Source: Chloroflexota bacterium (GTDB lineage Bacteria > Chloroflexota > UBA6077 > FW602-bin22 > CADDYW01). Taken from it: a DNA stretch of 64,000 nt. Positions within the stretch are counted from its first letter, which is position 1, and each line of letters starts with the position of its first letter. Below, one piece after another: positions 1-64,000 of this stretch. Both the position numbers and the translations under genes were made by a program. The stretch covers positions 1 to 64,000 of the forward strand of contig CADDYW010000004.1 of assembly GCA_902810745.1 (NCBI GenBank), given 5' to 3'. Below the pieces are notes generated by a model, which had not been told where the DNA came from, searched no databases, and saw nothing but the letters and a program-made list of their open reading frames with translations.

Positions 1-2
1 CG

Positions 3-629
3 ATGAAAATCCTCCTGCTCGCCGTGCTGGGCGATCTCGCCGTGGACGCGCTGAAGCTGGCCGCGCCTCTCGCGGTCGGGGCCCTCGTCGTGGCGCTGAT
101 CACCCTGGCCACGCTGCTCGCCCTCCCACTGGGGCTGAGCGTCGGCATCGGCGCACCACCCTCGAATCCGATTCCGTCGGCCTTCGGCAACCCGGGCGAG
201 ATCCCGTCCGATCAGCTTGTCCTGATGCGGGAGGTCGCGGCTGCGACCGGCGTCCCCTGGCAGGTCCTCGCGGCCATCGCGAAGATCGAGTCCGACTTTG
301 GCCGGAATATGGCGACCAGCTCGGCCGGGGCGATTGGCTACGGCCAGTTCCTGCCCTCGACCTGGGCGGCCTACGGGAACGGCGGGAATCCGTACGACTT
401 CCACGACGCGATCCCGGCGATGGGACGCTACCTGCAGGCGGCCGGGGCCCCGGCCCACCTGCGCCAGGCGATCTTTGCCTACAACCACGCCGACTGGTAC
501 GTCGATCTCGTCCTCACCCAGGCCCGGGCGTACGGGTATGCCGGGGAAACCGCTCCGTGGGTTGATGTGGCCGGGCGGACCCCGGTGCGAACCCGACCGG
601 TCACGGCAGGCGGCCGTGCCTTCCGCTGA
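3..629 (+). CDS. Lytic transglycosylase (SLT fold), membrane-anchored, probably element-borne
   Basis: A 208-residue protein. Residues about 10-50 are a long hydrophobic stretch that should act as a membrane anchor or uncleaved signal. From about residue 75 it reads as a lysozyme-like SLT domain: the catalytic glutamate is probably E96 in AIAKIESDFG, followed by the typical GAIGYGQFLPSTW block (about 107-121) and a late AYNHADWYV motif. Such enzymes cut the glycan strands of peptidoglycan. Small versions next to integrase genes usually serve conjugation or phage-like entry (VirB1-like), which fits its place upstream of an excisionase and integrase. The ATG lies at the window edge, so its ribosome site cannot be seen and an upstream start is possible. 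Confidence 0.82.
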   Translation: MKILLLAVLGDLAVDALKLAAPLAVGALVVALITLATLLALPLGLSVGIGAPPSNPIPSAFGNPGEIPSDQLVLMREVAAATGVPWQVLAAIAKIESDFGRNMATSSAGAIGYGQFLPSTWAAYGNGGNPYDFHDAIPAMGRYLQAAGAPAHLRQAIFAYNHADWYVDLVLTQARAYGYAGETAPWVDVAGRTPVRTRPVTAGGRAFR

Positions 630-685
630 CCACGTGCGTGGGTTCGTCAACCGGAAAGAGCGAGCAATCGATCGTTCGGTGAGGT

Positions 686-862
686 ATGATTGTGGAACTG
701 CTGACCGTCGATGAAGTAGCGCAAAAGCTGAAACTCTCGAAATCGATGGTTTACCTGCTCTGTCAGCAGGGGAAGCTTCCTGCCGTCCGCTTTGGCAAGA
801 GCGTCCGCATTCCGGCGCAGGCGCTGGAGACGTGGCTGCAGGCGCAGATCCGGCCAGCATAG
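686..862 (+). CDS. Excisionase / AlpA-like DNA-binding protein (58 aa)
   Basis: A 58-residue protein beginning MIVELLTVDEVAQKLKLSKS. The pattern 'LTVDEVAQKLKLSKSMVYLL' followed by 'GKLPAVRFGKSVRIP' is the winged helix-turn-helix signature of the excisionase/MerR-like (HTH_17) family. These bind att DNA and direct integrase towards excision, or act as small activators. The ATG is preceded by GGTGAGG. The gene ends 25 bases before the integrase start, so the two are probably co-transcribed. Confidence 0.85.
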   Translation: MIVELLTVDEVAQKLKLSKSMVYLLCQQGKLPAVRFGKSVRIPAQALETWLQAQIRPA

Positions 863-887
863 TCGCAAGAAGAGGAGGAGGCGCACG

Positions 888-2078
888 ATGGGCCGACCAA
901 GAGGATCTGGCACCGGCACAACGATCGATCTTGGGAACGGCAAGCTGCTGGCCCAGATTACCATCGCGGGTCAACGGTTCACCAAGACCGTGGCGTCGAA
1001 GACCGAGGCGAAGAACTGGTTTGCTACCCTCAAGGTGGACGCGCAACAGGGCTTGCTGCCGCCAGACGCGAAGATCACCGTGGGCGAGTGGCTGGACGAG
1101 TTTTACCGGCTCAAGGAGCAGCAGAACCGCAAGCCGCGACAGTTGCAGCATCTCGATTGGGCCATCCGTAACCACCTGAAGCCGGCGCTTGGCGCCATCA
1201 AGCTAGCTGACCTGAAGGCAACGGATCTGGATCGGCTCTACCGCGACCGCCTCGCCGGCAAGGGGACCAAGGACCAGCAGCCGCTTTCGCCGACGTCCGT
1301 CCACCACCTCCACGCCGTCATCCACCACGCCCTGGCGCTGGCGATCAAGAAAGGGCTTCTTGCCAGAAACGTGGCGGCAGCGGCAGACCCACCGCCGGTC
1401 AAAGTGAAGCCGAAACAGGTCTGGACAGGCGATCAGGTCGTCGCGTTCTATGAGTCGCTTCCCGGGCATCGGCTCGGCGCGGCGTTTCTCCTCGCGGTCG
1501 CCTGTGGGCTGCGGGCGAGCGAGATCGCCGGGCTGCGCTGGGACGACATGGACACGCGGCGGGGGATCCTCCAGGTGCGCCGGAATCGCCAGCGCGTCTG
1601 GAAGCGCGGTGTCGTGGAGGACACCCCCAAGACGCGACAGGCGGAACGGCCGATCATTCTGCCCACGCAGGTGCTCGCGGCCTTAGAGCGGTGGCGGGAG
1701 CGCCAGCAGCAGGAACGGGACGTTTACGGCCACGCAGCATCGGGGTACATGTTCACGTACCCGCGGACGGGTACACCGATCGACAACGGCCAGTTCCACA
1801 AGGAATTCGATGCCTTTGTCAAGAAGCTGTCCCTCCCGCCGATCACACCGCACGAGCTGCGGCACACGTGCGCGACGCTCCTGATGGCTGAGAACGTCAA
1901 TCTGACGGCGGTCCAGGCACTGCTTGGGCACAGCGATCCGGCGACCACGAGCCGCCTCTATCAGCACTTCCAGGCACCGATCCACGGCTTGCAGACGAAG
2001 CGTGCCATCGAGCGTGTGCTCTCCGGGGGTGAGGCCGAGGCCAGCAGCGCCCGGATGAGCGGCAGTTCCGGAGCGTGA
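888..2078 (+). CDS. int: Site-specific tyrosine recombinase (phage/ICE integrase)
   Basis: A 396-residue integrase. The N-terminal part (about 1-60) resembles an AP2-like arm-binding domain, about 65-165 is a SAM-like core-binding domain, and the rest is the catalytic domain. The catalytic set is visible: R209 in GLRASEIAGLRW, H322 and R325 in HELRH, a GHSD block, and the nucleophile Y358 in RLYQHF. The frame is open upstream to 792, but the ATG at 888 follows a strong AGAGGAGGAG ribosome site and gives the usual family start, so it was preferred. The gene points at the 3' end of a tRNA-Ser gene about 160 bases away, the classical arrangement for an element inserted in a tRNA. The rest of the element would lie left of the window. 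Confidence 0.93.
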   Translation: MGRPRGSGTGTTIDLGNGKLLAQITIAGQRFTKTVASKTEAKNWFATLKVDAQQGLLPPDAKITVGEWLDEFYRLKEQQNRKPRQLQHLDWAIRNHLKPALGAIKLADLKATDLDRLYRDRLAGKGTKDQQPLSPTSVHHLHAVIHHALALAIKKGLLARNVAAAADPPPVKVKPKQVWTGDQVVAFYESLPGHRLGAAFLLAVACGLRASEIAGLRWDDMDTRRGILQVRRNRQRVWKRGVVEDTPKTRQAERPIILPTQVLAALERWRERQQQERDVYGHAASGYMFTYPRTGTPIDNGQFHKEFDAFVKKLSLPPITPHELRHTCATLLMAENVNLTAVQALLGHSDPATTSRLYQHFQAPIHGLQTKRAIERVLSGGEAEASSARMSGSSGA

Positions 2079-2082
2079 GCGG

Positions 2083-2166
2083 TTATTGCATGGCGTTTTT
2101 GCATGGCCAAACGCGCCGTCCAGCAGCGCGGGGCTAGGAACGAGTAATTGCATGGTTATTGCATGA
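2083..2166. repeat. Four TTGCATG direct repeats, candidate integrase arm sites
   Basis: Copies of TTGCATGG start at 2086, 2099 and 2148, and TTGCATGA at 2159. The longer unit TTATTGCATG occurs at 2083 and 2156. They fall in two pairs (spacing 13 and 11) between the integrase stop and the tRNA-Ser gene, where arm-type integrase or Xis binding sites are expected. The repeats are seen directly; the binding role is inferred. Confidence 0.6.
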
Positions 2167-2176
2167 GTCAAGTCAA

Positions 2177-2206
2177 CAAGCCCCACCGACGGATCGGTGG
2201 GGCTTG
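2177..2206. terminator. Perfect 13-bp hairpin between integrase and tRNA-Ser
   Basis: A 13-base inverted repeat (2177-2189 with 2194-2206, loop CGGA) lies between the convergent integrase and tRNA-Ser genes. Neither side has a strong T run, although the minus side continues TTGACTTGACT. It probably ends transcription from both directions; it could also be part of the attachment region. Confidence 0.5.
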
Positions 2207-2237
2207 CGGCTTCTGGCGTTCAGACGCCGTTTCTATG

Positions 2238-2324
2238 TGGCGGAGAGGGAGGGATTCGAACCCCCGAGGCTCATCACCTAACTGTTTTCAAGACAGCCGC
2301 CATCAACCACTCGGCCACCTCTCC
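2238..2324 (-). tRNA. tRNA-Ser(UGA), CCA encoded; probable attachment site
   Basis: An 87-base tRNA on the minus strand. The acceptor stem GGAGAGG (5' end at 2324) pairs with CCTCTCC, followed by discriminator G and an encoded CCA (2238-2240). The anticodon arm reads CTGTC-TTGAAAA-CAG with anticodon UGA, the GGTTCGAATCC T-loop is present, and there is a long variable arm typical of class II serine tRNA. The 3' end faces the integrase, so the element's attachment core should overlap this end, with the tRNA restored by the inserted DNA. Confidence 0.95.
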
Positions 2325-2335
2325 AGCTCACAAAC

Positions 2336-2365
2336 ATGGTAGCCTGCCCCCTGCACGCATGTCAA
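2336..2365 (-). promoter_or_regulatory. Promoter of tRNA-Ser
   Basis: On the minus strand TTGACA (2360-2365) and TACCAT (2336-2341) are separated by 18 bases, and the tRNA 5' end lies 11 bases beyond the -10 box. The -35 hexamer is a perfect consensus. Confidence 0.7.
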
Positions 2366-2395
2366 GCAGCCGCCCGCGCGCATCGACGCCTGAAG

Positions 2396-2425
2396 TTGTG
2401 CCTCCTCAGAACTCTGTGCTATAAT
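2396..2425 (+). promoter_or_regulatory. Promoter of rpsO-pnp
   Basis: TTGTGC (2396-2401), an 18-base spacer and a perfect TATAAT (2420-2425). It would leave an rpsO leader of about 125 bases, long enough for S15 autoregulatory structure, though no such structure was established here. Confidence 0.7.
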
Positions 2426-2556
2426 GATTCCGACTGAAGGGAAAGCAAGGCGCTGACATGCCACCAATCGACTGCACGAATGGTTTGAGACTTGGCTCAG
2501 GGTCCCGACGCCATTACCCGCGGTGGCTTGCAGAGTAAGGAAAGGAGAACCGCGGC

Positions 2557-2826
2557 ATGCCGCTGGAGAAAGACCAGAAGGCCGCAATTATCGGAGAGTA
2601 TCGACTTCACCCGACTGATACCGGATCCCCCGAAGTTCAGGTTGCTCTGCTGACCGAGCGAATCAATCAGCTCATCGAGCACCTGAAGGTCCACAAGAAG
2701 GATCATCACTCCCGGCGTGGTCTGCTCATGCTGGTTGGCCAGCGCCGGCGTCACCTTCGTTACTTGACCCGTCAGAAGGGCAATCGATATCAGGATATCG
2801 TCAATCGTCTCGGACTGCGTAAGTAA
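2557..2826 (+). CDS. rpsO: Ribosomal protein uS15
   Basis: An 89-residue protein, exactly the usual length of S15, which binds 16S rRNA early in 30S assembly. The family signature is clear throughout: [16 protein letters not shown], then [25 protein letters not shown], ending in LGLRK. The ATG is preceded by AAGGAAAGGAG. pnp follows after a short gap with a terminator-like hairpin, the conserved rpsO-pnp pairing seen across bacteria. Confidence 0.98.
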
Positions 2827-2850
2827 TTTTCAGGCTATGTGAGAAAGAGA

Positions 2851-2880
2851 AACCCAGGGACACCTTCCCTGGGTTCTTTC
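2851..2880 (+). terminator. Hairpin between rpsO and pnp
   Basis: AACCCAGGGA (2851-2860) pairs with TCCCTGGGTT (2866-2875) around a five-base loop, followed by a moderately T-rich CTTTCCTATT. It may partly terminate rpsO transcripts and so lower pnp expression, or act as an RNA-processing site. The stem ends about 30 bases before the pnp start. Confidence 0.6.
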
Positions 2881-2904
2881 CTATTATGGGAGGCTAAAGA
2901 CCCG

Positions 2905-5202
2905 ATGGTACATCGTTTTGAGACCACGGTCGGCGGCCGGGTGCTCACGATCGAAACGGGTAAACTGGCCGGACAGGCCAACGGCGCGGTGACCGTGCGC
3001 TATGGAGACACTGTCGTCCTCGCCACCGCGACTGCGACCCGCGAGCCCCGACCCGACGTGGATTTTTTTCCGCTCACGGTCGACTATGAAGAGCGACTGT
3101 ACGCGGCTGGAAAGATTCCGGGCGGTTTTTTCAAGCGTGAGGGACGGCCGACCGAACAGGCAATTCTTACCTGTCGACTGACCGACCGTCCAATCCGACC
3201 ACTCTTCCCGAAGGGCTTCCGCAATGACGTTCAGGTGATCGTCGCCGTTTTGTCCGCGGATCAGGAGAATGAGCCGGACATCCTGTCGATCATCGGCGCG
3301 TCCGCTGCCCTCACCATCTCCGATATCCCCTTCGAAGGGCCGGTCGGCGCGGTGAAGGTCGGGTACATCAATGGCGAGTTCGTCCTCAATCCCGAGGCGT
3401 CGCGAATGCCCGAGAGTCAGATGGAGCTGGTCGTCGCCGGCACGCGCGACGCGATTGTGATGGTCGAGGCCGGAGCCAATCAGGTGCCCGAGGAGGCCCT
3501 GATCCGCGCGCTCAAGTTCGCCCACGAAGCGATCCAGGGCATTGTCACGCTCCAGGACCAGATGCGGGCCGAGGTGGGCAAGCCAAAGTTCCCGTTCACC
3601 GTGACCGAGCTTCCGCAGGAGTTCCGCGATGCCGTCGCCAAGGCGGTCGGCGATCGACTGGAGCCGGTCATCTACCAGAAGGATAAGCAGGATCGCGAGG
3701 CGGCGCGGAAGCAGCTCATCGCCGACGTCGTCGCCCAGCTCGGCGAAGGAACCAGGGAGAAGGACGTCGCTCAGGTCATCGAAGAACTGGAGACGAAAGA
3801 AGTTCGGTCGGCCATTCTCAATGAAGGAAAGCGACCGGATGGCCGCGATCTGACCACGATTCGGCCCCTGTCGTGCGAAGTCGGCATCCTGCCACGCACC
3901 CACGGCTCGGGGCTGTTTACGCGTGGCCAGACCCAGGTACTCTCGATCGCCACGCTGGGCAGCACCGCCGATGAGCAGATCATCGACGGACTTGGCATTG
4001 AAGAGTCCAAGCGGTTCATGCATCACTACAATATGCCGCCGTTCAGCGTTGGCGAAGTCCGTCGGATGGGCTCGCCGGGTCGCCGCGAGATCGGCCACGG
4101 CGCCCTTGCCGAGCGTGCCCTCGCCCCGGTCATTCCGAGTACCGACGAGTTCCCCTACACGATTCGCGTCGTGTCGGAGGTGCTGAGCTCGAACGGATCG
4201 ACATCGATGGGCAGCGTCTGTGGTAGCATCCTGGCCCTTATGGACGCCGGTGTCCCGATCAAGGCCCCGGTCGCGGGCATTGCGATGGGATTGGTCACCG
4301 ACGAAAACGGGCGCTTCGCCGTTCTCACCGATATCCAGGGGATCGAAGACCACCTCGGAGACATGGACTTCAAGGTGGCCGGCACGGCGACCGGCGTCAC
4401 CGCGCTGCAGATGGATATCAAGGTCAAAGGGCTCAGCTACGAGATCCTCGAGAAGGCGCTCACCCAGGCGCGTGAAGCGCGGCTGTTCGTCCTCGAACGT
4501 ATGCTGGAAACCATCGCCGAGTCGCGACCTGAACTGTCGCCGTATGCGCCGCGCAGCTACCGAACCAAGATTCCGATGGATAAGATCGGTGCGCTGATCG
4601 GCCCGGGCGGCAAGAACGTTCGAAGCCTCCAGGACGAGCACAACGTCAAGATCGATATCCAGGACGACGGGACGGTCTACATCTCCTCGGTCGACGCCGA
4701 GGGTGCGCGTCGCGCCCTGTCCGCGATCGATCGCTTTAGCCGTGACGTCGAGATCGGTGCCGATTACCTCGGCAAGGTAACCCGAATTACGAACTTCGGC
4801 GCCTTCGTCGAGATCTTCCCGGGGAAGGAAGGGCTGGTCCGCCTCGCGGAGCTGGCCGAATACCGCGTGTCTCGGCCCGAGGACGTCGTCAGCGTCGGGG
4901 ACGAGATCATGGTTCGGGTGATCGAGATCGACGCGCAGGGCAGGATCAACCTCTCGCGACGGGCCGTCCTCGAAGGGACACCGGTACGACCAGGACAGCC
5001 GGCTACGACCGGCGCCGCGCCGTACCGTGGTGGCCCCGGTGGTGCGCCCGCGTTCCACGGCGAACGCCGACCCTCCGGAGGGCGACCACACGGTGGAATG
5101 GGAGCGACCGGACGTTCCGGTCCCGGTGGCGCCGAGCGCCGACCTCCGTCCGGCGACGGACGCGAGGGAGGACGTCGACCCCTCGGTCCGAAGAAGTGGT
5201 AA
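2905..5202 (+). CDS. pnp: Polyribonucleotide nucleotidyltransferase (PNPase)
   Basis: A 765-residue 3'-5' phosphorolytic exoribonuclease of the RNA degradosome. It has two RNase PH domains (about 1-225 with [12 protein letters not shown] and about 305-545), the helical linker between them, a KH domain (about 550-610, with [15 protein letters not shown]) and an S1 domain (about 615-690). The last 70 residues are a disordered Gly/Pro/Arg-rich tail ([20 protein letters not shown]) that may add RNA affinity. The frame is open back to a GTG at 2839, but the ATG at 2905 follows GGGAGG and matches the family N-terminus. A 735-residue open frame on the opposite strand is only a shadow of this gene. 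Confidence 0.97.
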
Positions 5203-5567
5203 CCGCGCGTCGGGGCGTGCGCTCGTCGCTGCAATCAGCGCCCGCTACCTGACCCGCTGTGCCTCACGCGACCGTGGCGCGTTCGGCCGGTCCCACGGAG
5301 ACGAGGACCGGCCTGGAGACACACGGTCGCGGTGACCGGTCGGAGGAGCGCGAAACGCCGAGACGGTTCGGCGGTTCGATGCGACCCTCCGTCCGTTCAG
5401 ACGGGATTCTCTGATCACAGCCGGACTGGTCGGCAGCCTGGCCGCTGCCGAGGACTGGACCGGTGCTGCAAGGCCGTCCTTGCCGCTCTCCTATTGGATT
5501 TGCTAGAATGTGATGACTACCAGCCGTGTGCGGTGTCTACCCAGTATTTTGAGCACGTCGAACACTG
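5203..5567. other. 365-base intergenic region with dnaJ promoter
   Basis: No convincing gene is seen here. Near the right end, TTGCCG (5480-5485) and TAGAAT (5504-5509) with an 18-base spacer make a good promoter for dnaJ, leaving a leader of about 50 bases. No CIRCE (TTAGCACTC-N9-GAGTGCTAA) operator was found, so HrcA control is not supported. The first 250 bases hold several GC-rich imperfect repeats but no clear terminator for pnp. Confidence 0.55.
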
Positions 5568-6686
5568 ATGCCTACGAAACGCGACTATTATGAGGTTCTT
5601 GGCGTCTCGCGTGACGCGACCGAGGAGGAGATCAGAAAGGCGTACCGGAAGCTAGCCTTCCAGTACCACCCTGATCGCAATCCGAGCGCTGATGCCGATG
5701 CCAAGTTCAAAGAGATCAACGAAGCGTACGAGGTGCTGAGCGACGCTCAGCGCCGGCGAGAGTATGACCAGTTCGGGCACGAAGGCGCGCCTACTGGTGC
5801 GGCCGGATTCGGCGGCTTTGCCGGCTTCGGGTTCGACGAGATCTTTGAAACCTTCTTCGGCGCCTCGACCCGTACCGCCGGAGCGCGCCGTGCGCAGCGA
5901 GGTTCCGACCTTCGCGTCGATCTAACGCTCACCTTCGAGGAAGCTGTATTCGGCTGCGAGAAGACGGTCGAGGTGCCTCGCTGGGAGCGGTGCTCGCGCT
6001 GCAACGGCAATGGTGCTGAGCCAGGAACACAGCCCAGCCGCTGTCCCGCCTGTAACGGCACCGGGGAGATCCGCCGGGTCCAGCAGTCGGTGATTGGCCA
6101 GTTCGTCAGCGTAACTATCTGCGACCGTTGTCGGGGCGAAGGGCGCGTGATCCTCACGCCGTGCACCGAGTGTCGCGGAACTGGCCGGGTGCGCTCATCG
6201 CACCGTGTTCTGGTCACGATCCCGGCGGGTATCGACGACGGGCAGCAGATTCGCCTACCCGGCGAAGGAGAGCCTGGACTGCACGGAGCGCCGTCCGGAG
6301 ATCTGTACGTCGCCGTCTCGGTCACGCCACATCAAAGCCTCAAGCGCCAGGGCGTCGATCTCGTCTACGACCTCACGATCAACGTCGCGCAGGCCGCGCT
6401 TGGCGACGAGGTCACCGTGCCTACGCCCGAAGGGCCGCCCACCCGTGTGAAGATCCCAGCCGGAACCCAGACCGGTCGCATCATTCGGCTCAAGGAGCGG
6501 GGAGTTCCGCACCTGCGCGCGAGTGGTCGCGGTGACCTGCTCGTACGCGTGCGTGTCGCGATCCCCCAGCACCTGACCGACGAGCAACGCGATCTCTTCC
6601 AGAAGCTCGCCAAGACCCTGGGCAACGAGCCACACGAAGACAAGGGCTTTTTTGACAAGGTCAAGGAAGTCTTTGGCGGAGAGTGA
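5568..6686 (+). CDS. dnaJ: Chaperone DnaJ (type I Hsp40)
   Basis: A 372-residue co-chaperone that stimulates the DnaK ATPase. The J-domain (about 1-70) contains the HPD motif in YHPDRNPS. A Gly/Phe-rich linker ([17 protein letters not shown]) follows. The zinc-binding region has four CxxCxGxG modules ([32 protein letters not shown]), then come the two beta-barrel substrate-binding domains. No dnaK, grpE or hrcA is adjacent in the window. It begins the cluster dnaJ-prmA-rsmE-mtaB, often seen downstream of dnaK in other phyla. Confidence 0.97.
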
Positions 6687-6690
6687 GATC

Positions 6691-7590
6691 GTGCGCTGGA
6701 TCGAGCTCAGCTCACGCGTCGACGGTGAGGCGGTCGAGGCGGTTAGCGAGGTCTTCACCCGCCTGGCGACCGGTGGGGTGGTCGTCGAGCCAGATCTGGT
6801 CCCGGGAGTGGACGATGGCTTTGCGCTGGGCAGGCTAGCATCCGTCCGTGCCTACATTCCCCTCGACGCCCAGGCAGCCGGCAAGGCACGCGCCCTCGAG
6901 GAAGCGCTCTGGCACCTACGAAGCATCTGGCCGGTGGGGGAGCTCGAGCAGCGCGAGGTCGACGAAGAGGACTGGGCGCACGCCTGGAAGAAGCACTATT
7001 CGACGTTCCGGATCGGCTCGCGCATCGTGATCCGCCCGTCCTGGCTCGACTATCAGCCATCTGACGCTGATGTCGTGATCTCCCTTGACCCGGGCGCGGC
7101 GTTTGGCACCGGTCTCCACCCGACGACGCGTCGCTGTGTCGAGCTTCTCGAGCAGATCGTGAGACCAGGTAGCCGTGTCCTCGACGTCGGGACCGGCTCG
7201 GGCATTCTCGCCCTGGCTGCGGTAGGGCTGGGCGCGGAGCGGATCGTGGCGGTCGACGTCGATCCGATCGCCGTGGATGCCGCGCGCAGCAACGTGCATC
7301 TGAATCAGGCAGACGATCGGGTCGAAGTCCTCCAGGGCAGCATTGACGCCGTCCGAGCGGGCGAGACATTCGACGTCGTCGTCGCCAACATCATCGCGCG
7401 AGTCATCCTGGAGCTGGCACCGCGCCTGACCGAGCGCGTTCGGCACGGAGGATTCCTGCTCGTCGGCGGCATCATCGACGAGCGAGCTGACGAGGTGGCG
7501 GCGTCGCTGGAGCGACTCGGGCTGGTGCTAGACCGGTACGTCGATGATGACTGGATCACACTCCTTGGTCGTTTCCCTGGGTCTGCCTGA
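6691..7590 (+). CDS. prmA: Ribosomal protein L11 methyltransferase
   Basis: A 299-residue SAM-dependent enzyme that trimethylates ribosomal protein L11. The N-terminal L11-binding domain is followed by the methyltransferase core: AFGTGLHPTTR, then DVGTGSGILALAA (motif I) and VVVANIIARVI, which replaces the NPP-type motif as in other PrmA proteins. The GTG at 6691 sits 4 bases after the dnaJ stop with GGAGAG upstream; the frame is open to a TTG at 6652 inside dnaJ, which was not preferred. Confidence 0.93.
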   Translation: MRWIELSSRVDGEAVEAVSEVFTRLATGGVVVEPDLVPGVDDGFALGRLASVRAYIPLDAQAAGKARALEEALWHLRSIWPVGELEQREVDEEDWAHAWKKHYSTFRIGSRIVIRPSWLDYQPSDADVVISLDPGAAFGTGLHPTTRRCVELLEQIVRPGSRVLDVGTGSGILALAAVGLGAERIVAVDVDPIAVDAARSNVHLNQADDRVEVLQGSIDAVRAGETFDVVVANIIARVILELAPRLTERVRHGGFLLVGGIIDERADEVAASLERLGLVLDRYVDDDWITLLGRFPGSA

Positions 7591-7591
7591 C

Positions 7592-8344
7592 GTGCATCGC
7601 TTCTTCGTCTCCCCGGAACGCCTGGCCCACGGGAAGGTCGAGTTTACCCCGGAGCAATCACGCCAGCTCGCAACGGTTCTTCGGGCGCGGCCCGGAGAAC
7701 ACGTGATCGTGCTCGATAACGGGGGCTGGATGTACGACGTGGAGCTCGCCGCCGTCTCGCCCGAAACCACGAGCGGTATCATCTGCTCGCGGCGCCTCGC
7801 ACCCAACGAGCCGCGGACAAAGCTGACACTCTATCCGGCGCTGCTGAAATCGGATAAGCTAGAGCTCGTACTGCAGAAATGCACGGAGATTGGAGCCAGC
7901 GGCTTCGCGCCGGTGATCAGTAATCGATGCAATGTCGGAACAATCGTTTCTGAAAACCGCCGTCAGCGCTGGGAGCGCATCATCGTCGAGGCAGCCGAGC
8001 AGAGCGAGCGCGGACGCCTTCCTCAGCTGCACCCGGCGATACTTTTTCCGCAGGCGTGCGAGCACGTGCGAGGTCGGGGGCTATCCTTCATCGCCTGGGA
8101 AAGGGGAGAGCGCCAGGGACTTCGATCTGTCCTCGTCGAGCGCCTGAAGTCCGGGGCGAGTGCGCGTCCTTTCGCGATGAATCTTTTTCTGGGCCCCGAG
8201 GGGGGATTCACCGAGGACGAGATCGAGATGGCGCGCTCGTACGGTATCATACCCGTCAGTCTCGGTCCGCGTATCTTGCGCGCGGAAACCGCGGCGATCG
8301 TCGGTACGACGCTGATCATGGCGGAGACCGGAGACCTGGAGTAA
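7592..8344 (+). CDS. rsmE: 16S rRNA (uracil1498-N3)-methyltransferase
   Basis: A 250-residue SPOUT-family methyltransferase. It begins VHRFFVSPERL, the usual RsmE start. An N-terminal PUA-like domain is followed by the knotted SAM-binding domain with LQKCTEIGASGFAPV, NLFLGPEGGFTEDEI and a final LGPRILRAETA block, all hallmarks of the family. The frame is open upstream to an ATG at 7544 inside prmA, but the GTG at 7592, one base after the prmA stop, gives the family-typical start; the ribosome site is weak for both. Confidence 0.92.
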   Translation: MHRFFVSPERLAHGKVEFTPEQSRQLATVLRARPGEHVIVLDNGGWMYDVELAAVSPETTSGIICSRRLAPNEPRTKLTLYPALLKSDKLELVLQKCTEIGASGFAPVISNRCNVGTIVSENRRQRWERIIVEAAEQSERGRLPQLHPAILFPQACEHVRGRGLSFIAWERGERQGLRSVLVERLKSGASARPFAMNLFLGPEGGFTEDEIEMARSYGIIPVSLGPRILRAETAAIVGTTLIMAETGDLE

Positions 8345-8351
8345 GACAGCA

Positions 8352-9713
8352 ATGAGCCATCGATCGAACCGGACCGTCGCCCTGACGACGCTGGGCTGCA
8401 AGGTGAATCAGGCCGATTCTGACGAGTGGCTGCGCCAGTTCAGCGCCCGCGGCTACGACATCGTCGACTTCGACTCGGTCGCGGATGTGTACATTGTCAA
8501 CACCTGCACGGTGACGCACGTCGCCGATCGGAAGTCGCGCCAGCTCCTGCGCCACGCGCGGCGTCAGAACCCCGCCGGGCTCGTCGTGGCCACCGGCTGT
8601 TATGCTTCGGTCGCCCCGGATGAGCTGGCGCGAATGGTCGAGGTCGATCTGATCATCGGAGATAAGGATAAGCCGCGACTCGTCGAGCTGGTCCACGACG
8701 CTCTCGAAGGCGACGAGGAGCAGCCGCTCGAGGCACTGGCGGGAGCGCTCCGCGTCTTCGGCCCGCGCCACCGAGCTTTCGTGAAAATCTCCGATGGCTG
8801 CAACAAGTTCTGCGCCTTCTGCATCGTGCCGTACGCGCGAGGGCGCACCCGCAGCGTCGATCCTGACCTGATCCTCCAACGCGTTCACTCGCTCGTCGCC
8901 GGCGGCTATCGGGAGATCGTCCTGACCGCTGTCCACATGGGGAATTACGGGCAGGATCTCAATCCGCGCACGACGCTACGTCAGCTCATTCAGCGGATTC
9001 TCGACGAGACAGCGGTGGAGCGGTTGCGTATCTCGTCCATTGAACCCGAGGACTTCGATGAAAATCTGCTCTCTCTCTGGAGCAACCGTCGACTGTGTCG
9101 TCACTTTCATCTCGCGCTCGACAGCGGCTGCGATACGACCTTGCGTCGCATGCGGCGTCGCTATCAGACCGCGGACTTTCGTCGGCTCGTCTCCCGTATT
9201 CGGGACGCCGTTCCCGACGTCGCGATCACCACGGACGTGATCGTCGGCTTTCCCGGCGAGACTGACGAGGAGTACGCTGCCAGTCGTGAGTTCGTCGAAT
9301 CGCTGGAGTTCGCGCAGATTCACGTCTTTCCGTACTCGCCGCGCCGTCACACTGTCGCGGCCAGGCTTCCGAACCAGGTCGATCCCGAGACGAAGCACCG
9401 CCGGACCGAAGATATGCTCGCGATCGCCGAGGCAAGTGCTCGGAGTTTCCGCGAACAGTTCGTGGGACGTTCTCTCGCCGTGCTGTTCGAGGGACTGTCG
9501 CCACCCATCGACAACGAGCGGCTGTGGGAGGGATTGACGGATAACTACCTGCGCGTCCGTGTCCCGTGCACGGATAACCTGACGAACGCCATCGTCGACG
9601 TCCAGCTTGATCGTGCGACGACGGATGGTATGATCGGTCACGTAGTGGGACCAGTCTCGGTGGGGACGCCGATCCCAGTGAGACCGCTGACGCTGACTTC
9701 GGCCAGCCGCTGA
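8352..9713 (+). CDS. mtaB: tRNA t6A37 methylthiotransferase (radical SAM)
   Basis: A 453-residue radical-SAM methylthiotransferase. The N-terminal UPF0004 domain starts TTLGCKVNQADSD, includes NTCTVTHVADRKSRQ and ATGCYA, and carries the auxiliary-cluster cysteines. The radical-SAM motif is CNKFCAFCIVP (CxxxCxxC). A TRAM-like RNA-binding tail follows. The 'CKVNQxDS' start is typical of MtaB, which makes ms2t6A on tRNAs reading ANN codons, as opposed to MiaB or RimO. It starts 8 bases after rsmE. Confidence 0.92.
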   Translation: MSHRSNRTVALTTLGCKVNQADSDEWLRQFSARGYDIVDFDSVADVYIVNTCTVTHVADRKSRQLLRHARRQNPAGLVVATGCYASVAPDELARMVEVDLIIGDKDKPRLVELVHDALEGDEEQPLEALAGALRVFGPRHRAFVKISDGCNKFCAFCIVPYARGRTRSVDPDLILQRVHSLVAGGYREIVLTAVHMGNYGQDLNPRTTLRQLIQRILDETAVERLRISSIEPEDFDENLLSLWSNRRLCRHFHLALDSGCDTTLRRMRRRYQTADFRRLVSRIRDAVPDVAITTDVIVGFPGETDEEYAASREFVESLEFAQIHVFPYSPRRHTVAARLPNQVDPETKHRRTEDMLAIAEASARSFREQFVGRSLAVLFEGLSPPIDNERLWEGLTDNYLRVRVPCTDNLTNAIVDVQLDRATTDGMIGHVVGPVSVGTPIPVRPLTLTSASR

Positions 9714-9873
9714 AAGTTCGTCTGGAGAAACGTGCAGCGGGTGACGAGAAGGCAACGTAGTATCGCGACGTCATACGCAACGCGTGCCCGACCAACGGCG
9801 CGACGCGCGCGCACGGTCCAGGGTGCGCGACAGTGAGCCTCGCCCCGTCGCGAGGAGGTGCAGGAGATGATTG

Positions 9874-10215
9874 ATGGCGTGTATCTTCTGTGAGATTATC
9901 GCTGGACGGGTTCCCGGGAAGATCGTTTACACTAGTCCTGACGTGACTGCCTTTCGGGATATCAACCCGCAGGCACCGACGCACGTGCTGATCATACCGA
10001 ATCGCCACATCGCCTCTGCGCTCGAGATCGGCGCGTCGGACGCCGTGCTCCTGGGGCGCCTGTTTGAGGTGGCGAACGAACTGGCACGCAAGGAGGGTAT
10101 CGCGGAAGAGGGCTACCGCATCGTGATCAACGTGGGGCCGAATGGAGGTCAGACGGTGGGACATCTCCACCTGCACCTGCTGGGAGGCCGCCGGATGACC
10201 TGGCCCCCCGGTTGA
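9874..10215 (+). CDS. HIT-family nucleotide hydrolase/transferase
   Basis: A 113-residue histidine-triad protein of the HINT type, which hydrolyses adenosine phosphoramidates and related nucleotides. The start MACIFCEIIAG and the C-terminal GGQTVGHLHLHLLGGRRM (HxHxHxx active site) are diagnostic. CAGGAG lies 7 bases before the ATG. About 160 bases separate it from mtaB; nothing else was recognised there. Confidence 0.94.
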   Translation: MACIFCEIIAGRVPGKIVYTSPDVTAFRDINPQAPTHVLIIPNRHIASALEIGASDAVLLGRLFEVANELARKEGIAEEGYRIVINVGPNGGQTVGHLHLHLLGGRRMTWPPG

Positions 10216-10277
10216 TGCATCTCGAATCAAGCTACTGTGAAGTGCGCCGATGAGTAGTGTGATTCAGGAGGACGAAA

Positions 10278-10427
10278 ATGGGAAACAAAGATCGACCGGC
10301 TCGAATGCAGAAGAAACCCAAGAAGGACGCGAAGCTCAAGTCGATTACGACGCACGAGGAATCTCCAGCGATGGCCGTGGAGGTGATCAAGCGAAGGCGC
10401 AAGGAGCGTCTCCCGGAGGAGGAGTAA
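10278..10427 (+). CDS. Lysine-rich micro-protein (49 aa), unknown function
   Basis: A 49-residue basic protein that starts MGNKDRPARMQKKPKKDAKL and ends in a charged RRRKERLPEEE tail. CAGGAGGAC lies just upstream of the ATG, an excellent ribosome site. Its codons are about three-quarters G or C at the third position, whereas the overlapping longer frame that reads through here is AT-ending and disordered, so this is the real coding frame. No family was recognised; the composition suggests nucleic-acid or ribosome contact. It probably forms an operon with the FecR-like gene. Confidence 0.7.
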   Translation: MGNKDRPARMQKKPKKDAKLKSITTHEESPAMAVEVIKRRRKERLPEEE

Positions 10428-10447
10428 TCGAACGCGACGCCGAGCGA

Positions 10448-11602
10448 TTGGCGTGGACCGTCCTCGGCGTCTCCTTCCTGATCCTCTGCCTGCTCGTGGT
10501 GTCGGTCCCTCAGGCGGTTCGCTGGTACCTTGCCCACGCGATGAGCGATCGGCCGATCAGGCTCGAGGTGAACAAGGGCACTGCCTTCTGGCTTCCTGCC
10601 GGTAGCCGGCAGGAGGTCAACGCGGTCAACGACACCCTGGTCTCGGCTGGCGGCCAGATCCGGACCGCTGGCGACTCACGCGCGTTCCTCTCACTGTTCG
10701 ACGGCAGTAACGCTCAGCTCTGGCCAGATACGACGCTCCGAGTCGTCTCCTCTCAATCGACCACGTACGGCGCAAACGATACGTCTATCATCCTGGCCCA
10801 GGATCGGGGCCACGCGCGCTATAACGTCGCGCTACCTCAGACCGTCTCGCGTCACTTCGAGGTGCAGACCCCGCAAGCCAATATCCTCCTGCGCGAGGGC
10901 AGCTACAAGGTCGAGGTCGACGATAGCCTCACGGTCGTGACTGTCAGCGACGGCTCCGCGACGGTCAGCGCTAACAATCGCGCGGTCGAGGCGCTACGCG
11001 GCGAATGGGTGAAGGTTCCGACCAAGGGATTTCCGACGAAGCCGGAGTCCAGCATCCACAATCTGATCGACAACGGCGACTTCAGCCATGGCTGGGAAGG
11101 CTGGCAGTCCGGAAATCGTGGCGTGGAGGACAACGTCGTCGGGAGCGCCACGATCGGTCAGGCGGATAACCGATCATTCGTCGAGTTTCAGCGGACCGGT
11201 TCAGACAAGCACGCGGAGACGTTCATTCACCGGATCGTCAATCAGGACGTGTCCGATTATGGTGTCCTCAAGTTCACCCTTCAGCTCAAGATCAGCGAGC
11301 AATCCCTCTCGGGCGGCGGGATCCTCGGCACCGAGTACCCACTCATCACCCGCATCCACTATCGGGATTCAGCGGGAAATGAGCAGGACTGGTGGCACGG
11401 GTTCTACATCCAGAACGACGATAACCACCCAACTCCGAATGCCGACGCGGTCATCGCAAATCAGTGGTACGACTGGAGCTTCGACCTTCTGAACTCGAGC
11501 GTGGTGTCCCCGCGCCCGGCCGAGATTCTCTGGATCGAGATCGCCGCGTCTGGCCACGGCTACAAGAGCGACGTGGCCAACGTGGAGCTGCTGGCGGATT
11601 GA
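10448..11602 (+). CDS. Membrane-anchored FecR-like domain protein
   Basis: A protein of about 384 residues with a single N-terminal transmembrane segment (about residues 1-26) and an extracytoplasmic part. Residues about 35-200 look like a FecR domain: an early INTRAGxxARxxL-like strand pattern (IRTAGDSRAFLSLFDGSNAQLWPDTTLRVV), RHFEVQTPQANILLREGSYKVEV, then TVVTVSDGSATVSA. The C-terminal half (FSHGWEGWQSGN, SFVEFQRTG) resembles a carbohydrate-binding jelly-roll domain. The start is uncertain: the frame is open back to an ATG at 10250, but that stretch overlaps the preceding micro-gene and looks non-coding. The TTG at 10448 is offered as the first plausible start; no ribosome site decides it. 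Confidence 0.65.
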   Translation: MAWTVLGVSFLILCLLVVSVPQAVRWYLAHAMSDRPIRLEVNKGTAFWLPAGSRQEVNAVNDTLVSAGGQIRTAGDSRAFLSLFDGSNAQLWPDTTLRVVSSQSTTYGANDTSIILAQDRGHARYNVALPQTVSRHFEVQTPQANILLREGSYKVEVDDSLTVVTVSDGSATVSANNRAVEALRGEWVKVPTKGFPTKPESSIHNLIDNGDFSHGWEGWQSGNRGVEDNVVGSATIGQADNRSFVEFQRTGSDKHAETFIHRIVNQDVSDYGVLKFTLQLKISEQSLSGGGILGTEYPLITRIHYRDSAGNEQDWWHGFYIQNDDNHPTPNADAVIANQWYDWSFDLLNSSVVSPRPAEILWIEIAASGHGYKSDVANVELLAD

Positions 11603-11685
11603 GACGTGGACAGAACGCGTGAGCGCTGGCGCAGGACGCGGGGCGCGGTCAGGGGCTGGTACCCAGACATCCCACGGAGAAGGTC

Positions 11686-13971
11686 CTAGGAGAGATCGCG
11701 AGCGACCGAGCGGACACCCTTGATCCGTTCCAATCGTGCCAGCAGGCGGCTGAGCGTGCGGAGATCCGAGATCTCCAGGGTTGCCTTGATCGTCGCGGTG
11801 TGATCCGGATGGGTCACTGCACTGACCGAGGTCATGTTGATCCGATCCTCGGCAACCATCGCGGCGACGTCGCGAAGCAGCCCATCACGATCCCACGCCT
11901 CGAGACGGATCGTCGCCGGAACGACGGTCTGGTGGCGACCCCATTCGACGCTCACCAAACGCTCCCGGTCAGTCAGATGTCTGACGTTTGGACAATCGAC
12001 CCGATGGACCGTCACTCCGTTTCCACGGGTGACAAAGCCGACGACGCGATCGCCGGGAACGGGACTGCAGCAGCGAGCTAGCCGCGTGAGAACGTCGCCG
12101 ACCCCCATGACGTGCAGCCCCTCGACGACCGACTCGGCCGTGGTCGAGGGCGCGGTGATAGGGAGGTCCTCGTCGGACGCGCTATCGCCGCCCGCCAGCC
12201 GGATGGCCACGCTTTGCGCGCTGAGCTCTCCGCAGCCAACCGCCGCGTACAGGTCGTCGACACGCTCAAGCTTGAACTGCGGGAGCACGTCCTCGACCTT
12301 GGCGTGGGTCAGACCGAGACGGGCTAGCTCTTTCTCGAGCAGATCCTTGCCACGCTCGATGTTCTCGGCACGCTCCTGCCGCTTGAACCACTGCCGGATC
12401 TTCTCACGTGCGTGGGCAGTCTTGACGTAGCCAAGGTTCGGATTGAGCCAGTCTCGACTCGGGCCACGGGGGGCCTTCGACGTGACGATCTCGACGATAT
12501 CGCCATTGCGGATCTGATAATCGAGCGATACCAGCCGTCCGTTGACCTTCGCGCCAACACACCGGTGCCCGATATCGGTGTGGATGCGGTAGGCGAAATC
12601 CAGCGGCGTCGACCCCGCCGGAAGCTCGCGAAGCTCGCCACGCGGCGTGAAAACGTAGACCTGATCGCGGAAAACGTCCGACTTGAGCGACTCGACAAAC
12701 TCCTGGGCCGTTCCGGACATCTCGGTCTGCCAGTCCAGCAGCTGTCGGATCCAGGCAATACGCTCCTCGAACTTCAGGTCGCGAGCTCGCCCCTCCTTGT
12801 ATCGCCAGTGCGCGGCCACTCCGTACTCGGCATCGCGATGCATCTCCTCGGTGCGAATCTGGACCTCGAGTGCTTTTCCTCCCGGCCCCATGACGGTGGT
12901 GTGGAGCGATCGATAACCGTTTTCCTTCGGCACCGCGATGTAATCACGAAAGCCAGTTTCACCGGTTGGCGTCGGAATCGGTACCCAGGTCTGGTGCACG
13001 ACGCCGAGCGCGGTATAGCAGTCAGCTTCGGTTCCGCTGATGATGACCCGCACACCGAGAAGATCGTGCAGCTGAGTAACGTCGAGTCCGGTGCGCAGCG
13101 TCTTGCGATAGATACTGTAGATGTGCTTCGGGCGACCTACGACCTGGGCGCGCAGACCAGCCCGCTCCAGCTCGGCTGATAGCTGAGCGGCCGCCTGGGC
13201 GATGTAACGTTCGCGCTCGGCTCGCGTCGCCGCGAGTGCCCGAGAGATCCGGCGATAGACAATCGGCTCGAGGTGACGGAACGCGAGGTCTTCGAGCTGC
13301 CATTTGACCTGCCAGATGCCCAGACGAGCGGCGAGTGGCGCGTAGATCTCCATCGTCTCCCGCGCGATGCGTGTCCGTCGCTCCGGCTCCAGGGCCTGAA
13401 GCGTCCGCATATTGTGGACACGATCCGCCAGCTTGATGAGGACGACACGGATGTCGTCGGCCATCGCGAGGAACAGCTTGCGAAGGTTCTCGGCCTGGAT
13501 CGCCTGTGCCTTCGCGCGGTCGCGGCGGCGTGAATCGCTCGGGTCAACCGGCGTGAGATCGGCAAAGCCGATCGTGCTGAGCTTGGTCACTCCCTCGACC
13601 AGGCGCGCTACTTCGTCCCCGAACTCGTCCCGCAGAGATTCGGCGGTAACCGTCGTATCTTCAAGGACGTCGTGAAGGATGGCCGCGGCGATGGGAACCG
13701 CTTCGAGGTGGAAGTCGGCAAGAATCTGCGCCGTTTCGATGCAGTGGGTAATGAAGGGCTCGCCGCTCTCGCGGACCTGTCCCTCGTGGGCAGCGCTGGC
13801 ACGCGCAAACGCGCGCTCGATCAGCTCAATCCCTGATTCGGGCAGGTACGTGCGCGTCGTCCGAATCAGGCGGGCGAGCAGCGGGACCGTCTTGACGGCG
13901 TGAGAAGTTTCGCCGTCTACCGCGCCATCGACGACTGAATCATCGTGGACGACGCTCGGGAGCGATTGCAC
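11686..13971 (-). CDS. rel: Bifunctional (p)ppGpp synthetase/hydrolase (Rel/SpoT family)
   Basis: A protein of about 761 residues controlling the stringent response. The HD hydrolase domain (ILHDVLEDT near residue 90) is intact. The synthetase domain follows (LHDLLGVRVIISG, FRDYIAVPKENGYRSLHTT), then a TGS domain (VFTPRGELRELPAGSTPLDF), a zinc-finger/helical region with CCSPVPGD, and a C-terminal ACT domain. Both active sites look complete, so it should make and degrade (p)ppGpp. A GTG at 13980 is also in frame, but GAGGGGG lies 8 bases before the GTG at 13971. It is convergent with the FecR-like gene. Confidence 0.95.
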   Translation of the reverse strand: MQSLPSVVHDDSVVDGAVDGETSHAVKTVPLLARLIRTTRTYLPESGIELIERAFARASAAHEGQVRESGEPFITHCIETAQILADFHLEAVPIAAAILHDVLEDTTVTAESLRDEFGDEVARLVEGVTKLSTIGFADLTPVDPSDSRRRDRAKAQAIQAENLRKLFLAMADDIRVVLIKLADRVHNMRTLQALEPERRTRIARETMEIYAPLAARLGIWQVKWQLEDLAFRHLEPIVYRRISRALAATRAERERYIAQAAAQLSAELERAGLRAQVVGRPKHIYSIYRKTLRTGLDVTQLHDLLGVRVIISGTEADCYTALGVVHQTWVPIPTPTGETGFRDYIAVPKENGYRSLHTTVMGPGGKALEVQIRTEEMHRDAEYGVAAHWRYKEGRARDLKFEERIAWIRQLLDWQTEMSGTAQEFVESLKSDVFRDQVYVFTPRGELRELPAGSTPLDFAYRIHTDIGHRCVGAKVNGRLVSLDYQIRNGDIVEIVTSKAPRGPSRDWLNPNLGYVKTAHAREKIRQWFKRQERAENIERGKDLLEKELARLGLTHAKVEDVLPQFKLERVDDLYAAVGCGELSAQSVAIRLAGGDSASDEDLPITAPSTTAESVVEGLHVMGVGDVLTRLARCCSPVPGDRVVGFVTRGNGVTVHRVDCPNVRHLTDRERLVSVEWGRHQTVVPATIRLEAWDRDGLLRDVAAMVAEDRINMTSVSAVTHPDHTATIKATLEISDLRTLSRLLARLERIKGVRSVARDLS

Positions 13972-14051
13972 GTGTCCCACCCCCTCGCCGATGCGCTTCC
14001 GGTCCGTCGATTCACCACTCAGCTTCTAGCTCCAGTGGATGCTCTGGTCAG

Positions 14052-14081
14052 AGTATACCCCAAGCACCTTCTCGACCGCAA
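14052..14081 (-). promoter_or_regulatory. Promoter of rel
   Basis: On the minus strand TTGCGG (14076-14081) and TATACT (14052-14057) have an 18-base spacer. The rel start lies about 75 bases downstream. It is back to back with the promoter of the divergent membrane-protein gene. Confidence 0.6.
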
Positions 14082-14106
14082 TGGAACCGAACGTTCGCTC
14101 GTCTCG

Positions 14107-14115
14107 TGATATAAT
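14107..14115 (+). promoter_or_regulatory. Extended -10 promoter of the membrane-protein gene
   Basis: TGATATAAT at 14107-14115 is a perfect extended -10 (TGnTATAAT). No good -35 is visible at the expected place, which is usual for extended -10 promoters. Confidence 0.55.
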
Positions 14116-14151
14116 CAATCCACCGGAACGCTTTGGGAGAAGGGTGGGAGG

Positions 14152-14913
14152 TTGTCTTCGCACGAGCGGCTGGCGAGCATCGTTAGCCTCGTGACTCTTG
14201 GCCTGGGCGCATCGCTGGTCATGAGCCCCCCGCTCGTCTGGGGGTTTCTGGCCCTGCTCATCCTGACGACCTGCGTTGGTACCGGCCAGATCCTACGGTC
14301 ATCTCCTCTGGCCGCCGATGGCGAGATCAGCATCGTGGTGTTCGTCCTGCCAGCACTTATCGTCCTGGGAGGATTTCTTTTCCTGCGAACACCGCCGCTC
14401 GACCATGGCGCAGGGATCGCGGTCGGACTGTTCGCGACGGCTGTGCTCCTGGCGGTCTCACTGTACGCAGAGGAGCAGACCAGTCGTGCGAGTAGCCCGG
14501 GCTACCGGCGGGCCCGCCTCGTGCTGAATCTGATCGCCTGGATTATCGCGTTCGCGCTATTCAGTGCGATCTTCGCGCCAAAAGTGCGAAGCATGGTATC
14601 CGCGACGGCTATCCTCGTCGCGAGCGCACTCATCGCGGCGGAGCTGTTTCGCGGCTCGGCTCGCGGCTCGCTTCATCCGATCTACGTGGGTGTGGTGGCG
14701 CTTGTGCTCGGCCAGGTCACCTGGGCGCTCAACTACTGGGTGCTCGGGGCGCTCGCAGGTGGGGCGATCCTTCTTCTGGTGTTCTATACGCTGACGGGGA
14801 TCATCCGTTCGTATCTTGATGGAACCCTTGGCGTCACCGTACTCAGCGAGCACCTGGCCGTGGCAGGAGCCGGCCTCCTCGCAGTCGTTGCCGGAGGACT
14901 TTGGCTGCGCTAG
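14152..14913 (+). CDS. Polytopic membrane protein, unknown function
   Basis: A 253-residue protein with about seven or eight hydrophobic segments: near residues 8-45, 60-82, 84-103, 124-145, 148-165, 180-200, 202-222 and 230-252. No catalytic or transport motif was recognised. The start is taken as the TTG at 14152, which follows AGAAGGG at a good distance. It is divergent from rel and precedes the TPR gene by about 180 bases, which has its own promoter. Function unknown. Confidence 0.7.
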   Translation: MSSHERLASIVSLVTLGLGASLVMSPPLVWGFLALLILTTCVGTGQILRSSPLAADGEISIVVFVLPALIVLGGFLFLRTPPLDHGAGIAVGLFATAVLLAVSLYAEEQTSRASSPGYRRARLVLNLIAWIIAFALFSAIFAPKVRSMVSATAILVASALIAAELFRGSARGSLHPIYVGVVALVLGQVTWALNYWVLGALAGGAILLLVFYTLTGIIRSYLDGTLGVTVLSEHLAVAGAGLLAVVAGGLWLR

Positions 14914-15019
14914 TCCTGGCACGAAATGTGCCGCGCCACCGCCATCTTGTAGGGCAATCCGCCGCCTCTCTGGCTCGCTGTCGACCCGACGGATACGACA
15001 CATACGGCGGACCAGAGCC

Positions 15020-15048
15020 TTGCAAACAAGGCAATGACGTCGTACAAT
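15020..15048 (+). promoter_or_regulatory. Promoter of the TPR-protein gene
   Basis: TTGCAA (15020-15025), a 17-base spacer and TACAAT (15043-15048). The predicted start of transcription is about 37 bases before the coding start. Confidence 0.7.
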
Positions 15049-15091
15049 TCCTCGCAACTTGTCACCCTGAACTGCCGTGAGGAGCACATAC

Positions 15092-15904
15092 ATGGCTAGC
15101 TTTCAAACAGAGGAACGAAGTAAGCTCCGACGACGCTGGGTTGAGCAGGCAATCGCTCTGGCGATGCAGAATCGCTGGGAAGAGGCCGCGAAAGTGAACC
15201 AGTCGATCCTGGATCTCTTCCCGAATGACACCGATGCTCTGAATCGCCTTGGCCGCGCGCTGACCGAGCTGGGTCGCTACCGCGAGGCGCGCGACGCTTA
15301 CCAGAAGACGATCCAGCTGGATCCTACGAACACCATCGCGCGCAAAAATCTGTCGCGCCTGGAGACGCTGAAGGTCGAGGAGGCGCCGCCGACCCGCGAG
15401 AAGGTTGATCCCCGCATGTTCATCGCGGAGACGGGCAAGACGGGCGTCGTCTCCCTGGTCCACCCCGCACCGCGGGATGTGCTGGCTAAGGTGGCTGCTG
15501 GAGATCAGGTGCGGCTTCGAGTCGATGGTCGCAGCCTGGCAGTAGAAACACTGAACGGAGAGTTCCTTGGCTATATCGATCCGAAGGTCGCTCAGAGGCT
15601 GGTCGATCTGATTCGGTCGGGTAACCAGTACTCTGCGGCGGTGATGGCCGTCGAGGAGGGAAACCTGCGGATCTTCCTCCGCGAGTCATATCAGGACCCG
15701 AGCAACATCGGCAAAATATCGTTCCCGGTGCGCGGCGAGGCGCCGGGGGTCCGCCCGTATATCCGCGATACATTGCTCAAGTACGAGCTCGAAGAAGAGG
15801 AGGAAGCCGAGGCAGAGGAAGCAGAGTTTGGAGCCGAGCACGAGGAAGAAGCGGAAGAGCTGCCTGAGATTCCCGACATCGATGACGAGCCGATTCCCGA
15901 GTGA
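15092..15904 (+). CDS. TPR-repeat protein with acidic tail
   Basis: A 270-residue soluble protein. Residues about 10-90 form two or three tetratricopeptide repeats (WEEAAKVNQSILDLFPNDTDALNRLGRA..., YREARDAYQKTIQLDPTNTIARKNL), which mediate protein contacts. The middle (about 110-205) has a beta-rich HIRAN-like or PUA-like look (GDQVRLRVDGRSLAVETLNGEFLGYI). The last 50 residues are highly acidic (EEEEEAEAEEAE). The ATG follows GAGGAG by 8 bases. No enzymatic motif is seen; a scaffold role is only a guess. Confidence 0.78.
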   Translation: MASFQTEERSKLRRRWVEQAIALAMQNRWEEAAKVNQSILDLFPNDTDALNRLGRALTELGRYREARDAYQKTIQLDPTNTIARKNLSRLETLKVEEAPPTREKVDPRMFIAETGKTGVVSLVHPAPRDVLAKVAAGDQVRLRVDGRSLAVETLNGEFLGYIDPKVAQRLVDLIRSGNQYSAAVMAVEEGNLRIFLRESYQDPSNIGKISFPVRGEAPGVRPYIRDTLLKYELEEEEEAEAEEAEFGAEHEEEAEELPEIPDIDDEPIPE

Positions 15905-16058
15905 TCCGCCGCCGGTCCGTGCGATGCGCGGGAAGCGGTGATGACTTCGGCTCGACGACGAGCGGGGAGCAGCTGTCGAGGGGTTAGAGCTTACTCGGCT
16001 GGCTACGGCGCGGACGTCGTACTGTCCCTCCGGAAAGTCATCTGAGGAGACGCGAGGG

Positions 16059-16087
16059 TTGGTGCGATCATCTCGATCGTGTATACT
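16059..16087 (+). promoter_or_regulatory. Promoter of the 27-residue lysine-rich gene
   Basis: TTGGTG (16059-16064), 17 bases, TATACT (16082-16087). Transcription should start about 20 bases before the micro-gene's GTG. Confidence 0.7.
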
Positions 16088-16114
16088 AGGATCAGCTCTC
16101 TAGGAGGTGCTGGC

Positions 16115-16198
16115 GTGGGAGATAAGAGCCCGAAGGCTGCTGAGAAGAAGAAGAAGCAGAAAGAAGCCAAGAAGGCTGACGGCGCCAAGAAGAAGTAG
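16115..16198 (+). CDS. Lysine-rich micro-protein (27 aa), unknown function
   Basis: A 27-residue peptide made mainly of Lys, Ala and Glu: it starts MGDKSPKAAEKKKKQKEAKK and ends with GAKKK. A TAGGAGG ribosome site sits 8 bases before the GTG. The unit is complete, with its own good promoter upstream and a perfect 20-bp hairpin terminator just after the stop. It resembles in composition the micro-protein at 10278. The length is small, so the evidence is the expression signals and not the sequence. Confidence 0.6.
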   Translation: MGDKSPKAAEKKKKQKEAKKADGAKKK

Positions 16199-16204
16199 GG
16201 CATC

Positions 16205-16249
16205 GAGCAGGTGAGGCTGGCTCGGTGGTCGAGCCAGCCTCACCTGCTC
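16205..16249. terminator. Perfect 20-bp inverted repeat, bidirectional terminator
   Basis: The arms 16205-16224 and 16230-16249 are perfectly complementary over 20 bases around a GTGGT loop, followed on the plus strand by TTCCTCCCT. It lies between the convergent micro-gene and SWIM gene and should end both transcripts. Confidence 0.8.
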
Positions 16250-16257
16250 TTCCTCCC

Positions 16258-16530
16258 TCACGCGGTCGTCACTGATGCGCTTGCCCCACTCGGTGCCGCG
16301 TCGCGGGGGAGCATCGGCGTGAGCAGCCGATGCAGCGCTAGCGTGTGACTACACACATTCCAGCCTGCGAAGAAGGCGCAGGTGCAGTGCCACTGATTGT
16401 TCGAGTACGAAACCACGTACTCGTCGTGCTCGCCGCGAAACGTCGCCTCGAAGCTCGAGAAGCGAACCCGTTCCGGTTCCTGTGCGTACCGCTTTGCCTT
16501 CTCAATCTTGCCGATCAGGCTCGAATGCAT
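16258..16530 (-). CDS. Small SWIM zinc-finger protein
   Basis: A protein of about 90 residues. The core W-HCTCAFFAGWNVCSHTLALHRL is a CxCxnCxH SWIM zinc finger, a fold that binds DNA or proteins. The rest is a short N-terminal helix (KIEKAKRYAQ) and two beta strands (RVRFSSFEATFRGEHDEYVVSY). The ATG at 16530 has AAGGGGG upstream; the frame is open to a GTG at 16581 but that overlaps a leader hairpin. Small stand-alone SWIM proteins of this sort are common in Chloroflexota; their role is unknown. Confidence 0.8.
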   Translation of the reverse strand: MHSSLIGKIEKAKRYAQEPERVRFSSFEATFRGEHDEYVVSYSNNQWHCTCAFFAGWNVCSHTLALHRLLTPMLPRDAAPSGASASVTTA

Positions 16531-16566
16531 CGCGACCCCCTTCATTAAATTCGCCAGAAAAGCAAA

Positions 16567-16599
16567 CGGGTATCGGGCCACGGTGTGCCCCGATACCCG
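16567..16599 (-). terminator. Terminator-like hairpin in the SWIM leader
   Basis: An 11-bp perfect stem (16567-16577 with 16589-16599) with an 11-base loop, followed on the minus strand by TTTGCTTTTCTGG. It lies about 37 bases upstream of the SWIM start and downstream of that gene's promoter, so it could act as an attenuator or end a leader RNA of about 110 bases. Confidence 0.5.
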
Positions 16600-16679
16600 C
16601 GTGGTTCGTTCGATCGCCTGGAGCCGCCCACGTTCTGGCAGCGCGCAATCGTTACCTTCCCCGTTCTTACCCTGGCATG

Positions 16680-16709
16680 ATTATACGTTTGCCGTCGAAC
16701 CGATGTCAA
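16680..16709 (-). promoter_or_regulatory. Consensus promoter reading towards the SWIM gene
   Basis: On the minus strand a perfect TTGACA (16704-16709) and a perfect TATAAT (16680-16685) are 18 bases apart, the strongest sigma-70-type promoter seen in the window. Transcription would start near 16673, about 140 bases before the SWIM start. Confidence 0.8.
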
Positions 16710-16813
16710 ACCGCGGACGTTCGCGCCCGGATCGCTTACGGCTCTCTAATACCATACTGTCGCAGGATGACCACGCTGACTGGCACACCCCCCGTCGGCG
16801 CTAGCCTCGGGGA

Positions 16814-18241
16814 TCACGATCGGATTCCAGCAATCTCCCGCCCCGCCGCGAGGATAGCCTGAACCCGAGCCGGCGATTCGGCCTCGGCGTAGATGCGCAT
16901 GATTGGCTCGGTCCCGCTGAAGCGGATCAGCAGCCAGCTTCCATCTTGCAGGATGAACTTGAAGCCGTCCTCCCGCACGGCGCGTGCGACTGGCGTCTGG
17001 GCGATGGCCGTCGGCTCAGCGTGCTCCAGACGGCTGACGATCGATCCACGCTCCTCGGGCGCGAAGTGGACGTCGAGGCGGTCATAGAAGTGTGGTCCTA
17101 CTTTGCTAAAGAGGTATTCGACGAGCTGCGATGGCGACTTCCCAAGCCGAACCATCATGTCAAGGATGAAAAGCCCCGCGAGGATACCGTCTCGTTCGGG
17201 GATGTGACCACGGAAGGCGTAACCGCCGCTCTCCTCGCCGCCCATGAGCGCGTTGGTCTCGATCATCTTCGGGGCCACGTATTTGAAGCCGACAGCCGTC
17301 TCGTACACCGGAACACTGTACAGCGCACCAAGCTTATCGAGCATCGAGCTGGTGGAGAGGGTCTTGACGATCGGCCCACGCCAGCCGCGGACTTCCAGCA
17401 GATACAGGGCGAGCAGGCTGTACACCCGTAGCTGATCGATGAAGCGCCCTTCCTCGTCACACACACCCAGCCGGTCAGCGTCGCCGTCGGTCGCCAGCCC
17501 GACGCTGGCTGAAACCGCGCGAACCGTCGCGAAGAGCTTCTGGAGGTTTCGAGCTATCGGCTCCGGACTGACACCGCCGAACCAGGGATTACGCTCGCCA
17601 TTGATCTCGACGATCTCGATCGCGCCACCGCCGAGCATCCGTGGGAACCATCCCATACCGGCTCCGTACATCGGATCGATAACGACCTTCAGCTGCGCCT
17701 GACGGATCGCCTCGACGTCGACCAGCGTCGCAAGGTGGGCGAGGTACGACTCTGACGGCTCGATCTCCACAATGAGACCTTCCCGTACTGCCTGTGCCCG
17801 TGGCACCGTCGCGACGTCGCCGGTCGGAATCACCGAGATGATCTGCTCCAGCTCGGCGATTGTCGCCGGGTCGGCGGCGCCACCGTAGTCGGAGCGTACC
17901 TTGAAGCCGTTGTACACGGGGGGATTGTGGCTCGCGGTGATGGTGATTCCGCCCGCGGCCTTACGCTCCAGGATGGCGTAGGAAACGACCGGCGTCGGCT
18001 CGGCTCGCTCGCAGAGGTATGCCTTTACGCCACAGCCGGCCAGCGCCTCGGCGGCCGCGAGTGCAAACGCTTCAGATTCAAACCGTGTATCGTAACCGAC
18101 GACGACCCCGCGGTCGGCGATTCCCTTCTTGAGAAGCAGCTCTCCAACGCCACGCGCGCATCGGCGAACATTGTCGAACGTGTAGTCATCGGCGATAACC
18201 GCTCTCCAACCGTCGGTGCCAAACACAATCGGCTTTGCCAT
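16814..18241 (-). CDS. Phosphoglucomutase/phosphomannomutase
   Basis: A 475-residue alpha-D-phosphohexomutase that interconverts hexose 6- and 1-phosphates. The phosphoserine loop is GITITASHNPP (about residue 100), the metal loop is DGDADRLGV, the sugar loop is GGEESGGYAF, and the phosphate-binding loop near the end is IRFSGTEPIMRIY. As last gene of the GDP-sugar part of the run it would supply mannose 1-phosphate (or glucose 1-phosphate). The substrate cannot be fixed from sequence. The gap to the previous gene is 120 bases, so it may also have its own promoter. Confidence 0.93.
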   Translation of the reverse strand: MAKPIVFGTDGWRAVIADDYTFDNVRRCARGVGELLLKKGIADRGVVVGYDTRFESEAFALAAAEALAGCGVKAYLCERAEPTPVVSYAILERKAAGGITITASHNPPVYNGFKVRSDYGGAADPATIAELEQIISVIPTGDVATVPRAQAVREGLIVEIEPSESYLAHLATLVDVEAIRQAQLKVVIDPMYGAGMGWFPRMLGGGAIEIVEINGERNPWFGGVSPEPIARNLQKLFATVRAVSASVGLATDGDADRLGVCDEEGRFIDQLRVYSLLALYLLEVRGWRGPIVKTLSTSSMLDKLGALYSVPVYETAVGFKYVAPKMIETNALMGGEESGGYAFRGHIPERDGILAGLFILDMMVRLGKSPSQLVEYLFSKVGPHFYDRLDVHFAPEERGSIVSRLEHAEPTAIAQTPVARAVREDGFKFILQDGSWLLIRFSGTEPIMRIYAEAESPARVQAILAAGREIAGIRS

Positions 18242-18361
18242 GCCTTACTCTTTCCACCAGATCGTCTTTGGTCTGGAATCGTGGTGTGTCAGTATCGTAC
18301 TCGATCCGGTCCGAAAATGCCTACCGGATCGTCGGATGCGAAGGGCGCCGCGGCAGCCGTG

Positions 18362-19405
18362 TCACACGCGGCAGCGCCAGTAGTCGAGGAGATCCTGCAT
18401 TGTCGTCTCGAACGAGATCTCCGGCTGCCATCCCGTCTGGTTTCGGAACTTGGTCGAGTCGGACCAGAGCAGCGTGACGTCAGACGGTCGCAGTCGCGAC
18501 GGATCCACGCGTATGTCGATCCGGCGATCCGCGAGCTTCAGGAGCACGTGGAGCATCTCCTCGACCGTTCGACACGTGCCGGACCCGATATTATACGCTT
18601 CGCCAGGAACTCCACGCTCCAGGGCCAGCCAGTATCCACGAACGGTATCCCGAACATCGGTCCAGTCTCGCTTGCTCGCGAGGTCACCGACCTCGATGAC
18701 GGGCTCTTTCAGTCCCTTCTCGATCTGCGCAATCTGTTTGGCAAAGGACGATTCGACGAAGAACTCGCCGCGACGCGGGCCGGTGTGATTGAACGCGCGG
18801 GTGACGACTGCCCGCAGACCGAAGCTCCGATGATACTGCCACGCTAATTCTTCCTGTGCGACCTTGCTCACCGCGTACGGGCTGAGCGGTCGGAGCAGAT
18901 TCGTCTCCTTGATCGGGACTTCGTTCGGCAGGACGAGGCCGTACTCCTCACTCGAGCCAGCCACGTGAACGAGCGGATCGAGACCAGCCTCGCGAATCGC
19001 CTCGAACAGATTGACCTCTCCGATGATGTTCAGCTCCAGCGTCTGCGCGGGTGAGTCCCAGGACGAAGGAACGAAGCTCTGGGCGGCCAGGTGAAAGATC
19101 CGATCCGGTCGCAGACCCGCGATCAGGCGCCGCATCGAGGACGGGTCGGAGATGTCGGCCAGGATGAGATTCAGATGCCCGCTCTTGGCCTCGGTTTGGA
19201 CCCACCGGGCGAGCTGCTCGGCCGAGAGCACGTTGCCGCCGCTTGCAATGCGGTTGACCTTCCCGGCCTCGATCAGATCGTGGAGGTTATCCGTCCGGCT
19301 CCGCCAACGGTATGTGCCGAAGACTTCGACGCCAGGCAGCGTCAGCGCGTACTCCGCAAGGTGACTTCCAGCCATGCCGGTCACGCCGGTGATCAATATT
19401 CGCAA
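18362..19405 (-). CDS. NAD(P)-dependent sugar epimerase/dehydratase (GDP-mannose 4,6-dehydratase/RMD-like)
   Basis: A 347-residue extended short-chain dehydrogenase. The Rossmann start is ITGVTGMAGSHLAEYAL, the catalytic pair is Tyr/Lys in SPYAVSKVA, with SSEEYG before it. The sequence RPDRIFHLAAQSFVPSSWDSP and the late DWTDVRDTVRGYWLAL place it in the GMD/RMD family, which makes GDP-4-keto-6-deoxymannose or reduces it to GDP-rhamnose. It is a paralogue of the gene at 20583. Which of the two does which step is not decidable here. Confidence 0.85.
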   Translation of the reverse strand: MRILITGVTGMAGSHLAEYALTLPGVEVFGTYRWRSRTDNLHDLIEAGKVNRIASGGNVLSAEQLARWVQTEAKSGHLNLILADISDPSSMRRLIAGLRPDRIFHLAAQSFVPSSWDSPAQTLELNIIGEVNLFEAIREAGLDPLVHVAGSSEEYGLVLPNEVPIKETNLLRPLSPYAVSKVAQEELAWQYHRSFGLRAVVTRAFNHTGPRRGEFFVESSFAKQIAQIEKGLKEPVIEVGDLASKRDWTDVRDTVRGYWLALERGVPGEAYNIGSGTCRTVEEMLHVLLKLADRRIDIRVDPSRLRPSDVTLLWSDSTKFRNQTGWQPEISFETTMQDLLDYWRCRV

Positions 19406-19453
19406 CCCATCATCTCCTACTTTGAGCGTTCGCCCATACCAGCCGCGAGCTGA

Positions 19454-20566
19454 TCAGAATGTGATTGTCCGGGGAGGGATCGATCGTCCCGGCCAGATGC
19501 GAATCGCCTGGTCCAGACGATTCTCTGAGCCGATCGAGCACCCATCGGCGATCACGGCTCCACCAGTGACGATCGCATCGTCGTCGACCACGACGTCCCG
19601 GCCCAGTATCGAGCCGCTCAGCTTCACTCGCGCTCCGATCTTTACCCCCGACCAGAGGATTGCTTCCTCGATCGTAGTCCCGGGGCCGATAACACAGCCA
19701 TCGCCGATAACGACGGGACCGCTGATGCGCGCGCCGGCTGCGATGCGGACCCGGTCGCCCAGGATTGCCGGTCCGATAACCGTGACCGATGGATCCACCG
19801 CTGCTCCCTTTCCTGCTCGGAACCCGCGTCCGCCAGCAAGTCGCCTCGAGAGATGCTGCACCCGTCCGTTGAGAATATCTCGCTGGACGGTCAGGTATTT
19901 CGCCGGGGTCCCGATGTCGATCCAGTAGCAGTCGGAGCGGAAGCCGTAGACTGGATCACGGCGTGACAGCAGCTCGGGGAAGACCCCGCGCTCGAACATG
20001 TAGTACGTCGCGGGTGGGATGAGATCGAGAACTTCTGGCTCGAGAACGTAGGTTCCCGCGTTGATGAAGTTCGTCGTCACATCTTCGAGCCTCGGCTTTT
20101 CGATGAAACGACGGACGCGGCCCGTGGCGTCGGTCTCGACCAATCCATAGGCGGTTGGATCCTCCACCGGCGTCAGCGAGATCGTCGCCTTCGCTCCGTT
20201 CTGCCGGTGGAAGTCGATCATCGCCCCGAGATCGAGGTCGGTGAGGATGTCACCGTTCAGGACCAGGAACGTGCCGTCGACGTACTGTGCAACGTTCTTG
20301 ACGCCGCCGGCCGTTCCTAGCGGGCTGGCCTCGACGACGTAGCGAAGACGGATCCCGAAATCGCTACCATCGCCGAAGTGCTTCTCGATGACCTCCGAAC
20401 GATATCCCATACTCAGAATCACGTCCGTGATTCCGTGGTCCTTAAGATACGCGAGAACGTGCTCGAGGAAAGGGCGGTTGACAACCGGAAGCATCGGCTT
20501 GGGAAGATTCACGGTGAGCGGCCGTAGCCGTGTTCCCTCTCCCCCGACCAGAATAACCGCCTTCAT
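19454..20566 (-). CDS. Sugar-1-phosphate nucleotidyltransferase with hexapeptide tail
   Basis: A 370-residue enzyme that makes a nucleotide-sugar from sugar 1-phosphate and NTP. The catalytic N-terminal domain starts MKAVILVGGEGTRLRPLT, followed by KPMLPVVNRP, and includes LVLNGDILTDLDL and EKP. Residues about 260-370 form a left-handed beta-helix of hexapeptide repeats (VRIAAGARISGPVVIGDGCV). The neighbours suggest GDP-mannose pyrophosphorylase activity. The ATG at 20566 follows AGGAGATAGG; the longer upstream frame is a shadow of the next gene. Confidence 0.9.
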   Translation of the reverse strand: MKAVILVGGEGTRLRPLTVNLPKPMLPVVNRPFLEHVLAYLKDHGITDVILSMGYRSEVIEKHFGDGSDFGIRLRYVVEASPLGTAGGVKNVAQYVDGTFLVLNGDILTDLDLGAMIDFHRQNGAKATISLTPVEDPTAYGLVETDATGRVRRFIEKPRLEDVTTNFINAGTYVLEPEVLDLIPPATYYMFERGVFPELLSRRDPVYGFRSDCYWIDIGTPAKYLTVQRDILNGRVQHLSRRLAGGRGFRAGKGAAVDPSVTVIGPAILGDRVRIAAGARISGPVVIGDGCVIGPGTTIEEAILWSGVKIGARVKLSGSILGRDVVVDDDAIVTGGAVIADGCSIGSENRLDQAIRIWPGRSIPPRTITF

Positions 20567-20582
20567 AATCCGCCTATCTCCT

Positions 20583-21551
20583 TCAGCTCTGCGCCACCTT
20601 CGTCCGCCACTCTTCCAGAACGTCGCGCAAGCTCTGATCGATCGGTATCTGCGGACGCCAGCCGACCTCGTCACGAATCTTCCGATTATCACTCTCGATG
20701 GCTGGTGCATCAACGGGTCGAAACCGCGAAGGATCCGTCCGGACCTCGAGGGGACAGCGTGCCAGCTTGCACAGGCTGTCCAGCAGGTCGCCGATCGAGC
20801 GGACACAGCCTCCGCCGACGTTGTACACCTCGCCGGCCCGGCCGCGTTCGAGTACCAACGCGTAAGCGCGAACGGCATCGCGGACGTCGGTAAAGTCTCG
20901 GCGCGCGCTCAGATTTCCGACCTCGATCACTGGCGGCCGCCGTCCGGCCTCGGCCTCGGCAATCTGACGGGCGAAGCTGGGAATCGCGAATCGATCGGAC
21001 TGGCCCGGGCCGATGAGATTAAACGGCCGAACGCGAACGACGTCGAGGTGGCGGCCAAGGTAGTACTGGAGCCCGAGGAAATCCTGAGCGATCTTGCTCA
21101 CGGCATAGGGGCTTTCGGGACGTAACGGCGCTGTCTCCGCGAGCGGTAGGTCGGTCAGGTGAGCGCTCCCGTACTCCTCCGAGGAGCCCACGACCAGAAC
21201 GCGAGCATCCGGCGCGTGCCGTACCGACGCTTCCAGAACGTTCAGCTCGGCAAGGACATTGTTGGTCAGCGTCTGTGCCGGATCCTGCCAGGAGGCAGGG
21301 ACGGACGACTGCGCGGCGAGGTGCACGACCCAGTCGGGCCGAATCTCTTCGAGCGCGGCGTCGACGAACGACGGGTCAATCAGGTCCCCGACGAAGACCT
21401 GGCTCGACGGCAGGCGGAGGATGGCGCAGTCGGCCGAGGACGGGAGATGACGAACGAGCGCGAAGACTCGAGAAGTATCGGTTGCCCTCGCCCACGCGAC
21501 AAAATGGGTACCAACGAAACCGGCAGCCCCGGTCACGACGATTCGAGCCAA
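20583..21551 (-). CDS. NAD(P)-dependent sugar epimerase/reductase (RMD-like)
   Basis: A 322-residue extended short-chain dehydrogenase. It has VTGAAGFVGTHFV, the HLAAQSSVPASWQDPAQTL block, SSEEYG, the catalytic SPYAVSKIAQ, and DFTDVRDAVRAYALVL. It is similar along its whole length to the gene at 18362, so the two are paralogues that surround the nucleotidyltransferase. It is likely to act on a GDP-4-keto-6-deoxy sugar. The gene starts 25 bases after metK stops, and the spacing suggests a common transcript. Confidence 0.85.
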   Translation of the reverse strand: MARIVVTGAAGFVGTHFVAWARATDTSRVFALVRHLPSSADCAILRLPSSQVFVGDLIDPSFVDAALEEIRPDWVVHLAAQSSVPASWQDPAQTLTNNVLAELNVLEASVRHAPDARVLVVGSSEEYGSAHLTDLPLAETAPLRPESPYAVSKIAQDFLGLQYYLGRHLDVVRVRPFNLIGPGQSDRFAIPSFARQIAEAEAGRRPPVIEVGNLSARRDFTDVRDAVRAYALVLERGRAGEVYNVGGGCVRSIGDLLDSLCKLARCPLEVRTDPSRFRPVDAPAIESDNRKIRDEVGWRPQIPIDQSLRDVLEEWRTKVAQS

Positions 21552-21576
21552 CTATCCCTCGCTGGGCTCCGACGGT

Positions 21577-22791
21577 TCACAGTCCAGCCGCTCGGCGGAG
21601 CTCCTCGGCCTTGTCAGTCCGCTCCCACGGAGCGTCGATATCATCGCGTCCGAAATGACCATATGCCGCGGTCGGACGGTAGATCGGTCGGAGTAGATTC
21701 AGGTTCTGGATGATTGCCGCCGGGCGGAGATCGAAATGCGTTTGGATCAGCTCTGAGATCGTCTCTTCAGGCACCTTGGCCGTGCCGAACGTCTCGATCA
21801 TAATCGAGACGGGTCGGGCGACGCCGATAGCATAGGCAAGCTGGATCTCGAAGCGGTCCGCGAGCCCTGCCGCGACGATGTTCTTCGCGACGTAGCGGGC
21901 CGCGTACGCGCCGGAGCGATCGACCTTGGTGGGATCCTTGCCGGAGAAGGCACCGCCGCCGTGGCGAGCCATTCCACCATACGTATCGACGATGATCTTT
22001 CGACCGGTCAGTCCGGCGTCGCCCATCGGTCCGCCGATCACGAAGCGGCCCGTCGGATTGACGAGAATTCGTGTCTTCGCATCCATCAGGTGCGGGGGGA
22101 TCACTTCGCCGATGACCGTGTCGATCACGTCGCTTTCGATGCGCTCGCTCGAAACCTTGTCGTCGTGCTGCGCCGCGACGACGACCGTATCGACGCGGGC
22201 TGGCTGGCCATAGTGGTACTCTACCGTCACCTGCGACTTCCCGTCGGGACGAAGGTAGGGCAGGAGCCCGCTCTTGCGCACCTGGGCGAGGCGACGGCAG
22301 ATGCGGTGAGCAAGCGAGATGGTGAGTGGCATCAGCTCGGGCGTCTCGTTGCAGGCAAACCCCACCATCATACCCTGGTCGCCCGCTCCGGTGCGATCGA
22401 GCTCGGCATCGGTCAGGAGGCCGGAGCGTGCCTCGAGTGCTCGATCGACTCCCTGTCGGATATCCTGCGATTGCTCTTTGATCGAGACCATCACACCTGC
22501 AGACTGGCAATCGAGTCCGAACGCGGCGTCAGTGTAACCAACGTCTTCGATAGTCTTACGAACCACCTTCGGCATGTCCACGTAGCAGTCGGTGGTGATC
22601 TCACCCATGACCAGAACCAGGCCGGTGGTGGTCGCGACCTCGCACGCCACGCGTGCCCGTGGATCCTGATCGAGGATTGCATCGAGGATCGAATCGGAAA
22701 TCTGATCGCACAGCTTGTCGGGGTGCCCTTCGGTCACCGACTCCGACGTGAATAGCAGGCGCGGAGAGCGCATGAAGGTCAGGTTGCTCAT
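21577..22791 (-). CDS. metK: S-adenosylmethionine synthetase
   Basis: A protein of about 404 residues making SAM from methionine and ATP. Signature blocks are [35 protein letters not shown] (the ATP-binding signature) and [16 protein letters not shown] (the phosphate-binding signature). An ATG at 22803 touches the AGGAG ribosome site, so the ATG at 22791 is preferred. It sits in the SAM-riboswitch-led run, so SAM itself should repress its synthesis. Confidence 0.96.
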
Positions 22792-22817
22792 TCTCTTGTC
22801 CATCTCCTACTGCAGGC

Positions 22818-25020
<2,203 letters not shown>

Positions 25021-25029
25021 CGCTGCTGG

Positions 25030-26082
25030 TCACTCCTGAACACTTGACCCTGTTCGCGCGAGGGTCAGCTCCGCGAGGCTGTGACGATATGGCGGTCGAG
25101 CAATACCGGTCTCGGTGACGATCGCCGAGATCAATTCATGTGGCGTGACGTCAAAGGCCAGATTGAGGGCAGGGGATTCCTGGGGCGCAATCAACGTCCC
25201 GCCCAACACGCGAATCTCCTCTGGGCGTCGTTCCTCCAGTGGAATCGCCGATCCATCCGGGATCGAGACATCGATCGTCGAGGTTGGCGCCACGACGTAG
25301 AACGGAATCCCGTGGGCCCTTGCCAGAACGGCGAGTGAATACGTCCCGACCTTGTTCGCGACATCGCCGTTTACCGCGACTCGATCGGCTCCGACCAGGA
25401 CCACGTCGACCAGGCCACGCTTCATCAAGAAGCCGGCAGCCCCGTCGGCAATGACGGTGTGCCGAATCCCTTCCATCAAGAGCTCCCAGGCAGTCAGGCG
25501 GGCGCCCTGGAGAGCAGGACGTGTCTCGTCGACCCAGACGTGAATAGTCTTTCCTCGCCGGTGCGCCGTTCGGATCACTCCAAGCGCTGTACCGAAGTCG
25601 ACGGTCGCCAGGCTACCGGTATTGCAGTGCGTAAGCACGTTTGCCGGGGAAGGAATCAGGTCGGCCCCGATGTCCCCCATTCGGCGGTTAGCCTGACGAT
25701 CTTCCTCGCAGATGGCGTGGGCCGCCTCGAGCGCACGCCGTTTCGCATCCTCGACGTCGGTCGCCAGATTCGTCGCGGCACGCACGACGTCGAGGGCACG
25801 GGCGAGATTGACCGCCGTCGGGCGGGTCCGTCGAAGGAGATCGACGGCGCGGTCGAGGTCTCCCCACCAGCTGCCCAGATCCACGGCTCGGCTGTGCTGA
25901 CCGGCGAGTACCAGCCCATACCCGGCCGCGACGCCGATTGCGGGTGCGCCACGGACCCGCAGCGCGACGATTGCCTCCGCCACGTCTTCCGGCGTCCAGC
26001 AATCGACGTAGATCAGATGCGTCGGGAGCTGGGTCTGGTCAATGATACGAACTCGGTCGCCGAGCCATTCAACGCTTTTCAT
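25030..26082 (-). CDS. mtnA: Methylthioribose-1-phosphate isomerase
   Basis: A 350-residue enzyme of the eIF-2B-like fold that converts 5-methylthioribose 1-phosphate to the ribulose form in methionine salvage. RGAPAIGVAAGYGL, THCNTGSLATVDFGTALGV and GADRVAVNGDVANKVGTY (with the catalytic Asp) identify it. The start MKSVEWLGDRVRIIDQTQLP matches the family, so ATG 26082 is preferred over ATG 26130 or GTG 26139, which lie next to the riboswitch terminator. It is the first gene after the SAM riboswitch. Confidence 0.93.
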   Translation of the reverse strand: MKSVEWLGDRVRIIDQTQLPTHLIYVDCWTPEDVAEAIVALRVRGAPAIGVAAGYGLVLAGQHSRAVDLGSWWGDLDRAVDLLRRTRPTAVNLARALDVVRAATNLATDVEDAKRRALEAAHAICEEDRQANRRMGDIGADLIPSPANVLTHCNTGSLATVDFGTALGVIRTAHRRGKTIHVWVDETRPALQGARLTAWELLMEGIRHTVIADGAAGFLMKRGLVDVVLVGADRVAVNGDVANKVGTYSLAVLARAHGIPFYVVAPTSTIDVSIPDGSAIPLEERRPEEIRVLGGTLIAPQESPALNLAFDVTPHELISAIVTETGIARPPYRHSLAELTLARTGSSVQE

Positions 26083-26139
26083 CACTTCGCGCGTTCGCAG
26101 GCAGGTCTGGATAATGTCGCCTGGCTGCATCAATGACAC

Positions 26140-26310
26140 AAAAAAACTTCCCCCGGATGAGAGAAGTTTCCAATCCTGCGTCTCTCATCTCCCGGAGTGC
26201 ATTACTCCGGCGGAATTAGCACCGCACCGGTGTCCGGCCTGAGCCAGTCCTGGTCGGATGCTGGGCTTCGTCGGGCCAGTCCCTCCACCTCTCTGGATAA
26301 GAGCAGCACC
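26140..26310 (-). promoter_or_regulatory. SAM-I riboswitch (S-box) with terminator
   Basis: On the minus strand CTCTTATC (26296-26303) opens the P1 stem and is followed by the S-box core AGAG-GGTGGAGGGACTGGCCC. GATGAGAG (26182-26189) closes P1. The same strand can instead pair with CTCTCATC at 26154-26161 as antiterminator. The terminator is AAACTTC/GAAGTTT (26144-26150 with 26163-26169) followed by seven T. With SAM bound, P1 forms and the terminator folds, so the downstream mtnA-metK run is switched off. Confidence 0.95.
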
Positions 26311-26327
26311 CTATTCAGTTTGGCGCG

Positions 26328-26357
26328 ATTATATCATAGCGCATCGTGGCCGCACAA
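26328..26357 (-). promoter_or_regulatory. Promoter of the SAM-riboswitch operon
   Basis: On the minus strand TTGTGC (26352-26357), 18 bases, then TATAAT (26328-26333), which is also an extended -10 (TGATATAAT). It uses the same -35/-10 pair as the rpsO promoter. It lies between the apt stop and the riboswitch, so the operon is independent of apt. Confidence 0.75.
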
Positions 26358-26412
26358 CGGCAGGCGGGCCGTTCGCTCGAATCGACGTCCCGCGTGCCAC
26401 GGGTACCGGTCG

Positions 26413-26952
26413 TCACCTGTCGGTACCGTCGTACTGAATCAGACTGACAATGGGCGGTGGATCGACGAGGTTCTGCCGGCCATTGAGATACAAAAGCTCG
26501 ATCAGAAACGCGAGGCCGATCACCGTGCCCCCCAACTGCTCGACCAGCTTTATCGTGGCGAGAACTGTGCCACCGGTTGCCAGGAGGTCGTCAACGACGA
26601 GCACCCGCTGCCCCGGCTCGATCGCATCTTGATGCAGCTCGAGCGTATTGTGTCCGTACTCGAGATCGTACGATACCCGAACCGCTGGCGCGGGCAGGCG
26701 TCCAAGCTTGCGGACGGGCACGAAGCCTGCTCCCAGGTTGTACGCGAGTGGCGCGGCAAGGATGAAGCCGCGTGACTCCATCCCGACCACCACGTCGACG
26801 TCCTTGCCCTCGAAGGGCCGGGTCAGGCGGTCGATCGCTTCTCTGAACGCGACTGGATTCTTCAGGAGCGTCGTGATGTCCTTGAACAGGACACCCTGTC
26901 GCGGAAAGTCCGGAATATCCCGAATAAGCGACTCAAGATCGAGGGCGCTCAC
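26413..26952 (-). CDS. apt: Adenine phosphoribosyltransferase
   Basis: A 179-residue type I phosphoribosyltransferase that makes AMP from adenine and PRPP. It shows IPDFPRQGVLFKDITTLL near the start, VVGMESRGFI, and the PRPP-binding motif VLVVDDLLATGGT. The GTG start follows GGGAGG. It lies just upstream of the methionine-salvage operon, which can yield adenine from methylthioadenosine. It starts 15 bases after leuS ends and probably shares its transcript. Confidence 0.95.
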   Translation of the reverse strand: MSALDLESLIRDIPDFPRQGVLFKDITTLLKNPVAFREAIDRLTRPFEGKDVDVVVGMESRGFILAAPLAYNLGAGFVPVRKLGRLPAPAVRVSYDLEYGHNTLELHQDAIEPGQRVLVVDDLLATGGTVLATIKLVEQLGGTVIGLAFLIELLYLNGRQNLVDPPPIVSLIQYDGTDR

Positions 26953-26967
26953 GATGACCTCCCGATC

Positions 26968-29406
26968 TCACTTGGTGACGATGTTCACAAGCTTGCCCGG
27001 TACGTACACGACGTTTGACACGACCGCGCCGTCGATGAACCGCCGGACCCGTTCGCTGTTCAGCGCGAGTGCCTCCACCGCCTTTCGAGTCGCGTCAACC
27101 GGCACGGTCAGCTTGTCGCGGACCCGACCGTTCACCTGAACGACGACGGTTACCATCTCTTCGGCGACCAGCGCCTCCTCCCATACCGGCCACGATTGCT
27201 GATGAATGCTGTAGGGCAAGCCCAGCCGGAACCACAGCTCTTCAGTCACGAATGGCGCGATGGGCGCCAGCATCAGCAGCAAGGATCGAATCGCTTCCTT
27301 CCACGCTGGTGTTCCTGCAACCGCATCGTCCGCGTAGCGTGTCAGCGCATTGGTCATCTCCATGAGCGCTGCCAACGCCGTGTTGAAGCGAAACCTCTCG
27401 ATATCGTCGGTGACACGTCGAATGGTCCGATGGGTTACCCGTCGGATCTCACGTTCGAGCGCCGGGTTGGTTCCCTCTGGCTCGCTCCGATCACGCGTGT
27501 CCAGCGTCAACGACCAGACGCGGTTCAGAAATCGGTGAATACCAGCGATTCCCTTGTCGCTCCAGTCACCTCCCTGGTCCCACGGACCAAGGAACATCAG
27601 ATAGGCACGAACGGTATCCGCGCCGAGCGTCTTCACGAAATCGTCTGGATTGATGACGTTGCCCCGCGACTTCGACATCTTGAAGCCGCCGGAGATAACC
27701 AGCCCCTGATTGAACAGTCGCGTGAAAGGCTCGTCAAACGTCACCAGTCCGAGGTCGCGCAACGCCTTGACGAAGAAGCGAGCGTAGAGCAGGTGCATCG
27801 TCGCGTGCTCGATACCGCCGATATACTGGTCGACGGGCATCCAGAACGAGACAAGCTTGGGATCGAACGCCGCGGTCGCGTCGTGCGGGCTGCAATGCCG
27901 CAGGAAGTACCACGACGAGTCGACGAAGGTATCCATCGTGTCGGTCTCGCGCTCGGCCGGTCCGCCACACCGCGGGCAGGTGGTCTCCAGGAACGTCTTT
28001 GACAGCCGCAATGGCGACTCGCCGGTCGGTCGAAACTCGACGTCGAGCGGCAAGCGAACCGGAAGCTGGTCCTCTGGAACCGGTTGCATGCCGCAGTTCT
28101 TGCAATACACGATCGGGATCGGTGCGCCCCAGTACCGCTGGCGGGACACCAGCCAGTCGCGCAACCGATACTGAACTCGTCGCTGTCCCAGGCCATGCGC
28201 GGCGACAAAGTCGGCGATCGCTTCCTTCCCCTGTGCCGAGGGCAGTCCGTCGAACTGGCCCGAGTTGACCATGGTACCGTCGTCGACGAAAGCGCCGGTC
28301 AGTGGCTCACCCTTCCACCCTGGCGGCGAGATTACCACCCGGATTGGAAGACCAAACTTCTCGGCAAACTCGAAATCGCGCTGATCGTGGGCCGGAACTC
28401 CCATCACCGCGCCGGTTCCGTAGCTGAGCAGCACGTAGTCCGCGATCCAGATCGGAATGCGTTCGTGATTCAGCGGATTGATCGCGTAGGAGCCAGTGAA
28501 AACACCGGTCTTCTCGCGCCCCACCGCCAGGCGCTCGATCTCGGTCTCGCGTTTGGTGGCCTCGACGTAGTCCGCGACCTCCTGAGCGTGCGCGGGGGTC
28601 GTCAGCTTCGGAACCAGGGGATGCTCGGGAGCCAGCACCATGAAGGTGACGCCGAAAACCGTGTCCGGACGCGTGGTGAACACCGGCAGGGGATCCCCAG
28701 CCTCGGAGGCAAAGATGATCTCGACCCCTTCACTCTTGCCGATCCAGTGAGTCTGCATCACCTTGACCTTCTCGGGCCAGTCGATGCCGTCGAAGTTTAG
28801 CAGCTCCTCGGCGTACTTCGTGATGCGGAAGAACCATTGCTCCAGATTCTTCTTCGTCACGGGCGTCTCGCAACGCTCGCACGCGCCCTCGATGACCTGT
28901 TCGTTCGCAAGGACAGTCTGGCAGGACGGGCACCAGTTGGCCGGGGCCAGGGTTTTGTACGCGAGGCCCGCCTTGTAAAACTGCAGGAACAGCCATTGCG
29001 TCCAGGAGTAATAGGACGGTAGGCACGTCGCGATCTCCCTGCTCCAGTCGAAGCTCACGCCGGTCGAGCGGAACTGCTCGCGCATCCGATGGATGTTGCG
29101 CATCGTCCAGATGGCCGGATGGACCCCACTACGAATCGCCGCGTTCTCGGCGGGGAGACCGAATGCGTCGAAGCCGATCGGCTTCATCACGTTGAAGCCG
29201 CGCATCCGCTTATAGCGTGCGTGCGCATCTGACGGAGCGTAGTTGTACCAGTGCCCGATGTGGAGATCGCCAGAGGTGTACGGGAACATGTCCAGGGCGT
29301 ACCACTTCGGCCGGTCACTCTGTTCGGTCGCGCGATACAGCTCGTCCGCTTCCCACTGCCACTGCCATTTGGATTCAATTGCCGGCGCGTCGTACTTCTC
29401 CGCCAC
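26968..29406 (-). CDS. leuS: Leucyl-tRNA synthetase
   Basis: A class I synthetase of about 812 residues. The HIGH motif is in SGDLHIGHWYNY (about residue 45), a zinc-knuckle-like CPSC...CERC insert follows, the CP1 editing domain has FTTRPDTVFGVTFM, the KMSKS loop is KMSKSRGNVINPDD, and the anticodon-binding and C-terminal domains complete it. A GTG at 29415 is also in frame, but the GTG at 29406 (MAEKYDA) has GAGG at the right distance. The leader carries a terminator-like hairpin; no T-box sequence was found. Confidence 0.96.
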   Translation of the reverse strand: MAEKYDAPAIESKWQWQWEADELYRATEQSDRPKWYALDMFPYTSGDLHIGHWYNYAPSDAHARYKRMRGFNVMKPIGFDAFGLPAENAAIRSGVHPAIWTMRNIHRMREQFRSTGVSFDWSREIATCLPSYYSWTQWLFLQFYKAGLAYKTLAPANWCPSCQTVLANEQVIEGACERCETPVTKKNLEQWFFRITKYAEELLNFDGIDWPEKVKVMQTHWIGKSEGVEIIFASEAGDPLPVFTTRPDTVFGVTFMVLAPEHPLVPKLTTPAHAQEVADYVEATKRETEIERLAVGREKTGVFTGSYAINPLNHERIPIWIADYVLLSYGTGAVMGVPAHDQRDFEFAEKFGLPIRVVISPPGWKGEPLTGAFVDDGTMVNSGQFDGLPSAQGKEAIADFVAAHGLGQRRVQYRLRDWLVSRQRYWGAPIPIVYCKNCGMQPVPEDQLPVRLPLDVEFRPTGESPLRLSKTFLETTCPRCGGPAERETDTMDTFVDSSWYFLRHCSPHDATAAFDPKLVSFWMPVDQYIGGIEHATMHLLYARFFVKALRDLGLVTFDEPFTRLFNQGLVISGGFKMSKSRGNVINPDDFVKTLGADTVRAYLMFLGPWDQGGDWSDKGIAGIHRFLNRVWSLTLDTRDRSEPEGTNPALEREIRRVTHRTIRRVTDDIERFRFNTALAALMEMTNALTRYADDAVAGTPAWKEAIRSLLLMLAPIAPFVTEELWFRLGLPYSIHQQSWPVWEEALVAEEMVTVVVQVNGRVRDKLTVPVDATRKAVEALALNSERVRRFIDGAVVSNVVYVPGKLVNIVTK

Positions 29407-29421
29407 TTGCCACACCTCGCC

Positions 29422-29451
29422 AAAAAGGCCTTTCGCCGGAAGCGAAAGGCC
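29422..29451 (-). terminator. Intrinsic terminator in the leuS leader
   Basis: A perfect 10-bp stem (29427-29436 with 29442-29451, loop of five) followed on the minus strand by five T. It begins about 10 bases after the predicted transcription start and ends about 16 bases before the leuS start codon. No other gene lies upstream on this strand, so it must act within the leuS leader (attenuation) or define a very short RNA. Confidence 0.7.
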
Positions 29452-29468
29452 TAAGCCACGTCACGGCA

Positions 29469-29522
29469 ATTCTAACAGATACAATCAACTGTTTGCAAGC
29501 GACAAGCCTGCCCCGCTACAAT
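29469..29522. promoter_or_regulatory. Divergent promoters sharing one palindromic -35
   Basis: The hexamer TTGCAA at 29493-29498 reads the same on both strands. Towards leuS it is followed after 18 bases by TAGAAT (29469-29474); towards the prepilin peptidase it is followed after 18 bases by TACAAT (29517-29522). Polymerase could bind only one way at a time, which would couple the two genes negatively. Confidence 0.65.
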
Positions 29523-29541
29523 GGCTCCCCGGGGAGGGACC

Positions 29542-30222
29542 GTGCCGGTCGTCGAGGTATTCTCCATCGTCTCAGGTCTAAGCCTGGGACTCTGCACGTG
29601 GCTGCTCGATCGCCGCCTTGCGCCTCGCTTCGCGTCGACCGCTGGCTACGCGACGGAGAAGGCTACCAGTGGGTGGGGCGTCGCGGCATACCTCGTGCTC
29701 AGCCTGTCACTCGCGACCCTGCTCCTGGCCACGCGCTATCCGCTGAGCGTGTATCTGATCTACGTGGTGATCGTCGTGGCAACGCTGATCTGGATCGCGA
29801 GCATCGACTGGCGGTGGCGTATTATCCCGAATCTCGTCGTGTACCCGGCGTCGCTAGCCGCGCTTCTGCTGAGTCCCCTGACGAAGCCGGGTCCCGCGGC
29901 CCAAGCTCTGCTCAATACTCTTCTTGGCTTCGTCGTGAGCGGTGGCATCTTCCTGCTCTTCTATCTACTCGGGGTACTTCTATACCGTCGTACCGATGCG
30001 TTCGGCCTGGGAGACGTCAAGCTCGCCGGGTTTGTCGGCATCGCCGTTGGCTACCCGGGGGCCATGGCCGCGGCCGTCCTGGCCACCTTCGCGGGGGCGA
30101 TTCTCGCGCTGGGCTGGGGATTGGCTTACCGCAGCCACAAGGTTGGCTTTCCCTATGGTCCGGCAATTGTCGTGGGCGCGCTTGCCGCGTTGCTGATCGC
30201 CCCATCACCCGGTCCCCGGTGA
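29542..30222 (+). CDS. Prepilin peptidase-like aspartic protease (A24 family)
   Basis: A 226-residue polytopic membrane protein with about seven segments. The two catalytic aspartates are in IASIDWRWRIIPN and in GLGDVKLAGFVG, the GxGD motif of type IV prepilin peptidases. It would cleave type IV pilin-like leaders. The N-terminal cytoplasmic zinc/methylase domain of full-length PilD is absent. The ATG at 29521 overlaps the -10 box and is not the start; the GTG at 29542 follows GGGGAGGG. Confidence 0.88.
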   Translation: MPVVEVFSIVSGLSLGLCTWLLDRRLAPRFASTAGYATEKATSGWGVAAYLVLSLSLATLLLATRYPLSVYLIYVVIVVATLIWIASIDWRWRIIPNLVVYPASLAALLLSPLTKPGPAAQALLNTLLGFVVSGGIFLLFYLLGVLLYRRTDAFGLGDVKLAGFVGIAVGYPGAMAAAVLATFAGAILALGWGLAYRSHKVGFPYGPAIVVGALAALLIAPSPGPR

Positions 30223-30239
30223 CGAGGCTGGAGCAGCTG

Positions 30240-30971
30240 ATGTGTGACCTGCCGACGCTCTCTCTGGGCGCTGCCGAGCTTGGCATCCAGCTATCTTCCA
30301 GCCAGTGCAGCCAGTTCGCGTCCTTCGCCCGCGAGCTCGTCGAATGGAACCAGCGCATGAATCTCACCTCCATCACCGAGACCCGCGAGATCGAGATACG
30401 GCACTTCCTCGACTCACTCACCGTGCTCGCGGCCCTTGCGCCGACAGTGCGGAGCGGCGAGCAGCCAGTGAAGATTCTCGACGTCGGGGCCGGGGCCGGA
30501 TTTCCGGGAGTGCCACTCGCCATCGTGCTCCCGAACGCCTCCGTCGCCCTGCTCGAAGCCACCCAGAAAAAGTGTCGGTTCCTGGAGCACCTCACCAGCA
30601 CCCTGGGCTTATCCAACGCCGAGGTGGACTGTGGCCGAGCGGAAGACCTCGCACACCGACCGGACCTGCGCGAGAGGTTCGACGTCGTCGTGGCGCGGGC
30701 CGTTGCTCCCCTGGCCACGCTGGTCGAGCTGTGTCTGCCCTTCGCGCGCGTTGGCGGCCGATTCATTGCCCAAAAGAAGCGAGGGATCGACGCGGAGGTC
30801 CGTGCCGCGCAGCGCGCGATTCAGCTTCTGGGAGGGCAGATGCGCGAGCCGATCTCCGTCGTTCTGCCCGTCGCCAATGAGCCGAGGCAGCTGATCGTGA
30901 TCGATAAGATACGTGCCACGCCCGCGCGGTTTCCCCGGCGGCCAGGCGTTCCGGCGAAGACTCCTCTGTGA
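30240..30971 (+). CDS. rsmG: 16S rRNA (guanine527-N7)-methyltransferase
   Basis: A 243-residue SAM-dependent methyltransferase (GidB family). LVEWNQRMNLTSITETREIEIRHFLDSL precedes the SAM-binding ILDVGAGAGFPGVPLAI, then VVARAVAPLATLVELCLP. The ATG at 30240 has GGAG just upstream; a GTG at 30219, which overlaps the previous stop, is an alternative. The 584-residue frame that includes it begins far upstream in non-coding phase. Confidence 0.94.
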   Translation: MCDLPTLSLGAAELGIQLSSSQCSQFASFARELVEWNQRMNLTSITETREIEIRHFLDSLTVLAALAPTVRSGEQPVKILDVGAGAGFPGVPLAIVLPNASVALLEATQKKCRFLEHLTSTLGLSNAEVDCGRAEDLAHRPDLRERFDVVVARAVAPLATLVELCLPFARVGGRFIAQKKRGIDAEVRAAQRAIQLLGGQMREPISVVLPVANEPRQLIVIDKIRATPARFPRRPGVPAKTPL

Positions 30972-31169
30972 CGCGTCATCCAGGGTCCGTGCCCTGGTGC
31001 CGCCCGCCAGTGTCTATGCGAGGGTGGTATTAGGGCCAGACCCGGACTACTCGCCTGGTCCTGTTCTGGGTGGGCTCGATACCGCGGTCGACCGCAGGCA
31101 GCGGCGTTTGCTGGTTTCGCGGCACTCGGCTGGCTATCCCCCCGGAGAGCAGATTCGAGGGCCGACGGA

Positions 31170-31490
31170 TTATGCCCGATGCTCCTTTTCGCGCTGCTCC
31201 CAACGGGCGATCCAGACCTGCTCCTCCTGGCGAACCAGCTCCGGGTTGCGATGGCTTCTCATCACGCGGTATGCCTGCTCAGGGCTCTGAGGAAAAGGAA
31301 CATTGTCCTTCATCGCCTGTTTGGCATCGGCGATCATATGCGCCGTCTCACCAGGTGGACTGAGATAGGACCCGAGTGCGAGCTTCTCCAGGGAGTGGAT
31401 GAAATCGTTCCAGTTCGATGCACGGGCCCGCTCGAACGCGGCGCGCACGTCAGACTCTTCGTAGTCCTTGAAGACCTTGCGTCCAGGCAT
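31170..31490 (-). CDS. Small conserved-looking protein, unknown function
   Basis: A 106-residue soluble, charged, helical protein (MPGRKVFKDYEESDVRAAFE...). It contains two or three amphipathic helices and no cysteine cluster or catalytic motif. The ATG has GGGAGA upstream at a good distance, and codon use looks coding. It may be the last gene of the minus-strand run that starts with the membrane proteins near 35 kb. The family was not recognised. Confidence 0.65.
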   Translation of the reverse strand: MPGRKVFKDYEESDVRAAFERARASNWNDFIHSLEKLALGSYLSPPGETAHMIADAKQAMKDNVPFPQSPEQAYRVMRSHRNPELVRQEEQVWIARWEQREKEHRA

Positions 31491-31515
31491 GGTGTCTCCC
31501 CTCTATAGAACGACG

Positions 31516-31728
31516 CTAACCTCTCCCTTGCTCCCACCCGGCTGCAGCATCCGGTGGAACGAACCACGATCGAGCTGCCCAGACGATCCCCCATCTGGCG
31601 TCAGGATTGGCCAGCATTCGCACCAGCACGGCAACGAACGCGAGGACGACACCCACGAAGACAATCCTCGAGAAACGGTTCCTCGTGCGTCGGGGCAGAG
31701 GAAGCTGAGGCAAGCGGCGAAGAGGCAT
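31516..31728 (-). CDS. Single-pass membrane micro-protein (70 aa)
   Basis: A 70-residue protein with a basic N-terminus (about 1-22, RRLPQLPLPRRTRNRF), one transmembrane segment (about 23-42, IVFVGVVLAFVAVLV) and a short outer part rich in Trp. It begins 2 bases after the GMC oxidoreductase stop. No family recognised. The position suggests an accessory anchor for the oxidoreductase, but this is inference. Confidence 0.55.
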   Translation of the reverse strand: MPLRRLPQLPLPRRTRNRFSRIVFVGVVLAFVAVLVRMLANPDARWGIVWAARSWFVPPDAAAGWEQGRG

Positions 31729-31730
31729 CT

Positions 31731-33356
31731 CTACAGCTCGTGGCGCAACGACGCTTCGCGAATGAAATCAGCCGTGCGGGCAGCTATCGCCGAAATCGTC
31801 AGGGCGGGGTTAGCCGAGCCCTGGGTCACCATCACGCTGCCGTCGCAGATGAACAGGTTAGGGACCTCCCAGCTTCGACAATGCTGATCAACGACCGAGG
31901 TTTGGGGATCATCTCCCATGCGACAGGTTCCGACAAGGTGCGCGTAGCGGTCGACGTAGTGCGTTTCGCGCGCTCCTGCAGCCTCGAGGATCTCGCGCGC
32001 TTTCTGCACGGCCGCCCGAATCAGGCGACGGTCGTTCTCGAACAGGTTGAAGTGGACGTAGGCGACTGGAATGCCGTACTGGTCGCGCTCGTCGGCCAGT
32101 CCGACGTAATTGCGCTCGTCCGGCAGTAGCTCGCCGAGCACTCCGATCGCCGCGTAATGGTTGTACTCTTCCATCAGATGACGCAGCTCCCAGCCGAATC
32201 TTGGGCTTTCCTCGGTGATGAGATGCGCCATCGCGATCGGCAGTGGGGATACCGTCTGAATCGAGTAGCCGCGCACGAAGTCATTTCGAGGATCTGTCTC
32301 GTAGAACTCCTCGGTCTCGGCGCACGCCGGAGGCGCCTTGTATTGCCGAATCATGCGATCGAATCGCCCCCAGACGACCTGACCCGCCTGGGCCATCAGC
32401 CGCTTGCCGACGAGACCATTCGAGTTTGCCAGCCCGTTCGGGAAGCGAGCGGAGCGCGAGTTCAGAAGCAGCCGCGGCGTCTCGATTGCATACCCGGCGA
32501 CGACGACGAAGCGAGCCCGCTGCATCTCTTCCTGATATCGCCCGTCGTCAAGCGTTCGGTAGTAGCGAACACCAGTCACGCGGCCGTCTCGATCGATCGG
32601 AATCTCGCACGCCATGCAGCCAGCCCGGACCTCGACCCCGTGCTCGATCGCATCAGGAATGTGGCTGACCAGTGTCGAATGCTTCGAGCCGACCTTGCAG
32701 CCCTGCAGACAGAAGCCGCGAAAGATACAGTGCGGCCGTTTCCCGAACGTTCCGGAGGTAATCGCGATCGGTCCTCCTGGAACGACCGGAATTCCTAGCT
32801 CCAGGCATCCACGGATGAGGACGTGGCCTGCAGTTCCCGACTGAAGTGGGGCGAACGGGTAGCTGTGCGGCTTTCCCCAGGGAAAAAGCGCGGGTCCGGC
32901 GACGGGGTACTCGCGCTCCATCTGCTCGTAATAGGGTTCGAGGTCTTCGTATTGAATTGGCCAGTCGTCCGCTACGCCGTCGAGCGTCCGAACACGGAAA
33001 TCGGATGGGTGAAGACGGGGGCAGAATGCCGCGTAGTGAACGGTTCCCCCACCCACGGTCTTTCCAGAATTGTTCGCGCCAAGGAGCAGGGGTTCCCCAC
33101 CGCCGGTGATGCGCAGGTCGTTCCAGTAGAGCGGTCGCGCGCCGGACTCGTCGCTCACCATGTCGTCTTCGGAGTCCATCCAGGTACCCGCCTCCAGGCA
33201 GACCACGGAGAACCCGTAGCGCGCGAGACGCTGGGCGAGCACGGCGCCCCCTGCCCCGGTGCCGACGATGCAGAAGTCGACCGGCATGGCGGTTGGGTAC
33301 TCGCGCATCTCGGTGTCGAGAACCCAATCTGGCGAGAGGTTAATGCGGAGTCTCAT
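31731..33356 (-). CDS. GMC-family FAD oxidoreductase
   Basis: A 541-residue flavoprotein. The dinucleotide-binding motif is VDFCIVGTGAGGAVLAQRLARYG (about 26-48), followed by EAG. GMC signatures include TVGGGTVHYAAFCPRLHPSDF near residue 110 and the C-terminal NLFICDGSVMVTQGSANPALTISAIAART, with HLVGTCRMG just before. It resembles the large subunit of membrane gluconate/sorbitol-type dehydrogenases. The start follows GAGGAG. Its 5' end overlaps the subunit-3-like gene by 17 bases, implying a complex. Substrate unknown. Confidence 0.9.
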   Translation of the reverse strand: MRLRINLSPDWVLDTEMREYPTAMPVDFCIVGTGAGGAVLAQRLARYGFSVVCLEAGTWMDSEDDMVSDESGARPLYWNDLRITGGGEPLLLGANNSGKTVGGGTVHYAAFCPRLHPSDFRVRTLDGVADDWPIQYEDLEPYYEQMEREYPVAGPALFPWGKPHSYPFAPLQSGTAGHVLIRGCLELGIPVVPGGPIAITSGTFGKRPHCIFRGFCLQGCKVGSKHSTLVSHIPDAIEHGVEVRAGCMACEIPIDRDGRVTGVRYYRTLDDGRYQEEMQRARFVVVAGYAIETPRLLLNSRSARFPNGLANSNGLVGKRLMAQAGQVVWGRFDRMIRQYKAPPACAETEEFYETDPRNDFVRGYSIQTVSPLPIAMAHLITEESPRFGWELRHLMEEYNHYAAIGVLGELLPDERNYVGLADERDQYGIPVAYVHFNLFENDRRLIRAAVQKAREILEAAGARETHYVDRYAHLVGTCRMGDDPQTSVVDQHCRSWEVPNLFICDGSVMVTQGSANPALTISAIAARTADFIREASLRHEL

Positions 33357-34020
33357 CCAGGCGCTCCTCGCGCGCTTCCCACGGTTCCGGATTCCCGTGA
33401 TTCAGTGCAAAGTACCCGCGCGGATAAGCTGGCCCCCCGAAACCAATCTCATTCCACGCCGTCGGGTGCGCGTAGTAGATTGACGTGATCTGACGCAGGG
33501 CAATGTAGATCCAGAACCGCCGCGCGGGCAGACGCCGCCACGTTGGTCCGGGCGGGCTTCCTTCCGAGACGGCGCGTAGCACCGCGTCCTGCTCGTCCTC
33601 CGTGAGCGCGACGAATGCACGACCGAAAAGGTGGTGCGCTGATTCGTCGATTCCTTGCAGCCCGAGCCGCCACGCCTCCTCGTCCGGCGGCAGATCCTCG
33701 AGGCGCCAGCCTTCGATGATGCGCTCGTTGCAGCGATGATCGATCCAGGGAGCAATGGGGATGCGCTGCTCGAGCGGTCGATCGTCCTGGGGCAGGACGC
33801 GGTCGACCACGGCAGTCAGTGTACGGATCTCTGCCGGGGTGAAGAACCGAATTGGTGGCACGTCGTGCACGCGACGACGAATCAGCTCGCGCGTGGCAGG
33901 ATCCCAGTGGTCCTGCTGGGCCATGACGTCGAACCCGGGGTAAGCGACGACCGGTCGGTGCGGCCGGGGCGGCGCCTTTTGCTCGACCGCCGGGGCGGGG
34001 GCCGAAGAGTGCTCGGTCAT
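33340..34020 (-). CDS. Gluconate 2-dehydrogenase subunit 3-like protein
   Basis: A 226-residue protein. The middle reads IRFFTPAEIRTLTAVVDRVLPQDD, typical of the subunit-3 family, which pairs with GMC flavoproteins. Later QITSIYYAHPTAWNEIGFGGPAYPRGY and a final NHGNPEPWEAREE support this. It lacks the twin-arginine signal that canonical members carry, so export is uncertain. The stop overlaps the GMC start by 17 bases, and the ATG overlaps the preceding gene by 4. Confidence 0.82.
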   Translation of the reverse strand: MTEHSSAPAPAVEQKAPPRPHRPVVAYPGFDVMAQQDHWDPATRELIRRRVHDVPPIRFFTPAEIRTLTAVVDRVLPQDDRPLEQRIPIAPWIDHRCNERIIEGWRLEDLPPDEEAWRLGLQGIDESAHHLFGRAFVALTEDEQDAVLRAVSEGSPPGPTWRRLPARRFWIYIALRQITSIYYAHPTAWNEIGFGGPAYPRGYFALNHGNPEPWEAREERLDETPH

Positions 34021-34487
34021 GTCCACCGCTCCCGACGAAGAACCGAGGCAAGCAGTCCCATGAGGCCGACCGCGCAAAAGAGAAGTGGCGCGAAAAGTGG
34101 AGGGCCCATGGTGAAATTGAACAGGAAGTTTCGAAATCCTCCGGCCATCCGATGGACGCCGCGAACGTGCAGGTACGCGCCAATCAGACCGTCGATCAGC
34201 GACGCGGTAGCGGCAACTGGGAGGACAGTGCCTGCGAATCGCTCGTCGATCGCAGCCCCGATACCTCCGACTATGACGACAGGGGAGAGCCAGACGGGCG
34301 TCCACATGATGCGCTGGCAGAAACTCCCTCGCAGGTGCTCGAAGAAGGCCTCGCCGCCCGCGAGGGCTGCGAAGAAGGCAGTGGCAACTGCGAGAAAACG
34401 TTGAAAACGGCCACGCTCGACGTTCCATCGAAAGGTGTCGAGGGCATCTACCACGGGGGTGAGTCTTTCGGTCCGTGTGATCGGCAT
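34017..34487 (-). CDS. Four-helix membrane protein, paralogue A
   Basis: A 156-residue membrane protein with segments near residues 28-48, 63-82, 87-105 and 125-148. It ends with FTMGPPLFAPLLFCAVGLMGLLASVLRRE. The ATG at 34487 follows GGGAGAT. It overlaps the subunit-3-like gene by 4 bases (ATGA). It is clearly related to the next gene upstream. No cofactor-binding motif other than scattered His was seen. Family unknown. Confidence 0.72.
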   Translation of the reverse strand: MPITRTERLTPVVDALDTFRWNVERGRFQRFLAVATAFFAALAGGEAFFEHLRGSFCQRIMWTPVWLSPVVIVGGIGAAIDERFAGTVLPVAATASLIDGLIGAYLHVRGVHRMAGGFRNFLFNFTMGPPLFAPLLFCAVGLMGLLASVLRRERWT

Positions 34488-34503
34488 CTGATCTCCCAGC
34501 GCC

Positions 34504-35064
34504 TCAACGTTGCCTGGGTAACCTCTCGGGCTGAAGAAAGGAAGCCAGTAGTCCCAGCAGTCCGACACTCAGAAAGAATAGTGGGGCAAACAGGGGCGGG
34601 CCCATCGTGATATTGTAGATAGCTAGCTGGAAGCCACCGGGAAGGCGGCGTACTCCCCGCAGGTGAAGGACGAACCCGACGATTCCGTCGACGAGCACAA
34701 GGATCGAAAGCCAGGGAAGAACGTTTCGTGCGAGCCGTCGGCTGATCAGACTGCCAAGTCCCGCGACCACCATCGGGGGTGTGAGTGCGACCGGGGTCCA
34801 CATCGGCCAGTCGCTGTAGGCGCCGCGCAGGTGCTGGACGTATGCCTCCCACCCCGACACGAGTGCCGAGAGGGTGGCCATCAGCGCGAACGCTCGCTGC
34901 AGGTGGCCGTGACGCGCCTCGGAGATGATCCAGCGCACGTCGCCAGCGATTCCCGGATGCAGCAGTGTTCGGAGCATTGCGCTGGAGCCTCGCACCGCGG
35001 TCCCCAACGGCGCCACCCTGCCAGGCACGGTTCCTCCCCCGAGCATGGCTGGGGGGCGGAGCAT
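34504..35064 (-). CDS. Four-helix membrane protein, paralogue B
   Basis: A membrane protein of up to 186 residues, similar to the preceding one: both share GWEAYVQHLRG/GGEAFFEHLRG, MWTPV-LSP, a LVDGI-G-LHLRGVRR segment and the terminal TMGPPLFAPLFFLSVGLLGLLAS. The start is unclear: ATG 35064, ATG 35046 and ATG 34977 are all in frame and none has a convincing ribosome site. It is the first gene of the GMC cassette. Confidence 0.7.
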   Translation of the reverse strand: MLRPPAMLGGGTVPGRVAPLGTAVRGSSAMLRTLLHPGIAGDVRWIISEARHGHLQRAFALMATLSALVSGWEAYVQHLRGAYSDWPMWTPVALTPPMVVAGLGSLISRRLARNVLPWLSILVLVDGIVGFVLHLRGVRRLPGGFQLAIYNITMGPPLFAPLFFLSVGLLGLLASFLQPERLPRQR

Positions 35065-35264
35065 CGCGACGGCGTGTCGATCACTCGTAATCTTGGATAG
35101 CAATAGAAGCCTCTCGGCGGCACATCTCACCGCGGTTCGTGAGCAAGAGCCGTACCACCGAGCGCTAGATGTCAGCTTCACTCGCGAGTCGACCGTCAGT
35201 TGAGCTGCTGGCGCGCGAGCGGACGTTACGATATGCTTCAGAAGGTCTGGCGAGGAGGATCTTC

Positions 35265-36359
35265 GTGAGTCGGGATCGAACGCGTGACCTTGGCATCGTG
35301 ATCGGACGCCTGCCAACCGGCGAGCTCAATGCGATCACCGACGTTCCCGGGGTTCGGGTCGGACACGTTTCGCTGGTAGCCGGGGACGGACCGCTGCGTC
35401 CGGGGATTGGCCCCATCCGAACAGGGGTCACCGCGATCTGGCCACACGCGGGAAATCCATACGCGGAGAAGGTACCAGCCGCGAGCTTCGTGCTCAACGG
35501 CTTTGGCAAGACCATCGGCCTGGCGCAGATCGCCGAGCTTGGCGTGATCGAGACACCTGTTCTCCTGACCAACACACTCAACGTGCCGCTCGTGGCCGAT
35601 GCACTGATCGGGTATCTGATCGAGCGAAACCCTGACCTGGTCACCGTCAATCCGGTTGTCGGCGAATGCAACGACAGCTATCTGAACGACATTCGCGGCC
35701 GTCACGTCCACGCCGAGCACGTGATCGAAGCGCTCGACCGCGCCAGCTCCGGGCCGGTCGCCGAGGGAGCGGTCGGGGCGGGCGTCGGGATGAGCTGCTA
35801 TGGCTTCAAGGGTGGCATCGGCACCGCATCGCGCCGCATCCAGATCGATGGCGCGACGTACCACCTTGGCGTGCTGGTGCTCTCCAACTTTGGAGCGCGT
35901 CCAGAGCTGCGAGTTGACGGGATTCCTGTCGGCCGCGAGCTCTCGACGGATGCAGTGCCGATTCAGCCGCCGGGCTCGATCATGATGATCGTCGGCACAG
36001 ATGCACCGCTCGACGCTCGTCAGCTTGGCCGTATCGCGAGGCGCGCACCATTGGGACTGGCGCGCACCGGGAGCTTTGCCGGCCACGGTAGTGGCGACTT
36101 CGTCGTCGCGTTCAGTAACGGGAACCTCATTCCCCATCGCCCCGCGACGGCGCTCCTGTCCCAGCGCATCCTTGCCGAGGACGGCCCCACGATCAGCGAG
36201 CTCTTCCAGGCAACAGTCGAAGCGACCGAGGAGGCAATTCTCAATTCGCTTTTTCGTGCCGAGACTGTTGTGGGACGCGATGGCAACACGCGCGAAGCTC
36301 TACCGCTCGACCTCGTCGTCGAGATCCTGCGGCGCCACGGCTACGCGTTCAGAACTTGA
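35265..36359 (+). CDS. P1-family (DmpA/S58) aminopeptidase
   Basis: A 364-residue N-terminal-nucleophile hydrolase of the DmpA/BapA type. It begins with the family's ITDVPGVRVGH region; FKGGIGTASR follows. The expected autocleavage site is the Gly-Ser junction before IMMIVGTDAPL, which would make S238 the nucleophile, and ARTGSFAGHGSGDFVVAFS is also characteristic. The GTG at 35265 follows GAGGAGG, so the frame upstream to 35169 was left out. It is divergent from the GMC cassette and its 3' end overlaps PIG-L by 11 bases. Confidence 0.9.
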   Translation: MSRDRTRDLGIVIGRLPTGELNAITDVPGVRVGHVSLVAGDGPLRPGIGPIRTGVTAIWPHAGNPYAEKVPAASFVLNGFGKTIGLAQIAELGVIETPVLLTNTLNVPLVADALIGYLIERNPDLVTVNPVVGECNDSYLNDIRGRHVHAEHVIEALDRASSGPVAEGAVGAGVGMSCYGFKGGIGTASRRIQIDGATYHLGVLVLSNFGARPELRVDGIPVGRELSTDAVPIQPPGSIMMIVGTDAPLDARQLGRIARRAPLGLARTGSFAGHGSGDFVVAFSNGNLIPHRPATALLSQRILAEDGPTISELFQATVEATEEAILNSLFRAETVVGRDGNTREALPLDLVVEILRRHGYAFRT

Positions 36360-37050
36360 TACGTTTGAACGCTTCCGCGTACTCCATGTCGTGATCCTTC
36401 GCGGTAGAACGTAGCCCTTCGCGCACGCGCTCCTCGAGCTTGTCAGCGCGGTCGCCAATCTGGCTCGCGTGACATCGGAGTGCTGCGATCCGTTTGTCGA
36501 CGGTTTCGGTGACGTCTTCCCAGTAATCGGGGGCCTCTGCCCAGAACAGGTAGACCTCTTTTACGCGCCAGGGCTGTCGGTCGCCGACAAGCTGCTCCGG
36601 AAAGATGTACCATTCCCGCGCGGACCACAGGGCGTCGAGGGCGGCCTGACCGGCCGCGCGGTGATCGGGGTGGAGCTGATAGCGTCTCCAGGGGTCGATG
36701 GTCACGACGATCTCGGGTTGAAGATCGCGAATAATCTGCGCCAGTCGACGCCGGAGCTCGAGTGTATTTTCGAGGATGCCATCTGGATAGTTCAGGTAGA
36801 TGACCTCCTTGACGCCGAGAACCGCGGCCGCGGCACGCTGCTCTTCTTCGCGGCGCCCGGCGATCTGCCCCGGCCGAACGGTGGCATCATGGCATCCCTT
36901 GTCGCCGCTTGTCAGCAGGAGGTAGGTGATCTCCCGCCCCGCCATCGCCCACTTGGCAATCGTCGCCGCACAGCCAAACTCCGGGTCGTCCGGATGGGCG
37001 GCGATGACGAGTACTCTGCGAAGGAACTCCGATTGCTGCTGTTCCGACAC
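36349..37050 (-). CDS. PIG-L/LmbE-family deacetylase
   Basis: A 233-residue zinc-dependent de-N-acetylase. The metal motif AAHPDDPEFGCAATIAKWA (HPDD) is near the start and the third ligand is in QLHPDHRAAGQAALDA. Members remove acetyl groups from GlcNAc-type compounds (mycothiol- and bacillithiol-like precursors, lipid-linked sugars); the substrate here is unknown. The GTG at 37050 follows GGGAGGATC; the upstream open frame is not supported. Confidence 0.9.
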   Translation of the reverse strand: MSEQQQSEFLRRVLVIAAHPDDPEFGCAATIAKWAMAGREITYLLLTSGDKGCHDATVRPGQIAGRREEEQRAAAAVLGVKEVIYLNYPDGILENTLELRRRLAQIIRDLQPEIVVTIDPWRRYQLHPDHRAAGQAALDALWSAREWYIFPEQLVGDRQPWRVKEVYLFWAEAPDYWEDVTETVDKRIAALRCHASQIGDRADKLEERVREGLRSTAKDHDMEYAEAFKRIKF

Positions 37051-37500
37051 CGATGATCCTCCCAGGATGACAGTTGAATTCCAGGCTGTGGTGGTGAAAG
37101 AAGGCGGTCGATCCAGGTGGTCGCGAGCGTGAGCCGACGCCGGATATCGCCCGCGAGCCGGCGGCCTCCATCGGGCCATCAACGCGTCAGCGCCCGGACT
37201 GGCGAGCTTCTGCCTCTTGGCGGACTCCCGGACCGAGCGATCCCAGCTCTGTCGAAGGGAAATTCGGCCACGCGAGAGGAAGGCGCCCTCAACCGGCCGG
37301 GTGATCTTCTTTCCACTGGCCAAAGCATACGTCGGACCTTCCTCGGATCGAAATCCCCCGCGCGGACACGTCGTCCTCTGCTCCCGACGATCACCGAACG
37401 CCGACGCGTGCCTCGCGTTGCGCAGATAGACGCGACTGCCGAACGATCTGGTCTCACCAGTCCCTTGTCGACCGCGCGCCGGGCAGGCCAAGCCGCTCGG
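37051..37500. other. 450-base gap, no gene recognised
   Basis: Open frames on both strands here are disordered, Arg/Ser/Pro-rich and lack good ribosome sites. No promoter, tRNA or long inverted repeat stood out. It may hold the PIG-L upstream region or decayed sequence. Confidence 0.4.
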
Positions 37501-38691
37501 TCAGCTTCCCGCGGATCCTCCTTCCAGGGCAAGCAACGCCAGGATCTCCGCTGCTCGGGCCACCTCGCTGAGCTCGACCGATTCGTCCACGGTGTGTGCG
37601 AGATCGATATTTCCCGGCCCGAATACCACGCTTGGAATCCCGACCTGACTCAGCTTGCTGGCATCGGTCCCAAACGGTACGCCGCGCACGGTAGCGGTAC
37701 CGACGATCGCCTCCGTCGCGCGAGCAAGCTGGGTCACGATTCCAGCATCAGGCAACGTTCCCAACGCCGGGTCCAGGACGAAAGGAGGCTCGAGCTCGGC
37801 TGCGAGCCCCGGATGACTCTCGAGAATGTGTGCGAGGACTTCCTCGAGCTCGCGCTGCGCGTCGGAGAGATCCTCTCCTGGAATCGTGCGGCGGTCGATC
37901 TCGACCTCGCAGGCGTCCGGAATGACATTCACCGCTACACCGCCGTGAATCGTGCAGACGCTCATGGACGGCTGCCCGACGAGGGGATGGAAACGTTCGG
38001 CCAAGCGCGGTCCTAGCTCCTGACGCAGCGCCGCGAGGAGATCAACCATCGCGTCGATGGCGTTGACGCCGAGCTCGGCTTTCGAGCTATGCGCGGATCG
38101 TCCACGGGTCCGCAGGCGCCAGCGGATACAGCCCTTGTGGGCGATAGCAATGGAGAGGCCGGTTGGTTCTCCGACGACGGCCGCTTCCGCCGAAAGGCCG
38201 TCCGCAGCCAGGTGATGCACGCCTCGCGCCTGGTGCTCTTCATCCACCGTCGCCGCCAGAACGACAGTCCGTGGTGGCTGCAGCCCGCGCCGAACGAGAA
38301 TTTGCAGGGCGAGCAGCATAGAGGTCAGCGTGCCTTTGACGTCGCACGCTCCCCGACCGTACAGTCGCCCGCCAATCACCCGTGGCTCGAATGGATCCGG
38401 CTGCCCCTGCCAGCCGGGCACCGTATCCATGTGACACTCGAAGAGGAGGCGCCGATCGCGGCTGGCACCAGGTAGCGTGAGGAGAACGTTGGCGCGTCCG
38501 GGAAGGACGGGCTGGTGCTCGACCACGAGACCACGGGAGCGTCCCCAGTCGGCAATGTACTGACCGATTCGCGCTTCGCCGTACGGAGGATCCAACGTCT
38601 GATGATGGAGAGGGTTGACACTCGGGATCGCGACGAGGTCTCCCAGGAGCCTGGCCACGTCAGCGTCCGGGACAGTATCCCTCAGATCCAT
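37501..38691 (-). CDS. M20-family metallopeptidase (ArgE/DapE type)
   Basis: A 396-residue zinc amidohydrolase. FECHMDTVPGWQGQPDPFEP carries the first metal His/Asp, GRLYGRGACDVKGTLTSMLLAL follows, DEEHQARG holds the catalytic/metal Glu pair, and the lid domain (HGGVAVNVIPDACEVEIDRR) is in the middle. Close members deacylate N-acyl amino acids (ArgE) or succinyl-diaminopimelate (DapE). The natural start is MDLRDTVPDADVARLLGDLV at 38691; the frame runs upstream to 38805 without support. Confidence 0.9.
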   Translation of the reverse strand: MDLRDTVPDADVARLLGDLVAIPSVNPLHHQTLDPPYGEARIGQYIADWGRSRGLVVEHQPVLPGRANVLLTLPGASRDRRLLFECHMDTVPGWQGQPDPFEPRVIGGRLYGRGACDVKGTLTSMLLALQILVRRGLQPPRTVVLAATVDEEHQARGVHHLAADGLSAEAAVVGEPTGLSIAIAHKGCIRWRLRTRGRSAHSSKAELGVNAIDAMVDLLAALRQELGPRLAERFHPLVGQPSMSVCTIHGGVAVNVIPDACEVEIDRRTIPGEDLSDAQRELEEVLAHILESHPGLAAELEPPFVLDPALGTLPDAGIVTQLARATEAIVGTATVRGVPFGTDASKLSQVGIPSVVFGPGNIDLAHTVDESVELSEVARAAEILALLALEGGSAGS

Positions 38692-39045
38692 CGTCTTCGG
38701 CGCCAACTTCAACTCCTGCAGCCACGATCCAGCGCTGTCGATCCCTTCGGGGTCAGTTGCAGCATCCGTGAGCTCCGAGGACGGACCCGAGGCTGTGATT
38801 CGCACGCTATCACGACCACGTCCGCGGTGTCAAGCCGTCGACCGGACCACCTTGCGGACCGTCAGCCGTGGTTGCGGCCAGTGGGAGCGGGTGGTAGAAT
38901 CTGCCTTGCCAGACAGGCCAGCATGCGGCGTCAGGGTGATATCGTCCGGATCTCCGGGCGGCCGGCCCAGGGATAGTATTGCCTCGTCTCCTGCCTGGCT
39001 GAAAGGCATTTTGGGTGACTGACGAGTTCGGGTGTGGGAGAGCGC
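38692..39045. other. 354-base gap between divergent M20 and thioesterase genes
   Basis: No gene with a good start was found. The segment must hold the promoters of both divergent neighbours, but neither has a clear -35/-10 pair. Confidence 0.35.
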
Positions 39046-39483
39046 GTGCCTGACGATCAGACTCTCGTTGATCTTAGCGGAAGTGCCTACCGGAACTGCT
39101 TTGGGTGTGGGAGCGAGAACCCCATAGGTCTGCGCCTGAAGTTCCGCCGCGAGGATGGCGGGGCCCGAGCCGAGTTCACCCCTCGGCCGGAGCACCAGGG
39201 TTGGGACGGTGTGCTGCACGGGGGAATCGTCCTCACCCTGCTCGACGAGACACTTGCGTACGCAGCGATGTTCGCCGTGGGGCCCGCGGTGACCGCGGAG
39301 ATCCAGGCGCGGCTACGACGACCGGCGCCACTGGACGAGACGTACCGTCTATTCGGAAACGTCACGCGAGCGCGCCTGGGGCTTATCCAGGCTCACGCGA
39401 CAATCACGGACACGGCGGGAAACCTGATCGCCGAGGCCGATGCGAAGTTCATGGCGATGGGCCAGGGAAGGGTGCGAGAATGA
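39046..39483 (+). CDS. PaaI-type hotdog thioesterase
   Basis: A 145-residue hotdog-fold protein. NCFGCGSENPIGLRLKF near the start and HQGWDGVLHGGIVLTLLDETLAYAA (the HGG...D active-site loop) identify a PaaI/YbgC-like acyl-CoA thioesterase. The GTG at 39046 is preceded by GGGAG; a GTG at 39034 is possible. Substrate unknown. Confidence 0.87.
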   Translation: MPDDQTLVDLSGSAYRNCFGCGSENPIGLRLKFRREDGGARAEFTPRPEHQGWDGVLHGGIVLTLLDETLAYAAMFAVGPAVTAEIQARLRRPAPLDETYRLFGNVTRARLGLIQAHATITDTAGNLIAEADAKFMAMGQGRVRE

Positions 39484-39636
39484 CTCGAGGGCACTCAGGC
39501 CAGGGGGAAAGCCAAGCCCGCGGCGTGATGTCGTGCCCCGGCGCACCACGACGCCTGGGTTGAGGGTGCCAGGCCCGTTGGCTGCCAGCGCGAACGCTTC
39601 CCGAACGAGGGAGGGGCTCTCCGGCTCCTGAACCCG

Positions 39637-39645
39637 TGGTATAAT
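39637..39645 (+). promoter_or_regulatory. Extended -10 promoter immediately before smpB
   Basis: TGGTATAAT at 39637-39645 is a perfect extended -10. Only 5 bases separate it from the GTG of smpB, so transcription should begin at or within a base of the start codon, giving a leaderless mRNA. Confidence 0.65.
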
Positions 39646-39650
39646 GAGTT

Positions 39651-40106
39651 GTGGACAAGTCCGAGTTCAAAGTCATTGCCCAGAATCGAAGAGCGCGTCA
39701 CGAGTACTTCATTCTCGAGACATTCGAGGCAGGGCTGGCGCTTACCGGTCCAGAGATCAAATCGATCCGAGCCGGGAAGGTCAGTCTGCAGGAAGGGTTT
39801 GCGCGCATCGAGGGTGGGCAGGCCTGGCTCGAGGACGTCTACATTGCACCTTACCAATTCGGTGGATGGCTGAATCCGCCAAGCAAGCGCAGACGAAAGC
39901 TACTACTCCATCGGAGCGAGATCCGGGAGCTGCAGTCGAAGACGCGAGAGAAAGGTCTGACGCTCGTCCCACTTCGCCTTTACCTGAAAAACGGGCGGGC
40001 GAAGGTCGAGCTTGGCCTGGCACGCGGCAAGCATGCTTATGACAAGCGCCAGGCCATCGCCGAGCGCGAGGCCACTCGCGAGATCGAGCGCGCGCTGCGC
40101 GTCTGA
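39651..40106 (+). CDS. smpB: SsrA-binding protein SmpB
   Basis: A 151-residue RNA-binding protein that delivers tmRNA to stalled ribosomes. NRRARHEYFILETFEAGLALTGPEIKSIR is typical of the N-terminal barrel, GLTLVPLRLYLKNGRAKVELGLARGKHAYDKR of the C-terminal half, and the helical tail ends EIERALRV. No Shine-Dalgarno precedes the GTG; the -10 box 5 bases upstream suggests a leaderless message. ssrA follows 245 bases later. Confidence 0.96.
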   Translation: MDKSEFKVIAQNRRARHEYFILETFEAGLALTGPEIKSIRAGKVSLQEGFARIEGGQAWLEDVYIAPYQFGGWLNPPSKRRRKLLLHRSEIRELQSKTREKGLTLVPLRLYLKNGRAKVELGLARGKHAYDKRQAIAEREATREIERALRV

Positions 40107-40351
40107 TCGCGCGGGATGGAATGCGTTTGGACCGGCGTCGTAGTGGCTGTATCCCGGGGTCGCGCCAGGACGAGCAGGCTGGCTCGATGCCCGGAGCTGC
40201 GTCGCCGTCGAGTGCGAGGGCCGGCAAGATCATTGCACGTCCCTCGACCACAAGAGCGCGCTGCTCACCGTACACTTCGAGGCCAGGGGAGCGGTTGGGG
40301 ATTGCCTTTCGGAGAGGCTGCTCCCAGACGTCTCTTCTGCGCTGACACTAT

Positions 40352-40706
40352 GGGGATGATTGGTTTCGACGGCGGAGGAAAGTTAGCGATAGCAAGCCGA
40401 GGTGCCGGTAGGGTCACTCGTAAAACAACCGGCAAGCCAGTAACTGGCAACCAAGAACTAGCACTCGCGGCCTAATCTGGCCGTGACGTCTGCCTCGACC
40501 TCTCCCTGACGGGTTGAGAGCAGGCGCCGAAATGTCAGGGCGCTCTCGCGGGGGCGCGGGCGAACCGCGAGCTAAGACCAGCCCGATGGTCTACGCCAAC
40601 CGCGTCAGCGAGATTGGCGTGGATGAAGATCAAGCGCTGACTAAGCTTGTAGCCGATCGCTAGCTCATTTCGTCGGACCCGGGTTCGACTCCCGGCATCT
40701 CCACCA
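40352..40706 (+). ncRNA. ssrA: Transfer-messenger RNA (tmRNA)
   Basis: A one-piece tmRNA of 355 bases. The 5' end GGGGATG pairs with CATCTCC before the discriminator A and encoded CCA (40704-40706), and the 3' part has the T-loop GGGTTCGACTCCC. The tag frame ends GNQELALAA followed by TAA (40473-40475); the resume codon is probably near 40425, giving a tag of about 16 residues (TTGKPVTGNQELALAA). The ALAA end is the usual protease signal. Several stem pairs follow the tag, as in pseudoknot-bearing tmRNAs. Confidence 0.95.
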
Positions 40707-40840
40707 TTAGAGCGACTAGAGCGACACACGCGACGGTCCGGCCGCGTCGGAGGTGGCCGATCACCTGGACCGGCCCGAACGGGTAGGGATACGCAGCAGG
40801 ACCTACCCTGATCCGGTCGTACCGTTCCGTTCGCTACACA

Positions 40841-40869
40841 AGGACGCCCAGCCGAGGCGTCCTTTTTTT
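40841..40869 (+). terminator. Intrinsic terminator after ssrA
   Basis: AGGACGCC (40841-40848) pairs with GGCGTCCT (40856-40863) and is followed by seven T. It lies 135 bases after the tmRNA 3' end, so a long 3' trailer would be trimmed. Confidence 0.85.
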
Positions 40870-41290
40870 ATGTCCTGTTCAGTGGCCTCCAGGCTGCCCG
40901 GAGCGTTGACGCGGATCGACCGGCCATTAGGGCACCCGGCAGTATGGATAAGCCGGCAGCTCAGCCGTTCTGCCCAATGCTGGTAAACGCGGAAGGCCGC
41001 CGGGGCGGCTGGAACCCCGACGGCCTTGGGGGAAGTAAGCTATCTCCGGTCCTGGACGGTCGCCTTTGACCGAGCGGATCGTCTTCGATCACGCTGGACC
41101 GCTGACGTCAGCTATCTTGCCACGCTAATCCTTAACGAGGAATGAACTCTGCGCCTGATTGCATGAACAAGTCATGCAGATTCCAGGTGGGGACCAGAAA
41201 TCGGGCCCGATCAGGACGCGCCTGGCACTTTCTCCGCGGCGAGGTCGTGCACCCCGAGGCCAATCCGGAGACTGCCTGCAGACTGGCCTA

Positions 41291-41467
41291 TCAGCGCGCT
41301 GGACCACGAGACGAAACCGAACGCCCGCGGCGTCGCCGCCGCCGTCGGCAGCGGCGGAATGGCGCAAACGAGTCACCATCGAAGTCTTCGTCGAAGATGC
41401 CGGCGATCTCGTCCCAGGGGCTCATGCGACGCACCACCACGCACGGAGTCAGGTTTCGTCCGATCAT
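41291..41467 (-). CDS. Possible small protein (58 aa), unknown
   Basis: A 58-residue frame beginning MIGRNLTPCVVVRRMSPWDE, with an acidic stretch (IFDEDFDGDSF) and then a run of arginines (RRCRRRRRRRGR). AAGGGGG stands 8 bases before the ATG and third positions are GC-rich. The start faintly recalls small heat-shock-type N-termini (PW-EI--IFDEDF), so it might be a truncated Hsp20, but that is speculative. Confidence 0.3.
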   Translation of the reverse strand: MIGRNLTPCVVVRRMSPWDEIAGIFDEDFDGDSFAPFRRCRRRRRRRGRSVSSRGPAR

Positions 41468-41540
41468 CGTTATACCCCCTTATCGGAAGGTTCGGCTCAG
41501 CACTCATTGGTGTGTCAAGCAGAAATTGATGGGTGGACGC

Positions 41541-41579
41541 ATTTGGGAAAATTGGCCCTGCGGGCCAATTTTCCCAAAT
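41541..41579. repeat. Perfect 18-bp inverted repeat
   Basis: ATTTGGGAAAATTGGCCC (41541-41558) is perfectly complementary to 41562-41579 around the loop TGC. It is richer in A+T than its surroundings. It lacks a T run on either side, so it is not a typical terminator; it may be a protein-binding palindrome or relic of a small mobile repeat. Confidence 0.75.
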
Positions 41580-41693
41580 TGCTACCCCTCATATTTCCGT
41601 TGGCGGGGCACTCACCGTGCCTGGTCCGAAAAAGCGGCAGGGCGCCCCTGGGGGCAAAGAGAGCCGAATTCAGGTTGAATGCGTGACTGATGT

Positions 41694-41716
41694 CGCGAAA
41701 GATCTTACCTTTCGCG
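41694..41716 (-). terminator. Hairpin after the threonine-synthase-like gene
   Basis: CGCGAAAG (41694-41701) pairs with CTTTCGCG (41709-41716). It lies just downstream of the minus-strand stop at 41733. No T run, so it is a weak terminator or a 3'-end-protecting stem. Confidence 0.4.
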
Positions 41717-41732
41717 CCGTTCAGGCGCAACT

Positions 41733-42968
41733 TTAGGGCTGCGTGTCGATGACACGACGACAGCCGTCGACGTCGTCCGGATCCAGGACCGGGCGTGAGA
41801 CAGATGTTGTAGCCGGATTGAGTAAACCCGAACCGGTCAGGAAGAGCACGATCTCGGCGTCCGGATCGACCGATCCGGAGCGAATGAGCTGGTCGAGACC
41901 GGCTACGGTCGCGGCGGCCTCGGTTGACACGAAGAGTCCCTCGTCGCGGCTCATCCGCTTCATCGCCTCCACGATCTCGTCGTCCGATACGGCGATCGCG
42001 GTCCCGCCGCTATCCCGAATGGCCCGCAAGATCAGGTAATCTCCAATGGCAGAAGGAACGCGCAGCCCTCCGGCGATCGTCCGGGCCTCGGCCCAGGGCT
42101 CGGCATAGGTCTGCCCATTCTGGAACGCGCGCACGATCGGCGCGCACCCGGTCGACTGAACGCTGACCATGCGGGGTCGGCGGTCGTCGATCCACCCCAG
42201 CTCCTGCATTTCGCTGAACGCCTTCCACATTCCGACAATGCCCGTCCCGCCGCCGGTCGGATAGACGATCACGTCTGGAAGTCGCCACCCGAGCTGCTCG
42301 GCGAGCTCGTAGCCCATCGTCTTCTTTCCCTCGACGCGGTACGGCTCGCGAAGCGTGGAAACGTCGAACCAGCCGCGCCCTGGGCCCTCGCGACGCACGA
42401 TTCGTCCACAGTCGCTGATCAGGCCGCGCACCAGAAAGAGATGTGCTCCGTATGACAGGCATAGTTCCTGGTTCGTGGCTGGCGCGTCCTCGGGCATGAA
42501 GACGTAGGCCTCCAGCCCAGCGCGGGCAGCGTACGCGCTCATAGCGCACGCCGCGTTTCCGGCTGATGGAGTCGCGAGGCTCCGCGCGCCGAGCTCCTTT
42601 GCTCGCGAGACTGCAACGGCCATTCCCCGCGCCTTGAAGCTCCCGGTGGGATTCAGCCCTTCGTCCTTGACCATCAGACGTCGGCAGCCCAGTGCCCGTC
42701 CGAGTCGATTGGCGCTGAGCAGCGGTGTCCATCCCTCTCCCAGCGTCACGACGTTGGATGGATCGCGAACCGGGAGAAGCTCGGGATAGCGCCAGAGCGA
42801 TGTCGGGCGCCCCGGTTCATCCTTCAGGCGCGTTTGCTCTCGGGCTCGTGCGAGATCGTACCGTGCCAGCAACACCTTGCCACAGGCGGGACACACTGTC
42901 CGTAGTTCATCCGCGCTGTAGGTCTGGCCGCACGCCGAGCACTCGAGGTGGCTAAGATAGCTGCCCAT
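41733..42968 (-). CDS. thrC: Threonine synthase-like PLP enzyme
   Basis: A 411-residue type II PLP enzyme. A zinc-ribbon-like start (ECSACGQTYSADELRTVCPACGKVL) precedes the catalytic domain; the PLP lysine is in NPTGSFKARGMAVAVSRAKE, and TPSAGNAACAMSAYAARAG and a phosphate-binding YPTGGGTGIVGMWKAF follow. This layout matches threonine synthases that use O-phosphohomoserine, though cysteate-synthase-like or other relatives are not excluded. The ATG at 42968 has AGGAG 9 bases upstream; the extension to 43040 is not supported. Confidence 0.88.
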   Translation of the reverse strand: MGSYLSHLECSACGQTYSADELRTVCPACGKVLLARYDLARAREQTRLKDEPGRPTSLWRYPELLPVRDPSNVVTLGEGWTPLLSANRLGRALGCRRLMVKDEGLNPTGSFKARGMAVAVSRAKELGARSLATPSAGNAACAMSAYAARAGLEAYVFMPEDAPATNQELCLSYGAHLFLVRGLISDCGRIVRREGPGRGWFDVSTLREPYRVEGKKTMGYELAEQLGWRLPDVIVYPTGGGTGIVGMWKAFSEMQELGWIDDRRPRMVSVQSTGCAPIVRAFQNGQTYAEPWAEARTIAGGLRVPSAIGDYLILRAIRDSGGTAIAVSDDEIVEAMKRMSRDEGLFVSTEAAATVAGLDQLIRSGSVDPDAEIVLFLTGSGLLNPATTSVSRPVLDPDDVDGCRRVIDTQP

Positions 42969-42990
42969 TGTCGCACACTCCTGCGCTTCC

Positions 42991-43020
42991 TTGACAAGGC
43001 CCGTCAGATCCCGGTATTCT
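42991..43020 (+). promoter_or_regulatory. Promoter of the bS22-type gene
   Basis: A perfect TTGACA (42991-42996), an 18-base spacer and TATTCT (43015-43020). It lies just upstream of the 31-residue gene and partly inside the divergent leader of the threonine-synthase-like gene. Confidence 0.72.
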
Positions 43021-43052
43021 GTCTTCGAAAACATCCCCACGGAGATAACGAT

Positions 43053-43148
43053 TTGAGCTCAGTCGTCAAGAAGCGGCGAAAGAAGATGAACAAGCACAAG
43101 CACCGCAAACGGCTTCGCCGCGAACGCTGGCAACGCCGTCACGGGTAG
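43053..43148 (+). CDS. bS22/AURKAIP1-COX24-type ribosomal micro-protein
   Basis: A 31-residue basic peptide that begins MSSVVKKRRKKMNKHKHRKR and ends with RERWQRRHG. The (S)SVxKKRRKxMxKxKHRKxxRxxR pattern is that of the AURKAIP1/COX24 domain and of bS22, a small-subunit protein found on mycobacterial ribosomes. The TTG start has GGAG 8 bases upstream and a good promoter of its own. A high-level constitutive ribosomal component is the likely role. It is too short for ordinary gene callers. Confidence 0.85.
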   Translation: MSSVVKKRRKKMNKHKHRKRLRRERWQRRHG

Positions 43149-43183
43149 TCCCGAGCCGAACAGCAACGACGATGTGAATATCA

Positions 43184-43219
43184 CTGGGAAGCCGCGAGTC
43201 GATCTTCGTGGCTTCCCAG
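43184..43219 (+). terminator. Hairpin after the bS22-type gene
   Basis: CTGGGAAGCC (43184-43193) pairs with GGCTTCCCAG (43210-43219). No T run follows. It separates this gene from the convergent FAH-family gene. Confidence 0.5.
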
Positions 43220-43292
43220 CGCTTCACAGAGGGCATCGCTACGCGGTGCGAGCCACCCGGCAGGCACGATCGTTTTCCGCATTCGTCATCGC

Positions 43293-44228
43293 TCATTCCT
43301 CGATGACCGGGTTCTCCAGCACACCCAGTCCCTGAACCTCGACACGAACCACATCACCCGCCTTCAGGTATTGTGGCGGGTGGCGGTGTGTCCCAACCCC
43401 ACTGGGCGTACCGGTGGAGATCACATCTCCTGGTTCGAGCGTGATCGTCTTGGTGATGTGATTGATCAGGAACGGCACGTTGAAGATCAGGTTTCGCGTG
43501 TTCGAGCTCTGGCGAAGCTCGCCGTTGACGTAGGACCGGATATCGAGCACGTGCGGATCGGGAATCTCGTCTCTGGTCACGAGGTACGGCCCGCACGGTG
43601 CGAACGTATCGGCTGACTTGCCTCGGAAGAACTGACTGGTTTCGCGCTGAAGATCACGTGCACTCACGTCGTGCAGATTCATGTAGCCCGCGACGAAGTC
43701 GAGCGCTTGATCCGTCGCGACGTGGCGAGCACGGCGGCCAATCACGACGGCCAGCTCGGCTTCGTAATCAAGCTGCTGCGTCGCCTTCGGCTTGATGATT
43801 GGTTCCCCCGATCCGATGATGGTGTTAGCGAACTTCGCGAAGAGCATGGGTGTCGTGGGTGGCTTCGATCCTCCCTCGGCCGCATGATCCGCGTAGTTCA
43901 GGCCGAGGCAGATGATCTTGCCCGGACGAAGGATCGGAGCACGCAGGGTCACCTGGTCACGATTGAACACGATCTGCTCGCCGGTTGGGCCCGTCGGACG
44001 GTGCCCCGAGCGAAGAGCCGTTGCGATCCAATCCTGGATCCGACGGACGGTCGCAAGCGCCGAATTCCCGGCCTCGAGAACTTCTCGGAGGTCGGTTGGA
44101 AGCAACGAGACGTCCTCGCTCGGGTGTCTGGGTACGACGCTTGATGCGGCGGCAAGGTCGACGACGTGTCCGTCGACCTCGATCCCGGCTCTCGTCTTTC
44201 CAGCCTGGGTGAAAGTGAGAAGACGCAT
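43293..44228 (-). CDS. Fumarylacetoacetate hydrolase-family protein
   Basis: A 311-residue FAH-fold enzyme. IICLGLNYADHAAEGG, DYEAELAVVIGRRAR (metal-binding Glu pair), YMNLHDVSARDLQ and ISTGTPSGVG are family hallmarks. Such enzymes hydrolyse or decarboxylate C-C bonds in aromatic or ketoacid breakdown (for example acylpyruvases and 2-hydroxyhepta-2,4-diene-1,7-dioate isomerases). The ATG at 44228 follows AAGGAG by 8 bases, so the longer upstream frame was rejected. Substrate unknown. Confidence 0.92.
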   Translation of the reverse strand: MRLLTFTQAGKTRAGIEVDGHVVDLAAASSVVPRHPSEDVSLLPTDLREVLEAGNSALATVRRIQDWIATALRSGHRPTGPTGEQIVFNRDQVTLRAPILRPGKIICLGLNYADHAAEGGSKPPTTPMLFAKFANTIIGSGEPIIKPKATQQLDYEAELAVVIGRRARHVATDQALDFVAGYMNLHDVSARDLQRETSQFFRGKSADTFAPCGPYLVTRDEIPDPHVLDIRSYVNGELRQSSNTRNLIFNVPFLINHITKTITLEPGDVISTGTPSGVGTHRHPPQYLKAGDVVRVEVQGLGVLENPVIEE

Positions 44229-44548
44229 CGAGATACTCCTTGTATCATCGCCATCCACCGATCCGACGGAGCATTCACGGAAGGGCCCACGAGATGATGG
44301 TGGTGAGCTATGGTGCGACAGGATTGTACCTGACTGCTCGTCCCTGTCCAAGGCCGCGCACGATCACGGCGTGTCGAAAATCGAAGTCGAGGCGGGTGTC
44401 AGGTTATAATACTCCGGGACTACTGCCGCCACTCTGGGTTTCGAGTTGGTACCGAGCAAGAGTACGGGGCGCGCGAGCAAATTGGGCAGAAGAATCGCGC
44501 ATCCGAGCCCAGAGTGCCCCGTGCATCGATACCTGTGAGGACTTTTCG
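44229..44548. other. 320-base divergent intergenic region
   Basis: It separates the FAH-family gene from the PHP phosphatase gene. A perfect TATAAT at 44405-44410 reads towards the latter; no good -35 was seen. The frame of the PHP gene is open through the whole region but is disordered there. Confidence 0.45.
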
Positions 44549-45493
44549 TTGAGCTCTTCTCACCGCGACTGGCGGTCTCTTTCCTCAAGCCTTCACACGC
44601 ACAGCGAGTTTTGCGATGGTCACGGTCGGATCGAGGAGTATGCCCGCGCCGCCGCACAGGCCGGGCTGGGTGCGTTCGGCGCATCGGGTCACGCGCCGCT
44701 GCCGTTCGCTTGCGATTACGCCATGCCCCTGGCGGTGCTGGATACCTATCGAGCTGAGATCGCGCGAGTCCGGGATGAGCTCGAGGGGACGATTCCGGTC
44801 TACGCGGGACTGGAGCTGGACTACCTGCCGGGGCTCGCCGACTTCTACGCGCGAGAATTCCTCACTCGGCGATTCGACTACTTCGTCGCCTCGGTGCACT
44901 ACCTCGGTGAGCCGGGAACCGATCCGTGGGCGTATGACGAGAGCGAGGAACGGTTCGTCCACGAGATCACGGTACGACACGGCGGCGACGCGCGACCGGC
45001 CGTCGAGGACTACTACCGACGCGTGCAGCGCATGGTTCAGGACGTGGCGCCGTGGGACGTCCCGACATTCGTCGGGCACTTGGATCGCATTGCACTCTGG
45101 AATCGTGACGACCGATACTTTCCCACCGACTCTCAATGGTACCGACAGATCGTCGATGACACGCTGGACGCGATTCGACGAGCCGGGCTTGCCGTCGAGC
45201 TGAACACGTCCGGCTGGTGGAAGCCGATAGGACGGCCCAATCCCAGCGCGGCGATCCTCGAGCGCTGTGCCCTACTTCGCATTCCCTCCATCCTCAGCGC
45301 CGATGCTCATCGCCCGGAGCACGTGGCCCGCGGTTTTGACCGCGGATTTCGATTGCTCCTGGACGTGGGAATCCGGGAGATGATCGTTCCCAGCAACGGC
45401 GGCTGGCAACGAGTTCCGCTCGCGACGAAGGAGACGAGCGGACCACTTGCGCCGCGGCCGAGCCCGGCCGAGGAGTCCCAATGGAACCCGTGA
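44549..45493 (+). CDS. PHP-domain phosphatase (histidinol-phosphatase HisJ-like)
   Basis: A 314-residue polymerase-and-histidinol-phosphatase-fold enzyme. The first metal motif is SLHTHSEFCDGHGRIEEYARAA, later YAGLELDYLPG, ASVHYL, VGHLDRIALW and LSADAHRPEHVARGF, the order seen in HisJ proteins. It probably removes phosphate from histidinol phosphate, but PHP domains have diverse roles and no other his genes are near. The TTG at 44549 is preceded by GAGG; the frame upstream to 44240 was not used. Confidence 0.82.
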   Translation: MSSSHRDWRSLSSSLHTHSEFCDGHGRIEEYARAAAQAGLGAFGASGHAPLPFACDYAMPLAVLDTYRAEIARVRDELEGTIPVYAGLELDYLPGLADFYAREFLTRRFDYFVASVHYLGEPGTDPWAYDESEERFVHEITVRHGGDARPAVEDYYRRVQRMVQDVAPWDVPTFVGHLDRIALWNRDDRYFPTDSQWYRQIVDDTLDAIRRAGLAVELNTSGWWKPIGRPNPSAAILERCALLRIPSILSADAHRPEHVARGFDRGFRLLLDVGIREMIVPSNGGWQRVPLATKETSGPLAPRPSPAEESQWNP

Positions 45494-46335
45494 CTGCCGC
45501 GCCCGCGCCAATAGACTACGTCTCGCGCTGGCGTCGTCTCGTCGAAGCGCGCCACGAGCAGGGAAGGCGACTCGATCGATTCCACGACCGTCCGGACCAA
45601 TGGGCCGACGGGCGAGCGGCGCGCTTTCGTCGGATGGTGACCGCCTCTGCCGCTGCCGATCCACTACTCGATCTCCTCCGTCCCCTGCTCCGCCGCGATC
45701 TGACCGTTCTCGACGTGGGAGCGGGGACCGGCCGCCACGTCATACCGCTCGCGCCGATGGTCTCCCGAATTACCGCGATAGAGCCATCGCCCGCGATGCG
45801 CGCGGAGCTGGAAGCGGCCGTCAAGGACGCGCGGGCGACGAACGTCGAGATTGTCGCCTCGAGCTGGCCCAACGTCGATGTCGAGCCTGCGGATCTCGTG
45901 ATCTGCTCCCACGTCGCGTACGTCGTCGCGGACATCGAACCATTCCTCCGTCGCCTCGATGCGGCGAATCGGGGGCGGTGCGTCGTCGTCCTCCGCTACC
46001 TGCAGCGGGAGACGGCGATTCTCGACCTGTTTGAACGGATCTGGAACGAGCCACGCTGCCCGGAGCCGACGTTCCCCGACCTCTTCGGTGCAGCCTGCCA
46101 GCTTGGGATCTGGGCAAACGTCGTCAACATCCCCTTCACCGTTGCGCAAAGCTTCGATTCGCTCGACGAGGCGGTGCAGATGGTCAAGCGCGACCTGCTC
46201 AATCCCGAAGGTCCGGCAGTCGACCGAGTGATTCGGGATTTCCTGGCAGAGCGGCTGGTGCGCCAGGAGGGAAGGTGGCAGCTCCGCACACCTCCAGCGG
46301 TCGCGGGTGTCCTCTGGTGGGAGAGAAGGTCCTGA
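45481..46335 (+). CDS. SAM-dependent methyltransferase, substrate unknown
   Basis: A 284-residue class I methyltransferase. Motif I is VLDVGAGTGRHVIPLAP, followed by ITAIEPSPAM; PADLVICSHVAYVVADIEPFLRRLDAA corresponds to motifs IV-V. It overlaps the PHP gene by 13 bases, and its stop overlaps the UPF0182 start (TGATG), so the three are co-transcribed and probably translationally coupled. GAGGAGTC is the ribosome site. Confidence 0.85.
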   Translation: MEPVTAAPAPIDYVSRWRRLVEARHEQGRRLDRFHDRPDQWADGRAARFRRMVTASAAADPLLDLLRPLLRRDLTVLDVGAGTGRHVIPLAPMVSRITAIEPSPAMRAELEAAVKDARATNVEIVASSWPNVDVEPADLVICSHVAYVVADIEPFLRRLDAANRGRCVVVLRYLQRETAILDLFERIWNEPRCPEPTFPDLFGAACQLGIWANVVNIPFTVAQSFDSLDEAVQMVKRDLLNPEGPAVDRVIRDFLAERLVRQEGRWQLRTPPAVAGVLWWERRS

Positions 46336-49136
46336 TGTGGATCGTCCTGCTCATCGTCCTCGGGTTGATCGTCTTCGTTGCGATCCCAGCGGCCGCGAGC
46401 TTCTACACTGAGTGGCTCTGGTTCCAGAGTGTGGGTCAATCGGCGGTCTTCCTGACGGTCATCGGGGCGAAGATCACCCTCTTTGCCCTGGGAGCGGGTG
46501 TCTTTCTCGCCCTGGCAATGCTCAACCTCCTGATCGCACGATTTATCGCTCGGCGAATTGGCGAGCTCCCGCTACCCCGCGAGGGTGTGCTGACGTACAT
46601 CACCCGCATGAAGGCAAACGCCGTCGACCGGGTGGTGACGTACAGCGCCCTGGCCTGCTCACTCGTACTGGCAGCAATCATGGGCCTCGTCGTCTCGTCT
46701 CGATGGCTGATGTTCGAGCAGTTTCTGAACCCCTCGCGATTCGGCGTTCGGGACCCCCTGTTCGGCCTTGACGTATCTTTCTTTGTCTTCGATCTTCCGA
46801 CCTACCATTTTCTTCAAACGTGGCTTCTCGTGTCGGCGATCCTGGTCGCCTTGCTCACTGGTGCGTATTACGTCGTCCGTTCGTACGGGTTCAGCTTCGA
46901 AGCATCGGACCTCGCTGCGCTGGCCTCCGTTCCCGGCGTGCGCATTCATCTGTTCAGCCTGCTGGCGCTGGTGCCGTTACTTCTTGCCGTGGGCTATCGG
47001 CTCGACGTCTATGATCTCGTCTACGCACACCGGGGAGTTGTTCACGGCGCTGGCTACGCGGACGTCCACGCTCAGCTCCCCGCCCTCACCCTCCTCGGCG
47101 CCGTGGCGCTTGCCATGGCGGTAGCGTTCCTCGTCAATGCATTCCGACGCGGATTTGGACTGGCGGGGGTCGCGGTTGCCGCGTGGATCCTGGCGGCTAT
47201 TCTTGTCGGGAGTGCCTACCCAGCACTAGTACAGCAGTACGAGGTCCGGCCGAGCGAGCTCCTGCGCGAGTCGCCTTACCTGAAGGACAATATCACGATG
47301 ACGCGGCGCGCGTTCGGCCTGGATAACGTCGACACTGAGCCGTTTCCCGGCCAGCCCGAGCCAAAGCCTGGTGTCGTTCAACGCAATCCACAAACCTTCG
47401 ACAGCATTCGTCTGTGGGACTACCGGCCCCTCCTGTCGACCTACTCTCAGATCCAAACTATCCGTCTGTACTACGACTTCAACGACGTCGACATCGATCG
47501 ATATACGATCAATGGTAAATATCAGCAGGTCATGCTGAGTGCTCGCGAACTCTCGCCGAACAAGCTGGCGTCCCAGGCGAAGACCTGGGTCACTCAACGC
47601 CTCCAGTTCACCCACGGTTATGGCCTGGCGATGAGTCCGGTGAACGAGGTGACGTCTCAGGGACTACCCGATCTGATCATCAAGGACATTCCTCCGGTCG
47701 GAAGTATCCCGGTGACGCGGCCGGAGATCTATTTTGGCGAGACCGACGCGGGCTACGTGATCGTCGATACCAGCGCGCCAGAGTTCGATTATCCGCAGGG
47801 TAACCAGAATGTCTACCAATCCTACCAGGGAACCGGCGGTGTCCTGCTTGACTCTTTGCTCCGGAAGCTCGCTTTCGCCATTCACTACGAGGATCCAAAC
47901 ATCCTCCTGAGTACCTACATCCTGCCGCAGAGCCGAATCATCTATCATCGGCAGATCGCCGACCGCGCGGGCCGTCTCGTTCCATTTCTGAGCCTGGACT
48001 CGGATCCGTACCTCGTCGTCTCGAATGGACAGCTGTACTGGTTCCAGGACGCGTATACCACCACGGACAGCTACCCGTATTCGACGCCGTACGATGAGCG
48101 TTTCAACTACATCCGCAACTCGGTGAAGATCGTCACCAGCGCGTACGATGGGAGTGTACATCTGTACGTCGCCGATCCTTCCGATCCTCTCGTCCAGACC
48201 TACGCGAAGATCTTCCCGACGCTCTTCACGCCGATATCGGCGATGCCGCCGGATCTGCGCAAGCACGTTCGTTATCCCGAGGACCTGTTTCTCGTACAGG
48301 CGGATATGCTTCGTGCCTACCACATGCAGGATCCTCAAGTCTTCTACAACCGGGAGGACATGTGGGATCTGCCGGAGGAAGGTACCACGGATGGCCAGCA
48401 AGCGCTCCAGCCTTACTATGTGATCATGCGGCTTCCAAATGCCGAGACTGAAGAGTTCTTGCTGATGCTCCCGTTTACCCCGCAGGGCAAGAAGAATATG
48501 GTCGCGTGGCTCGCGGCCAAATCAGATGGCGCCGACTACGGGAAGATGCTCCTCTTCGAATTTCCGAAGGACCGGGTGATTTTTGGGCCGCAGCAGGTAG
48601 AGTCTCGTATCGACGCGGAGCCGAGTATCTCCGCGCAGCTGAGCCTCTGGAACCAGGAAGGATCGAAGGTGATCCGAGGGAACCTCCTCGTCCTGCCCAT
48701 CGAGGACTCGGTCCTTTACGTGGAGCCACTCTACCTGCAAGCAAATCAAAGCCAGATACCCGAGCTCAAGCGAGTGATCCTCGCCACGCAAGATAAGCTG
48801 GTCATGAGCGAGACACTCCAGGATGCTCTGACCGCGATATTCGGAAACGGAACGACGCAGCAATCTGGCACTGCCTCGGGGACGACACCAATCGTCCCCA
48901 CGCTCCCCGGGCCAACCCCGACGCCCGCTCCAGCGGCCGGGGCTACGGCAGCCACTGGTCCGGCTTCACCGCAATCGGTGGCCGAGCTGGCCCGCTCCGC
49001 GAATGACCACTATCAGAAGGCCCAGGCTGCGCTCAAGGTCGGCGACTGGGCGAGCTACGGGCGCGAGCAAGCCGCGCTGGCCGACGATCTGCAGAAGCTG
49101 CTCGCTGCGACGCAGGGCTCGCCCACCTCTCGGTAG
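46335..49136 (+). CDS. UPF0182-family membrane protein
   Basis: A 933-residue protein. About seven transmembrane segments occupy residues 1-300 (IVLLIVLGLIVFVAI at the very start, YTEWLWFQSVGQ next, a family landmark). The large part from about 310 to 830 is extracytoplasmic and beta-rich (VDTEPFPGQPEPKPG, LWDYRPLLSTYSQIQTIRLYYDF, GPQQVESRIDAEPSISAQLSLW). The C-terminal 100 residues have a Thr/Pro/Ala linker and a coiled helix. The role of this widespread family is unknown. The ATG at 46335 overlaps the previous stop. Confidence 0.92.
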   Translation: MWIVLLIVLGLIVFVAIPAAASFYTEWLWFQSVGQSAVFLTVIGAKITLFALGAGVFLALAMLNLLIARFIARRIGELPLPREGVLTYITRMKANAVDRVVTYSALACSLVLAAIMGLVVSSRWLMFEQFLNPSRFGVRDPLFGLDVSFFVFDLPTYHFLQTWLLVSAILVALLTGAYYVVRSYGFSFEASDLAALASVPGVRIHLFSLLALVPLLLAVGYRLDVYDLVYAHRGVVHGAGYADVHAQLPALTLLGAVALAMAVAFLVNAFRRGFGLAGVAVAAWILAAILVGSAYPALVQQYEVRPSELLRESPYLKDNITMTRRAFGLDNVDTEPFPGQPEPKPGVVQRNPQTFDSIRLWDYRPLLSTYSQIQTIRLYYDFNDVDIDRYTINGKYQQVMLSARELSPNKLASQAKTWVTQRLQFTHGYGLAMSPVNEVTSQGLPDLIIKDIPPVGSIPVTRPEIYFGETDAGYVIVDTSAPEFDYPQGNQNVYQSYQGTGGVLLDSLLRKLAFAIHYEDPNILLSTYILPQSRIIYHRQIADRAGRLVPFLSLDSDPYLVVSNGQLYWFQDAYTTTDSYPYSTPYDERFNYIRNSVKIVTSAYDGSVHLYVADPSDPLVQTYAKIFPTLFTPISAMPPDLRKHVRYPEDLFLVQADMLRAYHMQDPQVFYNREDMWDLPEEGTTDGQQALQPYYVIMRLPNAETEEFLLMLPFTPQGKKNMVAWLAAKSDGADYGKMLLFEFPKDRVIFGPQQVESRIDAEPSISAQLSLWNQEGSKVIRGNLLVLPIEDSVLYVEPLYLQANQSQIPELKRVILATQDKLVMSETLQDALTAIFGNGTTQQSGTASGTTPIVPTLPGPTPTPAPAAGATAATGPASPQSVAELARSANDHYQKAQAALKVGDWASYGREQAALADDLQKLLAATQGSPTSR

Positions 49137-49200
49137 CCCGTTCGGGCCGGCACGCGGAGTGCGGACTTCGCCGTGGTAACTGGAGCCACGGGAAGCCCCG

Positions 49201-49554
49201 ATGTTCATCACCACTGGCGTCGATCTGGTACGAGTCGACCGCCTGGCGGGTCTCGCAGCAAACGAGCGGTTCTTGCGGCGCGTGTTTGACACGTCCGAGC
49301 TCGACGATCCTCGACCAGCCCATCTCGCGGGCGTCTTCGCCTCGAAAGAAGCCGTCTTCAAGGCACTGAACGTCGCGCCTCGCTGGCAATCCGTCACGAT
49401 TGTACGCGGCACCGGCGGGCGTCCCCGGGTGCTGATCAGCACCTCGGTTCGCCCGCCTCGACTTCGGTCGGTCGACGTGTCGATCAGTCACGAAGGCGCA
49501 TTCGCCGTCGCCGTTGCCGTCGCGGTCTTCGATGATGAGGCCAGGCCGTCGTGA
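49201..49554 (+). CDS. acpS: Holo-ACP synthase (AcpS-type phosphopantetheinyl transferase)
   Basis: A 117-residue enzyme that puts the 4'-phosphopantetheine arm on acyl-carrier proteins. The magnesium/CoA residues are in TTGVDLVRVDRL and in FASKEAVFKALN, and VDVSISHEGAFAVAVAV ends the domain. It overlaps the following ligase-ACP-acyltransferase gene by 4 bases, so the fused ACP in that protein is its obvious substrate, in addition to any fatty-acid ACP. Confidence 0.92.
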   Translation: MFITTGVDLVRVDRLAGLAANERFLRRVFDTSELDDPRPAHLAGVFASKEAVFKALNVAPRWQSVTIVRGTGGRPRVLISTSVRPPRLRSVDVSISHEGAFAVAVAVAVFDDEARPS

Positions 49555-52013
49555 GCGGAACTCTCCAGAGCTTTATCCTCTCCCTCGACGTGTACCGCTA
49601 CCGTCCTGCCCTTCGACGTCGGACCGAGTTTCGGACCTTTACCTGGACGTACGCCGAGCTGCTGCGGCGCGTGCGCGCCATCGGTCTCTGGTTTGCGACC
49701 CAGGGCCTTACCCGTGGCGATCGCGTGCTGTTCTGGGCGCCGAACTCTCCCACGTGGGTCGGTGCTTTCCTGGCTTGTTTCGCAACAGGTCTGGTCCCGG
49801 TCCCCCTCGACCTGCACAGCACCTCGGACTTCATCCAGCTTGTCGCGAACGAGACCGGCGCCCGTCTGTTGCTGCGCGGGCGATACCAGCCACACGTCGC
49901 GGGCGCGCCGCGAGCGATCTTCGATGATGTCCTCGAATGGGAGACACGCCCGGGCCGGCCCGAGCTGACCACCTGGCCATCCATCAGCCCGGATGACCTG
50001 GCAGAGATCCTCTATACCTCGGGCACGACCGCCCAGCCCAAGGGCGTGATGCTGACACATCGAAACCTCCGTGCAAATATCGATCAGACTCAGCCGATCA
50101 TTCCGGTCGAACCGTACTACCGGCTCGTGTCTCTCCTGCCTCTCAGCCACTCGTTCGAGCAGATGGTGGGGCTCTTTCTCCCGATCAGCCGTGGTGGCCA
50201 GGTCACCTACCTGCAGACACTGACGCCGTCTGCCCTGAGCGATGCGCTGCACGAAGAGCAGCCGAACTTTCTCGTCGTGGTACCTCAGCTGCTCGACTTC
50301 CTGCGTTCGCGCGTCGAGAACAGACTGCCGGGACCGGTCCCTCGATTGCTCGCCGCGGCCATCCCACTGCTACTGATGCTCCCGCTCGCTACGCGCCGCG
50401 AGCTATCCGCCGTCCTTCGAGCGGGGATAGACGCGAGCCTGGACTACCTCGTCGTCGGGGGCGCCCCTCTGGATCGCTCCCTCGAGTGCTTCTGGGACGC
50501 GCTCGGTGTTCTCGTCCTGCAGGGCTATGGACTGACCGAGGCAGCGCCAGTCGTCACTGCAAACACCGTCGCGGAGCATCGGATAGGATCGGTAGGCAAG
50601 CCGCTCGCGGGCGTCGAAGTTCGACTCGGGCGAGACGGAGAGGTTCTCGTCAGGGGCCCGAACGTCACTCCCGGTTACTATCGCCGGCCCGAGGCGACCC
50701 GAGAAGCGTTCGTCGACGGCTGGCTCCGAACCGGGGATCTTGGCGAGTTCGACCGCGATGGCTTCCTTTATCTGCGAGGGCGCTCTAAGGACGTCATCGT
50801 GACGCCCGCCGGTCTCAAAGTCTATCCCGAGGATATCGAACGGGTGCTCAATCAGCAGCCTGGCGTGCGCGATAGCGCTGTCCTGGAATGGCGGAACGAG
50901 GTCTTCGCCGTCCTGCTGCTCGACCCCCTACGGCCTGTTCCACCACCGGAGATCATCGAACGCGCGAATCGCCAGCTCAATCCGATCCAGCGCATCCAGG
51001 GTTGGACCGTCTGGCCAGAAGCCGACTTTCCACGTACACCCACGCTCAAGGTGCGCAAGTTTCTCGTTCGAGAGGCGCTGGCCGCACACCTGCCGGCTCG
51101 AGCACCGGTCTCACGACCAGCCGGCCGCTTGGAGCAGATTGTTCAGGATCTTGCTCCGGACCGGAGGATCACGCCAGAGGCACGCCTCGGATCCGATCTC
51201 GGTCTGTCGTCGATTGATCGCCTCGAGCTTATCGCGCTCCTCGAAGAGGAGTTCCACGTCGATATCCCCGAGACAGACGTGACCGCGGAAACCACGGTCG
51301 CTGACCTCAAGCAGCTTGTCAGCGCGGGACGGCGCGAGAAGGTGCCTCGTCCTCCGACGTGGCCGCTTAAACCTATCGTTTCGAGGCTCCGCTCGTCCGC
51401 GCAGCAGCGTCTGATCTTTCCGCTGCTGCGACACGTGATCTGGCTCCGCGTCGAAGGTGCCGAGAATGTGTCTTCGTTGCACGGTCCGGTGATCTTCGCG
51501 GCCAACCACGCCAGCCTTCTCGACGGTCCGGCGTTACTGATGGCACTGCCCGCGCCCGTGAGAGAGAGGACCGCCATCGCGGCGCTGGCCGGCTTTTACT
51601 TCCCGCCCTCTCCAAGTGCTATCGTCAACGCGGCGCACTGGGCCCTATTCGATCTGGCGGCGTTGCTCTTCAACGTGTTTCCAGTGCCCCGATCGCGCGG
51701 ATTCCGCGAGAGTCTGCGATTTGCCGGTTTCCTCGTCGAGCACGGGTGGAATCTTCTAATCTTCCCCGAGGGGACTCGGAGCTGGACCGGAGAGCTGACG
51801 CCGTTTCGCGAAGGAATCGGGCTTCTTGCGAGCGAGCTCCAGGTGCCTGTCGTACCGGTGCGCATTCGCGGCACGCATCGCGTACTCCCACGGTCTGCCA
51901 TCATCCCAAGACCCGGCCCGGTGACGGTCCACTTCGGCCGGCCCCTGTGCTTTGCGCCGACGTCCTACTGGGAGATAACGCGCCAGATCGAAAAGGCGGT
52001 GGCCGAGCTTTAA
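49551..52013 (+). CDS. Fused AMP-dependent acyl ligase, ACP and PlsC-type acyltransferase
   Basis: An 820-residue three-domain protein. Residues about 1-500 are an adenylate-forming enzyme: ILYTSGTTAQPKGVMLTH (about 154-171), VLQGYGLTEAAP and TGDLGEFDRDGFLYLRGRSKD, with the catalytic-lysine-type VRKF at the end. Residues about 520-595 are an ACP-like domain with the likely phosphopantetheine site S554 in LGLSSIDRLELIALLEEEF. Residues about 620-820 form a 1-acylglycerol-phosphate-acyltransferase domain with NHASLLDG (H653, D658) and FPEGTRS. It should activate a fatty acid, load it on its own ACP and transfer it to a glycerolipid or similar acceptor. The GTG start overlaps acpS. Confidence 0.93.
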   Translation: MSGTLQSFILSLDVYRYRPALRRRTEFRTFTWTYAELLRRVRAIGLWFATQGLTRGDRVLFWAPNSPTWVGAFLACFATGLVPVPLDLHSTSDFIQLVANETGARLLLRGRYQPHVAGAPRAIFDDVLEWETRPGRPELTTWPSISPDDLAEILYTSGTTAQPKGVMLTHRNLRANIDQTQPIIPVEPYYRLVSLLPLSHSFEQMVGLFLPISRGGQVTYLQTLTPSALSDALHEEQPNFLVVVPQLLDFLRSRVENRLPGPVPRLLAAAIPLLLMLPLATRRELSAVLRAGIDASLDYLVVGGAPLDRSLECFWDALGVLVLQGYGLTEAAPVVTANTVAEHRIGSVGKPLAGVEVRLGRDGEVLVRGPNVTPGYYRRPEATREAFVDGWLRTGDLGEFDRDGFLYLRGRSKDVIVTPAGLKVYPEDIERVLNQQPGVRDSAVLEWRNEVFAVLLLDPLRPVPPPEIIERANRQLNPIQRIQGWTVWPEADFPRTPTLKVRKFLVREALAAHLPARAPVSRPAGRLEQIVQDLAPDRRITPEARLGSDLGLSSIDRLELIALLEEEFHVDIPETDVTAETTVADLKQLVSAGRREKVPRPPTWPLKPIVSRLRSSAQQRLIFPLLRHVIWLRVEGAENVSSLHGPVIFAANHASLLDGPALLMALPAPVRERTAIAALAGFYFPPSPSAIVNAAHWALFDLAALLFNVFPVPRSRGFRESLRFAGFLVEHGWNLLIFPEGTRSWTGELTPFREGIGLLASELQVPVVPVRIRGTHRVLPRSAIIPRPGPVTVHFGRPLCFAPTSYWEITRQIEKAVAEL

Positions 52014-52072
52014 CGGCCTGGTAGGCTATAATCGAGCGCAGACTCGCTCCAGGAGACAGGAAGGGGGTCAGG

Positions 52073-52489
52073 ATGCTCGGCCTGAAGGAAGCCAGATTGG
52101 CGCTCTCCGGCGCGGAAGCCGAGGCGGAGCGCCTGAGGATTGCCATCAGTATCGCGGTCGTGGACGCCAGCGGCCAGCCGATCGTACTCGTGCGCATGGA
52201 CGGGGCAATTCCGGCGACGGCCGAGCTTGCCCTTGGTAAGGCATTCTCTGCGGTGTTCTGGCAGCGGCCAACCAGTGACCTCGCGGTTCTGGCCAAGGAT
52301 CGGCCGGCCTTCTTCGACGCTTTGATGGCGACGGCACGTCGGCCGCTCGTGCCCTCGGCCGGCGGGCTTCCCATCGAGCAGGATGGAACACTGGTCGGCG
52401 GAATCGGAGTCAGCGGGGCGCGCTCACCCGAAGAGGACGTGATCTGCGCCCAGGCAGGGCTGCTAGCAGCCGGCCTGTCGCCGATCTAA
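52073..52489 (+). CDS. GlcG/HbpS-family protein
   Basis: A 138-residue protein of the GlcG/HbpS (DUF336) family. The pattern ISIAVVDASGQPIVLVRMDGAIPATAELALGKAFSA is characteristic, followed by PLVPSAGGLPIEQDGTLVGGIGVSGARSPEEDVICAQAG. Some members bind haem and sense redox stress; others have no known role. AAGGGGG lies before the ATG, and TATAAT at 52027-52032 may be its promoter. Confidence 0.88.
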   Translation: MLGLKEARLALSGAEAEAERLRIAISIAVVDASGQPIVLVRMDGAIPATAELALGKAFSAVFWQRPTSDLAVLAKDRPAFFDALMATARRPLVPSAGGLPIEQDGTLVGGIGVSGARSPEEDVICAQAGLLAAGLSPI

Positions 52490-52502
52490 CCGGAGCTCGC
52501 CG

Positions 52503-53432
52503 ATGAGTCAGATCGACGACGCGCTACCTCTGAGCGCCCTGTCGGAAATTCAGAGCCGCGTTCTCGATTGGTACGCGGTGAATCGCCGAAAGCTCCCGTG
52601 GCGCGGGGCAAATGATCCTTACGCCATCCTGGTATCCGAGGTGATGCTCCAGCAGACCGGTGTCGAGCGTGTCGCGGCTATGTATGAACACTTTCTCGAC
52701 GCATTCCCCACGTTCGAGGCGCTCGCGGCCGCCGAGCGATGGCAGGTGCTCCGGGCGTGGGCTGGCCTGGGATACAACCGTCGGGCGGTCCATCTCCACC
52801 AGTCCGCCCGTATAGTCGTCCGCGACCACGGCGGAAAGCTCCCGTCCGATCCGACACTGCTTCGCCGACTCCCCGGTCTCGGTCCGTACACCGTCGCCGC
52901 GATTCTAAGCTTCGCCTTCCAGTACGACGTGCCCGCGCTCGATACGAACGTCCGACGTGTCATCGAACGGCTCGCCTTCGGGCGCCCGGTCTCTGACGCG
53001 ACCCTGAAAGCCACGGCCACGAGATTAGTTCCTGCGGGTCGGAGCGCGGACTGGAACCAGGCGCTCATGGACTTCGGCGCGACGCACTGCACTGCCACCA
53101 ACCCGAGGTGCCCCTCCTGCCCCCTCGCCGATCTGTGCGCGGCGCTTGAGAGCGATCGCGCTCGCGCAGCGCCGACGGCGAAGAAGGTCGCTGAAAGACC
53201 CGAACCGTACCGGGGATCCAGACGATTCTACCGCGGTCAGATCGTCGCGCGGCTCCGCGACCTTTCCCCGGAGATCTCGATCAGCGCCGACGACCTGCTG
53301 CGGTCACTCAAAGCAGACCCGACCCCCGCCGACGTGCACTGGATCGAGGAGCTGCTCAACGAGCTCGCCGCGGATGGCCTGGCCCAGGTCACCCGCGTGA
53401 ACGGCGAGCTTCGCGTGTCCCTGCCGCGCTAG
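52503..53432 (+). CDS. mutY: A/G-specific adenine glycosylase, short form
   Basis: A 309-residue base-excision-repair enzyme. SEVMLQQTGVERV carries the catalytic Glu, the helix-hairpin-helix is LPGLGPYTVAAILSFAF, the catalytic Asp is in PALDTNVRRV, and the iron-sulfur cluster cysteines are CTATNPRCPSCPLADLC. After the cluster only about 85 residues remain; they look like a small winged-helix (LLRSLKADPTPADVHWIEELLNELAADGLAQV) and not the usual MutT-like 8-oxoG-recognition domain. It starts 14 bases after the HbpS-like gene. Confidence 0.92.
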   Translation: MSQIDDALPLSALSEIQSRVLDWYAVNRRKLPWRGANDPYAILVSEVMLQQTGVERVAAMYEHFLDAFPTFEALAAAERWQVLRAWAGLGYNRRAVHLHQSARIVVRDHGGKLPSDPTLLRRLPGLGPYTVAAILSFAFQYDVPALDTNVRRVIERLAFGRPVSDATLKATATRLVPAGRSADWNQALMDFGATHCTATNPRCPSCPLADLCAALESDRARAAPTAKKVAERPEPYRGSRRFYRGQIVARLRDLSPEISISADDLLRSLKADPTPADVHWIEELLNELAADGLAQVTRVNGELRVSLPR

Positions 53433-53831
53433 TGGCTGCGCCGTTGCCTTACCCGTCGTGGCGAGGGTGCATCCGTGCAGCCGGTCGATCAGAACAGCGA
53501 CACTCTTCTCGATTGATCTCCTCGGCGACAGAGCCTTAATGCGATTCTGGCTTGACGGCTAGATAACCGTGCCCTATCGTGGAGCCGGCCGTGGCGATGG
53601 CTGCCAGTCGCCGATCGGCATCCTGCCCCTGGAGTCAAGCAACCTAGACCAGCGCCGGCTGAAGGCTCACGGATTCGTGATGGGCGAGGTTCCGAGGGCA
53701 AGCGATTTATCTCTGGCTCAGTGCAGCGAGCCCCCGGTCCCGAGTGCGTCCCACCCGCAGGTGTCGGCGGGGGTACCAGCGTAGCGGTTTTCATCCAGAC
53801 ACCGTTTATTTTCGGCGAGAACAGCCAGACG
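53433..53831. other. 399-base gap with a Xer promoter candidate
   Basis: No gene recognised. TTGACG (53552-53557), 17 bases and TATCGT (53575-53580) form a reasonable promoter for the recombinase. The remaining sequence shows no strong hairpin or repeat. Confidence 0.45.
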
Positions 53832-54824
53832 ATGAGCTCGGGAATCACACGCGACATCGAATCCTTCCTCGATTTCTGCCTTGATCAGAATCGCTCCCGG
53901 AACACGGTCGCGACCTACCGTCAGATTCTGACCGACTTCGCGGACTGGTTGATCGAATCAGCGCCCGAGGTCAGCAACATCTCGGACGTGCGGCGCGAGC
54001 ATATCCAAGCATACGGACGGGCCCTGCGCCTCCGGTCGCGGGGAAACGGCGGCGAGCTGTCGGTCCGGACGCGCGCCAAGTACCTGGCGACGCTGCGTAG
54101 CCTGCTCCGGTACTTCTCGCGGGAGACCGACATCCCGGTTCTCGCGCGAGACAAGGTTACGCTCCCGCGGACCGGCGACTATCTGCCCCGGGCGGTGCCG
54201 ACACCGGAGGACGTACGACAGATGATCGAGGCCTGCCCGCGTGATACCTTCGTCGGGCGACGCGACCGGGCAATCCTGGCTCTGCTCTTCTCCGCCGGTC
54301 TGCGTATTGCCGAGCTGTGCTCCCTGGACCGTCGTCAAATACGCGAAGAGCGCCTCGGCACCGAGCCCATCATCGAGATCAGTATCGTCGGGAAGGGAAA
54401 GCACAGCCGCATCGTCTTTGTGAATTCCGAGGCGCAACGCTTTCTCAAGGACTACCTGGCGCTGCGTACCGATAACGACCCGGCCCTCTTCATCCACTCC
54501 CGGCCGGGAAAGCGGACCAGCCCGACGACCACGGCAAGCTTGCGTCTCACCCCACGTGCGATCCAGCGCATGGTCCGATCGGTCACGCTGAAGGTAGGAT
54601 TAGCCGACCGCCTCACGCCACACGCGCTTCGTCATGGATTCGCGGTCGATCTCCTGCGTGGGGGAGCCGATCTACGCACGGTTCAGGACCTGCTTGGCCA
54701 CCGGAGCGTCACGACCACTCAAATCTATACCCGACTTACCAATCGTACGCTGCTGGAAGGCTACCTGAAGCGGCGGTCATTACGGGACGGCGCGGACGAG
54801 AACTCTACCGGATCTGAATCGTAG
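53832..54824 (+). CDS. XerC/D-like tyrosine recombinase
   Basis: A 330-residue tyrosine recombinase. The N-terminal SAM-like core-binding domain (about 5-95) and the catalytic domain are present, with R158 in [12 protein letters not shown] in GKGKHSR, H264 and R267 in HALRHGFA, the [15 protein letters not shown] block and nucleophile Y299. The length and layout fit Xer proteins for chromosome-dimer resolution; Chloroflexota carry several such genes, so a mobile origin cannot be excluded. The start at 53832 is chosen by homology; the ribosome site is weak. Its 3' end overlaps the convergent transferase gene by 20 bases. Confidence 0.9.
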
Positions 54825-57804
54825 CAAGGAGAACCCGGTCCCCGCTGTCGTCGCCCGAGCGCGTGCGAACCGGAAGGCGTGAGCCCGTGCTGGAGTCATA
54901 CATGCCAACCTCGATTTGATACTGCCCGGGCGGTGCATCTGGCTTGATGGCCAGGTCGTAGCGATCGACGATGTACTCTCCGGGGACCCAGCCAGTTGTC
55001 GGGTCGCTGCCATCGCCGGGCTGATGGTCTTGCTGAGCCCAGATCGTACTGCGCTGATCTAGCAGGTGAGAAAACACGGTAAACCCAACGTCACCAGAAT
55101 TGCCAAGGGCTCTCCAGTAGAGTGTCAGGTGCAGATGATCGCCAGGGTGTGCCGTCTCCGTGTCGAGCGTGTAGCCGACCAGCTCCGCGAAGGTGCCGAT
55201 TCGCCAATCGAGCGGATGCGCAATATCCGGTGGTGGAGTCAGCAGGATTGGCCGGTTGCGCACTTGAACCGATCCGAGGTCCACTGCCGGGCCGTGTAGC
55301 GTGAGCGGTGAATTCCCTTCCGCTGGTGCCGCGAGCTGCAGCAAGATGTGCGTCTGCCCTGCTGGCGCGTCCGCCGGTACGACGAACCGGTGCTTGTCTT
55401 CGATTACCTCGCCACTAGTCCACTGGTCAGTCGGGAAATGACCGGCCCCGGGTGCCTCCACGAGCACTACCCGTCGATATCGACCGTTCTCCAGCGCGAT
55501 CTGGACGTCATATCGCGGAAGGCCCGCGCGTTGAGCCATCCACCAGAGGGTAACGTCGATGCTTCCCCCCGGCACCAGGCGGGGCGCCTCGACCGTCGAC
55601 CCGAGCAGCACGACGTCTCCCCCCAGTGTGATGTTCTGGCGGTGCGGAATATCGATACCAGATGGATCCACCACCTTGTGCGCGCGGGTCACGGTGAGCG
55701 GTACCACTTTGATCGACGTTCCGATCGGGGTTCTTGCGTCCTGCAAAACGTCGAGATCACTGCCGACTCCCTGGCCGTAGGTGCCCAGCTCCAGGAAGTA
55801 GGTACCCGGCGGAATGGCCGGTGGGACCTGGAAGGACAGCTCTCCCGGGACGACCTGGCCGGCAGGCCAGCTTGTCGTCGGATACGTCTCGGCGGCCGGG
55901 CGCCCATCGTGGCGCCAGTAGTAGAACCGACCGTCCGTCAGCCTCAGCGACACGATGTAGTCGTGGTCGAGCGGCCGCAATGCCTTCCAGTACAGCGTGA
56001 TATTGCCGGACTCGCCGGCGGCAATCGACGACTGCTTGAGGTCGTATCCGAGTAGTTCGAGGCGATTGCCGAAGTTGACAGTCTCGGCGTGATCGGGCGT
56101 CGATTTGACCGTGAAGTGGGGAGGATGATCGATCGCAAAGAGCTGAAGGCCGAGACCGTGGAACTGGCGATCGACCGGAATCTGCCGGTAGGTGCTTTCG
56201 AGCGAGCGGCGCACGTAACCCGTCGGATCGGCCCAGTCGGGATTCCAGAGGACCAGCCAGGCTCGCTTGTGCCCGGCCAGAATTGCGTTGAGGCTGTCCG
56301 CCGCCCCCTGAATATTGCTTCCGGGCTGCAGCTGCGTCGCCGGGATGGTCCCGTGAGAGTAATATGGAAACGAGAAGGGATCCATCATCAGGATGACCAC
56401 GTCTCCTGGCTGATAGTGCTGCTCAACGTAGGCGGTCAGGCCGCGATTATCTTCCTTGCGGTAGCTTGACCCGTAGTAGACCTGCCGGAGCTGGTCGAGC
56501 GATGCACCGGCAACCACGATCAGCATCGCGATCGGCAAGACAAGAGCACCGCGGCGAACCCAGGCACGTTCTCGGCGGTGGGCCCAGCGTCCAAGGTCCA
56601 CCACGCCGAGCGCCAGGGCAAGGTAGAACGGAGGCGCGATCATGATGAGATACCGCTCGGTGAACTTTGGGTTCTGTACGAGAATGGCATAGAGGGCGAT
56701 CAGCGGCACCACGAGGTAGGACAGGATGTAGAGCTCTCCACCGCCGCGACGGAACGCCCGACCCACGAGGAGGGCGATTCCGGCGCCCAGGAGAATCGCA
56801 GCGACTACCCCGACGATCAGGAAACGCTGCAGGATCGATCCCTGGCCCAATGCGAAGGCGGCGAAGACGTGCTCGAGCAGAAAGCCCAGCGATAGCTGAC
56901 CCTTCCAGAAATCGGGCACGTGGAACAGACGCTGCATCTGCAGGTACGCCGCCGGGACCCAGGGTAGCCAGAGCACCGCTGCCAGCGCCATGCCGGCAAT
57001 TCCACGAATGGCTCGGCGATGGTCCCGGATCGCGATGCCCACGAGGTAGAGCGCCTGGAATGCGATCACCAATCCGCCGAAATACTGCGTGTACAGGAGT
57101 GCAGCGGTGAAGGCGACGTAGCCCAGAAGCCATTGGCGGTGCACGGTTTCGAGCAATCGCCAGAGCGCGTACGTGGAGAGAACGCCAAACGTCGCAAGCG
57201 CGCTGTACATGCGGGCTTCCTGGGAGTAGTAGACCAGGAAAGGCGAGACCGCGACCAGAAAAGCGCCGATGACTCCGGTTGTCGCTCCGCGATCGAGGAG
57301 AAGGCCGCGAAGTGGCACCGCCAGGTCAGGATCCTGACCCCCCTGCACGACACGGAGAGGACGTGAAGCAGCGTGTGCGAGCGTTGCGGCCACCGGTGAT
57401 CTCGCTCCGGTGCTCCCGATCGGCGTGACCTCCGGCGATCGCCGCTCGCGCGGCGTAAAGACGGCCTTGCCAAGCACGTAGGTCGCGGGCACCGCGGGAA
57501 GACCAAGCCAGAGCGCAACAAAGCGCACGGCAAACTCACTCTCCCCGGCCAGTCTCATCCAGAAGTGCAGCAGCAGGTAAAAGAGGGGCGGGTGAAGATC
57601 CTCGTAGACGAGGGTCCAGAACATCTGCTGCAGCGGACGACCGGCAAACGAGATGCTCAAACCCTCGTCCAGCCAGATGCTCTGAACGCCAAGATGCCAG
57701 ACCCGCGCGGCAAAACCGACGAAGGTGAGGCTGAGGAGGATAAGGCGAAGCCCGGACCGAGCCGATCCCTTTTTCACTCCGCCCATGTCTCGCATCGACG
57801 CCAT
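54805..57804 (-). CDS. PMT/ArnT-like membrane glycosyltransferase with beta-sandwich tail
   Basis: A protein of about 999 residues. The first 530 residues contain about 12-13 transmembrane segments and the family start [19 protein letters not shown], with the catalytic Asp-Glu, and [16 protein letters not shown]. Such enzymes move sugars from lipid carriers to protein or lipid outside the membrane. The last 450 residues hold three similar beta-sandwich modules (each with LLGYDL/LYWKAL/PPGTY-like strings), probably for sugar or surface binding. The ATG at 57804 is 8 bases after a -10 box, so the message may be leaderless. Confidence 0.85.
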
Positions 57805-57812
57805 CGACGGGG

Positions 57813-57821
57813 ATTATAGCA
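57813..57821 (-). promoter_or_regulatory. Extended -10 promoter at the transferase start
   Basis: On the minus strand TGCTATAAT (57821 down to 57813) is an extended -10. Only 8 bases separate it from the ATG at 57804. No clear -35 is visible. Confidence 0.55.
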
Positions 57822-57902
57822 AACGGCGCATCTCCGACGACGTTGTCGAAGAGGTCGGTTTCTCGCTCGCTGACGCGGCTCTGAACGGAGAGAGCCGACC
57901 GA

Positions 57903-59114
57903 TCATCGCTCTCGGCAGATCTCCTGGTATAGCCGAAGCGTTCGATTCGCGATGCTGTCCCAGTGAAAGTTCTCGGCCAGGCGTGCTACTCCGTGCGAAA
58001 GGTGTTGCCGCAGCACGGGATCGGAGATGGCTCGGCGGATCGCCTCGGCGAGCGCGACGGGGTCCTCTGCTGGAACCAGCAGCGCATTCTCTTCGTCGCG
58101 AAGAATCGGGAACGCCGCGGAATCCCGGTGCGCGGCCGGTACAGTGCTCACGATCGGAAGCTGGTGGACGATCGCGGCGATCAGGGTTCCGTGACGCAAT
58201 GACGCGCCGTCGCGAAATGGAAGGACGCAGAGATCGGCCGCCTGCAGACACGCCGCCACCTCGTCAGCCCCGATGAACCCGGTCCATCGGACGTGTCCGC
58301 GGATGCCCGGTTCATCAAGACGCCGACGGATGTGGTTCTCGTACCGTCGATCTACGCTCCCGCTATCACCAGACGACGCGCCGATCATCAGGAGCCGCAC
58401 CGGAAGCTCCTGCTGAACCAGCCTCTCGAATGCTGTCACCAGGGTGTCCAGCCCTTTATCTGGATTGAGGAATCCGAAATACGCCATCAGGATATCGCTC
58501 TCTCTCACTCCAAGCTTGGCCCGCCAGTCGGAGCGGTCGTACCCCTCGGGCGGCTCGGCCGGTATATTGCTGCCGATTGGGATGGCGCGGAGGGGACGCC
58601 GTCCCCAGGCGAGTCCGGTTCTCTGATCATCCTTCGTTCCCCCCAGGCGAGCGAAATCCTCTCCATTCGTCGCGACCACGGCGTCCGCGCCCGCCGCCAG
58701 AATGTGTGTCGCGAGATGCCGAAGTCGGCCAAGCTTGGGCAGGATGTACGGCTCTTTGAGATCGTGGAAGGTAACGACCAGCCGAGGACGATGAGGAACC
58801 AATCGATTGAGCCACGGCAGGAGATTCACCCCGAGACTCATTCCGAAGGCACCGGTCTGATACTGGACGTGGAGAACATCCGGCCGAAGCCGAGCGACGT
58901 GATCGCGTACCCTGGTCCAGACGCGCGCATCCCAGCTTTCCACCCACGGGAACACCTGGGGCGAGGTCGTGGTGAACGTTCCAGAGACACGCGTCGAGGT
59001 CAGGACGGATACCTCGACGCCGAATCGGACCAGACCCGCGGCGAGGAGGGCGGTGTAATCCGCCACTCCGCCTCGCATCGGCGGGTACTCCCCGCTGATC
59101 AGCGCGACGCGCAC
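57903..59114 (-). CDS. GT4-family glycosyltransferase
   Basis: A 403-residue GT-B-fold glycosyltransferase. It starts VRVALISGEYPPMRGGVADYTALLAAGL, a typical GT4 opening with the GGV loop, includes VLHVQYQTG and VATNGEDFARL, and has the GT4 nucleotide-sugar motif as FGFLNPDKGLDTLVTAF and PFRDGASLRHGTLIAAIVHQLP. The GTG start follows GAGGTCTCG. It overlaps the GT2 gene by 16 bases. Donor and acceptor unknown. Confidence 0.87.
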   Translation of the reverse strand: MRVALISGEYPPMRGGVADYTALLAAGLVRFGVEVSVLTSTRVSGTFTTTSPQVFPWVESWDARVWTRVRDHVARLRPDVLHVQYQTGAFGMSLGVNLLPWLNRLVPHRPRLVVTFHDLKEPYILPKLGRLRHLATHILAAGADAVVATNGEDFARLGGTKDDQRTGLAWGRRPLRAIPIGSNIPAEPPEGYDRSDWRAKLGVRESDILMAYFGFLNPDKGLDTLVTAFERLVQQELPVRLLMIGASSGDSGSVDRRYENHIRRRLDEPGIRGHVRWTGFIGADEVAACLQAADLCVLPFRDGASLRHGTLIAAIVHQLPIVSTVPAAHRDSAAFPILRDEENALLVPAEDPVALAEAIRRAISDPVLRQHLSHGVARLAENFHWDSIANRTLRLYQEICRER

Positions 59115-60088
59115 CGAGACCTCGACGCGGTGCTGCCGCTGGATTCGACGGATGGTCCGCCGAGATGGCTCACCTGGTACCGCGCAACCCGAACGAGGTT
59201 GCGGATCCGTCGGACCCGCAGCCCGGGGCGATGGAGGAGGATAAGCTTGAGCGTCTCTTCGGAGACGTCGATAAGAGTATTCGCCAGCAAGAACAGGCGA
59301 AGCGCTCTTCCAACATCTGCTCCGAAATACTTCTCGAAATATCGGCACTTGCTCTCGTTGAAATGCTGGGCACGGCGCGCGAGGTTCTGCTCGCTGCTGC
59401 GGCCCTCGTGGTGGACGACATGTGCACTCGGGACGTACACGACGCGCCAGCCGTGATCTCGAGCCCTGCGGCACCAGTCGAGCTCTTCGGAGTACATGAA
59501 GAACTGCTCGTCGAAGCCGCCGACAGTCTCGATGACCTCTCGCCGGGCCAGCAGACACGCGCCGACCAGCCAATCGACGTCCTGCACTTCGTCATCGCGA
59601 CGGTCGCCCACGTAGTACCGCGTCAGGACCGGGCAGTCTGGCCACCACTGCTGGAACCGAGTGCTCTCGATCATCGCAGTGAGCAGCGTAGGAAATCGAC
59701 GCCGCGACCCCTGGGTTCGGCCGTCAGGATACCGCAGCAGCGGGCCGACGATGCCGACCGTTGGATTCGCATCCAGGAACGCAAGCATCGTTTCGAGGGC
59801 TCCCGGCGCCAGCTCGGCATCCGGGTTCAGGAAGAGGATCGACCTCCCGTGCACTACCGCGAGAGCCTGGTTATTCGCGGCCGAAAACCCGACGTTGGTC
59901 CGATTCGTGATCAGTACTGCATCGGGGAAATCACGTCGCACCTCCTCGGCAGATCCATCGGTGGACCCATTGTCGACGACCACCACCTCGATGCTCCGCT
60001 GCGGAGCTGAGTCCGGAATCGACTGGAGGCACCGGCGCAGCAGGTCACGCACGTTGTAGGAGACGACCACGACAGATACATCGATCAT
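59099..60088 (-). CDS. GT2-family glycosyltransferase (rhamnosyltransferase-like)
   Basis: A 329-residue GT-A-fold enzyme. It starts MIDVSVVVVSYNVRDLLRRCL and has VVVDNGSTDGSAEEVRRDFPD, FLNPDAELAPGAL (the DxD-like site), WLVGACLLARREVIETVGGFDEQFFMYSEELDWCRRARDHGW, the usual WbbL-like pattern. Such proteins often add rhamnose to polysaccharide or lipid carriers, which fits the GDP-deoxysugar genes elsewhere in the window. The ATG lies 7 bases after a -10 box, so it is probably leaderless. Confidence 0.9.
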   Translation of the reverse strand: MIDVSVVVVSYNVRDLLRRCLQSIPDSAPQRSIEVVVVDNGSTDGSAEEVRRDFPDAVLITNRTNVGFSAANNQALAVVHGRSILFLNPDAELAPGALETMLAFLDANPTVGIVGPLLRYPDGRTQGSRRRFPTLLTAMIESTRFQQWWPDCPVLTRYYVGDRRDDEVQDVDWLVGACLLARREVIETVGGFDEQFFMYSEELDWCRRARDHGWRVVYVPSAHVVHHEGRSSEQNLARRAQHFNESKCRYFEKYFGADVGRALRLFLLANTLIDVSEETLKLILLHRPGLRVRRIRNLVRVARYQVSHLGGPSVESSGSTASRSRCASR

Positions 60089-60095
60089 TGGCAGG

Positions 60096-60126
60096 ATTGT
60101 ACACTCGCGGTCGCTGCTCTCGTCAA
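60096..60126 (-). promoter_or_regulatory. Promoter of the GT2 gene
   Basis: On the minus strand TTGACG (60121-60126), a 19-base spacer and TACAAT (60096-60101). The ATG at 60088 falls at the expected transcription start. Confidence 0.6.
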
Positions 60127-60208
60127 TGCCCCTTCCGGGGGACGAACCCGGAGAGTGATACGGATTTTTTTCCGTCGCGGGGTGCCCGTCGTGGCTCACG
60201 GGAACGTC

Positions 60209-60237
60209 TTGCCGATGGACAAGGCCGTGAGTATACT
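60209..60237 (+). promoter_or_regulatory. Promoter of the aminotransferase gene
   Basis: TTGCCG (60209-60214), 17 bases and TATACT (60232-60237). It leaves a leader of about 80 bases before the ATG at 60327. Confidence 0.68.
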
Positions 60238-60326
60238 GAGGTCGTTCTCGGATGGTCGGCCACGTGGCGGTTTGCGCGGTCGGGGGATTTCTCTGGCCAA
60301 GCACATTTGGGAAGGTGAGGTAGGTC

Positions 60327-61187
60327 ATGCCCGAACCCCTGGTGTACCTGAACGGCGAGTTCGTTCCGTACAGCGCGGCGCGCGTTTCGGTGGAGGATCG
60401 AGGCCTTCAGTTCGCGGACGGCGTCTACGAGGTGGTCCGCTACTATGACGGGCGCCCATTTCGAATGCAGCAACACCTTGCTCGCCTCGTGCGTTCGGCT
60501 GCTGGTATCGAGCTGCCGCTTCCGCCGATCGAGGAGATTCGACGAGCAATGGATGCTCTGGTCGAAAAGCAATCCCTTCAAGATGCGACGGTCTACCTGC
60601 AGATCACGCGGGGCCCGGCGCCGCGGGCGCACGGGCTGGTGACCGACCCCACGCCGACTGTGATCGCAATCGCCCGCGAGGCCCATTCCGTTCGACCTCG
60701 ACCGACACTGCGCGTCGTCACGGTGAGCGACGACCGATGGGCACGATGCTACCTGAAGACGACCGCCCTTCTGCCCAACGCCCTGGCCCGCGAGCGAGCA
60801 CGAAGGCTAGGCGCCGACGATGGCATCTTCGTGCGAGACGGCTTCGTCATGGAGGCAACCGCCTCGAACGTGTTCGTCGTTCTGAAAGGACGACTGCTGA
60901 CGCCGCCGCTCACCAACTACATCCTCGCCGGAATCACCCGCGAGGCGGTCATCGAGCTCGCGCGCGGAGAAGGCATGGCGGTGTCGGAGGAGCCCATCTC
61001 GGCGCATCTGCTCTATGAGGCGGATGAAATCTTTCTGACTGGAACCAACAGCGAACTCGGACCGATCATCGCGGTAGACGGTCGGACGGTCGGCGACGGG
61101 TCCCCGGGGCCCATTTTCAACCGACTGATCGCCGCCTTCGACGTCGCGGTGCGGAGCAGTCAGCCGATTGGCGCCCGATCAAGCTGA
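60327..61187 (+). CDS. D-amino-acid transaminase-like (class IV) enzyme
   Basis: A 286-residue fold-type IV PLP enzyme. The opening VYLNGEFVPYSAARVSVEDRGLQFADGVYEVVRYYDG is close to the D-alanine aminotransferase pattern. The PLP lysine is in WARCYLKTTALLPNALARERARRLGADD, and EATASNVFVVLKGRLLTPP and NYILAGITREAVIELA follow. D-alanine/D-glutamate transamination is the best guess; branched-chain aminotransferase is the alternative. GGGAAGGTGAGG precedes the ATG. Confidence 0.9.
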   Translation: MPEPLVYLNGEFVPYSAARVSVEDRGLQFADGVYEVVRYYDGRPFRMQQHLARLVRSAAGIELPLPPIEEIRRAMDALVEKQSLQDATVYLQITRGPAPRAHGLVTDPTPTVIAIAREAHSVRPRPTLRVVTVSDDRWARCYLKTTALLPNALARERARRLGADDGIFVRDGFVMEATASNVFVVLKGRLLTPPLTNYILAGITREAVIELARGEGMAVSEEPISAHLLYEADEIFLTGTNSELGPIIAVDGRTVGDGSPGPIFNRLIAAFDVAVRSSQPIGARSS

Positions 61188-63582
61188 GGTGGCCGTCGCC
61201 CGCGCACGTTCTCGTCTGCCGTTCCCCTGGCACGGCCGAGCGGGATGGGTGAGTGGGCAGCTGAAGCGCCTTGGCGGTCTTCGGGGCCGGCTCCAGCACA
61301 TTGCTCGCCGTGTTCCGATCGCTCTCTGGCAGGCCGGGCTCGAGCTGCTGACGCCCTGCGTCAGCGTCCTGCTTGCTCCGCTCTTCTACTGGCGTATCCT
61401 CACCCCGGATCCCCTCGATGCCGCCACGTTCCCAACCGGCGACTTCACGGACCTGAACTACCCGTTTCGTCGCTGGGTCGCCGAGCAGCTTGCCCGCGGC
61501 GAGGATCCCTACTGGGACCCCTTCATGTCGGGCGGACACTCCGCGATCGGAGATATCCAATTTCGCATCCTCTATCCTCCGGACACCTGGCTGGCCCAGC
61601 TCGGCGGTGCCTCCTTCCCCGTTCGTCTTCTGGAGATGGAGATCGTCGGCCACGTCGCCGCCGCCTGTCTCTTCACCTATCTCCTGGTGCGACGTCTGAG
61701 CGGGAGCCGGATCGGCGGCCTGGCATCGGCGATCGTCTTCGCATTCGGAGGATACCTCTCGGGTTTTCCGATCCAGCAGGCAAACTTACTGGACGCGAGT
61801 GTCTGGCTGCCTCTCATCCTGCTTTGCATCGACGTCGGGGCAGAGTACGGTGTCGTCAGCGCGTTCGTCGCGGGCGCGGTCGGGCTCAGCCTGGCCGCGC
61901 TCGCCGGTCACCCGCAGACGCTGGCCTACGTGGGACTGGCATCCGGGTTGTATCTGCTTTACAAGAGCTGGGGCCACGGACGGATACGCTGGACGACGAT
62001 CGTGGGGCTACCGATTTTGTTCGTCGGCGGCCTGGCGCTCGCGGCCGAAGCACTCATCCCTGCCTACCTCCACCTGCAGCTTACGGATCGCACCAACGTA
62101 TCCTACGCTTTCAGTAGCACGGGCTTTGCGCTCCACGAAGCGCTGGGCCTGGTACTACCGAGCGGGTTCGGCGGTACGCCTCTCTACAACGGAATCTTTA
62201 CCCTGCTCCTTGTCGCCGTGGGGCTCAGCACTCCGACTCGACGGTCCAACAAGCTTTTCTGGGCAGGGCTGGCGGTCCTCAGCCTGATCCTCTCTTTTGG
62301 CGGAAACACTTTCCTCCAGCAGATCTCCTATCTTCTTCTCGGGCCTCTCAAGTTCCGTCAGTACGAGCGCTCGGTCTTCCTGGTGGATCTCTGCGTCGCG
62401 GTGCTCGCGGGGTATGGTGCCGCCGAGCTCTCACACGCTCGGGACCTTGCGCTCGGCTGGCTTCGCCGTGTCTCCATCGGAGCGGTAAGCGCCATCGTGG
62501 GCTTTGGGGTGCTGGCCGCGGTCCAGTATGCCGGAGCAGCGGGGGATACGCAGTCGCGGCTTCTCAGCCTGCTCGACCGGGCGGTGTTCAGCGGTCTCAT
62601 CCTGAGCCTGGGTGTCGCTCTCCTTCTGACGCGCCAGCGACGCGTGCTCCGTCCAGCGGTCGCGGGACTCTTTGCCGTGCTTCTGATCTGGCTCGATCTC
62701 TTCTCGACGAACTGGCAAAACAATCTCCAGCCTGGCGATCCCGATCGGCTGGTCGCGTCCAGTCCAATCGCCGATTATCTGGAGAATTACACGAGCGGCC
62801 TGTATCGTATCGCGAGCGAGGGCCTGCTTCCCGGCGATGGCAACGCCGGATCGCTGTTCCGGTTGCAGGATGTCGTCGGCAATACGCCACTGGAGACGCG
62901 CGATTACGCGGATTTCACTGCCAAAGTGCCAGAGCTCGTCCGCTGGCAGGTGCTTGGCGTCCGCTACGTCGTCACGACACGCAAGATCGACGATCCACGG
63001 CTGCACCTGCTGCGTCAGGACGGGCAGAAGTACCTGTACGAGCTCGACGAGAAAGTACGCTTACCCCGCGCCTACGTCGTCGAACAGACGATTTACGCCC
63101 CGGATCACGAGGTCGCGCTCGACCTGCTCAAGAGCATCGATCTCCGCCGCATGGCGGTCGTGGAGGATCCGCATCTCACTCTCAACGCTACGACGACGTC
63201 ACCGTCGGCAGTCCAGATCACCGCGTACGGCTCGAACAGTCTGTCGTTGACCGCCAAGCTTTCCGTACCCGGGCTTCTGGTCCTGGGCGACGTGGATTAT
63301 CCCGGCTGGCAGGCGGAGGTTGACGGGCGACCAGCATCGATCGTGCGCACCAACGGGATCGTTCGTGGGGTCCCGCTTCAGCCCGGACAGCACACGGTTC
63401 ACTTCCAGTTCGTACCCCCCGGTCTCGCCGAGGGGCAGCGTCTCAGCACCCTCGGGAGAACTGTCCTGCTCGATATCGTCGCGGCAGAAGTCATCCTTCG
63501 CGCCCTCTGGGCTGGGTTCAGACTCGCCCGTCAGGTCCAGGGCAAGGCTCGTTTCAGGGTGACGGCACGCCGTGCCTCTTGA
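61168..63582 (+). CDS. YfhO-like polytopic membrane protein
   Basis: A protein of up to 804 residues with about 12 transmembrane segments up to residue 520. FPTGDFTDLNYPFRRWVAEQLARGEDPYWDPFMSGGHS near residue 90-125 is the loop typical of YfhO/GT-C-like proteins, and the tail (GLLVLGDVDYPGWQAEVDGRPASIVRTNG) is the usual C-terminal beta-domain. YfhO-type proteins are linked to glycosylation of lipoteichoic acid or similar polymers. The TTG at 61168 overlaps the previous gene by 20 bases; the GTG at 61189 is also possible. Confidence 0.82.
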   Translation: MAPDQAEVAVARARSRLPFPWHGRAGWVSGQLKRLGGLRGRLQHIARRVPIALWQAGLELLTPCVSVLLAPLFYWRILTPDPLDAATFPTGDFTDLNYPFRRWVAEQLARGEDPYWDPFMSGGHSAIGDIQFRILYPPDTWLAQLGGASFPVRLLEMEIVGHVAAACLFTYLLVRRLSGSRIGGLASAIVFAFGGYLSGFPIQQANLLDASVWLPLILLCIDVGAEYGVVSAFVAGAVGLSLAALAGHPQTLAYVGLASGLYLLYKSWGHGRIRWTTIVGLPILFVGGLALAAEALIPAYLHLQLTDRTNVSYAFSSTGFALHEALGLVLPSGFGGTPLYNGIFTLLLVAVGLSTPTRRSNKLFWAGLAVLSLILSFGGNTFLQQISYLLLGPLKFRQYERSVFLVDLCVAVLAGYGAAELSHARDLALGWLRRVSIGAVSAIVGFGVLAAVQYAGAAGDTQSRLLSLLDRAVFSGLILSLGVALLLTRQRRVLRPAVAGLFAVLLIWLDLFSTNWQNNLQPGDPDRLVASSPIADYLENYTSGLYRIASEGLLPGDGNAGSLFRLQDVVGNTPLETRDYADFTAKVPELVRWQVLGVRYVVTTRKIDDPRLHLLRQDGQKYLYELDEKVRLPRAYVVEQTIYAPDHEVALDLLKSIDLRRMAVVEDPHLTLNATTTSPSAVQITAYGSNSLSLTAKLSVPGLLVLGDVDYPGWQAEVDGRPASIVRTNGIVRGVPLQPGQHTVHFQFVPPGLAEGQRLSTLGRTVLLDIVAAEVILRALWAGFRLARQVQGKARFRVTARRAS

Positions 63583-63950
63583 CGGGCGCGGCAGGCTCGA
63601 GCCGGTCGCTCGCCGCTCGCAACGTCTCCCGATCATCGTGCTGACAGTGGAGACGGCGGGGATCGGGCGCGCTGTTCCCTCGATTGCCGAGGCATTGGAG
63701 CCATGGTAGAATTGATTGGCAGAAGTCTGTCGGGGCCAGGTCGCGCCGTGTCTGGGCGACGAAGGATTCCCATGATCTCGTTCATCGCGGCCAGGCCAGG
63801 CGGGAGAACGACCAGAGGATCGATCTGTTGGGCGGGTACGGGAGCGAGAGCACCACGAAAGAGTGTACGGTCGGTATCGTGCTGCTCCGCGGTGCCCGTG
63901 GCGTTATCACCGTCGAACGACATTAGGACACAAGTGGGGAGGGCTATACC
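63583..63950. other. 368-base region with pdxS promoter and long leader
   Basis: TTGCCG (63684-63689), 17 bases and TAGAAT (63707-63712) form a good promoter. The predicted leader before pdxS is about 230 bases. No gene, clear riboswitch consensus or terminator was recognised in it; short frames there are not convincing. Confidence 0.5.
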
Positions 63951-64000
63951 GTGGATACGGGAACCTGGACTGTAAAGAAGGGTCTCGCCGAGATGCTGAA
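63951..64000 (+). CDS. pdxS: Pyridoxal 5'-phosphate synthase PdxS, 5' end only
   Basis: The first 16 codons before the window ends read MDTGTWTVKKGLAEML, matching the highly conserved PdxS N-terminus (GTWTVKKGLAEML). GGGGAGGG stands 8 bases before the GTG. PdxS forms PLP from ribose 5-phosphate, glyceraldehyde 3-phosphate and ammonia supplied by PdxT, which would be expected downstream. Confidence 0.85.
   Translation, partial: MDTGTWTVKKGLAEML

Follow-up and report, generated by a model that had tools for sequence, protein, structure and literature searches.

A divergent AcpS-type phosphopantetheinyl transferase co-inherited with an ElbD-like ligase-carrier-acyltransferase fusion in Chloroflexota

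Two overlapping genes are encoded on the forward strand of the window, the stretch of 64,000 nucleotides from a Chloroflexota genome that was analysed here. The assignment to this phylum rests on gene content and on named Chloroflexi relatives detected by an alignment-based scan. The first gene (49201..49554, +) encodes an AcpS-type 4'-phosphopantetheinyl transferase (PPTase) of 117 residues that belongs to a divergent, ligase-linked subfamily, as indicated by the Pfam ACPS model PF01648 (33.6 bits against a cut-off of 25), an AlphaFold2 model with a pLDDT of 95.4, a Foldseek search whose top matches were all AcpS or PPT domains (for example 2wds and 2jbz, TM about 0.8), and its position in a tree. 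It scores below the cut-off of the NCBIfam acpS equivalog TIGR00516 (44.7 against 59.8 bits) and passes the broader domain model TIGR00556 (46.0 against 45.35). The second gene (49551..52013, +) begins with a GTG codon that shares the four bases GTGA (49551..49554, +) with the AcpS stop, and encodes an 820-residue fusion of an acyl-activating ligase, an acyl carrier and a PlsC acyltransferase, which is ElbD-like without the reductase domain (Pfam; AlphaFold2, pLDDT 88.3).

The AMP-forming acyl ligase domain occupies residues 1-513 (49551..51089, +), is matched by PF00501 at residues 19-377 with 236.7 bits and contains the P-loop YTSGTTAQPKG (155-165) and the A10 lysine K500; its best match is to long-chain acyl-CoA ligases. 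The acyl carrier domain follows at residues 526-592 (51126..51326, +; PF00550, 37.0 bits at 530-589), with the candidate phosphopantetheine serine S554 (51210..51212, +) in a GLSSID motif, and then the PlsC/AGPAT acyltransferase domain at residues 633-772 (51447..51866, +; PF01553, 58.3 bits), with both NHASLLD, of the NHxxxxD type, and FPEGTR. All three Pfam matches exceed their curated cut-offs, and the structural matches of the fusion in Foldseek are acyl-CoA ligases and NRPS adenylation-carrier modules. The carrier motif reads SSI, not DSL, the usual Asp before the Ser being absent. An alignment of 43 homologues from several phyla shows S554 and K500 to be invariant, together with much of the P-loop, and NHxxxxD and PEG to be nearly so, the domains overall being detected in 42 to 43 of them; S554 is also the first residue of a predicted helix (554-568). 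An earlier note, made from the sequence alone, had described these reading frames, the three domains and their acyltransferase motifs, the candidate serine, the upstream AcpS and the four-base overlap, and all of these were found as described.

The same note had regarded a carrier placed between a ligase and a PlsC domain as unusual, a view that did not survive, given that this is the layout of ElbD (PMC9131029). The ligase-carrier-PlsC architecture is already known, being that of the myxobacterial ElbD minus its N-terminal reductase, and a search of 400 Chloroflexota genomes found relatives of the fusion (E<1e-120) in 43. ElbD hits have been reported in 37 of 558 Chloroflexota MAGs from the Black Sea (PMC11868695), and a review of ElbD describes the FAR domain as missing from most of its homologues in other phyla (PMC9131029). 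A single-protein search of genome contigs gave no match to the fusion, while an alignment-based scan found named relatives in other phyla. In a quick tree of the ligase, whose deep branches are supported only roughly, the window fusion falls in a clade of seven members from one class (support 94), apart from the FAR-containing myxobacterial branch. Some variation was seen among the relatives. One genome of the window's class carries two ligase-carrier-acyltransferase genes in tandem (L071:2982-6248 and 6858-9629, on G024:C305), the first with a longer N-terminus (a frame of 1089 residues). In a branch formed by L014, L016, L161 and L086, FNYQGPY stands in place of NHxxxxD and SPEGN or SPEGE in place of FPEGTR, which may mean an inactive or altered third domain.

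The new part is the co-inherited, divergent AcpS beside this ElbD-like fusion. An AcpS gene adjoins the fusion in five genomes (the window's own, G002, G004, G019 and G023) and in no other tested genome with a relative; these five linked cases come from one small class whose genomes are fragmented assemblies. Homologues that always lack the carrier or the AcpS neighbour would have spoken against the earlier note, and a different pattern was found, the carrier being present in 42 of the 43 homologues and AcpS being linked in five of the seven members of the nearest clade. Among 52 AcpS of Chloroflexota, the five linked proteins form a single clade (support 100/99) on a stem of 1.05, and a profile built from them gives its own members 177-189 bits and the next AcpS 94 bits across the 400 Chloroflexota genomes, where it detected no unlinked copy of the subfamily. 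A start/stop overlap is present in 5/5 linked pairs, and the AcpS and ligase trees are congruent, with the groupings (G000,G002) and (G019,(G004,G023)), G000 being the window's genome. Co-inheritance and gene coupling are thus observed, and the persistent pair, its overlap and the congruent trees together constitute strong evidence, independent of annotation, that AcpS and the fusion are functionally coupled. Most Chloroflexota relatives of the fusion have no AcpS neighbour, and none was found within the flanks examined beside the named relatives from other phyla. Two genomes of the window's family, G001 and G003, contain the fusion with its SSID motif and lack the linked AcpS. The likeliest explanation is that they lost the AcpS gene, because it is retained in relatives outside the family.

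The surroundings of the pair are far less stable. Upstream of the fusion lie PHP, methyltransferase, UPF0182 and AcpS genes, and downstream are HbpS-like and HhH-GPD (MutY-like) genes. The PHP-methyltransferase-UPF0182 run, which the earlier note had counted with the pair, is indeed present and syntenic, but it is common only to the window's family and absent where genomes outside that family have kept AcpS and the ligase together; a functional link of these three genes to the pair was accordingly rejected, the synteny being at family level only, and they form no part of the unit. In G004, G019 and G023 the AcpS-fusion pair is kept and the other neighbours share nothing with those of the window. 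Some further features of these neighbourhoods were recorded. The UPF0182 protein (46275-49136; PF03699, 964 bits) is syntenic upstream within the family, and in G001 its gene is separated from the fusion by a PMT_2-type glycosyltransferase gene. A large membrane protein of 999 residues, with an N-terminus that looks glycosyltransferase-like by eye, is encoded on the minus strand at 54805-57804 and is conserved in G001, G002 and G003. In G004 the pair is flanked by a divergently oriented frame of 498 residues (L065:3267-4760) that matches both thioesterase (4HBT) and glycerophosphodiester phosphodiesterase.

The window's genome contains two PF00550 carriers, a free ACP (C113) and that of the fusion, and two AcpS genes, the linked copy and one (C22) between genes recognised by eye as gcvT-like and nnrD-like, which would suit a simple two-by-two pairing. 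A canonical housekeeping AcpS was not found in G002 or G023, and this points to assembly gaps, because nnrD, its neighbour, is missing there as well; for the same reason G002 was dropped as proof that the linked copy can be the sole AcpS. The window's genome also encodes a PlsC that stands alone (C11) as well as further acyl ligases, so the fusion unit would supplement ordinary phospholipid synthesis and not replace it.

The pair is probably a two-gene unit for transferring fatty acids to lipids, in which a dedicated AcpS primes the carrier. Every catalytic step is a prediction drawn from the enzyme families involved, and the acyl chain, the acceptor and an exclusive pairing are predictions as well. 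The linked AcpS would transfer phosphopantetheine from CoA onto S554, a free fatty acid would be adenylated by the ligase domain and loaded onto the internal carrier, and from there its acyl chain would be passed by the PlsC domain to a lipid acceptor, for example a lysophospholipid, glycerol phosphate or an ether-lipid precursor. The lysophospholipid named in the earlier note is a guess. The activation-carrier-transfer logic of that note agrees with the predicted domain functions, while its statement that no CoA is needed could apply at most to the catalytic cycle, because priming by AcpS consumes CoA, and the first domain may also have CoA ligase activity. According to this scheme, the linked AcpS would be a dedicated paralogue, and the free ACP that works in fatty acid synthesis would be served by a separate housekeeping AcpS.

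The residues through which AcpS and carrier meet bear on whether the pairing is exclusive. In Bacillus numbering, AcpS relies on catalytic Asp8, Glu58, Lys62 and a His, and also on Arg14, while Arg53 touches the 3'-phosphate of CoA (PMC3447402). The linked AcpS retain D8, R14, K49, E50, K54 and H97 (D8, E50, K54, H97 and R14 in 5/5), the Glu of GxDxxE is lost in 5/5, and the equivalent of Arg53 (position 45) is V or L in 5/5 against R in 15/15 other AcpS; their activity is therefore not certain, as the Arg for the CoA 3'-phosphate is lost. On the carrier side, the Asp before the Ser is found in 0/7 members of the fusion clade against 32/36 other homologues, and an acidic residue two places after the Ser in 7/7 against 5/36; both acidic positions contact Arg14 of AcpS in B. 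subtilis (PMC3447402). These substitutions look like a re-matching of enzyme and carrier. It is possible, albeit doubtful, that the linked AcpS serves as a private PPTase for the fused carrier and primes no other, both partners having been re-matched by the shift of the carrier acid and the loss of Glu and Arg. Should this be true, the cell could regulate the transfer of fatty acids to lipids independently of their synthesis, and CoA would perhaps be used differently. The missing Asp before S554 was rejected as a strict reason for a dedicated AcpS, given that Geobacter argillaceus and Acidobacteria share the lack without a linked AcpS, and the rule is further weakened by position 556, which is acidic in all seven clade members and may supply the contact instead.

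The alternative that survives best, though unlikely, is that the fusion is an ordinary lipid enzyme of the ElbD-like kind, with a carrier that any AcpS can prime; the AcpS next to it would then be a redundant second copy kept by linkage. G001 and G003 manage without a linked AcpS, an acidic residue 556 may preserve the Arg14 contact, and Geobacter argillaceus, whose carrier has a TSI motif, possesses one canonical AcpS only, so that an ordinary AcpS may suffice for this kind of carrier. A redundant copy is harder to reconcile with an AcpS that is divergent, has its own conserved residues and is never seen unlinked, or with a pair that survives complete neighbourhood turnover with its start/stop overlap.

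If confirmed, the dedicated AcpS and its fusion would represent a compact, portable two-gene system that incorporates free fatty acids into lipids, and they would offer a natural enzyme-carrier pair for the study of carrier choice by AcpS. In the literature searched, no AcpS-type PPTase reserved for a lipid acyltransferase fusion was found. The fusion would also be a tractable reductase-free member of the ElbD-like proteins, a group that currently serves as an ether-lipid marker, and could reveal what the ligase-carrier-PlsC core does alone.

Among known systems, ElbD shares the ligase-carrier-PlsC/AGPAT order with the window fusion. The M. xanthus protein has ACS and ACP activities in vitro, and acyltransferase activity of purified ElbD was undetected (PMC9131029). 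An ether-lipid enzyme of this kind, with a separate enzyme reducing the carrier-bound acyl group before transfer or etherification, would account for the domain order (PMC9131029), and ElbD hits do serve as a Chloroflexota ether-lipid marker (PMC11868695); it is nonetheless improbable, as the reductase domain and elb-type neighbours are both absent at the window locus and, according to PMC11868695, homologues do not imply ether lipids. ElbD sits in the elb operon, whereas the window fusion lacks elb neighbours (the HAD protein ElbB, the NAD epimerase ElbE), has a linked AcpS and has no N-terminal FAR-like reductase, its ligase match beginning at residue 19 of 820. The myxobacterial homologue L093 (about 1,467 residues) has an N-terminal NAD-binding reductase-like region, about 570 residues before its ligase, and aligns with the window fusion over all three domains at about 30% identity, on a separate deep branch. 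A PF07993 search for stand-alone fatty acyl reductases gave matches in 14/14 control genomes.

Aas (PRK06814/PRK08633) is likewise generally known to unite fatty acid activation and phospholipid acylation in one protein with ligase and PlsC domains, and the closeness of the window ligase to long-chain acyl-CoA ligases would suit a salvage enzyme that supplies free cytosolic ACP or CoA and uses those donors, yet so accessory a carrier is improbable, its Ser being invariant in 43 homologues and a private PPTase being pointless for an unused carrier. Aas has its domains in reversed order and is not known to have an internal carrier, and the NCBIfam Aas models give the fusion 174.3 and 173.6 bits against cut-offs of 1349 and 1221.

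Further parallels to the pair come from other biosynthetic clusters. In aryl polyene clusters, the acyl-ACP synthetase ApeH, the ACPs ApeE/F and the lysophospholipid acyltransferase ApeD are clustered, and for such systems a passage in PMC8253772, citing De Lay and Cronan 2006, describes a specialised PPTase, AcpT, that activates homologous carriers; these are separate proteins with a polyene product, while the window has one fused protein and no polyketide genes. Gra-ORF32 of granaticin biosynthesis (PMC9813960) is likewise a private PPTase whose gene accompanies that of its carrier, but it is of the Sfp type and belongs to a type II PKS cluster, whereas the window enzyme is of the AcpS type and stands beside a lipid enzyme.
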